Origin: Rhodoluna sp.
Lineage (GTDB): Bacteria; Actinomycetota; Actinomycetes; Actinomycetales; Microbacteriaceae
Direction: 5' to 3'
Assembly: GCA_024641095.1 (NCBI GenBank)
Contig: JAHEDR010000001.1
Location: forward strand, 1 to 64,000
DNA: 64,000 nt
A program made the position numbers and the translations under genes. Positions 1 to 64,000 of this stretch are shown in pieces; within the stretch, counting starts at the first letter, position 1, and each line of letters begins with the position of its first letter. A model generated the notes under the pieces. The model was not told where the DNA came from. It saw only the letters and a list, made by a program, of their open reading frames with translations, and did no database searches.

Positions 1-824
1 GCGAAACTTACGGAATCTTAAACAACGCAGAAGTAAATCACCCCGCACTTGATGGAACAAAGATTGTTGCGGTTGCATCGCATGACACTGCCTCTGCGGT
101 TCTTGCGGTGCCAAATCTTGATGAGCACGGTGCCTATCTTTCAAGCGGCACCTGGAGCCTGATTGGCGTAGAAACTGATGCACCGGTTTTAAATGACAAC
201 GCCTCGAAGGCAAACTTCACCAATGAGCTTGGCGTTGCATCAAAAACCCGATTCTTGAAAAACATCAGCGGTCTTTGGTTGATTCAAGAAAGCATCAGAG
301 CCTGGAACGAATCGGGCAATCACCTCACTGTGGCAGAGCTGGTTGAAGACGCCAGAAAATCTACAACCTCGGCACGAATTAATGTCAGTGACCCTGAATT
401 TGCGGCCCCGGGCAACATGCCAGCGCGAGTGCAGGTTCACATCACCAGAAACGGTGGCATTGCGCCGCAAACCCCTGCCGATATCGCCAGATGTATTTTT
501 GAATCTCTTGCCGATGCCTATGCCAAGGCACTTGCCGAAATTGAGTTGGCAACTGGGCGCAAGGTGAAGAAACTAAACATCGTTGGCGGTGGCAGCCAGA
601 ACACCTTGCTAAGTCAACTAGCTGCAGATCGCTGCGGAGTAGAAGTTTTGGCCGGTCCGGTTGAGGCCACCGCTATAGGCAACCTAATTGCCCAGGCGCA
701 AAATTACTTCACCAGCCTTGGCGGTTTTGACCTTAAGACTCTTACCGGCCAGCGGGCGTTCATAAACCACAACTTTGCACCAACCCAATACCTACCAAGT
801 AAGGAATCAAATGGGAAACATTAA
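1..824 (+). CDS. rhaB: Rhamnulokinase (FGGY-family carbohydrate kinase), 5' truncated by window edge
   Basis: Frame is open from base 3 ([33 protein letters not shown]...) into ORF 108..824; FGGY C-terminal motifs [20 protein letters not shown] and [18 protein letters not shown]. Confidence 0.85.
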
Positions 825-2049
825 ACGCCGCGTACCAAATCCAAAGGATCTCGCGCAGCTAATGAAGTTCAAATCTCCTACCTGGAACGCAACTGAGCGT
901 CGCCTAAAAGAGGCGCACACAATTTACGACCTGCGCGATATCGCAAAGCGCCGCACACCAACTGCGCCGTTTGATTACACCGATGGCTCTGCCGACCAAG
1001 AACTTTCTTTGGCACGTGCGCGTCAGGCGTTTGAAGATATTGAATTCCAACCTCGCGTGCTTCGCGATGTATCGGATGTGGATTTGAGTTCAACTGTGCT
1101 TGGCAAGAAGGTGTCCATGCCATTTGGTATTGCACCTACTGGATTTACTCGCATGATGCACACCGAGGGCGAGATTGCTGGCTCGCAGGCCGCCGAGGCC
1201 GCTGGCATTCCGTTCTCACTTTCAACCATGGGCACCCGATCTATTGAAGAAGTTGCCGAGGCCGCACCAAACGGCCGCAACTGGTTCCAGCTGTACATGT
1301 GGAAAGACCGGGAACGCAGCATGGCCTTGGTTGAGCGCGCTGCAGCCGCTGGCTTTGACACCCTGTTGCTAACCGTAGACGTACCGGTTGCCGGTGCACG
1401 CTTGCGTGATAAGCGCAACGGTATGACCATTCCGCCTCAGTTAACTTTGGGCACAGTAATCAACGCGCTACCTCGCCCGGCCTGGTGGATTAACTTTCTA
1501 ACCACAGACCCACTGAAGTTTGCCTCGCTTGATTCATGGAACGGAACCGTTGGTGAACTGCTAGACAAAATGTTTGACCCAACCGTGACCTTCGAAGACC
1601 TCAAGTGGATTCGCCAGCAGTGGAAGGGCAAGCTAGTTGTAAAGGGCATTCAGAATGTTGAAGATGCCAAGCTTGCCGTCAAGGCCGGTGCCGACGCTGT
1701 GATCCTTTCAAACCACGGCGGCCGTCAACTTGACCGCGCACCAATTCCGTTCCACCTGCTACCAGAAACCGTAAAGGAAATAGGCAAGGATGCCGAGGTT
1801 CACGTAGACACCGGAATCATGCACGGTGCCGACATCATTGCTTCAATCGCAAAGGGCGCAAAGTTCACACTTGTTGGTCGCGCTTACCTTTACGGTTTGA
1901 TGGCCGGTGGTCGCGAAGGTGTAGACAAGATGATCAACATTTTGCACGCCGATATGGTTCGCACAATGAAGTTGCTGGGTGTTCGCTCGTTGGACGAACT
2001 AGAACCTGGTCACGTAAAGATTTTGGAGCGCTTGACCGCAAAGTCTTAA
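811..2049 (+). CDS. lldD: FMN-dependent L-lactate dehydrogenase / alpha-hydroxy-acid oxidase family
   Basis: [13 protein letters not shown] and [12 protein letters not shown] motifs; start placed at internal Met MGNIKRRV (811), overlapping the upstream stop by 14 bp. Confidence 0.85.
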
Positions 2050-2071
2050 TTATTGAGCGTAGGCTCAAAAC

Positions 2072-2992
2072 GTGCTTATTGAACCTCGCTTTGTAAAGCT
2101 AAATACCCGCACAGGGGTAGAGGTTCGTCGCACCGTGCCACACGCCAAACTAAAAATGATTGGCGCCTGGTGTTTCATAGATCACTTTGGACCAACCAAA
2201 CAAACCGATGCAATGGTGGTGGCTCAGCACCCGCACATCGGTTTGCAAACTGTGACCTGGTTGATTGAGGGCCGCATTGAGCACCGCGACTCAATCGGAA
2301 GCGTTCAACTGATTAAACCTGGTCAGCTAAACCTAATGACCGCTGGCCGCGGAATTTCACACAGCGAGATTTCGCTGTCTGCAGGTGCATCAAACGAAGC
2401 TGAAACCTTGCATGCTGTTCAGCTTTGGGTTGCTCTACCTAAAGATGCCCTAAATATTGCGCCCGAATTTGAGCACCAGGGCAACCTGCCAAAGTTTGAG
2501 GTTGTCACCAACCAAGGCGGCAAGGCGCATGTCACTGTTCTGGCAGGGGAGTTGGCCGGTGTAACCGCGCCAACCAAAACATTCAGCCCCATAATGGGTG
2601 CGGAGCTGCGAATAAGCAAAGGTGAGTCATTTAACCTAAAACTGAATTCGGAATTTGAATACGGCTTTATGCCTGCCCAAGGTTCAATCACGATTGGCGA
2701 AGAAAACGCAGAAACATCATGCGTAATTTTCTTGGCGCCTGGCGAAGAGCAAGTGACTATCAAAGCAAACGAAGATTTGATTTTGCTCATGCTTGGCGGC
2801 ACACCTTTTGGCGAGAAGATTTTGATGTGGTGGAACTTTATTGGCCGTACAAACGAAGACATAGTGCAGGCTCGCAAAGATTGGAACCAGCGTCAAGAAT
2901 TAAAGAACGGCCGCTTCACCGATTTCAATGACAATGTGGGTCCGTGGATTCCGGCACCAGATCTGCCAAACGTTGCGCTGCACGCTAGATAG
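2072..2992 (+). CDS. Pirin family protein
   Basis: FIDHFGP, HPHIGLQTVTWLIEGRIEHRDSIG and MTAGRGISHSE motifs. Confidence 0.9.
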   Translation: MLIEPRFVKLNTRTGVEVRRTVPHAKLKMIGAWCFIDHFGPTKQTDAMVVAQHPHIGLQTVTWLIEGRIEHRDSIGSVQLIKPGQLNLMTAGRGISHSEISLSAGASNEAETLHAVQLWVALPKDALNIAPEFEHQGNLPKFEVVTNQGGKAHVTVLAGELAGVTAPTKTFSPIMGAELRISKGESFNLKLNSEFEYGFMPAQGSITIGEENAETSCVIFLAPGEEQVTIKANEDLILLMLGGTPFGEKILMWWNFIGRTNEDIVQARKDWNQRQELKNGRFTDFNDNVGPWIPAPDLPNVALHAR

Positions 2993-3005
2993 CTTTGGCG
3001 GAACT

Positions 3006-4472
3006 TTAGGCAAATGGGTCTGGAATAAATGCGTACTTAACTTCTAGGTACTCATCAATTCCCTCAGCGCCACCTTCGCGACCAAGACCTGAGGCCTTTG
3101 TTCCACCAAACGGAGCTGCAGCATTTGAAACCAAACCAGAATTAATTCCAGTCATTCCTGTGTCAAGAGTTTCCACCAAACGCAGTTGACGTTTTGCATC
3201 ATTTGTATAGGCATAAGAAACCAAACCGTACTCGGTGTCATTTGCCAGGCGTACACCTTCTTCTTCATTCTTAAAACGAACGATAGGTGCAATTGGGCCA
3301 AAGATTTCTTGTGACCAAATCTTAGAATCTGGTTTCACGTTGTCAATTACAGTTGGGGTAAAGAAGTAGCCCTCTCCGCTTGGAGTATCGCCACCGGTCA
3401 AAACATTGGCACCTTCGCCAACGGTGGTGTCAACCAAGTTCTGCATGTTGGTCTGGGCTGCAGCGTTAATTACCGGACCACAGGTTGTGCCCTCGGCAAC
3501 TCCGCGACCTAGCTTCAAGTCGGCCATGCGGGCTGCAAACTTTTGTGAAAATTCGTCTGCCACGGCCTCGTGCACAATGAAGCGGTTTGCCGCTGTACAC
3601 GCCTGGCCAATGTTGCGCATTTTGGCAAGCATTGCTCCACTTACCGCTGCATCAATATCAGCATCTTCAAATACTAAGAACGGGGCATTACCACCAAGTT
3701 CCATTGAGGTACGAAGTACGCGCTCTGATGCCTGTTCAAGCAGTTTGCGTCCAACCTGAGTTGAACCGGTGAAGGTTATTTTGCGAAGGCGGTGATCGGC
3801 AATCACCGGCGCCGCTGTTGCTGCAGAGGTTGTTGTGGTGATCACGTTAATCACACCAGCAGGCACGCCAGCCTCTTCAAAAGTTTTCACCAACAAGAGT
3901 GTGGTTAGAGGAGTCAACTCGGCAGGCTTCACCACAATGGTGCAACCGGCGGCAAGCGCTGGGCCAATTTTGCGAGTGGCCATTGCCAACGGAAAATTCC
4001 AAGGTGTAATTGCAAATGCAGGTCCAACCGGACGCTTGGCAATCAAAATTTTGCCAGTGCCCTCAGGGTTGCTGTTGTAGCGGCCAGTTACTCGCACTGC
4101 CTCTTCGCTAAACCAACGAAGGAATTCGTTTCCGTAGGTAACTTCGCCGCGCGCTTCGGCAAGTGGCTTACCCATTTCCAGCGAGATCAGCATTGCAAAT
4201 TCTTCGCTGTGGGCACGAACTAAATCAAAAGTTCGGCGCAATATCTCGGCACGTTCACGCGGTGCTGTGCGGGCCCAGTCCGCCTGAGCTTTGTCTGCTG
4301 CCGATAGTGCGGCCAACGCATCGTTTGCATCAGCGTTTGAAATCTGAGTCAGAGTTTTTCCGGTTGCCGGATCTTCAACTGCAATTGGGTTTCCGTTTCC
4401 GGTAGTCCACTTGCCATCTATATAAAGCTGGGTAGGTACTTTGGCCAGCAACTCTTTTTCAGAAATAGTCAT
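3006..4472 (-). CDS. gabD: NAD(P)-dependent succinate-semialdehyde dehydrogenase
   Basis: Full-length ALDH: FAITPWNFPLAMATRKIGPALAAGC, MELGGNAPFLVFEDAD, GQACTAANRF. Confidence 0.85.
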   Translation of the reverse strand: MTISEKELLAKVPTQLYIDGKWTTGNGNPIAVEDPATGKTLTQISNADANDALAALSAADKAQADWARTAPRERAEILRRTFDLVRAHSEEFAMLISLEMGKPLAEARGEVTYGNEFLRWFSEEAVRVTGRYNSNPEGTGKILIAKRPVGPAFAITPWNFPLAMATRKIGPALAAGCTIVVKPAELTPLTTLLLVKTFEEAGVPAGVINVITTTTSAATAAPVIADHRLRKITFTGSTQVGRKLLEQASERVLRTSMELGGNAPFLVFEDADIDAAVSGAMLAKMRNIGQACTAANRFIVHEAVADEFSQKFAARMADLKLGRGVAEGTTCGPVINAAAQTNMQNLVDTTVGEGANVLTGGDTPSGEGYFFTPTVIDNVKPDSKIWSQEIFGPIAPIVRFKNEEEGVRLANDTEYGLVSYAYTNDAKRQLRLVETLDTGMTGINSGLVSNAAAPFGGTKASGLGREGGAEGIDEYLEVKYAFIPDPFA

Positions 4473-4544
4473 TATGTTTTCAACTATAACCAGCCACTAG
4501 GCTGTACAAACAGTCCAAATTCAAAGATGCATCTGGGAGTAAAA

Positions 4545-5378
4545 ATGAATTCAGCGCGCGAGATACCAGCCGAGATTTCACGATCATGGTTACTGGTCAA
4601 TGGCACTAAGTCTGAAAGCTTTGATGTAGCCGCAGCCTCCCGCGCAGACCAGATCATTTTGGACATTGAAGATGCCGTAGACCCCAAGCACAAACCGGCA
4701 GCCCTAGAGTCAGTGGCAAATTGGCTTGAGACTAAGGGCCAAGCCTGGGTTCGCGTAAACGATGCCACCACCCCGTTTTGGCAACACGACCTAGAGCGTT
4801 TAAAGGGAGTAAAGGGTCTTCGCGGCGTAATGCTTGCCAAAACCGAGACCAAGGCTCAGGTTGAGGCCACTTTTGCGGCTTTGGGCAGCCAAACTCCGGT
4901 AATTGCCCTAATTGAGTCTGCGCTTGGCATCGAGGAGGCCCGCCTAATTGCTGAAGCTAAGGGGGCTTTCCGCCTAGCCTTCGGCAGTGGTGATTACCGC
5001 CGCGACACCGGAACCAGCACCGATGCGGCCGCTATGAACTACCCAAGAAGCCGCCTGGTTGTGGCCAGCCGCGTGGGTAACCTGCCAGGACCAATCGACG
5101 GCCCTACCGTTGGTACCAGCCACCCAATCCTTCGTGAACAGTCCGAAATCACTGTGGCACTGGGCCTTACCGGCAAATTGTGCCTAGATACCTCTCAGAT
5201 TCCCGTAATCAACGAGGTAATTAGCCCAACCCAGTCCGATGTGGCCTGGGCCAGGGACTTTATGGCCGATTTCGAGGCTCGCGGCCGAGTTATTCGAGAT
5301 GGCAGCGACTTGCCGCGTTTGGGCCGAGCCGAGAAGATCGATCGCCTGGCCACCGCATTTGGCATTCAAGCCATATAA
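4545..5378 (+). CDS. HpcH/HpaI aldolase / CitE-like CoA ester lyase
   Basis: RSWLLVNGTKSESFDVAAASRADQIILDIEDAVDPKHK and FGSGDYRRDTG; start at internal Met MNSAREIP. Confidence 0.8.
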   Translation: MNSAREIPAEISRSWLLVNGTKSESFDVAAASRADQIILDIEDAVDPKHKPAALESVANWLETKGQAWVRVNDATTPFWQHDLERLKGVKGLRGVMLAKTETKAQVEATFAALGSQTPVIALIESALGIEEARLIAEAKGAFRLAFGSGDYRRDTGTSTDAAAMNYPRSRLVVASRVGNLPGPIDGPTVGTSHPILREQSEITVALGLTGKLCLDTSQIPVINEVISPTQSDVAWARDFMADFEARGRVIRDGSDLPRLGRAEKIDRLATAFGIQAI

Positions 5379-5580
5379 AAAAACACATAATTTACTCTTC
5401 TGCCCAGATTTAATTTGCATTGACACGCAGACCTGTGGCAAGATTGACAAGTTCGTGAGTAGTCGCGCCTATCTTGGCGTGAACCACTCCAGGCATGTGC
5501 CCAGAACCCTTATAAACAAAGGGAACTAAGCCCCCTGGAGCAAGAACAAAAATGTATCTGATTTACGTTTTAGGGTTTCA

Positions 5581-5620
5581 TTTCTCTTAGAGAAACGACA
5601 CGCCCGACAGCGTGGGTCGG
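5581..5620 (+). promoter_or_regulatory. Candidate structured leader of the S10 operon
   Basis: TTTCTC-TTA-GAGAAA perfect stem, then overlapping stems CACGC/GCGTG and CCGAC/GTCGG, 34-73 nt upstream of rpsJ. Confidence 0.45.
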
Positions 5621-5653
5621 AGCTTTGACAAAAATATAGGAGAGCGAGTCAAG

Positions 5654-5962
5654 ATGGCCGGACAGAAAATCCGCATTCGACTTAAGTCATATGACCACGA
5701 GGTTATTGACACTTCGGCACGCAAGATCGTCGACACAGTTACACGTGCCGGCGCTACTGTAGTGGGCCCAGTGCCTTTGCCTACCGAGAAGAACGTGGTC
5801 TGTGTGATCCGCTCTCCTCACAAGTACAAGGACAGCCGCGAGCACTTCGAGATGCGCACCCACAAGCGCGTTATCGACATCATTGACCCAACTCCTAAGG
5901 CAGTTGACTCATTGATGCGTCTCGACCTTCCTGCCGATGTCAACATCGAGATCAAGCTCTAA
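5654..5962 (+). CDS. rpsJ: 30S ribosomal protein S10
   Basis: [29 protein letters not shown]; 102 aa from internal Met at 5654. Confidence 0.98.
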
Positions 5963-5969
5963 GGAAATC

Positions 5970-6620
5970 ATGTCTGTAAATAGAACCGTAAAGGGACTTC
6001 TGGGTAAGAAGCTCGGCATGACTCAGGTATGGGACGCGAACAACAAGCTTGTTCCGGTAACCGTAGTTGAGGCTGGCTCGAACGTTGTCACTCAGATCAA
6101 AAACATTGACACCGATGGCTACGAAGCCATTCAGGTTGCCTACGGCGCCATCGACCCTCGCAAGACAACCCAGCCTCTAGCTGGTCACTTTGCTAAGGCT
6201 GGCGTTACTCCTCGTCGTCACATCGCAGAAATCCGCACCTCTGATGCAGCTGAGTACTCAGTTGGTCAGGAACTTGGTGTTGAGGTTCTTGAGGTTGGCT
6301 CAAAGATTGACGTAGTCGGTACCTCAAAGGGTAAGGGCTTCGCAGGTCACATGAAGCGTCACGGCTTTGCTGGTGTTAGCGCATCTCACGGTGCGCACCG
6401 CAACCACCGTAAGCCTGGATCAATCGGTATGTCATCTACACCGGGTCGCGTTTTCCGCGGCAAGAAGATGGCGGGCCGCATGGGTACAGACCGCGTGACC
6501 ACAATGAACCTAACTCTTCACGCAGTTGATGCTGAGAAGGGTCTTCTAATCATCAAGGGCGCAATCCCTGGTCCAAAGGGCCAGTTGGTATTCGTTCGTA
6601 ACGCCGTGAAGGGAGCGTAA
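5970..6620 (+). CDS. rplC: 50S ribosomal protein L3
   Basis: [48 protein letters not shown]; start at internal Met 5970. Confidence 0.98.
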
Positions 6621-6625
6621 GCAAA

Positions 6626-7309
6626 ATGGCAGAAACCACAAAGCTTGACGTTCTAGACGTTGCAGGTAAGAAGGCTGGGTCAGTTGACCTGCCTGGCGAT
6701 CTGTTCGACGCACAAACAAACGTTCCTCTTATCCACCAGGTTGTTGTTGCTCAGCAGGCTGCTGCTCGTCAGGGTACTCAGTCAACTAAGCGTCACGGCG
6801 AAGTATCTGGTACCGGTAAGAAGCCTTTCAAGCAGAAGGGAACCGGTCGCGCGCGTCAGGGTTCACTTCGTGCTCCACAGATGCGTGGTGGTTACGTAAC
6901 TCACGGTCCAAAGCCTCGTGACTACGACCAGCGCACACCTAAGAAGATGAAGGCTGCTGCTGTTCGCGGTGCTGTATCAGACCGCGCACGTAACGGTCGT
7001 CTACACGTAATCAACGAATTCGCAATTGGTCAGACTCCTTCAACCAAGGCAGCTGCTGCGATTCTTGCTCAGCTAACTCAGCGTCGCAACGTGTTGATCG
7101 TTCTAGACCGCACCGATGACCTGAGCTACAAGAGCTTGCGCAACATCCAGGGCGTTCACGTTCTTCCTGTTGACCAGCTAAACGCTTACGACATTTTGTT
7201 GAGCGATGACTTGGTGTTCACCAAGGCTGCACTTGACGCATACATTGCTGGCCCAGCTAAGGGTGCATCTGCTAAAGCAGTTGCTTCTTCATCTGAAGTG
7301 GAGGCGTAG
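6626..7309 (+). CDS. rplD: 50S ribosomal protein L4
   Basis: [39 protein letters not shown]; gene order. Confidence 0.97.
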
Positions 7310-7311
7310 TC

Positions 7312-7611
7312 ATGACTGAAATTCAGAAGGACCCACGCGAAGTAATCATCAAGCCAGTAGTTTCTGAAAAGAGCTACAACTTGATCGACAACGGCAAGTA
7401 CACCTTTGAGGTTGACCCTCGTTCGAACAAGACTGAAATCAAGCAGGCTATCGAAGCGATCTTCAACGTTAAGGTTGACAAAGTCAACACTCTTAACCGC
7501 GTTGGTAAGACTCGCCGCACCAAGTTTGGCTTGGGCAAGCGCAAGGACACCAAGCGTGCAATCGTTTCCCTTAAGTCCGGCTCAATCGACATTTTCACGA
7601 CTGCCGGTTAA
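7312..7611 (+). CDS. rplW: 50S ribosomal protein L23
   Basis: [40 protein letters not shown]. Confidence 0.97.
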
Positions 7612-7632
7612 GCGAAGTAGAGGATAAATTAA

Positions 7633-8469
7633 ATGGCTATTCGCAAATACAAACCAACGACTCCTGGTCGTCGTGGTTCGTCAGTTTCAGATTTTGCTGA
7701 AATCACACGTACCACTCCAGAGAAGTCACTACTTCGCCCATTGTCAAAGACTGGTGGACGTAACGCATCTGGTCGCATCACCACTCGTCACATCGGTGGT
7801 GGCCACAAGCGTCAGTACCGCGTAATCGACTTCCGTCGTCACGACAAAGATGGTGTTCCAGCAGTTGTAGCTCACATCGAGTACGACCCAAACCGTACCG
7901 CTAACATCGCGTTGCTTCACTACGCAGATGGTGAAAAGCGTTACATCATTGCGCCGAACAAGCTAAAGCAGGGCGACCGCATTGAGCAGGGTGCTACCGC
8001 TGACATCAAGCCAGGAAACGCTCTTCCATTGAAGAACATTCCAGTAGGTACCGTTATCCACGCAATCGAACTAAAGCCAGGCGGCGGAGCAAAGATGGCT
8101 CGCTCAGCTGGTGCATCTGTTCGTCTAGTTGCCAAGGATGGACCTTACGCACAGCTTCGTCTACCTTCAGGTGAAATCCGAAACGTAGACGCACGTTGCC
8201 GCGCCACCATTGGTGAAGTTGGTAACGCAGAGCAGTCAAACATCAACTGGGGTAAGGCTGGCCGCATGCGCTGGAAGGGCAAGCGCCCAACCGTTCGTGG
8301 TGTTGCTATGAACCCAGTTGACCACCCGCACGGTGGTGGTGAAGGTAAGACTTCTGGTGGTCGTCACCCAGTTACCCCTTGGGGTCAGGCTGAGGGTCGC
8401 ACACGTAAGCCAAACCTTCCAAGCGACAAGCTAATCGTCCGTCGTCGTACCGCTAACAAGAAGCGCTAA
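7633..8469 (+). CDS. rplB: 50S ribosomal protein L2
   Basis: [53 protein letters not shown]. Confidence 0.98.
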
Positions 8470-8483
8470 GGGAGTCTATACAA

Positions 8484-8765
8484 ATGCCTCGTAGTTTAAA
8501 AAAGGGTCCATTCGTTGACGACCACCTATTCCAGAAGGTCGCTAAGCAAAACGAAGCCGGAACCAAGAACGTAATCAAGACCTGGTCACGTCGCTCAATG
8601 ATCGTTCCAGCAATGTTGGGTCACACCATCGCTGTTCACGACGGTCGCAAGCACGTACCTGTATTCGTCACTGAGACCATGGTTGGTCACAAGCTTGGCG
8701 AATTCTCACCAACCCGCACCTTCCGTGGTCACGTGAAGGACGATAGAAAGGGAAAGCGTAAATAA
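8484..8765 (+). CDS. rpsS: 30S ribosomal protein S19
   Basis: [45 protein letters not shown]. Confidence 0.98.
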
Positions 8766-9163
8766 TGCAAGCTCTAGCTAAAGTTCGCCACATTCGCATT
8801 ACCCCGATGAAGGCTCGCCGCGTTGTGAACCTTATCCGTGGAAAGCAAGCCGCAGAAGCAATGGCAATTTTGAAGTTCGCTCCACAGCAAGCTTCACAGC
8901 CAATCTTCAAGTTGGTTCAGGCAGCTGTTGCAAACGCAAAGGTTAAGGCCGAAGCAAGCAACACATTCTTCAACGAAGATGACCTGTTCGTATCAGAAGC
9001 TTTCGTAGACGAAGGTACAACTCTTAAGCGTTTCCAGCCTCGTGCACAGGGACGCGCGTTCCAGATCTTGAAGCGCACCAGCCACATCACCATTGTGGTT
9101 GCAACCCCAGATGAACTTGTTGCCAAGGCAGCTAAGAAGACCGCGAAGAAAGGTGGCAACTAA
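8765..9163 (+). CDS. rplV: 50S ribosomal protein L22
   Basis: [21 protein letters not shown]; gene order; Lys/Ala-rich C-terminus. Confidence 0.97.
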
Positions 9164-9927
9164 TGGGTCAAAAAGTTAACCCATACGGTTTCCGTCTAGG
9201 AATCACCACCGATCACGTATCGCGTTGGTTTGCTGACTCAACCAAAAAGGGACAGCGTTACCAGGACTACGTAACCGAGGACATCAAAGTTCGCGCACTA
9301 CTTACCGAGCGCCTAGACCGCGCTGGTGTGTCACGTGTTGAGATCGAGCGCACACGTGATCGTGTACGCGTTGACATCCACACTGCACGTCCGGGTCTAG
9401 TTATCGGTCGTCGTGGTGCAGAAGCTGAGGCTATCCGCGCTGACCTAGAGAAGCTAACCAAGAAGCAGATCCAGTTGAACATCCTTGAGGTTAAGAGCCC
9501 AGACATGGATGCACAGCTTGTTGCTCAGGGTATTGCTGAGCAGCTAAACGCACGTGTGGCTTTCCGTCGCGCAATGCGTAAGGGTATGCAGGGTGCACTT
9601 CGCCAGGGCGCAAAGGGTATCCGTGTTCAGTGTTCAGGTCGTCTTGGTGGAGCCGAAATGTCTCGCACCGAGTTCTACCGTGAAGGCCGTGTGCCTCTAC
9701 ACACCCTTCGTGCCAACATCGACTACGGCTTCTACGAAGCTAAGACCGTTTTCGGTCGCATCGGTGTGAAGGTATGGATCTACAAGGGTGACATGACCAA
9801 CAAGGAACTTGCTGTACAGCAGGCAAACGCACCTAAGCGCCCAGAGCGCTCAGATCGCCCACGCCGCTCACCAGCAACTGAGGCTCCGGCCGCAGCAGCT
9901 CCAGCAGCAGAGAAGGTTGAGGCTTAA
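9163..9927 (+). CDS. rpsC: 30S ribosomal protein S3
   Basis: [27 protein letters not shown]; Ala/Pro-rich C-terminal tail. Confidence 0.98.
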
Positions 9928-9929
9928 TC

Positions 9930-10349
9930 ATGTTGATTCCTCGTCGCGTAAAGCACCGTAAGCAGCACCACCCAAAGCGTGCTGGTGCAGCATCAGGTGG
10001 TACAACCGTTGCATTCGGTGAGTACGGAATTCAGGCTCTAACTCCTGCATACGTAACCAACCGTCAGATTGAGTCAGCGCGTATTGCAATGACTCGTCAC
10101 ATCAAGCGTGGTGGAAAGGTATGGATAAACATCTATCCAGACCGTCCACTAACCAAGAAGCCTGCGGAAACTCGCATGGGTTCTGGTAAGGGTTCACCGG
10201 AGTGGTGGGTTGCCAACGTTAAGCCAGGTCGCGTGCTATTTGAAGTAGCCGGTGTATCTGAAGAACTTGCACGTGAAGCAATGACCCGCGCAATCCACAA
10301 GCTGCCTCTAAAGGCACGCATCATCAAGCGAGTAGAAGGTGACGCATAA
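9930..10349 (+). CDS. rplP: 50S ribosomal protein L16
   Basis: [51 protein letters not shown]. Confidence 0.98.
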
Positions 10350-10651
10350 TGGCGATCGGTTCAAAGAACTTGCAGCCTGCTGACATCGACAAGATCGAAG
10401 ATTCAGTATTGGTTGAAGAACTAAAGAAGGCTCGTGAAGAACTTTTCAACTTGCGTTTCCAGTCAGCGACTGGCCAGCTTGAGAGCCACGGACGACTACG
10501 TGCAGTAAAGCGCGACATCGCTCGTATCTACACAATCATCCGTGAGCGTGAACTTGGTATTCGTGCAGTTCCAACTGCAGCGGCTGCTAAGAAGGCTCCA
10601 GCAAAGAAGGCAGCTGAAGCTGCTGAAGTTGCAGAAACCAAGGAGGCTTAA
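10349..10651 (+). CDS. rpmC: 50S ribosomal protein L29 with Ala/Lys-rich C-terminal extension
   Basis: [46 protein letters not shown] followed by [24 protein letters not shown]. Confidence 0.95.
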
Positions 10652-10653
10652 TC

Positions 10654-10941
10654 ATGGCTGACAAGAAGATCGAAACTCCAGCTGCAGAGGCTCGCGGTTA
10701 CCGCAAGACTCGTCGTGGCTATGTAGTTAGCGACAAGATGGACAAGACCATCGTTGTAGAGGTAGAAGACCGCGTAATGCACCCGCTTTACAAGAAGGTT
10801 ATTCGTCGCTCAACCAAGGTTAAGGCTCACGACGAAACTAACTCAGCAGGTATCGGCGACCTAGTTGTTATCAACGAGACCCGTCCACTATCAGCTACCA
10901 AGAACTGGCGCCTAGTCGAGATCGTCGAAAAGGCTAAGTAA
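10654..10941 (+). CDS. rpsQ: 30S ribosomal protein S17
   Basis: [40 protein letters not shown]. Confidence 0.97.
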
Positions 10942-10952
10942 CAAAAACCCCT

Positions 10953-10979
10953 CGGATGCCCGTCGGTAATGGGTATTCG
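10953..10979 (+). promoter_or_regulatory. Hairpin in the rpsQ-rplN (S10/spc) junction
   Basis: CGGATGCCC - 9 nt loop - GGGTATTCG, 9 bp with two G.U pairs, no T-run. Confidence 0.4.
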
Positions 10980-10996
10980 TCTAACAAGGAGTAAAA

Positions 10997-11365
10997 ATGC
11001 TTCAACAGGAGTCAAGACTCAAGGTTGCCGATAACACCGGCGCCAAAGAGCTTTTGGTTATCCGTGTGCTCGGCGGTTCAAAGCGTCGTTATGCGGGTCT
11101 AGGTGACCTAATTGTTTGCACCGTTAAAGACGCGATCCCTGGCGGCAACGTCAAGAAGGGTGATGTCGTTAAGGCGGTTGTAGTTCGTACTAAGAAGGAG
11201 ACCCGTCGCGTAGATGGTTCTTACATCAAGTTCGACGAGAACGCTGCAGTGATCATTAAGAAAGACGGCGAGCCTCAGGGCACCCGCATCTTCGGTCCAG
11301 TTGGCCGTGAGCTTCGCGACAAGAAGTTCATGAAGATCATTTCGCTAGCACCGGAGGTTATCTAA
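10997..11365 (+). CDS. rplN: 50S ribosomal protein L14
   Basis: [37 protein letters not shown]. Confidence 0.98.
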
Positions 11366-11367
11366 TT

Positions 11368-11727
11368 ATGGCAAGCATCAAAAAGGGTGACACCGTAATC
11401 GTGATCACCGGACGCAAGCAGGACAAGGGCGGCGACAAGGGCAAGACTGGTCTTGTTCTAAACGTTGACCGTGAAAAGAACCGCATCCTAGTTGAAGGCA
11501 TCAACATGGTTACTAAGCACACTCGCGTAGGTCAGACCGACCGCGGTGGCAAGACTGGTGGCATTGAAGTTGCTGAAGCTCCAATTCACATTTCTAACGT
11601 TGCACTTATTGACCCAGCGTCAAAGAAGGCAACTCGCATCGGTGCACGTCTTGAGACCAAGACTGTAAACGGTGTTAAGAAGACTGTTCGTGTTCGCATT
11701 GCGAAGAAGTCAGGGAAGGACATCTAA
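11368..11727 (+). CDS. rplX: 50S ribosomal protein L24
   Basis: [48 protein letters not shown]. Confidence 0.97.
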
Positions 11728-11729
11728 TA

Positions 11730-12311
11730 ATGGCTACTTCTAAGACTCCAGCAAAGGCACTTCCTCGCCTAAAGGCAAAGTACCGCGCAGACATCGCAGC
11801 TGCTCTGGCAACTGAGTTCGGTTTCAAGAACCCACACCAGATCCCAAACCTAACCAAGATTGTTGTAAACATGGGTGTTGGTGACGCTGCCAAGGATGGC
11901 AAGCTAATCGACGGCGCAATCCGCGACCTAACTGCAATCACCGGTCAGAAGCCTCAGGTTAACTTGGCTCGCAAGTCAATTGCGCAGTTCAAGCTTCGTG
12001 AAGGTCAGGCAATTGGTGCACACGTTACCCTTCGTGGTGACCGTATGTGGGAATTCCTAGACCGTCTATTGAACCTAGCTCTTCCTCGCGTTCGCGACTT
12101 CCGCGGCTTGAGCGACAAGCAGTTCGATGGCAACGGAAACTACACCTTTGGTCTACAGGAGCAGACACTGTTCCACGAAATCGACCAGGACAAGGCAGAC
12201 CGCGCACGCGGTATGGACATCACAGTTGTGACCACTGCTAAGACCAACGATGAAGGCCGTGCGCTACTAAAGGCACTTGGTTTCCCATTCAGAACTGACG
12301 ACGCAAAATAA
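11730..12311 (+). CDS. rplE: 50S ribosomal protein L5
   Basis: [42 protein letters not shown]. Confidence 0.98.
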
Positions 12312-12326
12312 AACCCTAAATCGGGA

Positions 12327-12359
12327 AGGTCCGGCCGCTTGTAAACGAGACGGATACCT
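12327..12359 (+). promoter_or_regulatory. Two-tier hairpin in the rplE-rpsH spacer (candidate autoregulatory site)
   Basis: AGGTCCG-gccg-CTTG-TAAA-CGAG-a-CGG(AT)ACCT: outer stem with 2-nt bulge plus an inner 4-bp stem. Confidence 0.4.
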
Positions 12360-12379
12360 CCGAAGAAAGCAGTAAAACA

Positions 12380-12778
12380 ATGACAATGACAGATCCGGTT
12401 GCAGATTTTCTGACCCGGCTGCGCAACGCAAACTCTGCGTACCACGAGACCGTTAGCCTGCCTTACAGCAAGCTAAAGGCAAACATCGCAGAGATCCTCA
12501 AGTCTGAGGGTTATGTTGCAGCAATCAAGGTAGAAGATGCAGAAGTAGGTAAGACACTTACTATCGATCTAAAGTACGGCCCAAACCGCGAGCGTTCACT
12601 TGCTGGTATCAAGCGCGTATCAAAGCCAGGTCTTCGTGTTTACGCGAAGTCAACAGAGCTTCCTCGTGTACTTGGTGGATTGGGTATCGCTATCCTGTCA
12701 ACTTCATCAGGTCTACTAACTGACCGTCAGGCTGCCAAGAAAGGAGTAGGTGGGGAAGTCCTTGCCTACGTTTGGTAA
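12380..12778 (+). CDS. rpsH: 30S ribosomal protein S8
   Basis: [43 protein letters not shown]. Confidence 0.98.
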
Positions 12779-12784
12779 TCACAC

Positions 12785-13321
12785 ATGTCACGTATTGGTA
12801 GATTGCCGATTCCGGTTCCAGCCGGCGTCGAGGTAAAAATTAATGGTTCATCAGTTGAGGTAAAGGGTCCTAAGGGAACCTTGACTCACGAAGTGCCAGC
12901 TCCGATCACAATTGCACTTGAGGAAAACTCAATCATTGTTACCCGTCCAGACGACGAGCGTGTTTCACGTTCTCTTCACGGTCTAACACGCACACTGATC
13001 GCTAACAACATTGAAGGTGTAACCGCTGGTTTCACCAAGGGGATCGAAATTGTAGGTACCGGTTACCGTGTAACTGCAAAGGGTTCAGACCTAGAGTTCG
13101 CTCTTGGTTACTCACACCCAATCGTTATCCAGCCACCTGCAGGTATCTCATTTGCAGTTGAGGGTAACACCAAGGTCACCGTTTCAGGTATCAACAAGCA
13201 AGCCGTTGGTGAGATGGCTGCTAACTTGCGCAAGCTTCGCAAGCCAGAGCCATACAAGGGCAAGGGTGTTCGTTACGCTGGCGAAGTTATTCGTCGCAAG
13301 GCCGGAAAGTCAGGTAAGTAA
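12785..13321 (+). CDS. rplF: 50S ribosomal protein L6
   Basis: [58 protein letters not shown]. Confidence 0.98.
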
Positions 13322-13323
13322 TC

Positions 13324-13701
13324 ATGGGTCTAATTCCTAAGACTCGCGGCAAGAGCAAGTCAGCCGCTCGTGGTCGTCGCCACCTACGCCTTCGCAAGAA
13401 GATTACCGGTGACGCACTTCGTCCTCGTCTAGTTGTAACTCGTTCAGCACGTCACGTATTCGTTCAGGTAGTAGACGACACCAAGGGCATCACCCTGGCA
13501 TCGGCTTCAACCATGGAAGCAGAAATGCGTAAGTCATCTGACGACAAGTCAGCAAAGTCAAAGGCTGTTGGTCTACTTATCGCCGAGCGCGCTAAGAAGG
13601 CTGGAGTTTCTGAGGTTGTATTCGACCGCGGCGGTAACAAGTACGCAGGTCGTGTAGCAGCTATCGCTGACGGCGCACGTGAAGGCGGGTTGGTTCTCTA
13701 A
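13324..13701 (+). CDS. rplR: 50S ribosomal protein L18
   Basis: [40 protein letters not shown]. Confidence 0.97.
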
Positions 13702-14363
13702 TGTCTGAAAACAAGGAGCAAACAGTGTCAACTGAGACAACTGGAGCAGCATCAACTGTTGTTGAGGCTACAGAAACCAACGAGCGCGACGCACGTCGTG
13801 GTTCACGCGAGCGTGCACCACGCAACGACCGTCGTGAGCGCGAAACCGAGAAGAGCCCGTTCCTAGAGCGCGTTGTTACTATCAACCGTGTTTCTAAGGT
13901 TGTAAAGGGTGGACGTCGTTTCAGCTTTACAGCTCTAGTAGTTGTTGGTGACGGTAACGGTCTAGTTGGCGTTGGCTACGGAAAGTCAAAAGAAGTTCCA
14001 TCAGCTATTGCTAAGGGTGTAGAAGAAGCAAAGAAGAACTTCTTCCGCGTTCCTCGCATTGGTAGCACCATTCCTCACCCAGTTCAGGGCGAGGCAGCTG
14101 CTGGTGTTGTACTTCTTCGTCCTGCAGCAGCGGGTACTGGTGTTATCGCCGGTGGTCCTGTTCGTGCAGTACTTGAGTGTGCTGGAGTTCACGATGTACT
14201 TTCAAAGTCATTGGGATCTTCAAACACCATCAACATCGTTCACGCCACAATTGAGGCACTGCGTCAGCTCGAAGAGCCAGCAGCAGTTGCAGCACGTCGT
14301 GGCCTATCGCTAGAAGAAGTTGCTCCGGCAGGTCTTCTTCGTCAGCAGAAGGCTGGTGCATAA
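13701..14363 (+). CDS. rpsE: 30S ribosomal protein S5 with N-terminal extension
   Basis: [50 protein letters not shown]. Confidence 0.97.
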
Positions 14364-14548
14364 TGGCAACTCGCCTAAAGGTAACCCAGATCAAGAGCTC
14401 AATTGGCAACAAGCCAAACCAGCGCGAGACCCTTCGCACTCTAGGACTTAAGCGAATTGGCGACATCATCGTCAAGGAAGACTCAAAGTCTGTGCGCGGC
14501 ATGGTTAGCACTGTTGCTCACCTAGTAAAGGTTGAGGAGATCAACTAA
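14363..14548 (+). CDS. rpmD: 50S ribosomal protein L30
   Basis: [30 protein letters not shown]. Confidence 0.97.
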
Positions 14549-15162
14549 TGGCAGACGAAAAAACTACAGCTGCGGCTAAAAAGCCTGCTACTGCAAAAGC
14601 TGCACCAGCTAAGGCTGCTGCTCCTAAGGCTGCAAAGACCGAAGAGTCAGAAGCAAAGGCACCTGCAAAGACTGCTGCTGCGAAGGCTCCAGCAAAGAAG
14701 GCTGCAAACCCTGCTGCTGAGAAGTCATCTGTTCTAAAGCTTCACCACTTGCGTCCGGCTCCGGGCTCAAAGAAGGACCGCATTCGTGTTGGTCGTGGTG
14801 AGGGTTCAAAGGGTAAGACTTCAGGTCGTGGTACCAAGGGTACAAAGGCTCGTTACCAGGTTCGCCCAGGCTTCGAAGGTGGTGGTGTTCGTCTAGTAAT
14901 GCGTACTCCAAAGCTTCGTGGTTTCAAGAACCCATTCCGCGTTGAGTACCAGGTAGTTAACGTAGAGACTCTTGCTGAGCTTTTCCCAGCAGGTGGAAAC
15001 GTGACTGTTGCTGATCTAGTAGCTAAGGGTGCAGTTCGCAAGAACGAGCCTGTGAAGGTACTGGGTAACGGCGACATCGCTGTTAAACTCAATGTCACAG
15101 TCGACAAGGTATCTGAGTCTGCAAAGGCAAAGATCGTCGCTGCTGGCGGATCAGTTAACTAA
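14548..15162 (+). CDS. rplO: 50S ribosomal protein L15 with long Ala/Lys/Pro-rich N-terminal extension
   Basis: [40 protein letters not shown] preceded by about 60 low-complexity residues. Confidence 0.96.
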
Positions 15163-15181
15163 TTAACTAGGGGACGAAATT

Positions 15182-16495
15182 TTGATTAGCGCTATTGTTC
15201 GTGCATTCCGCACTCCGGATCTACGAAACAAGCTTGCGTTTACGCTTGCGATCGTTGCCATTTTCCGTTTGGGCTCGTTTATTCCTGCTCCATTCGTTGA
15301 CTATGGCAACGTTCAAAAGTGTCTTGCACAGACCCAGAACACCTCAGGCCTTTACGAACTTGTAAACCTGTTCTCTGGTGGCGCTCTTCTACAGCTTTCA
15401 ATCTTTGCGCTGGGCATCATGCCTTACATCACCGCATCCATCATCACCCAGCTACTTCGCGTTGTAATTCCTCGCTTCGAGACCCTTTATAAAGAAGGTG
15501 CTGCAGGTCAGGCAACTCTTACTCAGTACACTCGCTACCTAACCATTGCTCTTGGTGTTCTTCAGTCAACAACTTTGATTGCTGTTGCTCGCCAGGGTGC
15601 GCTGTTTGGTGCCGACTGTGTTCTTCCAATCCTTACCGACTCATCACCTATCGCGGTTACTCTCATGGTTATCACCATGACTGCAGGTACCGGTCTGATC
15701 ATGTGGATGGGTGAGCTTATTACTGAGCGCGGTGTAGGTAACGGTATGTCACTACTTATCTTCACCTCAATCGCTGCAAAGTTCCCGTCATCATTGGCCA
15801 GCATCGCAGAGACCAAGAGCATCGAAACTCTTTTGATCGTGATTGCTATTGGTGTTGTTGTAGTTGGTCTGGTTATTTTGGTTGAGCAGTCACAGCGCCG
15901 CATTCCGGTGCAGTACGCAAAGCGCATGGTTGGACGCCGCACTTACGGTGGCCAGAGCACTTACATTCCAATCAAGGTAAACATGGCTGGTGTTGTTCCA
16001 GTTATCTTTGCTTCTTCACTTCTTTACTTGCCAGCGCTGATTGCTCAGTTCAACCAGCCAGACGCTAACGGTCAGGTTGCCGGTTGGGTTACTTGGGTTT
16101 CTACCTACCTAACCAAGGGTGACCACCCGCTATACATGGCAATGTACTTCTTGCTAATTCTTGGTTTCACCTACTTCTATGTAGCAATTACCTTCAACCC
16201 TGAAGAAGTTGCAGACAACATGAAGCAGTACGGTGGTTTCGTTCCTGGTATTCGTGCCGGTCGCCCAACCATGGAATTCCTTGAGTTTGTTCTTTCACGC
16301 ATCACCTTCGCAGGTGCAATCTACCTAGGTCTCATTGCTTTGATTCCATTGGTTGCATTCTCTGCAATTGGTGCAAACCAGAACTTCCCATTCGGTGGAA
16401 CTTCAATCCTGATCATCGTGGGTGTTGGTCTTGACACAGTCAAGCAAATCAACGCACAGATGCAGCAGCGTAACTACGAAGGTCTACTAAAGTGA
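15182..16495 (+). CDS. secY: Preprotein translocase subunit SecY
   Basis: [29 protein letters not shown] and multi-TM pattern; TTG start. Confidence 0.97.
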
Positions 16496-17073
16496 TCCGC
16501 CTACTCTTGATTGGCGCCCCAGGTGCCGGCAAGGGTACCCAGGCAGAAAAACTTTCAGCTGCCTACAAGATCCCTGCAATCTCAACCGGAGACATCTTTC
16601 GTCACAACGTAAAGAATGAAACCGAGCTTGGCAAGCAGGCTAAGGCATTCATGGATCGCGGCGAGTACGTGCCAGATTCTCTAACCAACGATTTAGTTCG
16701 CGACCGCCTTTCACAGGCTGATGCAAAAGATGGTTTCCTACTTGACGGTTACCCTCGCACTGCAGAGCAGGTTGTAGAGCTAGACAGCATTCTTGAATCG
16801 GCAGGCACCAAGCTTGACGTTGTTGTGCAGTTGACTGCAGACACCGACGAAGTTGTGCGTCGTCTTTTGAACCGCGCAATTGAGCAGGGTCGCGCCGACG
16901 ACACCGAAGACGTAATCCGTCGTCGCCTCGAAGTTTACGAAGAGCAGACCGCTCCACTTACCTCGGTTTACGCATCACGCGGACTCTTGGTTACCGTTGA
17001 CGGTCTTGGCGAAGTTGAAGAAGTTACCGGCCGCATTCTTGAGGCCCTTTCTGCACGCACCTCTTCAAACTAA
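16492..17073 (+). CDS. adk: Adenylate kinase
   Basis: [34 protein letters not shown] start with 4-bp overlap of the secY stop. Confidence 0.97.
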
Positions 17074-17103
17074 TTAGCCGATTATTTCACTGGGCTAAAT
17101 AAG

Positions 17104-17952
17104 ATGTCACGTCATGGCTTTGAGCTAAAGACCAACGAACAAATCATTTTGATGCGCGAGGCTGGCCTTGCCACCGCCGCAGCACTTGATGCAGTTCGTG
17201 CCGCAATCAAACCAGGCATCTCAACCCTCGAGCTAGACAAAATTGCCGACGACACCATCAACTCACTTGGTGGTCACTCAAACTTCCAATTGGTGCCCGG
17301 CTACAGCCACACAATTTGTGCCTCAATCAACGACGAGGTAGTTCACGGCATTCCAGCGGTGAATCGCATTCTTCAGGCCGGCGATATTGTGTCAATTGAC
17401 TGCGGCGCCGAAATTGGCGAGTGGAACGGTGACAGCGCAATCACCGTAATCGTGCCAGGCGAAGCCAACACCGATGTCCTAACCCGGCGCCAAAAGCTTT
17501 CCGCCGTAACCGAGGGTTCACTTTGGGCCGGAATTGCTGCTTTGGCCAAGGCCAAGCACCTAAACCAGGTGGGCGAGGCAATTCAGAGCTATATCGAGGC
17601 CCAGGGTCAAAAAGACGGCATCGACTACGGAATTCTTGAAGAATACGTGGGCCACGGAATTGGCCGCTCAATGCACGAGGATCCACCGGTTTACAACTAT
17701 CGGGTTCGCGGAAATGGGCCAAAGGTAGTGCCTGGCCTGGTTGTGGCAATTGAGCCAATGGTTACCGCCGGATCTGCAATTACCAAGGTTTTGGGCGACG
17801 GCTGGACCGTTTCCACCAAAGATGCCTCAGATGCCAGCCACTGGGAGCACTCAGTTGCAGTTCACGAGGGCGGAATCTGGGTTTTGACCGCGGTCGATGG
17901 GGGAGCAGCAGGACTTGCCCCATTTGGTGTGGTTCCAAAGCCACTGATCTAG
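17104..17952 (+). CDS. map: Type I methionine aminopeptidase
   Basis: GHSNFQLVPGYSHTICASINDEVVHGIP, SIDCGAEIGEWNGDSAIT, GHGIGRSMHEDPPVYNY. Confidence 0.95.
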   Translation: MSRHGFELKTNEQIILMREAGLATAAALDAVRAAIKPGISTLELDKIADDTINSLGGHSNFQLVPGYSHTICASINDEVVHGIPAVNRILQAGDIVSIDCGAEIGEWNGDSAITVIVPGEANTDVLTRRQKLSAVTEGSLWAGIAALAKAKHLNQVGEAIQSYIEAQGQKDGIDYGILEEYVGHGIGRSMHEDPPVYNYRVRGNGPKVVPGLVVAIEPMVTAGSAITKVLGDGWTVSTKDASDASHWEHSVAVHEGGIWVLTAVDGGAAGLAPFGVVPKPLI

Positions 17953-18095
17953 GCCATTTCGGCAAAATCTCGACTAGCATTTTCCAGCCTTTTTCCGTAG
18001 GATTGGAACTCGGTGTTTCTAACCGCAAATCCCACCTTTTAGGTCTGGTTTTTTGCGTGCCATTCACCAAAAAACTTGAAGTAGATAAGTGAGTT

Positions 18096-18317
18096 ATGGC
18101 CAGTAAAGACGGTGTCATCGAGATCGAAGGTTCGGTCGTCGAAGCTCTACCAAACGCGTTTTTTCGCGTGGAACTAGACAACGGTCACAAGGTACTAGCC
18201 CACATCTCAGGCAAGATGCGCCAGCACTACATCCGTATCCTCCCAGAGGACCGCGTGATTGTGGAGTTGAGCACCTACGACCTGAGCCGTGGTCGCATCA
18301 TTTATCGCTACAAATAA
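18096..18317 (+). CDS. infA: Translation initiation factor IF-1
   Basis: [51 protein letters not shown]. Confidence 0.98.
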
Positions 18318-18330
18318 AAAGGAAAACATC

Positions 18331-18444
18331 ATGAAGGTTAACCCAAGCGTTAAGAAGATTTGCGACAAGTGCAAAGTCATTCGTCGTCACGGTCGCGTCA
18401 TGATTATCTGTGACAACCCACGTCACAAGCAGCGCCAGGGATAA
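18331..18444 (+). CDS. rpmJ: 50S ribosomal protein L36 (zinc-ligand form), not in the supplied ORF track
   Basis: Manual translation [37 protein letters not shown] with CxxC, C and H ligands; between infA and rpsM. Confidence 0.97.
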
Positions 18445-18514
18445 TCAGCGACTACTTGCACCAAAAGTTTCAAAGCAAAAATTAAATAGTTTCAAAAAAA
18501 CAAAAGGCATTACA

Positions 18515-18551
18515 AAGTTCTTAGGAACTTCACCTCCGGAGAAGGCCGGAG
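18515..18551 (+). promoter_or_regulatory. Tandem hairpins in the rpsM leader
   Basis: AAGTTC-TTAG-GAACTT (18515-18530) and CTCCGG-AGAAGG-CCGGAG (18534-18551), both perfect 6-bp stems. Confidence 0.45.
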
Positions 18552-18609
18552 CCCAATCGTGAGATTCGGATGTGATGCTGCAGACCTTCATAAAACAAGG
18601 AGAAATCCC

Positions 18610-18987
18610 ATGGCACGTGTTGCCGGAGCCGATATTCCGGACGCGAAGCGCGTCGAAATCGCACTTACCTACATCTACGGCATTGGCCGTACTCGCTCAG
18701 TACAGATCTTGACTGAGACAAAAGTTGACAAGAACATCCGCGTAAAAGACCTAACCGACGATCAGCTGGTTGCAATTCGTGACCACATCGAAGGTAACTT
18801 CAAGGTCGAGGGTGACCTCCGCCGTGATGTTGCAGCAGACATTCGCCGCAAGGTTGAGATTGGTTCATACGAGGGTATCCGCCACCGTAAGGGTCTTCCA
18901 GTTCGTGGCCAGCGCACCAAGACAAACGCACGTACTCGCAAGGGTCCAAAGCGTACCGTAGCCGGCAAGAAGAAGGCTGCTCGTTAA
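18610..18987 (+). CDS. rpsM: 30S ribosomal protein S13
   Basis: [30 protein letters not shown]; start at internal Met 18610. Confidence 0.98.
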
Positions 18988-19027
18988 TCGGGCGCCCCAC
19001 AAACTTTAAGAATCTAGGAGAAATCTC

Positions 19028-19432
19028 ATGGCAGCACCTAAGGCAGCAGCGGCAGCCCGCAAGCCTCGTAAAAAAGACAAGAAGAACATCCAGGTTGGAC
19101 AGGCTCACATCAAGTCAACCTTCAACAACACAATCGTTTCGATCACTGACACCACTGGTGCAGTTATCTCATGGTCATCATCTGGTGATGTTGGCTTCAA
19201 GGGTTCACGTAAGTCAACTCCTTTCGCAGCGCAGCTAGCGGCAGAAGCAGCAGCTCGCAAGGCACAGGAGCACGGCCTAAAGAAGGTTGACGTTTTCGTT
19301 AAGGGCCCAGGCTCTGGTCGCGAAACTGCAATCCGTTCACTGCAGGCAGCGGGTCTTGAGGTTGGTTCAATCTCTGACGTGACTCCACAACCTCACAACG
19401 GTTGCCGCCCTCCAAAGCGTCGTCGCGTTTAA
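19028..19432 (+). CDS. rpsK: 30S ribosomal protein S11
   Basis: [46 protein letters not shown]. Confidence 0.98.
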
Positions 19433-19463
19433 TTTCAAAAACTAAGTTTCATCTCGTAACAAA

Positions 19464-19521
19464 CCTGAGCAGTGGCCACTGCTTAGGCCCCAACAAATAG
19501 ATATCAAATAGCGGATATCTA
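19464..19521 (+). promoter_or_regulatory. Two strong inverted repeats in the rpsK-rpoA spacer
   Basis: CCTGAGCAGTGG/CCACTGCTTAGG (24-bp near-perfect palindrome, 19464-19487) and TAGATATC-aaatagcg-GATATCTA (perfect 8-bp arms, 19498-19521). Confidence 0.5.
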
Positions 19522-19537
19522 GCTGAAAGGAACCATA

Positions 19538-20530
19538 GTGCTAATTGCACAGCGTCCATCACTTCACGAAGAAGTACTTTCATCAAACCGTTCACGTTTC
19601 TCACTAGAGCCACTTGAGCCAGGTTTTGGTTACACCCTAGGTAACTCACTACGTCGTACCTTGCTTTCATCTATTCCAGGTGCAGCAGTTACAAACATCC
19701 GCATTGAGGGTGTACGTCACGAGTTCAGCACGATCGAGGGTGTTAAGGAAGACGTGACTGAGATCATCTTGAACATCAAGGATCTAGTTGTTTCATCAGA
19801 GCACGACGCACCTGTTGTTGCTCACCTACGCAAGCAGACTGCTGGCGTTGTTACTGCAGCTGACATTCAGGTTCCTGCAGGTGTTGAGGTTCACAACCCA
19901 GAACTTGTTATTGCAACTATCAATGCAAAGGCAAAGTTTGAAGTTGAGCTAACTATTGAGCGTGGCCGTGGCTACGTTCAGGCATCTCAGAACCGCAATC
20001 CAGATGCAGATGCTGGTGTGATTCCGATTGACTCAATCTACTCACCAGTACTAAAGGTTTCTTACCGCGTTGAGGCAACTCGTGCCGGTGAGTTCACTAA
20101 CTTCGACAAGCTAATTGTTGACGTTGAGACCAAGCCATCAATCACTCCTCGCGATGCTGTTGCATCTGCAGGTTCAACTTTGGTTGAGTTGTTCGGTCTT
20201 GCTCGCGAGCTAAACACTGCAGCAGAAGGTATCGAGATCGGCCCAGCACCAGTTGAGGTTGGCCTATCACCAGAGCTTGCAATGCCTATCGAAGACCTGG
20301 ACCTAACCGTCCGTTCATACAACTGCCTAAAGCGTGAGGGCATCAACACTGTGTCAGAGTTAATCGCTCTTTCAGAAGACCAGTTGATGAACATCCGCAA
20401 CTTCGGCAGCAAGTCTGTTGATGAAGTCCGCGACAAGCTGATTTCAATGGGACTTAAGTTCAAGGATGCTGTACCAGGTTTTGACGCAGCGTACTTCAGC
20501 TCGGCATACGACGAGGACGACCAGGCGTAA
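19538..20530 (+). CDS. rpoA: DNA-directed RNA polymerase subunit alpha
   Basis: [57 protein letters not shown] start. Confidence 0.98.
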
Positions 20531-20568
20531 GCCGCGGGTCTCTCGAGAATTTCTAAGAGGAGAAAAAA

Positions 20569-21123
20569 ATGGCAGCCCCAACTAAAGGCCCACGTCTAGG
20601 TGGCGGACCAGCTCACGAGCGTCTGCTTCTTCGCAACATGGCGACTTCGCTGTTCAAGCACGGCAAGATCACTACAACTGAGACCAAGGCAAAGCGTCTT
20701 CGTCCACTAGCTGAGCGTTTGGTAACTTTCGCAAAGCGTGGCGACCTGCACGCTCGTCGTCGTGTTCTTTCAATGATCACCGACAAGTCTGTTGTACACA
20801 CACTATTCACTGACATTGCACCTCAGGTTGCAGACCGTCAGGGTGGTTACACTCGCATCACCAAGCTCGGTTTCCGTAAGGGTGACAACGCTCCTTTGGC
20901 ACTTATCGAGCTTGTTCTTGAGCCAGTGAACCCAAAGGCAGTTTCAAAGAAGCCAAAGCTAGAGAACACAGTTAAGGCAACAGCTGTTGCTGCTCCTGTT
21001 GTTGAAGAAGTTGCGGCAGAAGAAGTTGCAGTTGAAGCAGCAGTTGAGGCTCCTGCGGAAGCAGTTGTTGAAGTTGCAGCTGAGGCTCCAGCTGAGACTC
21101 CAGAAGCAACTCCAGAGGCTTAA
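20569..21123 (+). CDS. rplQ: 50S ribosomal protein L17 with acidic Ala/Glu-rich C-terminal tail
   Basis: [47 protein letters not shown]; tail [34 protein letters not shown]. Confidence 0.97.
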
Positions 21124-21145
21124 TCCTCTAAACATCTCCTGAATC

Positions 21146-22012
21146 ATGAGTAAACCCGTCGACCCATCGGTTGACGGGTTTACTCGTTACAGAATTGATC
21201 TGGCCTACGACGGCACCGATTACTGGGGCTTTGCCGCTCAAAAAAAGTTCCGCACCGTTCAGGGTGAGCTGCTCAAGGCACTGACCACGGTTTTTGGAAA
21301 ATCTAAGACCGCATTCGATATGCGAGTTGCCGGACGCACCGATGCCGGAGTGCATGCCACCGCCCAGGTGGTGCACATTGACCTAAACGAAAGGCAGCTG
21401 AAGCGCCTTGGCCGCACCGTTGGCATGATGGGAAGTCTCAACGACCTTCTGCCAGAAGACATTCGCATTCACAATGTCACCGAAGCCCCAGCCGGTTTCG
21501 ATGCCCGATACTCGGCCGCGTACCGCAGGTATCGGTACACAATTGCCGACAAGCTTGCCCCAAAAAACCCGCTTTTGGCCCGTTCAACCCTGTGGATCAA
21601 GCACGAGCTTGACCTGCTAAACATGCAGGCTTCGGCCCTTGGCCTGCTTGGCCTGCACGATTACGCCTCTTTTTGCCGCCCAAAGCTGGGGGCCACCACA
21701 ATTCGCGAGGTTCGCGAGCTAACCGTGCAGCGCAACCCAGACCGCGGAAACGTTATCGAGGTTGAAATCATGGCCGATGCCTTCTGCCACAACATGGTGC
21801 GTGCCATCGTGGGCGCCCTGATTGCGGCCGGGGAGCACAAAACCACACCCGATGGAGTGATTAAGCGCCTGGAAAAGCGCTCCAGAATAGGTTCTTTCAA
21901 GGTCCAGCCGCCTCACGGCCTGACCCTGATTGAGGTGGGGTATCCGCCAAATGATCAGCTAGCTGCCCAGGCCGAAATGGCCAAGAATTTGCGCACGCTA
22001 GACGAGGACTAG
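21146..22012 (+). CDS. truA: tRNA pseudouridine(38-40) synthase TruA
   Basis: YRIDLAYDGTDYWGFAAQ, MRVAGRTDAGVHATAQVVHID, SAAYRRYRYTI. Confidence 0.95.
   Translation: MSKPVDPSVDGFTRYRIDLAYDGTDYWGFAAQKKFRTVQGELLKALTTVFGKSKTAFDMRVAGRTDAGVHATAQVVHIDLNERQLKRLGRTVGMMGSLNDLLPEDIRIHNVTEAPAGFDARYSAAYRRYRYTIADKLAPKNPLLARSTLWIKHELDLLNMQASALGLLGLHDYASFCRPKLGATTIREVRELTVQRNPDRGNVIEVEIMADAFCHNMVRAIVGALIAAGEHKTTPDGVIKRLEKRSRIGSFKVQPPHGLTLIEVGYPPNDQLAAQAEMAKNLRTLDED
21148..21185 (+). terminator. Terminator-like hairpin overlapping the truA start codon and first codons
   Basis: GAGTAAACCCGTCGACC-CATC-GGTTGACGGGTTTACTC: 17 bp, one G.U, tetraloop, no 3' T-run. Confidence 0.55.
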
Positions 22013-22026
22013 TTGAAAACTAGGGT

Positions 22027-22056
22027 TTGACCTACCCGCTATTAGCGGGATAGACT
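22027..22056 (+). promoter_or_regulatory. Candidate promoter of rplM-rpsI with a palindrome in the spacer
   Basis: TTGACC-18 nt-TAGACT; spacer contains CCCGCT-ATT-AGCGGG (22035-22049). Confidence 0.5.
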
Positions 22057-22067
22057 AGACCCTTGGT

Positions 22068-22140
22068 ATTGGCAGTTAGTGCCAATGTGAAAAGTTTGAA
22101 TCCCAAGAAGGCTCTCTTCTAGTGCGGGTTCATTAATCCG
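22068..22140 (+). promoter_or_regulatory. Candidate rplM (L13) leader hairpins
   Basis: ATTGGCA-GTTAG-TGCCAAT (22068-22086) and CGGGTT-CATT-AATCCG (22125-22140) upstream of the GTG start. Confidence 0.4.
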
Positions 22141-22165
22141 ATACAGAAGTAGAAGGCAATTTAAC

Positions 22166-22609
22166 GTGCGTACTTATTCTCCAAAGGCTCACGAGCTGAG
22201 CAACGAGTGGCTAGTCATCGACGCCACCGATGTAGTTCTTGGCCGTCTAGCAACCCACGCAGCAGCACTGTTGCGCGGCAAGCACAAGCCAACCTTTGCT
22301 CCTCACCTAGACAACGGTGACTTTGTTGTAATCATCAACGCAGAGAAGATTGCGCTTACCGGTTCAAAGTTGAAGCAGAAGAAGGCTTACCGTCACTCTG
22401 GTTACCCAGGTGGTCTAACAGCTACAACTTATGCAGAACTTCTAGAGAAGTCACCTGAGAAGGCTGTTGAAAAAGCCATCAAGGGAATGCTGCCTCACAA
22501 CAAGCTAGGTGCAAGCCAGCTAACCAAACTTAAGGTTTACGCAGGTGCAGAGCACCCACACGCTGCACAGCAGCCAAAGCCTTTCATCATCGACCAGGTA
22601 GCTCAGTAA
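22166..22609 (+). CDS. rplM: 50S ribosomal protein L13
   Basis: [61 protein letters not shown]. Confidence 0.98.
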
Positions 22610-22619
22610 GGAATCCCTC

Positions 22620-23108
22620 GTGGCTAAAGACATTCAAGAAGACGTAGTTTCTACAGAGAGCTACACCACCGAGACTCCTGCGGCTAAGGCTGCACCGGTT
22701 CAGTCACGTGGCCCACTAACAACTCCAGGCGCAGGCCTTGGTCGTCGTAAGGAAGCTGTTGCTCGTGTGCGCATCACTCCAGGTACTGGTGCAATCAAGG
22801 TAAACGGTCGCGAACTTGCTGACTACTTCCCAAACAAGTTGCACCAGCAGCTAATCACCGATCCATTCACTGTTCTTGATCTAAAGAACGCATACGACGT
22901 AACTGCTCGTATTCACGGTGGTGGCATCGCTGGTCAGGCAGGCGCACTTCGTCTAGGTATTGCTCGTGCACTAAACGAGATCGACCGCGACAACAACCGT
23001 CCTTCACTAAAGAAGGCTGGCTTCCTAAAGCGCGACCCTCGTGCGATTGAGCGTAAGAAGGCCGGTCTTAAGAAGGCACGTAAGGCTTCTCAGTTCTCGA
23101 AGCGTTAA
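22620..23108 (+). CDS. rpsI: 30S ribosomal protein S9
   Basis: [32 protein letters not shown] ... [12 protein letters not shown]. Confidence 0.98.
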
Positions 23109-23150
23109 TCCAACTCTTCTTACGATTTTCGTAAAACTAAGACTCACGAA

Positions 23151-24497
23151 ATGGCGAGACTCTTTGGCACCGATGGTGTTCGAGGTCTCGCCAATCGTGA
23201 TTTAACGGCAGATCTTGCAATCAAAATTGCACAAGCCGCAGCAATCGTTCTGGGTGAAGATGCACGTGCTCGTGGCATCAAACCAAAAGCGGTTATCGGT
23301 CGTGACCCACGTGTATCGGGTGAATTTTTAGCAGCAGCTATCTCTGCAGGTCTGGCAAGTTCTGGCGTTGATGTTTTTGACGCGGGTGTGCTGCCAACTC
23401 CCGCTACTGCATTTCTTACCGACGACCTTGATGCTGATTTTGGTGTGATGATTTCTGCATCGCACAACCCGGCACCAGACAACGGAATTAAATTCTTTTC
23501 ACGCGGTGGTCACAAACTTCCTGATGAAGTTGAAGACAAAATTGAAGCAGCAATGGCAGGCCCAAAGCTAACTCCGGTTGGCTCAGCGGTTGGTCACGTG
23601 CAGCGTTTTGCCGATGCCGAAGACCGATACATCGTTCACCTATTGCGCTCTCTTCCAAACCGCCTTGATGGCTTGAAAGTTGTTGTTGACTGTGCGCACG
23701 GTGCGGCAGCTGGAGTATCGCCGCAGGTATTTACCGATGCCGGTGCAAAGGTAATTGTGATTGGCGCTGAACCAGATGGCAACAACATCAACCTTGGCTA
23801 CGGCTCAACTCACATGTCTGCGCTGCAGTCTGCGGTGCTTGAGCATGGTGCAGATTTTGGTGTGGCACACGATGGCGATGCCGACCGTTGCTTGGCAGTC
23901 GATGCCAACGGTGCAATCATCGACGGCGATCAGATCATGGCAATTCTTGCGCTGTCTCTAAAGGAACGCGGTCAGTTGGCTCGCAACACCTTGGTGGCGA
24001 CAGTGATGTCTAACCTTGGCCTTCGTATTGCAATGAAGGAAAACGGCATTGAGATGATTGAGACCGGAGTGGGCGACCGCTACGTGCTTGAAGAGATGCG
24101 CGCCGGCGGTTACACACTAGGTGGCGAGCAGTCTGGCCACGTAATTTTTGCGCAGTACGCAACCACCGGTGACGGAATTCTTACCGGACTAAAGATTGGT
24201 GCCGAGATGGCTCGCACCAAAAAGTCTTTAGCCGAGCTAGCTGGCGTGATGAAGATTTACCCGCAGGTGCTAATCAATGTGCCAGGTGTAGACAAAACCC
24301 GCGTTGACACCGATGCGGAATTGCAAAAAATTGTAGCCGAAGCTGAAGCAGATTTACACGGCACCGGTCGTGTTTTGCTTCGTGCATCTGGCACCGAGCC
24401 GCTGGTACGTGTAATGGTTGAGGCCGCCCAAGCCGGCGCCGCACAATCTTGGGCCGAGCGCATTGCGCGCGTCGTTGAAAAGCAACTAGCTCTCTAA
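23151..24497 (+). CDS. glmM: Phosphoglucosamine mutase
   Basis: [48 protein letters not shown]. Confidence 0.96.
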
Positions 24498-24988
24498 TGG
24501 CTACCAAAGTAAAAATTGTTGAAATGCCAAAGCGCATTTTGATTGGCCAAGATGCCGACTTTTATGGCGCAATGTCACCAAAGTTCAATGGTCATGAAAA
24601 ACTTGGTCCTGTCTGGGGCGCAATTCAGCAAAAGAAAATTGAATTTGGTTTTGGCCCAGACACCGTGATGATTGGTGCTACTCGCGCCGTCGCAGATGCT
24701 ACCGACGGCCTACTAAATCAATTCGTTGGTATACAGGTAAGTGAGTTGCCGGCTGACTTGCGTGGACTCAACATTCTAGAAATTTCTGCAGGAACCTACG
24801 CAACCTTTGAACACATTGGTGGCATGGAAAAGTTGGTTGAGTCCACCCAAAAGTTTTACAACGAGCTTCTGCCAGGTATGGGTTGCACTGTTGACAATGG
24901 ACTTCACCTTGAGATTTACCATGAGCGCTTTGACATGAGAAGTGCCGATAGCATCATGACGATTGCTGCGCCAATGGCGCAAAACTAA
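24497..24988 (+). CDS. GyrI-like small-molecule-binding domain protein
   Basis: Single-domain 163 aa; AraC-effector-binding-like pattern (VKIVEMPKRILIG..., LEISAGTYATFEHIGG, LEIYHERFD). Confidence 0.6.
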   Translation: MATKVKIVEMPKRILIGQDADFYGAMSPKFNGHEKLGPVWGAIQQKKIEFGFGPDTVMIGATRAVADATDGLLNQFVGIQVSELPADLRGLNILEISAGTYATFEHIGGMEKLVESTQKFYNELLPGMGCTVDNGLHLEIYHERFDMRSADSIMTIAAPMAQN

Positions 24989-25013
24989 TGGGCCACCATT
25001 TCTGGTGACCCAT
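24988..25013. terminator. T-less hairpin between convergent GyrI-like and actinorhodopsin genes
   Basis: ATGGG(C)CACC-ATTTCT-GGTG(A)CCCAT, starting at the last base of the TAA stop. Confidence 0.5.
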
Positions 25014-25037
25014 TAGATCCAATTACTGAGTAACTAT

Positions 25038-25832
25038 TTATGCATCTTTGAATTCGGTTTTAGCGAATTCTTTATCGTCTTCTGCAGACTTGATACGAGC
25101 AATGCTGAAGATGATCAGACCAAATAGACACTTGGCCAAGATATCGGCAATGCTGTAGCCAACTTCACGAGCTACAAACTCGCTTGCGTTGAACGCCCCT
25201 CCTGCTGGCGTTCCCATCGCCAAAATGAATGTAATTGGGTAAACGCCCCAAGTAGCAATCAACAAAATGCGAAGTAGCTTTACCTTCTTTTGCACGGTCA
25301 CTGATTGGCGAGAGAGGCTCTTGCCTAGCTCAATGAACAATACGTAAAGGATGTAAAGGAACGGAATGGTTGAAAGCAAACCCCAGACCGATGGCGCAAT
25401 GCCAAAGATGTCTAGCTTTGCATCACCTGGGTAACCAAGCACGATCATTGCCGCTGCTGCCGGAACCAAGCGGTTCAGGATTGAGCTTTGTGCCGCCTTG
25501 GCAAGTGCAAGTACTGCAACCAATTCAACAAGTAGCAATGGAACAGTTAGCAACCAGTCAACGTAGCGGTAGCCAACGTTGTATGCGTCTGGGTTGTTTT
25601 CCATACCTGCGAATGCGTGGTTGAAGTTATCAAACATACGGAAGTAGTGATAGGTAGCAATTGCGGTAACTGTGCCAGAAACCATAACTGCCATGCGGTA
25701 GCGAGGAAGTACACGGTCGCGTCCCACAAATAAGAAAATCGAAGTGAATAGCATCGATGCTAGACCCAGCGACAGAATGTTATAGACCAGATTAAATTGG
25801 CCATTGTCTAATGCATTAGACAAAGTGTTCAT
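25038..25832 (-). CDS. Actinorhodopsin (type I microbial rhodopsin, predicted light-driven proton pump)
   Basis: 7-TM pattern; RYVDWLLTVPLLLVEL gives the D-T-E helix-C motif; helix-G retinal lysine in IADILAKCLFGLIIF; ATYHYFRMF. Confidence 0.92.
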   Translation of the reverse strand: MNTLSNALDNGQFNLVYNILSLGLASMLFTSIFLFVGRDRVLPRYRMAVMVSGTVTAIATYHYFRMFDNFNHAFAGMENNPDAYNVGYRYVDWLLTVPLLLVELVAVLALAKAAQSSILNRLVPAAAAMIVLGYPGDAKLDIFGIAPSVWGLLSTIPFLYILYVLFIELGKSLSRQSVTVQKKVKLLRILLIATWGVYPITFILAMGTPAGGAFNASEFVAREVGYSIADILAKCLFGLIIFSIARIKSAEDDKEFAKTEFKDA

Positions 25833-26015
25833 TTGTAGCCTTTCAATAGATGAACTTAGAAAGTCATCGTTTGCATCGTCGGGGCCAAGGTTCTAACCCC
25901 TGGCGACACCCATACGGCGGCTCAGTTACGTCCAACCTCTAAATGGGTATAAATAGTCCACGAGAATGTTACGGTTGGGTCACAGTTTACGAATACTGTG
26001 CAGATGCTGCTTCAG

Positions 26016-26945
26016 CTAAAGCTTTCTAAGCAGCACTCTCTCAACGGCGTGCTTGGTGCCCTTTTGAAGCACCAGGGTGGCACGGGAGCGAGTTGGCAAA
26101 ATGTTTTCAACCAGGTTTGGCAGGTTGATTGTTGACCAAATTTCATTGGCACGAGCCAACGCCTTTTCGTGAGGCATCTCGGCATAGCGGTGAAAGTATG
26201 AGGCCGGGTTGGTAAACGCTGTATCGCGAAGTTTTTCAAAACGGTCCAGGAACCACTGGGTTAGGTTCTTGGTGTCGGCATCAACGTAAATCTTGAAATC
26301 AAAGAAGTCGCTCAGTGCAACGTATTGACCTGGGCCAGGAGATTGCAAAACGTTTAGACCCTCAACAATTAGGACATCAGGGTTCTTGATGGTCTGCTTT
26401 TGACCCTCAACGATGTCGTAGATCAAGTGCGAGTAAACCGGGGCAGAAACCTCTTTGGCACCACTCTTAACATCGGCAATGAACTGCAGCAGCGCCATAC
26501 GGTCGTATGACTCAGGGAACCCCTTGCGAGCCATCAGGCCGCGGCGTTCAAGCTCTTCGTTTGGGTAAAGGAAACCATCGGTGGTAATCATCTCAACGCT
26601 TGGAGTGCCCTCCCAGCGGCTGAGCAGTTCCTTTAGCAAACGCGAGACCGTTGACTTGCCAACCGCTACCGAGCCAGCAACTCCAATGATGAATGGCACG
26701 CGTGAGGCACGTTCGCCCAAAAAGTCGCTGGTGCTTCGGTGAAGTTTTTGATGCTCGGCCACGTACAGATTCAGCAGGCGGCTGAGCGGAAGATAAACGT
26801 CTTGCACCTCTTTGATATCCAAGAAGTCACCAAGACCGCGGATTTGCTGAATCTCTGACTCAGTCAGGGGTAGCTCGGTTGAATTCCCGAGTTCTGCCCA
26901 GTCTTCACGACTAATCTCGTTGAAAGGGCTCAGCGCATCGCTCAC
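26016..26945 (-). CDS. coaA: Type I pantothenate kinase
   Basis: PFIIGVAGSVAVGKSTVSRLLKELLSRW, VEMITTDGFLYPNEELERRGLMARKGFPESYD. Confidence 0.96.
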   Translation of the reverse strand: MSDALSPFNEISREDWAELGNSTELPLTESEIQQIRGLGDFLDIKEVQDVYLPLSRLLNLYVAEHQKLHRSTSDFLGERASRVPFIIGVAGSVAVGKSTVSRLLKELLSRWEGTPSVEMITTDGFLYPNEELERRGLMARKGFPESYDRMALLQFIADVKSGAKEVSAPVYSHLIYDIVEGQKQTIKNPDVLIVEGLNVLQSPGPGQYVALSDFFDFKIYVDADTKNLTQWFLDRFEKLRDTAFTNPASYFHRYAEMPHEKALARANEIWSTINLPNLVENILPTRSRATLVLQKGTKHAVERVLLRKL

Positions 26946-26975
26946 AACGGTCTATTCTGCCGTAAATTAGAACCT

Positions 26976-28844
26976 ATGTGCGGAATCGTTGGCTATGTAG
27001 GCCCAAAGTCAACCCTCGAGGTGCTGCTAGGCGGCCTAAAGCGATTGGAATACCGCGGCTATGACTCAGCCGGCGTATCGGTTATTTCAGGAACCGGGCT
27101 AGAGACCCGCAAGAAGGCCGGCAAACTAGACAACCTTATTGGTGAGATCACCAACCACCCGCTGCGCGAGGCTCACATTGGCATTGGCCACACCCGATGG
27201 GCTACACACGGCGCCCCAACGGACGGCAACGCCCACCCGCACCTTGGCGGACCAACCGCAAAGCTCTCTCTGATTCACAACGGAATCATCGAAAACTTCT
27301 ACGAGCTGAAGGCCGAGCTTTTGGCTGCCGGCACCAAGTTTGCTTCTGAAACAGACTCAGAGGTTGCCGCTCACCTGGTGGCCGCCGAGTTTGAAAAAAC
27401 CGGTGACCTGCCAACCGCGTTTACCAATGTGGTTAAGCGTCTTCACGGTGCATTCACAATTTTGGTAATTCACGAAGATCAACCCGATGTCGTTTTGGCA
27501 GCGCGCCGCAATGCGCCGCTGGTAATTGGTGTTGGCGATGGTGAGAACTTCTTGGGTTCAGACGTTGCAGCTTTTGTGGAGCACACCAAGCGCGCGATTT
27601 CTGTTGGCCAAGACGAGATTGTTATTTTGCGTGCCAACGGCATTGAGATTCGCACCTTTGAAGGTGCTGCGGTTGAGCCGGTTGAGTTTGAAGTTAACTG
27701 GGATGCCTCTGCTGCCTCAAAGGGTGGCTGGAGTTCGTTCATGGCCAAGGAGATCGCCGATCAGCCTCAGGCTGTGGCCGATACCCTGATGGGTCGTTTG
27801 GATTCTGATGGCGCAGTTCGCTTGAGTGAAATTGATGGCCTCTCAAACGAAGACATCGCCAACATTGACAGAATTGTGATGGTTGCCTGTGGCACCGCAG
27901 CTTACGCGTGTGATGTTGCTAAGTACGCGATTGAAAAGTTTGCTCGCGTTCCGGTGCAGGTTGAACTCTCACACGAGTTCCGTTACCGCGATCCAATCAT
28001 CACCAAGAACACTTTGATTGTTGCCGTATCGCAGTCTGGCGAAACCATGGACACTCTGATGGCAACCCGATACGCCAAGGAGCAGGGCGCAAAGGTTCTA
28101 GCAATCTGCAACACCCAGGGTGCAACCTTGGCCCGCGAATCAGACGCGGTTATTTACACTCACGCTGGCCCAGAAGTTGCTGTTGCATCAACCAAGGCTC
28201 TGGTTGCGCAGATCACCGCCGGTTACCTTTTGGCTTTGTTCTTAGCTTCTGAGCGTGGCGCAGCTGGCCGCGATGCATTGTCTAAGGCAGAACTACAAAA
28301 GCTTGGTAAAGAATTGCTAAAGATGCCAGCTCGTGTGACCAACGTTCTCAACGAACTAGACGAAGTTCGTGCGCTTGGTAAAGACATGGCAAATGCAAAA
28401 TCGGTGTTGTTCCTTGGTCGCAACGTGGGCTTCCCGGTTGCCATGGAAGGTGCACTAAAACTTAAGGAACTTGCTTACATTCACGCAGAAGGCTTTGCCG
28501 CCGGCGAACTAAAGCACGGTCCGATTGCCCTGATTGAAGAGGGTCAGCCGGTTATCGTAATTGTGCCAAGCCCTCGCGATCACGACAGCCTGCACCCAAA
28601 GGTGATTTCAAACATTCAAGAAATTCGCGCACGTGGCGCAAAGGTGATTGCTATTGCCGAAGCCGGCGATGCTGAGGTTGCAAACTTTGCTGAGCACGTA
28701 ATTTACGTGCCGCAGTGTGAAAACATTTTCTCTTCGATTTTGACTGTGATTCCACTTCAGGTATTTGCGCTTGAGCTTTCAAGTGCCAAGGGTCTTGATG
28801 TTGATCAGCCACGAAACCTGGCCAAGTCAGTGACCGTGGAATAA
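26976..28844 (+). CDS. glmS: Glutamine-fructose-6-phosphate aminotransferase
   Basis: MCGIVGYVG, LKRLEYRGYDSAGV, HTRWATHGAP, SIS-domain SQSGETMDT; ends NLAKSVTVE. Confidence 0.97.
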   Translation: MCGIVGYVGPKSTLEVLLGGLKRLEYRGYDSAGVSVISGTGLETRKKAGKLDNLIGEITNHPLREAHIGIGHTRWATHGAPTDGNAHPHLGGPTAKLSLIHNGIIENFYELKAELLAAGTKFASETDSEVAAHLVAAEFEKTGDLPTAFTNVVKRLHGAFTILVIHEDQPDVVLAARRNAPLVIGVGDGENFLGSDVAAFVEHTKRAISVGQDEIVILRANGIEIRTFEGAAVEPVEFEVNWDASAASKGGWSSFMAKEIADQPQAVADTLMGRLDSDGAVRLSEIDGLSNEDIANIDRIVMVACGTAAYACDVAKYAIEKFARVPVQVELSHEFRYRDPIITKNTLIVAVSQSGETMDTLMATRYAKEQGAKVLAICNTQGATLARESDAVIYTHAGPEVAVASTKALVAQITAGYLLALFLASERGAAGRDALSKAELQKLGKELLKMPARVTNVLNELDEVRALGKDMANAKSVLFLGRNVGFPVAMEGALKLKELAYIHAEGFAAGELKHGPIALIEEGQPVIVIVPSPRDHDSLHPKVISNIQEIRARGAKVIAIAEAGDAEVANFAEHVIYVPQCENIFSSILTVIPLQVFALELSSAKGLDVDQPRNLAKSVTVE

Positions 28845-29219
28845 ATGATTCTTGGAGTAGGCGTTGACACGGTTTCGCTGTCTCGTTTTGAGGGCAAGCT
28901 AACCGAAACCCCACGTCTAAAAGATCGTCTATTTCTTGACATCGAAACCATCGACGACGGAAAAGATGCCAGCCTGCAGACCCTGGCCGGCCGCTTTGCC
29001 GCTAAGGAAGCCCTAATCAAGGCGCTATCTGGTGACCCAGCCATTGAGTGGCACGGCATTGAGGTTGGCAAGGAATCAAGCGGTAAACCGGTGATTTGGC
29101 TGCACGGAAATACCGCCCAGTTGGCATTGCGCCTAGGTGTGCGAAAATTGCATGTATCTATTTCGCACGATGGCGATACCGCGGTGGCATTCGTGGTGGC
29201 AGAGGGAGAGCTTGCATGA
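28845..29219 (+). CDS. acpS: Holo-[acyl-carrier-protein] synthase
   Basis: MILGVGVDTVSLSRFE, LAGRFAAKEALIKAL, HVSISHDGDTAVAFVV. Confidence 0.93.
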   Translation: MILGVGVDTVSLSRFEGKLTETPRLKDRLFLDIETIDDGKDASLQTLAGRFAAKEALIKALSGDPAIEWHGIEVGKESSGKPVIWLHGNTAQLALRLGVRKLHVSISHDGDTAVAFVVAEGELA

Positions 29220-30328
29220 GAGAGCTAATTATTGACCTCGACGCCATTGCTAAAAATCTTCAGACCATGCGCGCAAAAACAAATGGCGCACTTGCACTTG
29301 CAGTTGTAAAAGCAGACGCCTATGGCCACGGCATGATTCCGGTGGCAAAAAAACTTGAGGCAGCGGGTGCCGACTACCTTGGCGTTGCCGATGTGCACGA
29401 GGCGCTGCAGTTGCGCGAGGCTGGAATTGATCTTCCGATTCTTGCCTGGTTGCACTCAGCTGATGAAAACTTTAATTCGGCAGTTGATGCCGGCATTGAG
29501 CTAGGGCTGGCAAATGTTGAACAGCTAAATCGCGTGGCCAAAGCTGCCCAGCACGTTGGCCGCGTTGCTCGCGTGCACCTAAAGGTAGACACCGGTCTTG
29601 GTAGAAACGGCGCAAGTGTTTCGGAATGGCCAGAGGTTCTAAAGACTGCTCACGGTTTGGTTGCTGAGGGGTTCATTCAGGTGGTGGCAATTTTCAGTCA
29701 CCTTTCTTGCACCAGCGAGGCCGACGATCTTCGTCAGATTGAAAGATTTGAATCTGCCTTCGCCGAGGCAAAGGCTGCCGGCGTTGAGTTTGAACTACGT
29801 CACCTAACCGCAAGTGACGGTTTGTTGAGATACCCGCAGGCGCACTACGAGATGGTTCGCATTGGAATTGCCCTTTATGGACTTTCACCTTTCGTTGAAA
29901 ACACCGCTGCAGATTTTGGTTTGATTCCAGCAATGACCGCAACCGCAAAGATCACTCAGACTAAGCGCGTTGCCGGCGGCGAAGGAGTTAGCTACGGCTA
30001 CCTGCACCGCACCGCTGCCGAGTCAACTCTTGGGTTGGTTCCGGTTGGTTATGCCGAGGGTCTACCTAGAAACGCAACCGGCAAGGCAACCGTTTCTGTG
30101 AACGGCAAGAACTACGCAATCAACAGCCGAGTTGCCATGGATCAGTTTGTGATTGATTTTGGCGACGACGAGGTTGAGGCTGGCGACGCAGTAACAATTT
30201 TTGGTGACCCGGCTGCCGGTGTGCCATCGGCCGATGACCTTGCGGCTGCCTGCGACACCATCAACTACGAAATCGTCACACGCATGGGTGGGCGCTTCAA
30301 GCGCACCTATCTTGGGGAGATTGCTTAG
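29216..30328 (+). CDS. alr: Alanine racemase
   Basis: VVKADAYGHGMIPVAKKLEAAGADYLGVADVHEALQLREAG; start at internal Met 29216 (4-bp overlap with acpS). Confidence 0.95.
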   Translation: MRELIIDLDAIAKNLQTMRAKTNGALALAVVKADAYGHGMIPVAKKLEAAGADYLGVADVHEALQLREAGIDLPILAWLHSADENFNSAVDAGIELGLANVEQLNRVAKAAQHVGRVARVHLKVDTGLGRNGASVSEWPEVLKTAHGLVAEGFIQVVAIFSHLSCTSEADDLRQIERFESAFAEAKAAGVEFELRHLTASDGLLRYPQAHYEMVRIGIALYGLSPFVENTAADFGLIPAMTATAKITQTKRVAGGEGVSYGYLHRTAAESTLGLVPVGYAEGLPRNATGKATVSVNGKNYAINSRVAMDQFVIDFGDDEVEAGDAVTIFGDPAAGVPSADDLAAACDTINYEIVTRMGGRFKRTYLGEIA

Positions 30329-30781
30329 GTGTCTAAGTACACCGTTGCCACCCCCGAAGAAATGCACGAACTGGGGTTGAGCCTGGGTGCAACCTTCAAA
30401 GCCGGAGACCTGGTTTTACTAACCGGTCCACTTGGCGCCGGCAAGACCACACTGACCCGCGGAATCGGCGAGGCACTAGGCGCAATCGGAAACGTATCTA
30501 GCCCAACCTTTGTAATTGCAAGAACTCACAAACTAGATGGCAAGCGTGCGGAACTGGGGGATGCAGTTCTGGTGCACGTTGATGCCTACCGCTTGGGAAG
30601 CGCCGCCGAGCTTGATGACCTAGATATTGATTTTGAAAACACAATCACAATCGTTGAGTGGGGCAAAGGTTTCACAGACGGCATTACCGACCGCTGGATT
30701 GAAATTGAAATTGAGCGCGATCACACCGGTGAATCCGAAGTGCGCGATGTCACAGTGAGCGAGCACAATGCAAATGCCTAA
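30329..30781 (+). CDS. tsaE: tRNA threonylcarbamoyladenosine biosynthesis ATPase TsaE
   Basis: LTGPLGAGKTTLTRGIGEALG, SPTFVIA, HVDAYRL, IVEWGKGF. Confidence 0.93.
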   Translation: MSKYTVATPEEMHELGLSLGATFKAGDLVLLTGPLGAGKTTLTRGIGEALGAIGNVSSPTFVIARTHKLDGKRAELGDAVLVHVDAYRLGSAAELDDLDIDFENTITIVEWGKGFTDGITDRWIEIEIERDHTGESEVRDVTVSEHNANA

Positions 30782-31427
30782 CTGGACCCTTTGTATTGAC
30801 ACCTCTGCCGGAACAACCGTGGCCGTGCTGCAGGGTGGCGAGGTGCGCAGCGAAATTCATTTTCCAGAGAGCATGAAGCACGCGGAGCGAATTGGTGATG
30901 CCATTGCCCAGTGCATCGCAAACGCTCAGATTGCACCAGGCCAAATTACAAATGTTGTGGTTGGTCGCGGCCCGGCACCGTTCACCGGCCTACGCATTGG
31001 TATTGCAGCTGCCGTGATGTTTGCCGAGGGCGCAGGGGCACAGCTGTTTGGCGTAAGTAGCCTTGACGCAATTGCCAAGGCGGCACTTGATAAGCAAACC
31101 GATAGCAAACTTCCGCTGCTGATCACTGCCGATGCTCGCCGCAGCGAGAACTACTGGGCGCTTTATTCGGGCCAGACCAAGAACGGTGCACCGGTTTTGA
31201 TTAAAGGTCCCGGGGTTGCCAAGCCAGATGCTCTGGCAGAAAAATTCGCCGGACAAAAACTTGCACACACCGATATCAAAATCAATGCCGTAGACCTGGG
31301 CAAAGTTTTTGAAGCACAGCTTTTAGATGGCACAGCGTCGCACAACGTTGAAGCAATGTACTTGCGCGAAGCTGATGCGGTTGCACCAAAGGTGCTGCGT
31401 GATTTTGGCAAGAAGGTTTCCGGATGA
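30768..31427 (+). CDS. tsaB: tRNA threonylcarbamoyladenosine biosynthesis protein TsaB
   Basis: [33 protein letters not shown]; neighbourhood. Met at 30774 is an alternative start. Confidence 0.9.
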
Positions 31428-32950
31428 GCGCCGCGTACCTAATTCGCGAGGCAACCGAGGCCGACCTTGCACAGATCATGGACCTCGAGAACGATTGCTT
31501 TGGCAATGATGCCTGGGATCAAGACACCATGCACTTTGAGGTAGTTGCCCACCACACTTATTACATAGCCGCGTTTGATAAGGCTGCCGTCAACGAGACG
31601 TTAATCGGGTACGCAGGCCTAAGCAAGATTCCTGGCAACGAGCAGGCCGATATTCAAACCATTGCGGTTGCCGAATCGGCACGCGGCAAAGGCATTGGTA
31701 AGGCTCTGATGCAAGAGCTACTCAAGGAGGCTCGTCGTTTGCAGGCCGAAGAGCTATTTCTTGAGGTTCGTGCCGATAACCCAGCGGCACAGAACCTTTA
31801 CTTAGCTCTTGGTTTTGAACACATTGATACCCGTAAGCGTTACTACCAACCAGACGATGTTGATGCTTGGGTAATGCGTTTGCAGTTTGCCCGCAGCACA
31901 ACCGGCCGCGAACCTATTGTGCTTGGCATTGAAACTTCTTGCGATGAAACCGGCATTGGCATTGTGCGCGGCAACACCCTGCTTGCCAACATAATTTCTT
32001 CTTCAATGGAGGAGCACGCCAGATTTGGTGGAGTGGTGCCAGAGATTGCGGCACGCGCTCACCTTGAGGCATTGCGCCCAACTTTGCATCAGGCACTGGC
32101 CAAGGCAAATTTGTCTCTAAAAGATATTGATGCCATTGCAGTTACCAATGGCCCTGGTCTTGGTGGTGCGCTGATGGTTGGTGTTGGTGCGGCAAAGGCG
32201 CTTAGCGTTGCACTCGAGAAACCTATTTATGCGGTGAATCACCTGGTGGGTCACGTGGGCGTAGATATTTTGGAACGCGGCCAACTAGAAACTCCAACCG
32301 TTGCACTCTTGGTTAGCGGTGGCCACACCTCGCTACTCTTGGTGCGCGACCTGCTTGACGATGTTGAGCTGCTTGGTGAAACAATCGATGACGCAGCCGG
32401 CGAGGCCTTTGACAAAATTGCCCGCGTACTTGGTTTGAAATATCCGGGTGGACCAGAAATTGATAAAGCTGCAGTCGGCGGAGACCCAAAGGCAATTCGT
32501 TTCCCGCGCGGACTGACTCTGCCAAAAGACATGGAAAAGCACCGCTACGATTTCTCGTTCTCTGGGCTCAAGACCGCGGTAGCTCGCTGGGTAGAAAAAG
32601 CAGAAGCTGCTGGCGAAGAAATTAATGTTGCGGATGTTGCCGCTTCGTTCCGCGAGGCAGTTGCCGACGTGCTGGTGACCAAGGCCGTGAATGCCTGCCT
32701 TGATCACAAGGTGCCAAGACTGTTGCTTGGCGGAGGAGTAGTGGCCAACGCGCGCCTTCGCGAGCTGGCTCAGCAAAAGTGTGACGAGCACGGCATTGAA
32801 CTTAGAATTCCGGCACTTAGCCTGTGCACCGATAACGGGGCGATGATTGCGGCCCTTGGCGCGCAGCTGATCATGGCTGGCCGAGCACCGTCTAGCTTGC
32901 ACTTTGGAGCAGACTCAACGCTGCCAGTTACCTCGGTGCAAACACACTAG
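31424..32950 (+). CDS. Fusion protein: RimI-like GNAT N-acetyltransferase + TsaD
   Basis: One uninterrupted 508-aa frame: [21 protein letters not shown]...[14 protein letters not shown] (GNAT) joined by a short linker to [17 protein letters not shown]...NHLVGHV...[10 protein letters not shown] (TsaD). Confidence 0.93.
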
Positions 32951-33017
32951 ACCCTGATAATTTGCCACCGGCTACGCAGGCAGCTCACAGGCTACTCCCA
33001 GCCATCGGTGTTCAACT

Positions 33018-33371
33018 ATGAGCATGGCTAAAACAGATGCAGTCCCTCAGAAGGACAAATACGATTTCACAAAGCTAAACACTCTTTCAGTAGTGTCACT
33101 TGCTACCGCACTCACCGGTTTTGGTGTTGTGGCAGCAATTATCACCGGTCACATTTCTCTTGCACAGATTAAGAAGACCGGCCAAAACGGACGTGCACTT
33201 GCACTATCGGGCGTAATCCTTGGTTATGTAGCAATTGGCCTCTGGCTAATTGGCACAACCTTCTGGACCGCATTCATGTTCTGGGCAGCCAAGAATGGCT
33301 ACGCAGACTTTGAAGGCATGCGCAATGGTGGCTGGAACATGGGTCCGGGAATGATGTGGGACAACAACTAG
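33018..33371 (+). CDS. DUF4190-like small membrane protein with Met/Gly/Trp/Asn-rich C-terminus
   Basis: SVVSLATALTGFGVVAAIITGHISLAQIKKTGQNGRALALSGVILGYVAI pattern. Confidence 0.75.
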   Translation: MSMAKTDAVPQKDKYDFTKLNTLSVVSLATALTGFGVVAAIITGHISLAQIKKTGQNGRALALSGVILGYVAIGLWLIGTTFWTAFMFWAAKNGYADFEGMRNGGWNMGPGMMWDNN

Positions 33372-33446
33372 TTGTACCTATTTCTAGTCTCGATAACTAA
33401 TCTCTAATTGGTATAGCTACTAGAACTTAGAGTCAGGGAGCAGAAG

Positions 33447-34649
33447 TTACCTAATAGCTTGTGCAACCAAAACTCTGTGGGCGTCGCCCACTCTGGTTAC
33501 GATCAGGGTGGCGGCGCCTTCACCTTTTGGTGACAATTCTTTGCGCAGCTGTTCCGGCACAATATCGCTGCCGCGCTTTTTGATCTCAAGCGTCCCAATG
33601 TTTCGCTCTCGCAGGTAGGCTTTGAGCTTTTTGCGATCAAAAACCAGGTTATCCAAAACCTCGTAGCCCTTTAACCAAGGCGATTCAATTTTCTTGTTTG
33701 AGGTCAGATATGCAATCTCGGGTGCAAACAGGTGTGACTCAATTTGCTCGGCCAGTTGACCAATCAGGTGTGAGCGCACCACGGAGTTATCGGGTTCATA
33801 AACATATTTACCCAGCTCACCAATTGCCGCGTCTTGGCGCTGAGTTGAGTGACTGACAATTTCGTGTTTTGCGTTTCCGGTAATCAAGAGCGCCGAGCGC
33901 TTAACATCTGGGCGCGCCACCGAGCCAAACCACAGACTAAGTTCAACCAGGTCGCCATCAACCGATACCCATTGAGCCTCTGCGTTTTCAGGGATGCCTT
34001 CGTGCGGGTGACCCGGACCAAACTTCACGCCGGTTGGTTTCTTTGCTGCTGCTTCCATCACAAAATCAAAGGTTGGCGAAAACGCGGCAGGGTCAAACTT
34101 GCGCATCGCGCGTTCGCGAGCCGGGCCACCAAGTTCACGACGAGCCGGATCAAAAAACAGGCCACCAAATTTAGATAGGTCTAGCTGAGTTACGTCAGCC
34201 TGCTCAACAAAAGCATTTTCAAAAGGCGAAAGATTGTAGGTTGCTACCGCTGCGGTGACCTCGTCAATCTCGAATGCCTTGACGTTAATGTCCAAGCTGG
34301 CCATGGCCAATGATTCGGCACCAATGCCACAGCCAAGGTCGGCTACTTCGGTGATGCCAGCCTGACGAAAGCGGTTGGCGTGCAGCGCGGCCACGCTAAG
34401 TCTTGATGCCTGCTCGAGCCCGGCCTCGGTGAAGATCATGCGCTCGGCAAAGGGGCCAAACTTGGCTGCTGCTCGGCGGCGCAGCTTGGCCTGGGTTAGC
34501 ACCGCGGCCACCAGCGAGGCGTCGTGGCCCTTTGCTCGCAGACCTGAAACCAGCTTGACCACATCGGCCTTGGCCTCGATGGGGCCCAATTCTGCCAAGA
34601 GAGCCTGCCCCTCAGGGGAGAGTAGGCGAATAAAGTCTTGGCGTTCCAT
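33447..34649 (-). CDS. Class I SAM-dependent methyltransferase (THUMP-like-domain family)
   Basis: EVADLGCGIGAESLAMA motif I, GLFFDPARRE, C-terminal IKKRGSDIVPEQLRKEL. Confidence 0.75.
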   Translation of the reverse strand: MERQDFIRLLSPEGQALLAELGPIEAKADVVKLVSGLRAKGHDASLVAAVLTQAKLRRRAAAKFGPFAERMIFTEAGLEQASRLSVAALHANRFRQAGITEVADLGCGIGAESLAMASLDINVKAFEIDEVTAAVATYNLSPFENAFVEQADVTQLDLSKFGGLFFDPARRELGGPARERAMRKFDPAAFSPTFDFVMEAAAKKPTGVKFGPGHPHEGIPENAEAQWVSVDGDLVELSLWFGSVARPDVKRSALLITGNAKHEIVSHSTQRQDAAIGELGKYVYEPDNSVVRSHLIGQLAEQIESHLFAPEIAYLTSNKKIESPWLKGYEVLDNLVFDRKKLKAYLRERNIGTLEIKKRGSDIVPEQLRKELSPKGEGAATLIVTRVGDAHRVLVAQAIR

Positions 34650-34697
34650 TAGGACAGGTTACCCAGTTATGGGCCGCTATTGGGGTCATAATTTCAT

Positions 34698-34724
34698 TTA
34701 GCACTCGGCTACATAGAGTGCTAA
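34698..34724. promoter_or_regulatory. CIRCE element (HrcA operator)
   Basis: TTAGCACTC-N9-GAGTGCTAA, exact match to the consensus, upstream of groES. Confidence 0.95.
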
Positions 34725-34764
34725 CATTGCAATACAAACCCCGCAACAAAAAGGAGAGGTCACT

Positions 34765-35061
34765 ATGTCGGTTTCAATCAAGCCGCTTGAAGATCGCATC
34801 GTTGTTCGCCCAGTTGAGGCAGAGCAGGTAACCGCATCTGGTCTAGTAATTCCAGACACCGCTAAAGAAAAGCCACAGGAAGCAGAAGTAATTGCTGTTG
34901 GTCCTGGCCGCGTAGACGACAAGGGTGTTCGCATTCCAGTTGACGTAAACGTTGGCGACAAGGTTATTTTCTCTAAGTACGGTGGCACCGAACTTAAGTT
35001 CAACGGTGAAGAGTACCTAGTACTTTCTGCTCGCGACGTTCTAGCAGTGGTAGTTCGCTAG
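34765..35061 (+). CDS. groES: Co-chaperonin GroES
   Basis: [51 protein letters not shown]. Confidence 0.97.
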
Positions 35062-35100
35062 ACACCAAATTCATTGCAAGTTGTTCGATAGGCTCGAGCA

Positions 35101-36009
35101 ATGAGTGCACAAAAAGACCCTGGCTTCGGCCGGGGTCTTTTTTATGGAGCGGGTGCCTACCTAATTTGGGGAAGCTTTCCGCTGATCATCACGATGCTTT
35201 CATTCGCATCGCCGCTAGAAGTTGTGACCTGGCGAATCGTTTTTGGTTTTATTGTGGCCGCGCTGCTAACCACCTTCACCAAGAGCTGGCCGGCAATCAC
35301 GCAGGTTTTCAAAGATAAGAACCAGATGAAGTGGATGGCGCTGGCCACCGCTTTTATTGCGGTGAACTGGATTGTTTACGTGATTGGTGTGCACACTCAC
35401 CAAACACTTGAAACTGCGCTTGGCTATTTCATTAATCCACTGGTCACCATTTTGCTGGCCGTGATATTCCTTGGTGAAAAACTCTCGAAGGCCCAGTGGA
35501 TTGCCACCGGGTTTGGAACCTTGGCGGTTTTGGTTTTGAGTTTTGACTACGGCCGCCTGCCGTGGATTGCGCTTTCGCTTGCTTTCTCATTTGGCATTTA
35601 CGGCCTGGCCAAAAACAAACTCGGCGGCAAGGTCACCGCAGTCAACTCCTTTGCAATTGAGTCTGGCCTCTTGTTTCCGCTGGCAATAATTCAGGCCATC
35701 GTGTTCCAGGCTTCGGGAATCGGACTGCAGTTTACCCAGCACGGTTTTTGGGGAAGTGCCGGTCTGGTCTTCTTTGGAGTTATGACGGCTATTCCACTCA
35801 TCATGTTTGGTACCGCGGCCAAGCTCTTGCCGCTTAGGTACATTGGGTTCATTCAATACATGACCCCGGTAATTCAGTTCTGCATAGCCTTCTTTGTTTT
35901 TGGTGAGCCAATGCCGGCAGCTCGATGGGCGGGATTTGCCCTGGTCTGGGCCGGTTTGGCCGTGCTGATTGTGGACGCAATCAAGGCCGGGCAGCGCAAA
36001 AAGGCCTAA
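35101..36009 (+). CDS. rarD: RarD-type EamA-family transporter
   Basis: GLFYGAGAYLIWGSFPLIITML, EVVTWRIVFGFIVA, ETALGYFINPLVTILLAVIFLGEKLSKAQW; 9-10 TM pattern. Confidence 0.87.
   Translation: MSAQKDPGFGRGLFYGAGAYLIWGSFPLIITMLSFASPLEVVTWRIVFGFIVAALLTTFTKSWPAITQVFKDKNQMKWMALATAFIAVNWIVYVIGVHTHQTLETALGYFINPLVTILLAVIFLGEKLSKAQWIATGFGTLAVLVLSFDYGRLPWIALSLAFSFGIYGLAKNKLGGKVTAVNSFAIESGLLFPLAIIQAIVFQASGIGLQFTQHGFWGSAGLVFFGVMTAIPLIMFGTAAKLLPLRYIGFIQYMTPVIQFCIAFFVFGEPMPAARWAGFALVWAGLAVLIVDAIKAGQRKKA
35111..35143. terminator. Near-ideal intrinsic terminator inside the rarD 5' coding region
   Basis: AAAAAGACCCTGGC-TTCG-GCCGGGGTCTTTTT(T): 14-bp stem (one G.U), TTCG tetraloop, six-T run; A-run on the other side. 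Confidence 0.85.
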
Positions 36010-36164
36010 AAAGGTGCCCCAAACCCCACTTCTGGGGCCTAAATACCTCGTATAAGTCAAATTATTAAGTCCGTAACCCAATCGAAATAAGGGCCTCGGT
36101 AAACTTACCTTGGGCGGTTTCCAGCGAAGGAAGCCGCATTTCCCAAAACCTAGGAGCTACAAAC

Positions 36165-37424
36165 ATGAGCGCATTTTCAACCACTCGCAAGTTTGCGGGC
36201 GTTGTTGCAGCAGCTGCAGCAATCTCGCTAGCACTTGCCGGTTGTTCAGCATCTTCAGAGCCAGCCGCTAAGGGCGACGGCGTTCTAAAGATCGGTGGAA
36301 TCATTCCACTAACCGGAGCACTTGCATTCCTTTCACCACCAGAAATTGCTGGTCTTGAGCTAGCTGTTGAAGACATCAACGCAGCCGGTGGTGTACTTGG
36401 CAAGCCAGTTGAGTTCTCAATCGAAGACTCATCAGACGGTGACAACCCAACCGTTGCACCTGCATCAGCTACCAAGCTGATCTCTGAGGGTGTAGACGCA
36501 GTTCTTGGTGCAGCAGCATCAGGTGTTACTCGTCTAATCATCGACCAGATCACACAGGCAAAGGTTGTTCAGATCTCTATGTCTAACACCGCTCCTGACC
36601 TAACCACTTGGAACGACGGCGGTTTCTACTTCCGTACCGCTCCATCTGACCTACTTCAGGGTGCAATCGTTGGTAACCAGATCGTTGCTGATGGTAACGA
36701 GAACGTAGCAATCATCTACCAGCAGACTTCATACGGTGAGGGTCTAGAAGCTAAGGCTAAGGCAATCATCGAAGCAGCTGGTGCGAAGGTTGTTTCATCT
36801 CTACCTTTCCCAGAAGCAGAGACCAACTTCGACAGCATTGTTGACGAGACAATCGCTGCTGGTGCTGACTCAGTTCTAATCGTTTCTTACGACGAGAGCA
36901 AGAAGATCATTCCTGCTCTTCAGAAGAAGAAGTTCGATGGTTCAAAGATTTACCTAGTTGACGGTAACTTGGCTAACTACTCTGACCAGGACTGGAAGTC
37001 ATACCTAAACGGCGCTAAGGGAACTCTTCCTGGTGGCAAGCTAGACGAGGCTTTCAAGAAGCGCGCAGCTGACCTTTACCAGAAGAACCACGGCGAAGAG
37101 CTAAAGGAATTCGCTTACCTTGCAGAGTCATACGACGCAATCATCCTGCTAGCTCTTGCAGCTCAGGAAGCTGGCGATGACTCAGGTGCGTCTATCCAGG
37201 CACACATGACCTCAGTATCAACTGGCGGAACCAAGGTAACCAACTTCGCTGATGGCCTAAAGGTGATCACCGATGGTGGCGACGTTGACTTCGACGGTTT
37301 CTCAGGTCCAATTGAGTTCGACGAGAACGGTGACCCAACAGGTGCATCAATCGGTATCTACCAATACGGCAAGGAAGGTACTTACACCCTTCTTGACGTA
37401 GTTGCAGGTAACTCAGTTAAGTAA
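36165..37424 (+). CDS. Branched-chain-amino-acid-type (LivK-like) ABC transporter substrate-binding lipoprotein
   Basis: Lipobox LALAGC; ILKIGGIIPLTGALAFLSPPEIAGLELAVEDINAAGGVLGKPVEF. Confidence 0.87.
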   Translation: MSAFSTTRKFAGVVAAAAAISLALAGCSASSEPAAKGDGVLKIGGIIPLTGALAFLSPPEIAGLELAVEDINAAGGVLGKPVEFSIEDSSDGDNPTVAPASATKLISEGVDAVLGAAASGVTRLIIDQITQAKVVQISMSNTAPDLTTWNDGGFYFRTAPSDLLQGAIVGNQIVADGNENVAIIYQQTSYGEGLEAKAKAIIEAAGAKVVSSLPFPEAETNFDSIVDETIAAGADSVLIVSYDESKKIIPALQKKKFDGSKIYLVDGNLANYSDQDWKSYLNGAKGTLPGGKLDEAFKKRAADLYQKNHGEELKEFAYLAESYDAIILLALAAQEAGDDSGASIQAHMTSVSTGGTKVTNFADGLKVITDGGDVDFDGFSGPIEFDENGDPTGASIGIYQYGKEGTYTLLDVVAGNSVK

Positions 37425-37440
37425 TCACTTCTGATTAAAG

Positions 37441-37487
37441 AAATCCCCCAGCGCAAGTGGATTAAACCACTGGCTGGGGGATTTCTT
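37441..37487. terminator. Intrinsic terminator between convergent binding-protein and agmatine deiminase genes
   Basis: AAATCCCCCAGC ... AGTGG-attaaa-CCACT ... GCTGGGGGATTT followed by cttt. Confidence 0.85.
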
Positions 37488-37499
37488 TATTTCTAAGGG

Positions 37500-38504
37500 T
37501 TATTTTGGTTGCTGCTGAGTGATGCAGTGAATGCCACCACCGCGCGCAAAAAGTTCTCGCGCATCTACCAAAACGATCTCGCGGTCTGGGTAAACGCTCT
37601 GCAGGGTGGCCACGGCTCGCTCATCGTTTGGGTCATCAAACCCGCACAAGATAACCGCATCGTTAATCACGTAGTGATTGATGTAGCTGTAATCCACAAA
37701 GCCTTCTTCATCTCTAAGCACCTGCGGGGCTGCAACGGGTACCACGGTAAGTTCCGGGTGCTGGGCAAAGGTTGCCAGAACCTCCTTAGAAACCTCGTAA
37801 TCGGGGTGTTCTGGGTTCTCTTGCACGTGCACCAAAACCTTGCCACCGGGCGCAAAGCAGGCCACGATGTCTACGTGGCCACGGGTACCAAACTCGTCGT
37901 AGTCGCGGGTGAGCCCGCGCTTCAGCCAAATGGCCTGGCTGGTGCCAAGCTTGGCGTGAATCTCGGCCTCAACCTCTTGCTTGGTTAGCCCCTGGTTGCG
38001 GCCCTCGCCAAGTTGAACGGTTTCGGTAAGTAGCACGTGGCCCTCGCCATCAACATGAATGCCGCCGCCCTCGTTGATGAGTGATGACTTTAGGTTGGCC
38101 ACACCAATCAACTCGTTAATGGTTTCGGCAACCTTGCTGTCTTTGTCCCACGAGGCCCAGGCCTGCGCACCCCAGCCATTAAAGATCCAATCAACCCCGG
38201 CCAATTTGCCAGACTCATCTTTTACAAAGGTTGGGCCAATGTCGCGCATCCAGGCGTCGTTAAGTTCCGCCTCAATCAGCACCACGCTTTCATCCAGAAA
38301 GCTCGCGGCAATTTTGAAATCCTGCTTTTCGCAAAGCATGGTTACCGGCTCAAAGCGAACAATCGCGTTTGCCACAGCCGCCCAAGTCTTGCGCGCGGCA
38401 AGCACTTCGGAATCGGTGTCGCCGAGTGTGTAACCCTGTGATGGCCAGGCCATCCAGGTCTGCGAGTGTTCTTGCCACTCGGCCGGCATTTTGAACTTAG
38501 GCAT
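37500..38504 (-). CDS. aguA: Agmatine deiminase
   Basis: MPAEWQEHSQTWMAWPS, DAWMRDIGPTFV, C-terminal catalytic-Cys motif GGGIHCITQQQP. Confidence 0.92.
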   Translation of the reverse strand: MPKFKMPAEWQEHSQTWMAWPSQGYTLGDTDSEVLAARKTWAAVANAIVRFEPVTMLCEKQDFKIAASFLDESVVLIEAELNDAWMRDIGPTFVKDESGKLAGVDWIFNGWGAQAWASWDKDSKVAETINELIGVANLKSSLINEGGGIHVDGEGHVLLTETVQLGEGRNQGLTKQEVEAEIHAKLGTSQAIWLKRGLTRDYDEFGTRGHVDIVACFAPGGKVLVHVQENPEHPDYEVSKEVLATFAQHPELTVVPVAAPQVLRDEEGFVDYSYINHYVINDAVILCGFDDPNDERAVATLQSVYPDREIVLVDARELFARGGGIHCITQQQPK

Positions 38505-38516
38505 TTTGAAAACCGA

Positions 38517-39458
38517 TTACTTAACTGGCTTGATTAGTTCGTCGTAGGTGTCTGGGCGACGTGTTGCCAAGAAAGGGAACAGATCAAGCCAGTCGCGGCG
38601 CTGATCTAGATCTAGGTCGGCAACCAAAACTTCGTCACCCTCGCGCGCTGCACGTATTAATACGCGGCCGTAAGGGTCGCTAATAAAGCTGCTGCCATAG
38701 AAAGTGATTGTGCCTTCGTTGCCGTAGCGGTTTGGTACCACCATGAAAGTTCCGTTGGCAATTCCGTTGCCAATAATCACTTGGCGCCAAAGTGGCTCGG
38801 TGTCGAACTCTGTGTGGTCTGGTTCGGAACCAATTGCGGTTGGATAGGCAAGTACCTCGGCACCGCGAAGTGAATAATTACGTGCAACCTCAGGGAACCA
38901 TTCGTCCCAGCAAGTTGGCAAACCAAACTTTGCGCTGGTGCCATCAAGAATCATTTCGTAAACCGGATACGGTTCGCCGGCTGCCGGGCCCTGAGTGAAG
39001 TACTTGTCTTCGTAGTAACCCGCAGTCACCGGAATGTGCAGCTTTGGGGTGCGCGCAACAATCTCACCGTTTGGTGCCACGATGATTGCCACATTCAAAC
39101 CGCGGCCATCGGCAAAATCGGCTTTTTCAAAAAGCGATGCATGCACGTAGATGTTGTTTGCCTTTGCGGCTGCCGCGGCAAAGCGGTGGGTTGGTCCGTC
39201 AACCAGCGGCTCTGCCTCGGCACCTGGGTCGCCGGTTGGCTTTACGTCGGCCATGTAGCGGCTAAGGGTTAGCTCCTGCAGGAACACAATCTTGGCGCCC
39301 TCTTTGGCGGCCGCGGCAATGCCCTCGTTTAGTTTGGTCAGGTGCTCAGCTGAATCGGCATGCCACTTGGTTTGCACTAGAGCCACGCGCAGGGGAGCGC
39401 GACTTGCTTCATGAACTCTGGCTAGTGATGGCTGCGCTTTGGCTACAGATACCTTCAT
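38517..39458 (-). CDS. aguB: N-carbamoylputrescine amidase (nitrilase superfamily)
   Basis: RVALVQTKWHAD, VFLQELTL, LHIPVTAGYYEDKYFTQG, FGLPTCWDEWFPEVAR. Confidence 0.9.
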   Translation of the reverse strand: MKVSVAKAQPSLARVHEASRAPLRVALVQTKWHADSAEHLTKLNEGIAAAAKEGAKIVFLQELTLSRYMADVKPTGDPGAEAEPLVDGPTHRFAAAAAKANNIYVHASLFEKADFADGRGLNVAIIVAPNGEIVARTPKLHIPVTAGYYEDKYFTQGPAAGEPYPVYEMILDGTSAKFGLPTCWDEWFPEVARNYSLRGAEVLAYPTAIGSEPDHTEFDTEPLWRQVIIGNGIANGTFMVVPNRYGNEGTITFYGSSFISDPYGRVLIRAAREGDEVLVADLDLDQRRDWLDLFPFLATRRPDTYDELIKPVK

Positions 39459-39471
39459 TTTTTACCTTTGT

Positions 39472-40833
39472 TTATTCGTTCATACTGTCGAGAATTTTTA
39501 CTAATTCTTCAAGTTGGGTCTTGGTGTTCACAATCGCAAATCGAGCATTTGGTTTGCCGTGGTGTGAGCTTGGTACTACAAAAGCCTGCTGGCGGGCCAA
39601 AAGTTTCTCTGACCACGCGTTGTACTCGTTAATGCCCCATCCTTGCTTTTCAAAAACCACAACCGATAACTCCGGTTCGCGCACAAGTTTTAGATCTTCA
39701 CGAGACTTGATGACATCGGCAATCTGCCGAGCTAGATCAATGTTGTACTTCACGCCCTCGCGGTAGGCAGCAATGCCGTGAGTAGCGAGCGAGAACCAAA
39801 GTGGCAAACCGCGTGGTCGGCGAGTGAGGTTGTAGGCGTAATCTGATGGGTTCCAGTCACCGGTCTCGGTAAGCACATCAAGGTAGTCGCCGTGCTGGGT
39901 GTGTGCCTCGTGGGCAATCGCAGGGTTTTTATAAACCAACGCGCAGGCATCAAACGGGGCAAACAGCCACTTGTGCGGGTCAACAATAAAGCTGTCTGCG
40001 TTCTCGATTCCGGCATAAAGCTCGCGGCTGCCTGGCGAGATGATTCCGGCCAAGCCATAGGCGCCGTCAATGTGCAGCCAAATTCCGTTTGCGTTTGCAA
40101 TCTGCGCAATCTCACTGATTCGGTCAACAATGCCAAAGTTTGTTGTTCCGGCGGTTGCCACAATCGCAAAAACGGAATCGGTGTTGCCATCAAGAGCAGC
40201 CTCAACCGCGGCACCGGTAAGTTTTCCAAACTGGTCTACCTGGGCCTTAATGATTTCAACGTCCATCACTGCGGCTGCCGACTTAAGTGAAGAGTGGGCT
40301 TCCTCGCTGCAAATGAATTTCCACTTGCCAGGCATTTGCTTTCCGCCCTGTACCAACTTGCGCTTAGCCGAGTGACGCGCAGCCACGAGTGCACTTAGGT
40401 TGCCAAGGGTTCCGCCCTGCACAAAGACACCGCCGGCTTCTTTGCCAAAGCCAACCTCGCTGGCAAGCCAGGCAAGCACTTCGTTTTCAGCGTGCACCGC
40501 ACCGGCGCCCTCCATCCACGAGCCACCGTAGATTGCCGATGCCGAAACAATCAGGTCAAAAAGCTTTGATGCCTCGGTAGGTGCAGAGGGAATGAACGAA
40601 AGGTAGTTTGGGTGATCGGTAGAGATAGTTGCCGGCGCAAGCACCTCGGCAAAAACATTCAGCGCAGCTGTGCCGCCAATGCCTGCCTCGGTAATGGTTT
40701 TACCGGCGGCAGCCCTCAAGAATTCTGGTGACTGCGGCCCATCAAGCGGAGGTGGGTTGTACTCAAGCCGGGTGCGAGCGTATTCAAATACTTGTTCTCG
40801 CAGTGCTTCAGAGTTGTCACCAAGTTGGTGCAT
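39472..40833 (-). CDS. Group II PLP-dependent amino acid decarboxylase (substrate unknown)
   Basis: WLHIDGAYGLAGIISPGSRELYAGIENADSFIVDPHKWLFAPFDACALVYKN (PLP lysine in DPHKW). Confidence 0.88.
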   Translation of the reverse strand: MHQLGDNSEALREQVFEYARTRLEYNPPPLDGPQSPEFLRAAAGKTITEAGIGGTAALNVFAEVLAPATISTDHPNYLSFIPSAPTEASKLFDLIVSASAIYGGSWMEGAGAVHAENEVLAWLASEVGFGKEAGGVFVQGGTLGNLSALVAARHSAKRKLVQGGKQMPGKWKFICSEEAHSSLKSAAAVMDVEIIKAQVDQFGKLTGAAVEAALDGNTDSVFAIVATAGTTNFGIVDRISEIAQIANANGIWLHIDGAYGLAGIISPGSRELYAGIENADSFIVDPHKWLFAPFDACALVYKNPAIAHEAHTQHGDYLDVLTETGDWNPSDYAYNLTRRPRGLPLWFSLATHGIAAYREGVKYNIDLARQIADVIKSREDLKLVREPELSVVVFEKQGWGINEYNAWSEKLLARQQAFVVPSSHHGKPNARFAIVNTKTQLEELVKILDSMNE

Positions 40834-40837
40834 TTGA

Positions 40838-41572
40838 TTACTTCAGATCAGCTAGGTTGCCCAGGTAGAGCTCAATCATCTTAGGGTCGTTCAAAAGTTC
40901 ACGACCGGTTCCGGTGTGAGCATCTTTACCCTGATCAAGCACGTATGCGCGGTCACAAATCTGCAAGCAACGACGTGCGTTCTGCTCAACCATGATTACG
41001 GTTACGCCGGCCTGGTTAACTTCTTTCACGCGAAGGAAGGCCTCGTCTTGGCGAACCGGTGATAGACCGGCTGAAGGCTCATCAAGAAGCAACACCGATG
41101 GGTCAATCATTAGTGCGCGACCCATGGCAACCATCTGACGCTCACCACCCGATAGCGAACCGGCGCGCTGGTGACGACGCTTACCTAGGTCAGGGAAGAT
41201 GTTGGTCACAAATTCAAAACGCTCGTTGAAACGCTTTGGAGTCTGGAAAACACCCATCTCAAGGTTCTCTTCAATGGTCAAGCTTGGGAACACGTTGTTG
41301 GTCTGTGGCACGAATGCAACACCTTTTGAAACCAACTTGTTTGCCTTAAGTCCGGTGATGTCTTCACCGTTTAGCCAAACTTTGCCCGAGCGAATATTTA
41401 CCTGGCCAAAGATTGACTTCAACAAAGTTGACTTACCGGCACCGTTAGGGCCGATGATGCCAATCAGGTCACCTTCGAAAGCGGTTAGGGAACAACCGTT
41501 AAGAATGTTGATGCCCGGCAGGTAGCCTGCGTGAAGGTCGTCTGCGTGAACTACTGGAGTCTTGGTAGCCAT
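40838..41572 (-). CDS. livF: Liv-type ABC transporter ATP-binding protein (LivF-like)
   Basis: IGPNGAGKSTLLKSIFGQ, LSGGERQMVAMGRALMIDPSVLLLDEPSAGLSP. Confidence 0.9.
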   Translation of the reverse strand: MATKTPVVHADDLHAGYLPGINILNGCSLTAFEGDLIGIIGPNGAGKSTLLKSIFGQVNIRSGKVWLNGEDITGLKANKLVSKGVAFVPQTNNVFPSLTIEENLEMGVFQTPKRFNERFEFVTNIFPDLGKRRHQRAGSLSGGERQMVAMGRALMIDPSVLLLDEPSAGLSPVRQDEAFLRVKEVNQAGVTVIMVEQNARRCLQICDRAYVLDQGKDAHTGTGRELLNDPKMIELYLGNLADLK

Positions 41573-41574
41573 TT

Positions 41575-42429
41575 CTACTTACCCTTCACAACTTTGATTG
41601 CCACGGTACCTAGATCGGTGTCTGCGTGAGCACCAAGGTAGGCATCGATAACTGCTTGGTCTTTCATAACAACAGCCGGTGGGCCTTCGGCAACGATCTT
41701 GCCCTCGGCCATTACAACAACCCAGTCACTGATGTGACGAACCATGTGCATGTCGTGTTCAACAAAAAGCACTGTGGTGCCGTTCTTCTTTAGGTCTTTA
41801 ATGTGCTCAAGCAGGCTCTGAGTTAGGGCAGGGTTCACACCAGCCATTGGCTCGTCAAGCATCACAAGCTTTGGGTCACTCATTAGGGCACGTGCCATCT
41901 CAAGCAACTTGCGCTGACCACCAGACAACGCAGCTGCGTAGTCCTCACGCTTTGCATCAAGCTTGAAGCGCTTAAGTAGGTCGTCTGCCTTTGCTGTGAT
42001 CTGGTTCTCGTATTTCACCCAAAGTGGTTTAAGGAATGAGCGCAAGAAGTTTTCGCCAGGCTGGTCTTGAGCACCAAGACGCATGTTGTCGATAACGGTC
42101 AGCAGGCTAAGTGCCTTGGTCAACTGGAAGGTGCGAACCATTCCAAGACGGGCAACCTTATAAGAAGGAACACCAGCCAAGTTCTTGCCGTCGTAAATCC
42201 AAGTGCCGGTGTTTGGTTTGTCGAAACCGGTCAACAGGTTAAACAATGTGGTTTTACCTGCACCGTTAGGACCAATCAACGCGGTTATCTGCCCACGAGG
42301 AATTTCAAGGTGAGCCACGTCAACTGCGGTAAGACCACCAAACTGACGAGTCACGTTGTCTGCAACAAGAATTGGATCAACCTTCTTGCAACCAGGCGCA
42401 GCGGCGCCAACAGAAATGTTGTTAGCCAT
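41575..42429 (-). CDS. livG: Liv-type ABC transporter ATP-binding protein (LivG-like)
   Basis: ALIGPNGAGKTTLFNLLTGF, LSGGQRKLLEMARALMSDPKLVMLDEPMAGVNP. Confidence 0.9.
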   Translation of the reverse strand: MANNISVGAAAPGCKKVDPILVADNVTRQFGGLTAVDVAHLEIPRGQITALIGPNGAGKTTLFNLLTGFDKPNTGTWIYDGKNLAGVPSYKVARLGMVRTFQLTKALSLLTVIDNMRLGAQDQPGENFLRSFLKPLWVKYENQITAKADDLLKRFKLDAKREDYAAALSGGQRKLLEMARALMSDPKLVMLDEPMAGVNPALTQSLLEHIKDLKKNGTTVLFVEHDMHMVRHISDWVVVMAEGKIVAEGPPAVVMKDQAVIDAYLGAHADTDLGTVAIKVVKGK

Positions 42430-43405
42430 TGAACTGCATCTCCTTCTTGTTTCCGAAAATACCCTGTGGTCTAAAGATCACCAGTGCCATCAATGCAAGA
42501 CCAATGATTAGGAATCTAACCTGACCAACCTGAGGTGGCGAGAGGAAGTTGATAACACCTACATCTACCAGTCCGCCAATAATGCTCTGGGTCAAAGTAA
42601 GCAGCAAGAAGAACAACATGCCACCAACGATTGGGCCAAGAATTGTTGCAGCTCCACCTAGAAGTAGCACGGTCCAGATCATGAAGGTGAAGTTTGTTCC
42701 CCATGAAGCAGGCTGTACGTTTGAAAGATTTAGCACAAAGATCATTCCACCAAGTGCAGCGATTACACCACCGATGATTAGAGCTTGAAGCTTGTAGGCG
42801 AACACGTTCTTACCAAGTGAACGAACCGCGTCCTCGTCTTCGCGAATGCCGCGAAGCACGCGGCCCCAAGGTGAGCGCATTACAAACATCACAAATAGCG
42901 CTGCTAGCACAACAGTTAACCAGCCAACGATGCGCATCCAAAGCTCTTCTTCGCGGAACACGAAGGGGCCAAAGCCGTATTCGCCATCTGGGAACGGGTT
43001 CAGGGCGCGGAATTCTTCGTTGAATGCACTAAGTCCTGCTGAACCACCGGTTACCCCGGCGAAGCCAGAGGTAAGCATCAGGTAGCGGAAGATCTCAGCT
43101 GCAGCAATAGTCACGATCGCCAAATAATCGGCACGTAGACGCAGGGTTGGGATACCCAATACCAATGCAAAAATCACCGCGCAAGCCATACCGAACAAGA
43201 TTGCAACGGCAGTTGGCATGCCAAAAGTCAAAATACCAATTGCCATACCGTAGGCGCCAACCGCGGCAAACGCAGCTTGACCAAAATTCATCAAGCCGGT
43301 AAATCCAAAGTGCACAGCTAGGCCAATTGCACAAAGAATGTAAGCCGCAGTAAGCGGGCTAATCAGCTCGCCTAGTGCGAGGTTGAAAATCGCTAACCAA
43401 TCCAT
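42422..43405 (-). CDS. livM: Liv-type ABC transporter permease (LivM-like)
   Basis: LRADYLAIVTIAAAEIFRYL, SPWGRVLRGIREDEDAVRSLGKNVFAYKLQALIIGG. Confidence 0.9.
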   Translation of the reverse strand: MDWLAIFNLALGELISPLTAAYILCAIGLAVHFGFTGLMNFGQAAFAAVGAYGMAIGILTFGMPTAVAILFGMACAVIFALVLGIPTLRLRADYLAIVTIAAAEIFRYLMLTSGFAGVTGGSAGLSAFNEEFRALNPFPDGEYGFGPFVFREEELWMRIVGWLTVVLAALFVMFVMRSPWGRVLRGIREDEDAVRSLGKNVFAYKLQALIIGGVIAALGGMIFVLNLSNVQPASWGTNFTFMIWTVLLLGGAATILGPIVGGMLFFLLLTLTQSIIGGLVDVGVINFLSPPQVGQVRFLIIGLALMALVIFRPQGIFGNKKEMQFNG

Positions 43406-43414
43406 GATCTCTCC

Positions 43415-44779
43415 TTAGCCGATTCTCTGCTTCTTGCCCAGAACACCCTGAGGGCGCACTAGAAGAACCAAAATCAAAATGATTAGTGAAGCCGCGTACT
43501 TTAGGTCTGCAGGTAGAACAAGCGATGAAAGCTCAACTACGAAACCGATAATTAGGGCACCAACGGTTGCACCAAGTGAGGTTCCCAAACCACCCAGGGT
43601 GGTAGCTGCGAACAACAGCAACAGAATCTGGAAACCGGTTAGCCAGTTTGCCTGGAACTGCAAACCGTAAAGCATTCCGGCAAGACCAGTAAGCGCACCT
43701 GCAACGACCCAAACAATGCGAATGATCTTTTCAACGTCAATACCGGTTGAAGCTGCAAGCGAAGCATTGTCGCTTACTGCTCGAGTTGCCTTACCAATGC
43801 GAGTGCGGGTTAAGAACAGGGCAACTGCAGCAAGAGTTACAACTGAAATTGCCATGGAACCAATTGAGTTCGCAGTGGTAATAATGGGTCCAAACTCAAC
43901 TGCCTGAAAGTCTCCAGAAATAACTTTGGTCTCGCCATCGAAAACAATTAGCAGAACATAACGCAAGAAAATTCCGAAACCAATTGAGACGATCATCATT
44001 TGGTTTAGACCAAGGCGACGACCGCGAAGTGGCTTCCAAAGTGCGGCATCTTGTAACCAACCAAATGCGGCGCTGATTGCAATGGTGATTACCGCAGAAA
44101 TAATTAGTGGAAGATCAAGTACTGCGTAGAACAACCAGGTGGTCAAAGCACCAAAGGTAACCATTTCACCGTGAGCAAAGTTGCTAAGACCGGTGGTGCC
44201 AAAAATAAGTGAAATACCAATCGCAGCAATTGCAAGCAGCAAACCAAGATTCAGTCCGGCAAAAGCGCGAATGGCAATCTGATCCAGAATTGGTGTTTCA
44301 ACGCGGGTATCAACACCGAGTGGGAATAGCACCGATGCAGTTTCAACCATGGTTAAGTCGGCAGTACGCACGGTGGTTTCTGGGTCGCGAAGCCCAACAC
44401 CTTCAGGCAGGCTGTCTAGCTGAATCTCAACCTTGTACTCTGCCTTGGTTGGAACGTTTAGTGACCAAAGACCATCGGCATCGGTTGTTGCGATCTCTTC
44501 AAAGCTTGGGCCGGTTACCTTTAATTCAATTCCAGCTACTCCAACGCCCTCGTTCTTAACCTTTCCCTTAATTACCAAGGAAGAGCCGTCCGCAGGGGCA
44601 GGGGTTTCGTCGGCAGCGCTCGCCGGAACAGCTGAGAACAGCATTCCAAATACAACAGCGAGGGCACCGAGCCAGATGGCAACTGGGCGATTCAGGCCCA
44701 GAATGCCTCTTTTGCTAAGTGTTAGGGGGTTCAAAAGCCAGCCTCCGTCATTAAAACGAGGCGCTTCGCCCCGTCGCAT
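43415..44779 (-). CDS. livH: Liv-type ABC transporter permease (LivH-like) with signal peptide and N-terminal beta-sandwich-like domain
   Basis: AVPASAADETPAPADGSSLVIKGKVKNEGVGVAGIELKVTG...TTDADGLWSLNVP then NLGLLLAIAAIGISLIFGTTGLSNFAHGEMVTFGAL permease core. Confidence 0.87.
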   Translation of the reverse strand: MRRGEAPRFNDGGWLLNPLTLSKRGILGLNRPVAIWLGALAVVFGMLFSAVPASAADETPAPADGSSLVIKGKVKNEGVGVAGIELKVTGPSFEEIATTDADGLWSLNVPTKAEYKVEIQLDSLPEGVGLRDPETTVRTADLTMVETASVLFPLGVDTRVETPILDQIAIRAFAGLNLGLLLAIAAIGISLIFGTTGLSNFAHGEMVTFGALTTWLFYAVLDLPLIISAVITIAISAAFGWLQDAALWKPLRGRRLGLNQMMIVSIGFGIFLRYVLLIVFDGETKVISGDFQAVEFGPIITTANSIGSMAISVVTLAAVALFLTRTRIGKATRAVSDNASLAASTGIDVEKIIRIVWVVAGALTGLAGMLYGLQFQANWLTGFQILLLLFAATTLGGLGTSLGATVGALIIGFVVELSSLVLPADLKYAASLIILILVLLVRPQGVLGKKQRIG

Positions 44780-44833
44780 TTTCGTTTATTTACATTACGC
44801 CAATAAGAGGCGGCATTTTCCTCTGTTGCCTAA

Positions 44834-46426
<1,593 letters not shown>

Positions 46427-46444
46427 AAAGCGATTTAGGAAATA

Positions 46445-47563
46445 ATGACCGAAATGGAAATCGGCCGCGGTAAGCGCGGCACACGTGCCTGGGCCTTCGA
46501 CGACATTGCAATCGTGCCAAGTCGCCGCACCCGTGACCCACGCGATGTTTCAACCTCTTGGAAGATTGACGCTTACGAGTTTGGCTTGCCTGTGCTTGGC
46601 GCCCCAATGGACTCAGTGGTTTCACCAGAAACCGCAATTGCCATTGGCAAGCTTGGTGGCCTTGGTGTGCTTGACCTAGAGGGCCTATGGACCCGATACG
46701 AAGACCCAACTCAGCAGCTAAACGAGATTGCAAAGCTTGATGCCGCAAAGGCAACCAAGCGCATGCAAGAGATCTACTCGGCACCAATCAAGCCTGAGTT
46801 GATTCGCGACCGCATTGCGCAGATTCGTGCGGCTGGAGTAACCGTTGCCGGTGCACTTTCGCCGCAGCGCGCCGCAGAATTTTCTGACACCGTGGTTAAA
46901 GCCGGCGTTGACATTTTTGTGATTCGCGGAACTACAGTTTCTGCAGAGCACGTTTCAAAAAATGTTGAACCGCTAAACCTAAAAGAATTCATCTACAAGT
47001 TGGATGTTCCGGTAATCGTTGGTGGCGCTGCAACTTACACTTCTGCACTTCACCTAATGCGCACCGGTGCTGCTGGTGTACTAGTTGGTTTTGGTGGCGG
47101 TGCTGCTTCAACCACTCGTCGTGTGCTTGGTATTCACGCTCCAATGGCTACCGCGGTTGCCGATGTTGCTGGTGCTCGCCGTGACTACATGGACGAATCT
47201 GGCGGCCGCTACGTGCAGGTTATTGCCGATGGTGGTCTTGGAACTTCTGGTGACATTGTGAAGGCAATTGCAGTTGGTGCAGATGCCGTAATGCTTGGTT
47301 CAGTTTTGGCTCGCGCCGAAGAAGCACCGGGGCAGGGTTCACACTGGGGTCAGGAAGCTTTCAACCAAGAACTTCCTCGTGGCAACAAGGTTGAGGTTGG
47401 CACCAGCGGAACTCTTGAAGAGATTTTGCTTGGCCCATCTTCTTCTGCATCTGGCACCACAAATCTCATGGGTGCGCTTCGTCGCTCAATGGCAACCACC
47501 GGTTACTCAGACGTTAAAGAGTTCCAGCGCGTTGACGTTGTAGTTGCTCCATACCACGCGTAA
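46445..47563 (+). CDS. GuaB3 family IMP dehydrogenase-related protein
   Basis: MEIGRGKRGTRAWAFDDIAIVPSRRTRDPRDVSTSW; no CBS domains. Confidence 0.93.
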   Translation: MTEMEIGRGKRGTRAWAFDDIAIVPSRRTRDPRDVSTSWKIDAYEFGLPVLGAPMDSVVSPETAIAIGKLGGLGVLDLEGLWTRYEDPTQQLNEIAKLDAAKATKRMQEIYSAPIKPELIRDRIAQIRAAGVTVAGALSPQRAAEFSDTVVKAGVDIFVIRGTTVSAEHVSKNVEPLNLKEFIYKLDVPVIVGGAATYTSALHLMRTGAAGVLVGFGGGAASTTRRVLGIHAPMATAVADVAGARRDYMDESGGRYVQVIADGGLGTSGDIVKAIAVGADAVMLGSVLARAEEAPGQGSHWGQEAFNQELPRGNKVEVGTSGTLEEILLGPSSSASGTTNLMGALRRSMATTGYSDVKEFQRVDVVVAPYHA

Positions 47564-47570
47564 AAATTTC

Positions 47571-48299
47571 ATGACAAAAGCGCCAAGCTTCTTTGCTGTT
47601 GCAAGACAGCCAAAGTGGATTGGCGCTTTGTTGCTTTCACTTGCGGTTGCTGCAGTTTTTGCAGCTCTTGGTCAGTGGCAGTTGGACAGAGCTTTCACCA
47701 AAGATCAACCGGTTTCTCCTGGCTACAACTTGGAATCGGTTGAGGTCAAAATTGACACCAAGAATGCCTTTGTGATTTCAAACAGATTGCAAGGTAGCGA
47801 ACGCGGCTTTTGGTTAATCACCAACTCAACTGATGCTGCGAATAAATCGCTGACCATTGCTCTTGGTTGGTCTGCAGACCTTGCCGAGATTGAAGCCGAG
47901 CGAACCGCACTTATGGAATCGGGTCTGGAAAAAGTTAGCACCAGTCTTGAGGGAGTATTTATTTCTTCCGAGGCTCCAATGCCGCAGACTGCCGAGAAAC
48001 CATACGTTTACGAATCACTTTCTTTGGCGCAGCTAATAAATGTTTATTCACCAGAAAAACCAATAGCTTCCGAGCCTAAGATTTTGACGCTTAATGGCAG
48101 CAGCCAGGCCTCGGCTTGGCCACCACTGCAGGCAATCAATGTGGCCTATTCGGAGGGCCAAAAGATCAACTGGCTCAGCGCCTTCTACTTCTTGGAGTGG
48201 TTGGTATTTGCCGGGTTTGCCGTGTTCCTCTGGTGGCGTTTGGTAAAGGACGAGCAGCTATTGCTGGCGAATGACGCAACAGGCGAAAAGGTAAACTAG
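47571..48299 (+). CDS. SURF1 family protein
   Basis: ARQPKWIGALLLSLAVAAVFAALGQWQLDR, C-terminal TM FLEWLVFAGFAVFLWWRLVKDE. Confidence 0.87.
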   Translation: MTKAPSFFAVARQPKWIGALLLSLAVAAVFAALGQWQLDRAFTKDQPVSPGYNLESVEVKIDTKNAFVISNRLQGSERGFWLITNSTDAANKSLTIALGWSADLAEIEAERTALMESGLEKVSTSLEGVFISSEAPMPQTAEKPYVYESLSLAQLINVYSPEKPIASEPKILTLNGSSQASAWPPLQAINVAYSEGQKINWLSAFYFLEWLVFAGFAVFLWWRLVKDEQLLLANDATGEKVN

Positions 48300-48303
48300 A
48301 CCA

Positions 48304-48726
48304 ATGAATCCACAAGAAGCCACCCTTCGCGGGGTCTTGAAGTATTTCAAGGTCACCTCGTACATAACCGGTATCTTCTTGGTGCTCATCATGATTTTGT
48401 GGGGCATTCGCCTCAGCGTTCACGCCGATCTTTGGTTGGCTGGCCCAGACGGATTCCTTTACCTGGCCTTTTATTCGGTTGATGAAGCCGGCGACAAAAT
48501 TGGACTTCCAGCAACCGGACTTGATCTGACATCGGTGTCATTGATCGTTCACGGTTGGTTGTACGTGGCTTACCTATTTGGTGACTTCAGAATGTGGACC
48601 CTGTTCCGCTGGAGCTTCACACGATTCCTAGTCATTGCACTGGGCGGCGTGGTGCCATTGCTTTCATTCTTTACCGAACGTCACTTCAGCAAAGTTGCAG
48701 AAAGGCAGCTGTCTAATGACCGCTAA
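48304..48726 (+). CDS. DUF3817 domain membrane protein
   Basis: [50 protein letters not shown]; position before guaA. Confidence 0.8.
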
Positions 48727-50278
48727 TCGCCCAGTACTAGTTGTGGACTTTGGTGCACAGTACGCACAGCTGATTGCACGTCGCGTGCGCGAAGCAAACG
48801 TTTACTCAGAGATCGTTCACCACAACTTGACAGCCGCTGAGGTAAAAGCAAAGAACCCGCTTGCCATCATTCTTTCTGGCGGACCTTCATCGGTTTACGA
48901 AGAGGGCTCACCTCAGCTGGACAAAGAAATTCTTGAGCTTGGTGTTCCGGTACTTGGAATTTGCTATGGCTTCCAAACTTTGGCAAACGCACTTGGTGGC
49001 CGCGTTGATCGCAGCGGTAAGCGCGAGTACGGCGCAACCGAGCTAAATGTAAAGGCCGGGGGAGAGATTCTTGCTGGCCAGCCTGCCGAACAGATTTGCT
49101 GGATGAGTCACGGTGACCAGGTAATGGAAGCACCGGCCGGGTTTGAAGTTTTGGCTTCAACCGATATCACTCCGGTGGCAGCCTTTGCCAACAGCGAGAA
49201 AAAGATTTACGGAGTGCAGTGGCACCCGGAGGTTAAGCACTCGGAGTTTGGCCAGAACGTACTTACCAACTTCTTGCACAACGCAGCTGGAATTCCTGCA
49301 ACTTGGAACTCGGGCAACGTGATTGCCGAGCAGGTTGAAAAGATTCGCGCGCAGGTTGGCGATGCACGAGTTATCTGTGGTCTATCTGGCGGCGTTGACT
49401 CTGCTGTTGCAGCAGCCCTGGTGCACAAGGCAGTTGGCGATCAACTTGTTTGTGTATTCGTAAACCACGGTTTGCTTCGTCAAGACGAGGCCGAGCAGGT
49501 TGAGCGTGACTACGTTGCAGCAACCGGTATTCGTCTTGTGACCGTTGATGCCGAAAAGAAATTCCTTGACGCACTTGCCGGCGTGAGTGACCCAGAAACC
49601 AAGCGCAAGATTATTGGCCGCGAATTCATTCGTACCTTCGAGGAGGCACAGGCTGCGCTTTACGAAGAGTCAAAGGCAGACAACCGCCCAATCAAGTTCT
49701 TGGTGCAGGGAACCCTTTACCCAGACGTAGTTGAATCTGGCGGTGGTGTTACCGCGGGCATCAAGAGCCACCACAATGTTGGCGGCTTGCCAGACGACAT
49801 TGAGTTTGAACTTGTTGAGCCTCTTCGCACTCTATTCAAAGACGAGGTTCGCGCAATTGGTGCCGAACTCGGTTTGCCACACGAGATCGTTCAGCGTCAA
49901 CCGTTCCCAGGCCCGGGTCTTGGTATTCGCATCGTTGGCGAAGTAAACAAGGAGCGTCTAGACCTGCTGCGCAAGGCAGATGCAATCGTTCGTGCCGAGC
50001 TTTCAGCTGCAGGCCTTGACGAAGAAATCTGGCAGTGCCCAGTCGTGTTGCTTGCCGATGTGCGCTCGGTTGGTGTGCAGGGAGATGGCCGCACCTACGG
50101 TCACCCAATTGTGCTTCGTCCGGTTTCGTCTGAAGATGCAATGACCGCCGACTGGACTCGCTTGCCATACGACTTGCTTGCCAAGATCTCAAACCGCATC
50201 ACCAATGAGGTTGAAGGCGTAAACCGCGTAGTGCTTGATGTGACTTCAAAGCCACCCGGCACCATTGAGTGGGAATAG
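48716..50278 (+). CDS. guaA: GMP synthase (glutamine-hydrolysing)
   Basis: [49 protein letters not shown] terminus; start at internal Met 48716. Confidence 0.97.
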
Positions 50279-50332
50279 GTCGCTTGCGATCTATTCATGA
50301 GGTAAAGGTGCATCCTCAAGGGGGATCTGGTT

Positions 50333-51196
50333 TTGACTATTAAGGTTTTTGGGCACCGAGGTGCATCGGGTTACCGACCAGAAAACACCCTCGAGGCTTT
50401 TCAACTTGCTTTTGACATGGGCGCCGATGCAATCGAGTGCGACCTACTACCAACCAAAGACGGCGAACTAATCATTCGTCACGACAACTACCTATCAACC
50501 ACCACCGATGTCGCCAAGCGCCCGGAATTTGCACACCTAAAGCGCGAGGGCATTGTTGGTTACCAAGAGGTTCGCGAAGACTGGTTCTGCGAAGACTTCA
50601 CACTTGCCGAGCTAAAGCAACTACGCGCAATTGAGCGAGTACCAGATGAGCGCCCGGGCAGTGCAAAGTTTGACGGGCAATTTGAATTGCCAACCCTTGA
50701 TGAATTATTGGCTGCAGATTTTGTAGCCGGCAAGCACTTGATTCTTGAGGTTAAGCACGGTGCATATTTTGCAACTCAGGGCTTTCCGGTTTCTGCAATC
50801 TTGGCTCGCAAATTGCGCGAGAGCAATTGGAAATCGCGTGGCATCACGCTGACCCTTGAGAGTTTTGATTTTAAAGTTCTTGAGCAAATGCAAAGAGTGT
50901 GCGGCGAGGTTGGCGAATACGTCTTTTTGGTAGACACCTGGGGCGAGCCACGCTTCGACGAAACAGCAAAGATTTTTGATGGCATCAGTTTCAACTATCG
51001 GTTGGTTCTTAAAAGCGATTGGGTGGAGCAGGCCAAGGCACGCGGGCTCAAGGTATTTATTTGGACCGCAAAAGCCGAGGAAGCCGAGGCCTCGATCGAG
51101 GAGTACTACTCAAGGTTTGTGCTTTCCGGTGCCGATGGAATCTTTGCCGATCAGCCGGACCTCTTATTAGAGGTAGTAAACGGTCTTGAGCACTAA
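50333..51196 (+). CDS. Glycerophosphodiester phosphodiesterase
   Basis: FGHRGASGYRPENTLEAFQLAFDMGADAIECDLLPTKDGELIIRHD; TTG start. Confidence 0.92.
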   Translation: MTIKVFGHRGASGYRPENTLEAFQLAFDMGADAIECDLLPTKDGELIIRHDNYLSTTTDVAKRPEFAHLKREGIVGYQEVREDWFCEDFTLAELKQLRAIERVPDERPGSAKFDGQFELPTLDELLAADFVAGKHLILEVKHGAYFATQGFPVSAILARKLRESNWKSRGITLTLESFDFKVLEQMQRVCGEVGEYVFLVDTWGEPRFDETAKIFDGISFNYRLVLKSDWVEQAKARGLKVFIWTAKAEEAEASIEEYYSRFVLSGADGIFADQPDLLLEVVNGLEH

Positions 51197-51262
51197 AGCT
51201 TTTGCACCGCTTTAGACCTGCCGCATTCCAAAGTCTGCACGTGCGCCTAAGATTGCCTAGTT

Positions 51263-53566
51263 ATGAATGAGTTGAGCCTGTTCGCCGAAGATAAGACCAC
51301 CGCGTTGGTCGAGGGGCTAAACCCGCAACAGCGCGAGGCCGTTGAATACCGCGGCAAGGCGCTTTTGATTGTTGCCGGTGCAGGCTCTGGTAAAACCCGT
51401 GTGCTTACTCACCGCATTGCTCACCTTTTGGCCACCAAAGATTCTTGGCCTTCGCAGATTCTGGCAATCACCTTCACCAATAAAGCCGCCGCCGAAATGC
51501 GCGAGCGTGTAAAGCACCTGCTTGGCGAAGCTGCCGACGGCATGTGGCTAAAGACCTTCCACTCTGCATGCGTGCTTATTCTTCGCCGCGAGAGCGAGCG
51601 CCTTGGCCACGACGCAAACTTCACCATCTACGACAGCGGTGACTCTCGCGCAATTCTTAAGCGTCTGATTAAAGAACTTGGCGCCGATATTCACAAGCTC
51701 ACCCCGGCAGGTGTTGGCGCGGCAATTTCAAATGCTAAAAACGAGCTTGCCGATGCCGAGTCATACGCGCGCAATGTTGATCAGAACGATCCAGTTGCAC
51801 GAATGATTTCTGAAATCTTCACCCGATACCAACACGAGCTTCGTAAGAATAACGCGTTTGACTTTGACGACCTGATTGGTGAGACCGTTCATCTGTTTAG
51901 AGCTTTCCCAGATGTTGCTGCCCAGTACCAGCAGAAGTTCAAGCACATTCTGGTGGACGAGTACCAAGACACCAACCACGCACAGTACGCATTGATTCGT
52001 GAGCTAGCCAAGAACGCATCGCTAACCGTGGTGGGTGACTCAGATCAGTCCATCTATGCGTTCCGCGGTGCCGATATTCGCAACATCACCGAATTCGAAA
52101 AAGACTTTCCAGGTGCCAAGACAATTTTGCTTGAGCAGAATTACCGTTCAACCCAAAACATTCTGTCTGCCGCCAACGCGGTTATCTCAAATAACTTTGA
52201 CCGCCCGTCCAAGAACCTTTGGACCGCATCTGGCGATGGCGACAAGATTGTTGGCTACACCGGCTACTCGGCACACGACGAGGCACAGTTCATTGCCGAC
52301 GAGATCAACAAACTTCACAGCAAGTCACAGGGCGACGACGCAATTGCCTTCCGCGACATTGCAGTCTTCTACCGAACCAACTCACAGACCCGCGCTCTTG
52401 AAGATATCTTCATTCGCTCCGGCATTCCTTACCGCGTAGTCGGCGGCACCAAGTTTTACGAGCGTCAAGAAATTAAAGACGCAATGGCTTACTTGGTTGC
52501 CATTGCCAACACCCGAGACGACCTTGCCACCCGCAGAATTCTCAATGTGCCAAAGCGCGGCATTGGTGATGCATCGGAAACTCAAATTGCAAACTATGCC
52601 GAGAAGAACGGGCTATCGGTTCGTCAGGTTTTGTCACACGTAAGTGAACTTGGCTTTGGCCCAAAGATCACCGGTGCCATCAATCAGTTGGCCGAACTCA
52701 TGGACAACCTAGAGGCAATGATTCCAACCGAGACCGTTGATGCAATCTTGCGCACGGCACTTGACCGCACCGGTTTGCTAGAGACGTTGCGCAACAGCAA
52801 AGACCCGCAAGACGAAGCGCGAGTTGAAAACCTCGAGGAACTTGTATCGGTTGCCCGAGAATTCCAGCGCAATAACCCAGAGGGCCGCCTGCCTGACTTC
52901 TTGAACGAAGTTGCACTGGTTGCCGCCGCCGATGAACTTGACGACGAGTCCGGTACCGTCTCACTTATGACTCTGCACACCGCAAAGGGTCTTGAGTACG
53001 AGGCAGTGTTCCTCACCGGTATCGAAGAGGGGCTGTTGCCGCACCGCATGAGTTTCATCACTCCGGGTGGCATGGCCGAAGAGCGCCGATTGTTCTACGT
53101 GGGCATCACCCGCGCGCGCAAGAAGCTGCACATCTCGCTGGCCATGACCCGAACCACTTTTGGTGAATCGGAATCTGCCACGCCTTCGCGCTACCTGCAA
53201 GAAATTCCGGCCGATCTCATTGACTGGCGTGAATCTGGTTCCGGCCGAGGTTTGCCAAGCACCCGATACCGCGAATCAATTGCCGATGCCCAGGGCTACG
53301 GTTCAGGTTCCGGCGAGAGCTCAGGCGGGTACGGTGGCACTCCTTCAACCAAGGAGAAGAAGGTTTGGAACGGGGCAATTTCCTCGGTTCGAAACAACGG
53401 AGATCTTCAGCTTGAGGTTGGCGATATGGTTGAGCACTCAGACTTTGGCAGAGGCAAAGTCATTGCCACAGCAGGCGAGGGAGCCCGCCAAACCGCCGAA
53501 ATCCACTTCGGCAGCGTGGGAGTCAAGCGATTACTGGTGAAAGTAGCCCCTATCCAAAAGGTTTAG
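51263..53566 (+). CDS. pcrA: ATP-dependent DNA helicase PcrA/UvrD
   Basis: LNPQQREAVEY, IVAGAGSGKTRVLTHRIAHL, DEYQDTNHAQY, TLHTAKGLEYEAVF. Confidence 0.95.
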   Translation: MNELSLFAEDKTTALVEGLNPQQREAVEYRGKALLIVAGAGSGKTRVLTHRIAHLLATKDSWPSQILAITFTNKAAAEMRERVKHLLGEAADGMWLKTFHSACVLILRRESERLGHDANFTIYDSGDSRAILKRLIKELGADIHKLTPAGVGAAISNAKNELADAESYARNVDQNDPVARMISEIFTRYQHELRKNNAFDFDDLIGETVHLFRAFPDVAAQYQQKFKHILVDEYQDTNHAQYALIRELAKNASLTVVGDSDQSIYAFRGADIRNITEFEKDFPGAKTILLEQNYRSTQNILSAANAVISNNFDRPSKNLWTASGDGDKIVGYTGYSAHDEAQFIADEINKLHSKSQGDDAIAFRDIAVFYRTNSQTRALEDIFIRSGIPYRVVGGTKFYERQEIKDAMAYLVAIANTRDDLATRRILNVPKRGIGDASETQIANYAEKNGLSVRQVLSHVSELGFGPKITGAINQLAELMDNLEAMIPTETVDAILRTALDRTGLLETLRNSKDPQDEARVENLEELVSVAREFQRNNPEGRLPDFLNEVALVAAADELDDESGTVSLMTLHTAKGLEYEAVFLTGIEEGLLPHRMSFITPGGMAEERRLFYVGITRARKKLHISLAMTRTTFGESESATPSRYLQEIPADLIDWRESGSGRGLPSTRYRESIADAQGYGSGSGESSGGYGGTPSTKEKKVWNGAISSVRNNGDLQLEVGDMVEHSDFGRGKVIATAGEGARQTAEIHFGSVGVKRLLVKVAPIQKV

Positions 53567-53602
53567 AATTGGACGGTTGTCCGATAACTGAATGGAATCA
53601 AA

Positions 53603-54760
53603 GTGGATTTATTTGAGTACCAGGCCCGCGACATGTTCGAGGCCTACGGAGTACCAGTTCTGCAGGGAATCACCGCAGACACCCCAGAAGAGGTCGAGGC
53701 AGCAGCTGCCAAGATTGGTGGAGTAGTAGTTGTAAAGGCTCAGGTTAAAGCCGGTGGCCGCGGTAAAGCTGGTGGCGTAAAGGTTGCCAAGTCTGCCGAA
53801 GAAGCAAAAGAACTTTCAAAGAACATCTTTGGCCTAGACATCAAGGGCCACATCGTGAAGCGCGTAATGGTTGCTCAGGGTGCATCAATTGACAAAGAGT
53901 TCTATTTCTCAGTTTTGCTTGACCGATCAAACCGCACCTTCCTTTCGCTTTGCAGCGTTGAGGGTGGAATGGAAATCGAGCAGCTTGCAGAAGAGCGCCC
54001 AGAGGCATTGGCAAAGGTGCCAGTAGATGCAACTAAAGGTATTGATCTTGCAACAGCACTAAGCATTGCCAAGCAGGGTGGTTTCGATGACGAAACTGCG
54101 GCAAAGGTTGCTCCGGTGTTTGTAAAGCTTTACGACGTGTTCGTAAAAGAAGACGCAACCCTAGTTGAAGTAAACCCACTGATCCTGAGCTCATCGGGTG
54201 AAGTAATTGCTCTTGATGGCAAGGTTTCACTTGACGACAACGCAGAGTTCCGTCACGAGCGCGAATCAATGGAGCGCGACGAGCTTGACCCACTTGAGGC
54301 CAAGGCTAAGGCCATGGACCTCAACTACGTGAAGCTTGACGGCGAGGTTGGAATCATCGGTAACGGTGCTGGTCTTGTGATGTCCACTCTTGACGTTGTT
54401 GCTTACGCAGGTGAGAAGCACGGCAAGGTTCGCCCTGCAAACTTCCTAGACATTGGTGGTGGAGCCTCAGCTGAGGTTATGGCCGCAGGTCTAGACGTTA
54501 TCTTGAACGACCCTCAGGTTAAGAGCGTGTTCGTAAACGTATTTGGTGGAATCACCGCTTGTGACGCTGTTGCAAACGGAATCGTTGGTGCGTTGAAGAC
54601 TCTTGGTGACAAGGCAACTAAGCCACTTGTTGTTCGCCTAGACGGAAACAATGTTCTAGAAGGCCGCTACATCTTGGAGCAGGCCGCACACCCACTTGTA
54701 ACCGTCGTTGACACTATGGATGAAGCAGCCGATAAGGCCGCTGAATTCGCGAACCGCTAA
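53603..54760 (+). CDS. sucC: Succinyl-CoA synthetase beta subunit
   Basis: [42 protein letters not shown] start. Confidence 0.97.
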
Positions 54761-54781
54761 GCGCGAGAAGGAATTAAAGAA

Positions 54782-55669
54782 ATGGCAATTTTTCTAAACG
54801 AAAACTCGCGAATCATCGTTCAGGGTATGACCGGTTCTGAGGGTATGAAGCACACCCGCCGCATGCTGCTTGGTGGCTCAAACATCGTTGGTGGTGTTAA
54901 CCCGCGCAAGGCTGGCGAGACCGTAGATGTTGAAGGCAAGTCACTTCCAGTTTTTGGAACCGTTGCAGAAGCAATGAAGGAAACCGGTGCAAACGTAACC
55001 GTAATCTTCGTACCACCTGCCTTTGCAAAGGCCGCAATGATTGAGGCAATCGACGCCGAGATTCCATTGGCTGTAGCAATCACCGAGGGTATTCCAATTC
55101 ACGACTCTGCTGAAGCTTGGGCTTACAACGTAAACAAGGGTCAGAAGACTCGTCTGATTGGCCCTAACTGCCCAGGCATCATCTCTCCAGGAAAATCAAA
55201 CGCTGGAATCACACCTTCTGACATCACTGGTCCTGGCCCTATCGGGTTGGTCTCAAAGTCAGGAACCCTGACTTACCAAATGATGTTTGAGCTTCGCGAC
55301 ATTGGTATGTCTACCGCAATTGGTATTGGTGGAGACCCGGTTATTGGAACCACTCACATTGATGCGCTTGCAGCGTTCCAGGCAGACCCTGAGACCAAGG
55401 CAATTGTTTTGATTGGTGAAATTGGTGGCGACTCTGAAGAGAAGGCTGCTGCATACATCAAGGCAAACGTTACTAAGCCAGTTGTTGCATACGTTGCTGG
55501 TTTCACTGCTCCTGAAGGTAAGACCATGGGTCACGCCGGTGCGATTGTTTCTGGTTCAGCCGGAACAGCACAGGCAAAGAAGGAAGCATTCGAAGCTGCT
55601 GGCGTAAAGGTTGGCAAGACTCCTTCTGAGACTGCAGCGCTAATGCGCGAAGTTATCAAGAGCCTGTAA
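54782..55669 (+). CDS. sucD: Succinyl-CoA synthetase alpha subunit
   Basis: [63 protein letters not shown]. Confidence 0.97.
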
Positions 55670-55705
55670 ACCGTTTTTGCATCGCGCTAGGGGGAGTGTT
55701 TCGCC

Positions 55706-56965
55706 TTGAATCGTCGACTCACTTTTCTTATTGCTGCGTTTGAGGCACTAGTCGTTGCTGGTATTGGTATTGGCATCTTGCTTGCACCGCTTACCGTGGT
55801 GTGGCTTTTTGAAAATGATCCAACCATTGATTGGCTAGTGCCTTTTCGCGCATCTGCAGATGTTTGGATGATGGCCCACGGAACCCGACTAGTTGTGCCC
55901 GAGGGACTGTTTGGTTCGGACACCGTTCCATCATTTGTAATCAGCATGATTCCACTTGGCCTCAGCGCAGTGATTGCCTTCCTTTCAATTCGCCTTGGTC
56001 GCAAACTAACCACGGCGCTTGAGCTGTGGCCAGCCTGGGTTGCAAGCGCACTGGTTTACGGTGGCATCTCACTTTTCCTAAGCACCGCTGCGTATAACGA
56101 GTTTGCCTACCCGGTTACTTGGCAGGGCACATTTTTTCCACCGATGTTCTTTTTGTTCTTCGTTTTGATTGGCTCTTTGTTTGGCAAGCGCCAGGCATTT
56201 GGTGAAGCCGCAAATCTTCCGGAGCCTGCCGAACGAGTTGCACTGCGCAACTGGGCCGAAGACAGATTCAATAATTTGCACTGGGCAATTCGCGCGGTTA
56301 GTGCACCGGCACTGCGTGCGGGCACGGCAGTGGTGGCAATTTTGCTAGCGGTCTCGGCTGTATTCATTGCGGGCATGCTCATCTTGAATTGGATTCAAGT
56401 AATTCGCCTCTACGAAGGGCTGCAGGTTAGCTTTCTTGGTGGCGTAATGGTTACCGCGGGTCAAATGGCCGTGCTGCCAAACCTTGTGGTGTTGGGCGCA
56501 AGCTGGTTTACCGGTGTTGGTTTTCAGATTGGTGCCGGCTCACTAATTTCTCCGGTGGCCACAGTGGTTGGCCCGCTGCCTGCGCTACCAATCATGGCCG
56601 CTCTGCCGATTGGTGAACTTGGCTTTGGCATGATCGCGATCTTGGTTCCACTGGTTGGCGCCTTCGCGGCAACCATTCTGATTCGTCGCCATGCCGACGC
56701 GATTCGTTTTGAATTTGCCTCGGCCTGGAGCGCGGCAATCACCCTTGGACTTTCGATTGCACTGGTAGCTTCCGTGGAGATGGGCCTGTTGGCCGCGATT
56801 GCCTCTGGAGGTATTGGACCTGAGCGCCTGCAGGTGATTGGGGTTAATCCACTCATGGTGGCCGGCGTACTTTTTGTTGAAGTAGCCGCCGTATCGATCT
56901 TGGCTGCTTTCTTCAGTGCCCGCCCAGACAAGCCAGACCACCCGGCCCTGAATCAGCAACGGTAA
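55706..56965 (+). CDS. DUF6350-like multi-TM membrane protein
   Basis: Polytopic protein between sucD and purN, as seen in Actinobacteria; TTG start. Confidence 0.7.
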   Translation: MNRRLTFLIAAFEALVVAGIGIGILLAPLTVVWLFENDPTIDWLVPFRASADVWMMAHGTRLVVPEGLFGSDTVPSFVISMIPLGLSAVIAFLSIRLGRKLTTALELWPAWVASALVYGGISLFLSTAAYNEFAYPVTWQGTFFPPMFFLFFVLIGSLFGKRQAFGEAANLPEPAERVALRNWAEDRFNNLHWAIRAVSAPALRAGTAVVAILLAVSAVFIAGMLILNWIQVIRLYEGLQVSFLGGVMVTAGQMAVLPNLVVLGASWFTGVGFQIGAGSLISPVATVVGPLPALPIMAALPIGELGFGMIAILVPLVGAFAATILIRRHADAIRFEFASAWSAAITLGLSIALVASVEMGLLAAIASGGIGPERLQVIGVNPLMVAGVLFVEVAAVSILAAFFSARPDKPDHPALNQQR

Positions 56966-56974
56966 ACTAGCCAA

Positions 56975-57565
56975 ATGCTCTCGATCGTAGTTCTCATCTC
57001 AGGTTCAGGTTCAAACCTGAAGGCCCTGCTTGAGGCTACAGATAACCCTCTTTTCGGCGCCAAGATTGTTGCCGTGGGTTCCGACAACGCGGCCGATGGT
57101 TTGGCTCACGCAGAACGCTTTGGAGTGCCAACCTTTGTTGTCTCACCGGGCTCATTTGATACTCGCGAAAACTGGGCCAATGTCTTGTTGGCAAATGTGA
57201 ATCACTTCAAGCCAGACCTAGTGGTGCTGGCTGGCTTTATGAAAATTCTGCCGGCAAACTTTGTTGCTGCGCTAACCCCAAATCTTATTAACACTCACCC
57301 TTCTCTGCTACCTGCATTCCCAGGTGCTCACGCCGTGCGTGATGCGCTTGATGCAAAGGCGCAGGTTACCGGGGTGACCATTCACGTTGTCGACGAAGGT
57401 GTTGACACCGGGCCGCACATTGCACAAGCAAGCGTGCTGGTCTTGGCAGAAGATAGCGAAGCCGAACTACACGAACGCATCAAAGCAGTTGAGCGTGAGT
57501 TGCTAGTTTCAACCGTCAGAGATATCGCTGCAAAGAAAATCCACCTTCCATCACTTTCTAAATAA
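56975..57565 (+). CDS. purN: Phosphoribosylglycinamide formyltransferase
   Basis: IVVLISGSGSNLKALLEA, INTHPSLLPAFPGAHAVRDALDAKAQVTGVTIHVVDEGVDTGP. Confidence 0.96.
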   Translation: MLSIVVLISGSGSNLKALLEATDNPLFGAKIVAVGSDNAADGLAHAERFGVPTFVVSPGSFDTRENWANVLLANVNHFKPDLVVLAGFMKILPANFVAALTPNLINTHPSLLPAFPGAHAVRDALDAKAQVTGVTIHVVDEGVDTGPHIAQASVLVLAEDSEAELHERIKAVERELLVSTVRDIAAKKIHLPSLSK

Positions 57566-57577
57566 GGGGCTTCCACC

Positions 57578-59230
57578 ATGGCCGCACACAACGACCACAA
57601 GCCAGCAGATTACCGTCACCGCGATCGCGTTGAAATTAAGCGAGCACTTCTTTCTGTCTCTGACAAAACCGGACTTCTTGAACTTGCGCAGGCGCTGGCT
57701 GCGGCAGGTGTAGACATCGTTTCAACCGGTGGAACCTTTGCCGCGCTGCAGGCTGCGGGAATTAAGGTGACCGAGGTTTCACAAATCACCGGATTCCCAG
57801 AATCACTTGATGGCCGCGTAAAGACTCTGCACCCAAAGGTGCACGGCGGGCTCCTTGCCGACATGCGTTTAGTAGCGCACGAACAGCAGCTTGCCGAACT
57901 TGGAATCGTAGCGTTCCAGTTGGTTGTGGTGAACCTTTACCCATTCGTGCAGACCGTGCAGTCTGGCGCCAAGGGTGATGCCGTTGTTGAACAGATTGAC
58001 ATTGGTGGCCCAGCTATGGTTCGCGCATCAGCCAAGAACCACGCCAACGTGGCCATCGTGGTTGACCCGGCCAAGTACTCAGAGATCATCACCGCGGTTC
58101 GCGATGGTGGAACCACACTGGCTCAGCGTCGTGAGCTTGCCTACGTGGCTTTCTCGCACACCGCCAGATACGACTCAGCAGTAGCCAACTGGTTTGCCGC
58201 CAAACTCGAGGGCGAATGGAAACGCGCAGCGGGGCAAAAGGGTGACATTGAGAATGCAAACCCTGGCTTTGCTCCAGAGGTAAGCATCAAGGGTCAACTG
58301 GCCAACGTGCTTCGCTATGGCGAGAACTCACACCAGGCCGCGGCGCTTTACCGCACTACCGGCGAAGGGTCGGTGTCGGGTATTGCTCAGGCTCGTCAGT
58401 TTGGCGGCAAAGAGATGTCTTATAACAACTACGTAGATGCCGATGCTGCACTTCGCGCTGCCTACGATTTCAACGAGCCAGCCGTGGCAATCATTAAGCA
58501 CGCAAACCCTTGTGGAATTGCAATTGGTGACGCATCTACTGCAGATGTGATTGCAGATGCTCACGCAAAGGCTCACATGTGCGACCCGGTTTCGGCTTTT
58601 GGTGGTGTGATTGCTACCAACCGTCCGGTTACCGCAACCATGGCCAAGCAGGTTGCCAGCATTTTCACCGAGGTCATCATTGCGCCTTCTTACGAGATTG
58701 AAGCGTTAAGCATTTTGCTTGAGAAGAAAAACTTGCGCGTACTTGAGTTGCCAGCAAACTACTCGCGCGACGCACTTGAGTACAAGCAAATCTCTGGTGG
58801 CCTGTTGGTGCAGCAACCCGATGAATTCTCACAGTTCAACTCACAGGGTTGGAAGCTGGTTACCGGTCGCAAGGCCGATGCCGAAACTATGAAGGAACTT
58901 GAGTTTGCTTGGCGTGCATGTCGTGCGGTGAAGTCAAACGGAATTCTTCTTGCGCGTGAAGGCGCATCAGTTGGCGTTGGAATGGGCCAGGTAAACCGCG
59001 TTGATTCTTGCAAGCTTGCAGTAGAACGTGCCGAGTCACGCGCCAAGGGTTCGGTTGCGGCATCAGATGCATTCTTCCCGTTTGCCGATGGCCTACAGAT
59101 TCTGATTGATGCTGGCGTGCGTGCCGTGGTTCAGCCTGGTGGTTCAGTTCGCGATGAAGAGGTGATTGCTGCAGCCGAGGCCGCAGGCATCACCATGTAC
59201 TTCACTGGCGAACGTCACTTCTTCCACTAA
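57578..59230 (+). CDS. purH: Bifunctional AICAR formyltransferase / IMP cyclohydrolase
   Basis: [61 protein letters not shown]. Confidence 0.97.
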
Positions 59231-60621
59231 TTTCCACTAATCGCTACAGCGGTTTTTGGTTCAAGGGCAACGGTGAACTTGCCGTCATTGCCAACCACAA
59301 TTTGCTTTCCAGAAATCGCATCGGTGTAGGTTCCTGCCGGCATCTTGGTTTGAACGGTCATTTCCACCGGCTTGTCGGTTCCGTTAATCGCAACCTGACC
59401 GCGGTCACCGCGGCCGAATGACAACAATCCCGCTCTGCCAGTTGATTCGGTAATTGGAGTGTTGCCAACCGCATCGCGCCAGGCAATCATTCCCTTGATT
59501 GCCTTCCATCGGTGTTGGCAAGTGAATTGAAGATTCTCGTAGGTAGTTTGAGGCTCACTTGAATTTGTTGGGCAAACCACGTCTGCCACGCGTCCATCTG
59601 GCAATAGCGCCGGAGCTTCATCGCGGTCATCAAATGCGTAACCGGAATACATCATTGGTTTTCCGTAATCAGAAGCCAAGGTGTAAATAAATGCCAACTG
59701 CTGAGCCATAGCGTCTGAAGTATTGATTGCCTCGCCGCTGCGCTCGGTGTCATGGTTGGTAACCATGGTCACGGTCTTATCGGAATCAAGCAGGTTGGTG
59801 CTCTTAATGCGTTTAGGCAGGTTGCTTGCGCCAAGGTTATTTGTGAAGGCCTTCTTCATTAGACGCGGCCAATCAAACTCCCACAAATCACCGGTTGCGT
59901 AGTACTGGGTGATGTCTGGGTGCTCGTCGCCGGCAACTTCTTGCAAGAAATATGTATTGGCAGGTAGACCCGCTTTGATCCATTGCAAGTCAGCGGCCGG
60001 AATGTGTCTTGCGGCATCAATGCGGAAACCAAACACTCCAAGAGAAAGAAGATCGTTAAGGTATCCACTGATTTTTTGGCGAACATTATTGCGCTCGGTG
60101 GCTAAGTCAGAAAGGCTCAGTAGCTCGTAGTTTTGGATTTGATTTTGATCACTCCAGTTGCCAATTGGCAGGCGGCCCGGGTGGAAGTCGTCGGTGTTGT
60201 ATAGACCTGGGTGAGAGTACTTCACAAATTTCTCACCGGTCCAGGCGGTTCCAGAACGAATGCCCACCATGTGGTTAATCACGGCGTCTGCAATTACCTT
60301 CACGCCGGCGCTCTTGCAGTCGCTAACCATTTTGGCAAATTGCTCGCGTGTGCCGAGTCTTGATTCAATTTCATAACTGACCGGTTGATAGTGTGACCAC
60401 CACTGCGGCACCGCAATGTGATTTTGTGGCGGCATAACCAGCACCCAGTCAAAGCCTGCGGGGCCAATGTTTGCTTTGCACTCCTTGCCAACCGATTCCC
60501 AGTTCCACATGAAGAGTTGCAGCCCAACCTCATTCTTTGAGATTCCGCTGTTGTTGGCTGGGGCAGCGGAACACCCAGTCAAGGCAAGCAGGGTTATCAG
60601 AACGAGGGCAAGTTTCTTCAT
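59227..60621 (-). CDS. Secreted GH13 alpha-amylase lipoprotein
   Basis: Lipobox LALTGC; GH13 regions [26 protein letters not shown] (Glu) and [10 protein letters not shown]. Confidence 0.9.
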
Positions 60622-60683
60622 GCACATCAGCCTAGGTCAACCAGCGATATCTGTGGATAACTCGAACAGGGAACTTTTCTGAG

Positions 60684-62915
60684 TTGTTTGCTTTTGCTAT
60701 GCAAGTCATAAACAAAATGCGCTGGCTTAGGTCGGCATCTATATCCGTAACTCTTGCTGTGCTGTTCGGGGGATTGGTTGCGCAATCGGTTCGGGCTGTT
60801 AGCAGCAATCCAACACCGGTTTGTGTTGGAGCCTCTTGCTCTGTAACTTTTGAATCCACGGGTGACTATTACCTCTGGACTCCGCCAGCGGGAGCAAAGA
60901 ATATTTCATTCGATCTCATGGGTGCGCAGGGCGGAAGATCTGGTGGTCTTGGCGGCCGAGTAACCGGAGCACTAACCACAACACCAACCTCGCTTTACAT
61001 CTATGTAGGTGGAGCCGGCAATCAAGGCTCCGGTGCAGCTGGTGGTTTTAATGGCGGCGGAAACGCCGGCGGTGGCCGAGGTGACGAAGGCTCGGGAGGT
61101 GGCGCCACCGATATTCGAACCACAACCTCAATGAATGACCGCGTTGCCGTGGCCGGTGGTGGCGGAGGTTCCGGTGGGTTCAGCGGTGGAGTGGGTGGTT
61201 CAGCTGGTGGCCTAAATGCATCGGCCGGAACCAGTGGCCAAGGTCAAGGTGGATCCGGCGCAACTCAATCATCGGGCGGTAACGGCGGCTACCCTAACGG
61301 TGGTAGCTGGGGAACCAGCGGCGACTACGGCGTTGGTGGCTCCGGCGGCTCTAGCTCTGTCTCTGGTGGTGGCGGTGGAGGCGGAGGCTTCTACGGCGGC
61401 GGTGGCGGTGGCGCCGACATTGACACCTGTTGTTCAAACGCGGGTGGTGGCGGTGGTGGTTCATCGTGGAGCCACTCGGTGCAAACCACATCTGTCTCGC
61501 ACACAGCCGCGTATCGCTCTGGCGCAGGCCTGGCAATTCTCACGTATGCCATGCCACCAAGTGCAAAAACCTTTGCTGCTGCCAGCAATCTAACTAACGC
61601 ATCTTCAATCAGCTATAACCTAGTGTTCAACGAATCGGTCACTGGGTTAAATAACACCGATTTTCTAACCACCGGCTCCACCGCAACGTGCACGGGAATT
61701 GCAGTTACCGGAGGCGGTACAACTTATTCGGTTGCGGTGCAAGGTTGCAGTGTTGGCACGGTGAAACTAACGCTGGTTGCCAATTCGGTCAGCGGAGTTC
61801 TTGCTGGTCCGGCCACCGATAAGATTGCCAGCGATGTGGTGATTGAAAGAACGGCGCCTACGGTTTCTGTCACGCCACCAACAACTCCAACGTCGGCAAC
61901 GACATTGCAATATGCCGTCTTGTTTTCGGAATCCGTCACCGGTTTGGCAGCAGATGATTTCACGGTTACCGGAACATCGTGCCAGTTAGGAGTGCTTGCA
62001 GGAACAGCGGCAAGCTACACGGTGACTGTAATTGGTTGCGCCGATACCGCTTTGGCCAAACTGAACCTCAACATCAATTCCGTGGCCGACTTAGCCGGCA
62101 ACATGGGGCCTGCGGCTGCGCCGGTCATTGGTTCGGTGCAGATAGATCGACTGGCTCCGGTTGGCACCTGGGCAAGTGCTGCGGCAACCAGTTATGTGAG
62201 CCCAAGTTTTGAAATTGATTTTGCGGAATCGGTAAATGGTTTGGTGGCCTCAGATTTCTTAATGATTGGTGCTGCAACAAGCTGTGTCATCTCAGTCACC
62301 GAGGTTCAAGCTGGCCTAAAGTTCAACATCGCAACCTCGGGTTGTTCTGACGGCAGCGTGCAGGTCTTGATGAATGCAAACTCCTACACCGATTCCCTTG
62401 GCAACACCGGTCCAACAATTGTGAGTGCCTCTGCGGTAACCACCAAGATTGCTCAGCCGGCACCAACCCCAACACCTACGCCAACACCAACACCAGTCCC
62501 TACGGTTTCTGCAGCCCCTGTAGTCGTGCAGCAACCTTTACCACCTGCGCCTCCAGAGCCAGAACAATCCCAATCGGATGTTGGGCAGCTGCCAAGTGCA
62601 ATTTCTGAACCAAAAGAAATTCCTGCCGGTACCGAATTGGTTGCCGCACAGCCAGTGCGCAAGACTTACGCTTTTACGCCGCAGGTTGTAGTTGTTGAAG
62701 AACCGGTTGCTGAAAACCCACACGGTTACGACCTAGATGAAACGCAAATCACCGTGCGGAATCCAACCGATCCAAAACCAATTGGTCGGCAGGTTGATTG
62801 GCGAATAGCCGCAACGATTGGCTTAGGTGCAATTTCAGTGACGCTAGCGCTGATTGGAATTACAAAAGGGGCTCGACTAGCGCGAACCAGAAGGTTGGTT
62901 AAGAAATATGCCTGA
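60684..62915 (+). CDS. Large surface-anchored glycine-rich protein with three Ig-like repeats and a C-terminal TM
   Basis: Signal peptide; Gly-rich GGGATDIR segment; three xxESVxGLxxxDF...C...GC repeats; PTPTPTPTPVP linker; TM + basic tail. Confidence 0.85.
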   Translation: MFAFAMQVINKMRWLRSASISVTLAVLFGGLVAQSVRAVSSNPTPVCVGASCSVTFESTGDYYLWTPPAGAKNISFDLMGAQGGRSGGLGGRVTGALTTTPTSLYIYVGGAGNQGSGAAGGFNGGGNAGGGRGDEGSGGGATDIRTTTSMNDRVAVAGGGGGSGGFSGGVGGSAGGLNASAGTSGQGQGGSGATQSSGGNGGYPNGGSWGTSGDYGVGGSGGSSSVSGGGGGGGGFYGGGGGGADIDTCCSNAGGGGGGSSWSHSVQTTSVSHTAAYRSGAGLAILTYAMPPSAKTFAAASNLTNASSISYNLVFNESVTGLNNTDFLTTGSTATCTGIAVTGGGTTYSVAVQGCSVGTVKLTLVANSVSGVLAGPATDKIASDVVIERTAPTVSVTPPTTPTSATTLQYAVLFSESVTGLAADDFTVTGTSCQLGVLAGTAASYTVTVIGCADTALAKLNLNINSVADLAGNMGPAAAPVIGSVQIDRLAPVGTWASAAATSYVSPSFEIDFAESVNGLVASDFLMIGAATSCVISVTEVQAGLKFNIATSGCSDGSVQVLMNANSYTDSLGNTGPTIVSASAVTTKIAQPAPTPTPTPTPTPVPTVSAAPVVVQQPLPPAPPEPEQSQSDVGQLPSAISEPKEIPAGTELVAAQPVRKTYAFTPQVVVVEEPVAENPHGYDLDETQITVRNPTDPKPIGRQVDWRIAATIGLGAISVTLALIGITKGARLARTRRLVKKYA
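61552..62455 (+). repeat. Three tandem Ig-like domain repeats (about 300 bp each)
   Basis: FNESVTGLNNTDF..TC..GCSVG / FSESVTGLAADDF..SC..GCADT / FAESVNGLVASDF..SC..GCSDG. Confidence 0.8.
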
Positions 62916-62930
62916 TGCGGCGCAACGTTA

Positions 62931-63788
62931 TTAGCTAAAAATAATTGTGCGTTCGCCGTCAAGCAGAACTCGTCGTTCTGCAAACCAACGCACGGCCTGG
63001 GTGAGGGTCTTTGACTCTACGTCTTGACCAATCGAAACCAAACGCTTCTTTGAGTCTGAGTGCTCAACACGAACAACGTTTTGTTCGATGATCGGACCCT
63101 CATCCAAGTCGGCTGTTACAAAGTGTGCAGTAGCACCAATCAACTTCACGCCACGAGCGTGTGCCTGAGCGTAGGGGTTAGCACCCTTGAAGCCTGGAAG
63201 GAATGAGTGGTGAATGTTAATGATCTTGCCTTCAAACTCTTTGCAGAATTCTTCGCTCAGCACCTGCATGTATCGGGCTAAAACAATAAGTTCAATACCA
63301 GCGGTCTTGATGTAGGTGCGCAGCATGTTTTCGAAAGCTCGCTTATCGGTGTCACCGGTAATTGGGTGAACCTCAAATGGAATGCCGTAGAACTCGGCAA
63401 GGCCCTGAAGGTCTGAGTGGTTTCCAAAAACGGCCGGAAGCTCAACCGGCAACTGGCCCGCACGCTGGCGGAAAAGAATGTCGTTTAGGCAGTGGGCGCT
63501 CTTTGAGACCAAGACCAGGGTCTTCATCTTGCGGCCAACCTCGTCTAGCTCCCAGGTCATACCGTAGCGCTGGGCCACTGGGGCAATCTGGCCTTCAAAG
63601 TGCTCCCTAGGCACAGCCGACTCAATCTGCAGGCGCATAAAGAAGCGGCCAGTGTCGTCTGATGTGAACTGCGATGACTCGGTGATGTTTCCGTTAGCCG
63701 CCACGATTGCCCCAGAAATAGCGTGGACAATTCCAGGCTGATCTTTGCAAACGAGGGTGAGTACCCAGTGGGTATTGGCTGTAGTCAT
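62931..63788 (-). CDS. purU: Formyltetrahydrofolate deformylase
   Basis: LTLVCKDQPGIVHAISGAIVAANGNITESSQF (ACT), VLVSKSAHCLNDIL, INIHHSFLPGFKGANPYAQAHARGVKLIGATAHFVT. Confidence 0.95.
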   Translation of the reverse strand: MTTANTHWVLTLVCKDQPGIVHAISGAIVAANGNITESSQFTSDDTGRFFMRLQIESAVPREHFEGQIAPVAQRYGMTWELDEVGRKMKTLVLVSKSAHCLNDILFRQRAGQLPVELPAVFGNHSDLQGLAEFYGIPFEVHPITGDTDKRAFENMLRTYIKTAGIELIVLARYMQVLSEEFCKEFEGKIINIHHSFLPGFKGANPYAQAHARGVKLIGATAHFVTADLDEGPIIEQNVVRVEHSDSKKRLVSIGQDVESKTLTQAVRWFAERRVLLDGERTIIFS

Positions 63789-63842
63789 AGGCTCAAGTTT
63801 AGGTCAAGGCCCCAAATAACGGGCCTGTGCGGGGTTTTGGGT

Positions 63843-63971
63843 TTAGCCAAGCGGGTCGTTGTCGTTACGACGCTTGTGGGTCACGGCCTGAATGGCCACG
63901 TAAATACCCAGGGCTACGCCAAGAACGATCATTCCAGCACCGATAAGCACAGGCAGTGGCAGACCATTCAT
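63843..63971 (-). CDS. Small single-TM protein (42 aa), not in the supplied ORF track
   Basis: Manual translation MNGLPLPVLIGAGMIVLGVALGIYVAIQAVTHKRRNDNDPLG*; hydrophobic segment plus charged tail. Confidence 0.5.
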   Translation of the reverse strand: MNGLPLPVLIGAGMIVLGVALGIYVAIQAVTHKRRNDNDPLG

Positions 63972-64000
63972 ATTCGCTAATCCCTAATTTTGACTACCCG

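Follow-up and report, generated by a model that had tools for sequence, protein, structure and literature searches.

The window, a 64,000-nucleotide stretch of DNA from Rhodoluna sp., a small freshwater bacterium, carries the gene for the co-chaperonin GroES followed on the same strand by rarD, which codes for a membrane transporter of the EamA family (Table 1). Both gene products scored above the cut-offs of their respective family models; for RarD, which clears the curated cut-off of TIGR00688, the family models do not extend over residues 1-10. Upstream of groES we found a perfect match to the CIRCE operator, for which the chance expectation is 0.05 even allowing three mismatches, placing this gene in the HrcA/CIRCE regulon. 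groES stands as a single gene with its own terminator (34698-35143), and groEL is not directly downstream of it. Elsewhere in the window, a plus-strand ORF of 508 aa (31424-32950) resembles, judging by its translation, a fused RimI-type acetyltransferase and TsaD, the latter a protein of t6A synthesis.

Table 1. Features of the groES-rarD junction, with positions counted from the first nucleotide of the window
Feature	Position	Strand	Details
CIRCE operator (HrcA site), upstream of groES	34698..34724	+	perfect TTAGCACTC-N9-GAGTGCTAA, 0 mismatches
groES, 98-aa co-chaperonin	34765..35061	+	NF001530, 167.8 bits (cut-off 136); Cpn10
-10 element TAGGCT, predicted rarD leaderless promoter	35089..35094	+	6 nt before ATG
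rarD, EamA-family transporter, 302 aa	35101..36009	+	TIGR00688, 169.4 bits (cut-off 130.15), residues 12-266
rarD start codon ATG, predicted leaderless transcription start	35101..35103	+	ORF, relatives, promoter position
groES intrinsic terminator (predicted)	35111..35143	+	14-bp stem, TTCG loop, six-T run; rarD codons 4-15
terminator 5' arm	35111-35124	+	AAAAAGACCCTGGC
terminator loop	35125-35128	+	TTCG
terminator 3' arm	35129-35142	+	GCCGGGGTCTTTTT
terminator T run	35138-35143	+	six Ts

Re-examination of the sequence bore out the original prediction of a near-perfect intrinsic terminator inside the first 15 codons of rarD, together with its coordinates and base pairing. The stem starts 10 nt past the A of the rarD ATG and comprises 13 Watson-Crick pairs and one G-U pair. 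It shows the features of an intrinsic terminator, namely a stable, GC-rich stem with a short loop (14 bp, -22.0 kcal/mol) and an adjoining T run, with a T content matching that of the intergenic terminators of relatives. Folding of a 76-nt region yielded -32.1 kcal/mol (z = -3.6 against shuffles) and mainly displays the hairpin, the RNA before the stem being only 10 nt long. The same bases encode amino acids 4-14 of RarD, R-G-L-F-Y being encoded by GGGGTC TTTTTT AT from the G-rich 3' arm together with the U tract. The hairpin (35111-35142) is flanked by an A tract on its 5' side and a T tract on its 3' side, which makes minus-strand, i.e. bidirectional, termination conceivable; no closely convergent minus-strand gene was found at this position.

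The suggestion that the hairpin insulates heat-shock transcription of groES from rarD is well motivated by the perfect CIRCE element. We infer such a function from the layout of the junction and regard it as well supported that groES is insulated from rarD, with the hairpin keeping heat-shock transcription out of the latter gene. This part of the original prediction stands; what it overlooked is that rarD has a predicted leaderless promoter of its own upstream of the hairpin. In actinobacteria, a TANNNT element 6-7 nt before the start codon is a mark of leaderless genes, and the TAGGCT element has precisely this position with respect to the rarD ATG. In the window genome TANNNT precedes 8.8% of the genes at a gap of 6 nt, 4.8% at a gap of 7 nt and about 1% elsewhere (this and the other genome-wide statistics were computed on 464 kb of sequence from this genome of 1.2 Mb). 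A scan of the junction with the sigma-70 consensus, which does not cover actinobacterial TANNNT promoters, recovered no promoter.

To place the junction in its evolutionary context we searched for rarD in 149 relatives and 300 members of the family Microbacteriaceae and compared the junctions, of which 110 non-duplicate ones, all with groES directly upstream of rarD, were analysed. The gene order groES-terminator-rarD is kept across the family and a strong hairpin follows groES in every one of the 110 junctions. In 86 of these the terminator is intergenic, with the rarD promoter and start coming after it, whereas in 24, belonging to three genera (16 from Rhodoluna, six from g8 and two from g18), it lies inside rarD. 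Three other genomes (L106, L153 and L163) were dropped as coding forms, an ordinary leaderless GTG sitting after their hairpin. The hairpin is separated from the groES stop by a median of 14 nt in the intergenic and 16.5 nt in the coding forms; the window and its sister, with 49 nt, are unusual among the latter. Compared to L003, these two genomes (L001/L002) are longer by about 28 bases in the stretch from the groES stop to the hairpin, and the additional bases carry the TAGGCT promoter. The closest relative of the window is Rhodoluna sp. Ww405, whose RarD is 86% identical. On a RarD tree of 48 sequences, which does not distinguish gains from losses of the coding state, this state needs about five changes, at least three of them forced by well-supported branches.

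An alternative explanation for this overlap would be that RarD truly begins 3' of the hairpin and that the overlap is an annotation effect. In four relatives (L008, L009, L019 and L136) a TTG or GTG lies at the end of the hairpin or beyond it, in line with this view, but most of the coding relatives lack an in-frame start between the hairpin and the first transmembrane helix (TM1). In the window itself the stretch from the hairpin to the TM1 'WG' motif contains no in-frame ATG, GTG or TTG, which upholds the earlier claim that no downstream start keeps the first transmembrane helix. Moreover, 16 of the 24 coding genomes have a -10 element at a gap of 6-7 nt from the ATG or GTG upstream of the hairpin, and across a 30-nt range no other gap shows one in the coding genomes. 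Given the missing starts and the position of the promoter, we rejected a downstream start, which we consider very unlikely. A crude gene caller placed the first usable later start of rarD at ~35194; annotation tools may trim or ignore starts of this kind, as happened here.

The predicted leaderless promoter itself is widely retained: rarD is preceded by TANNNT at a gap of 6 or 7 nt in 84 of the 86 intergenic relatives and in 16 of the 24 coding ones, with the background at other gaps being absent in the coding set. In seven Rhodoluna genomes (L003, L004, L006, L008, L009, L019 and L136), which include the nearest relative L003, the groES stop falls within the rarD -10 element, its TAA or TAG giving the TA. 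In g8 the element (TATCGT) is embedded in the final codons of groES, whose stop is overlapped by the GTG of rarD; across g8 and g18 the overlap of the rarD start with this stop is 1 or 4 nt. The leaderless part is not universal, as eight of the 24 coding genomes are without TANNNT at either gap. Six of these are Rhodoluna genomes with a TTG or GTG start at the groES end, and those of g18 have a start sharing 4 nt with the groES stop. In these eight genomes translational coupling to groES is likely to take the place of the element, in keeping with the reported inability of TTG to serve mycobacteria as a leaderless start (PMC4633059). No leaderless promoter of rarD was found in L007, L010, L011, L015, L018 and L024, a Rhodoluna clade in which the start of rarD is seemingly a TTG that overlaps with the end of groES; L015 displays an additional GTG just past that end.

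We then compared the hairpin with what codon choice alone would generate. Among 20,000 synonymous recodings of rarD codons 3-15, drawn with the codon usage of the window genome, none was as stable as the native sequence (observed -22.6 kcal/mol; mean -8.8, sd 2.6, best -22.4 kcal/mol), and the hairpin region uses the rare CGG codon, which makes up 1% of the Arg codons. Using a cut-off of -14 kcal/mol or better, the 464 kb of sequence contains 25 strong terminators, of which the groES-rarD hairpin is the 11th by energy and the only one located where the reading frame of a gene extends upstream, open and with a start codon.

Further evidence came from covariation, the counts for which derive from small sets of related sequences registered by hand. 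In the main set, formed by the ten tetraloop coding forms of Rhodoluna, pairing is kept in 95.7% of the cells and both sides have changed in 7 of the 14 pairs. None of 500 shuffles reached the covariation score, and in slid controls pairing drops to 37-68%. The support is weaker in two further sets beyond this one: in a second Rhodoluna group the hairpin is longer and 94.4% paired, with weaker covariation, and in g8 one genome has replaced a G-C by an A-U pair, giving K to R and L to F. The recoding and covariation results together rule out a chance hairpin.

The peptides encoded by the hairpin vary across the coding forms (KDPGFGRGLF, KTPGLARGFS, KNPDLGRGSL and KDLGSGRGLL). Since the pairing covaries while the residues change, the hairpin RNA and not the encoded peptide is, as far as can be judged from the sequences, the object of selection. 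The converse proposal, that the hairpin is kept only via a conserved N-terminal peptide DPGFGRGLFYG, could draw on the similarity of RGLFYG to the TM1 start of the family. It is contradicted by the double substitutions that keep the pairing while altering the peptide, by the lack of any matching structure among the 20,000 recodings and by the presence of a similar, non-coding hairpin in 86 relatives. With residues varying and the family model beginning only at residue 12, we discarded protein constraint as an explanation and deem it exceedingly improbable. Conservation beyond codon needs, to which the original prediction had pointed as a check, is thus present in the relatives. We found none among them that has lost the hairpin while keeping the protein; the reverse, a changed protein with the hairpin kept, is what we observed. 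Together with the intergenic location of the terminator in most relatives, this bears out the view that the groES terminator became part of the coding start of rarD.

Coding and intergenic terminators do not differ significantly in T content (p = 0.69) or energy (p = 0.16), and the T runs of the coding forms are slightly longer (p = 0.03). As neither stem energy nor T content is significantly weaker in the coding forms, the terminator does not appear to have decayed, and we saw no sign of decay after it turned coding in these two measures. In two coding forms (L015 and L018) the T run is weak (TCTTCC), which counts against the terminator reading. On the whole, a dual use of the hairpin, as predicted terminator and as coding sequence, is strongly supported by these comparisons.

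In the coding form the predicted rarD promoter precedes the terminator, so that transcription of rarD from it would have to pass through the hairpin. The terminator thus lies between the predicted promoter and the rest of rarD, and attenuation of this gene is predicted from the layout. One version of this would be a translation-sensitive attenuator, in which ribosomes on the leaderless rarD mRNA, or those finishing groES, melt the hairpin such that rarD senses initiation or 70S availability. The hairpin starting so shortly after the A of the ATG, the overlap of the rarD start with the groES stop in g8 and g18 and the strong repression by E. coli ribosomes of terminators close behind a stop codon (PMC4824070) are all consistent with it. 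However, in E. coli such repression from an upstream stop codon ends beyond ~30 bp, a limit exceeded by the 49 nt in the window, and a terminator placed 30 bp past an AUG was still ~90% as efficient when translated, a loss of only ~10% (PMC4824070). By analogy, ribosome-driven antitermination so near the start is likely to be weak, which tells against the disruption by translating ribosomes originally envisaged; we view translation-driven antitermination as possible but not favoured, and a translation-sensitive attenuator as rather unlikely.

We instead propose, with good confidence, that an ancestral groES terminator was taken into the 5' end of rarD, where it still terminates, and that rarD is made by read-through from its predicted leaderless promoter. 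Under this proposal, HrcA/CIRCE-controlled groES transcripts would end at ~35141-35144, inside rarD codons 14-15, and a polymerase starting at the rarD ATG would meet the terminator at ~+42 to +48. If the E. coli figures hold, most rarD starts would abort as ~45-nt RNAs and expression would come via read-through, so that the level of rarD would be low and set by the read-through of the terminator. Induction of groES would drive polymerases across the rarD promoter and could lower rarD further.

The arrangement might have originated by a deletion joining the terminator to matching rarD codons, leaving a working protein. RarD TM1 usually opens with R-G-L-F-Y or S-G-L-F-Y, and it is these residues that the 3' arm of the terminator and its T run encode in both Rhodoluna and g8; in g18 the hairpin is just upstream of the motif. 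Because these bases encode normal TM1-opening residues, the fusion would be tolerated. In L009, L019 and L136 about 12-18 extra residues lie between the hairpin-coded residues and TM1; hence, the terminator there codes for an N-terminal extension rather than the TM1 start.

Whether the arrangement has a regulatory use can be viewed in two ways. It could be a product of neutral compaction, in which small intergenic deletions brought terminator and rarD together and the hairpin persists for the sake of groES alone, the overlap being a tolerated burden for rarD without regulatory use. The terminator behind groES in every genome examined, the genome size of just 1.2 Mb and the roughly five changes on the tree, by which the coding state comes and goes, speak for this. 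On the other hand, the genomes of g8 (3-4 Mb) and g18 (2.1-2.4 Mb) indicate that streamlining is not required, and the promoter kept upstream of the terminator makes rarD pay for every transcript; we put neutral compaction at somewhat short of an even chance. More tentatively, the three-layer overlap, with the groES stop in the -10 element, the start codon as transcription start and the terminator as codons 4-15, may have evolved repeatedly as a compact attenuator, in which rarD is set by read-through and falls upon groES induction through promoter occlusion and termination inside rarD.

Known kinds of elements, i.e. intrinsic terminators, leaderless genes and attenuators, cover each part of this arrangement. 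ORF-internal 3' ends of E. coli (PMC7815308) likewise feature GC-rich hairpins with a T run, some within ORFs; in contrast to these, the terminator here belongs to the upstream gene, supplies opening codons of the gene that follows and is conserved with covariation. A terminator engineered into the initial 100 bp of a plasmid-borne coding sequence (PMC4824070) has the same geometry, being ~30 bp past the AUG and still efficient in E. coli, but belongs to an artificial construct with a short ORF, whereas the rarD case is natural, conserved and concerns a predicted leaderless gene. Leader-peptide or ribosome-mediated attenuators such as that of bmrCD (PMC4191407) similarly limit a transporter gene by an early terminator; unlike them, rarD has no separate leader peptide or visible antiterminator, and the terminator is inside the regulated gene. 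rarD resembles leaderless actinobacterial genes (PMC4633059) in the predicted transcription start at an RTG with a -10 element 6-7 nt upstream, and differs in that the groES stop supplies the TA of this element in seven Rhodoluna genomes and in the terminator right after the start. Searches of the open-access literature turned up no description of a natural terminator that doubles as the beginning of the following gene's coding sequence.

The groES-rarD junction lends itself to testing how gene expression can proceed through a neighbour's terminator, and how strong an intrinsic terminator is at a distance of no more than 50 nt from a leaderless start. It represents a natural, conserved case in which the transcription terminator of one gene doubles as protein-coding sequence of the next, and in which compensatory base changes alter both of the encoded amino acids, such that selection at the level of the RNA visibly overrides that at the level of the protein.
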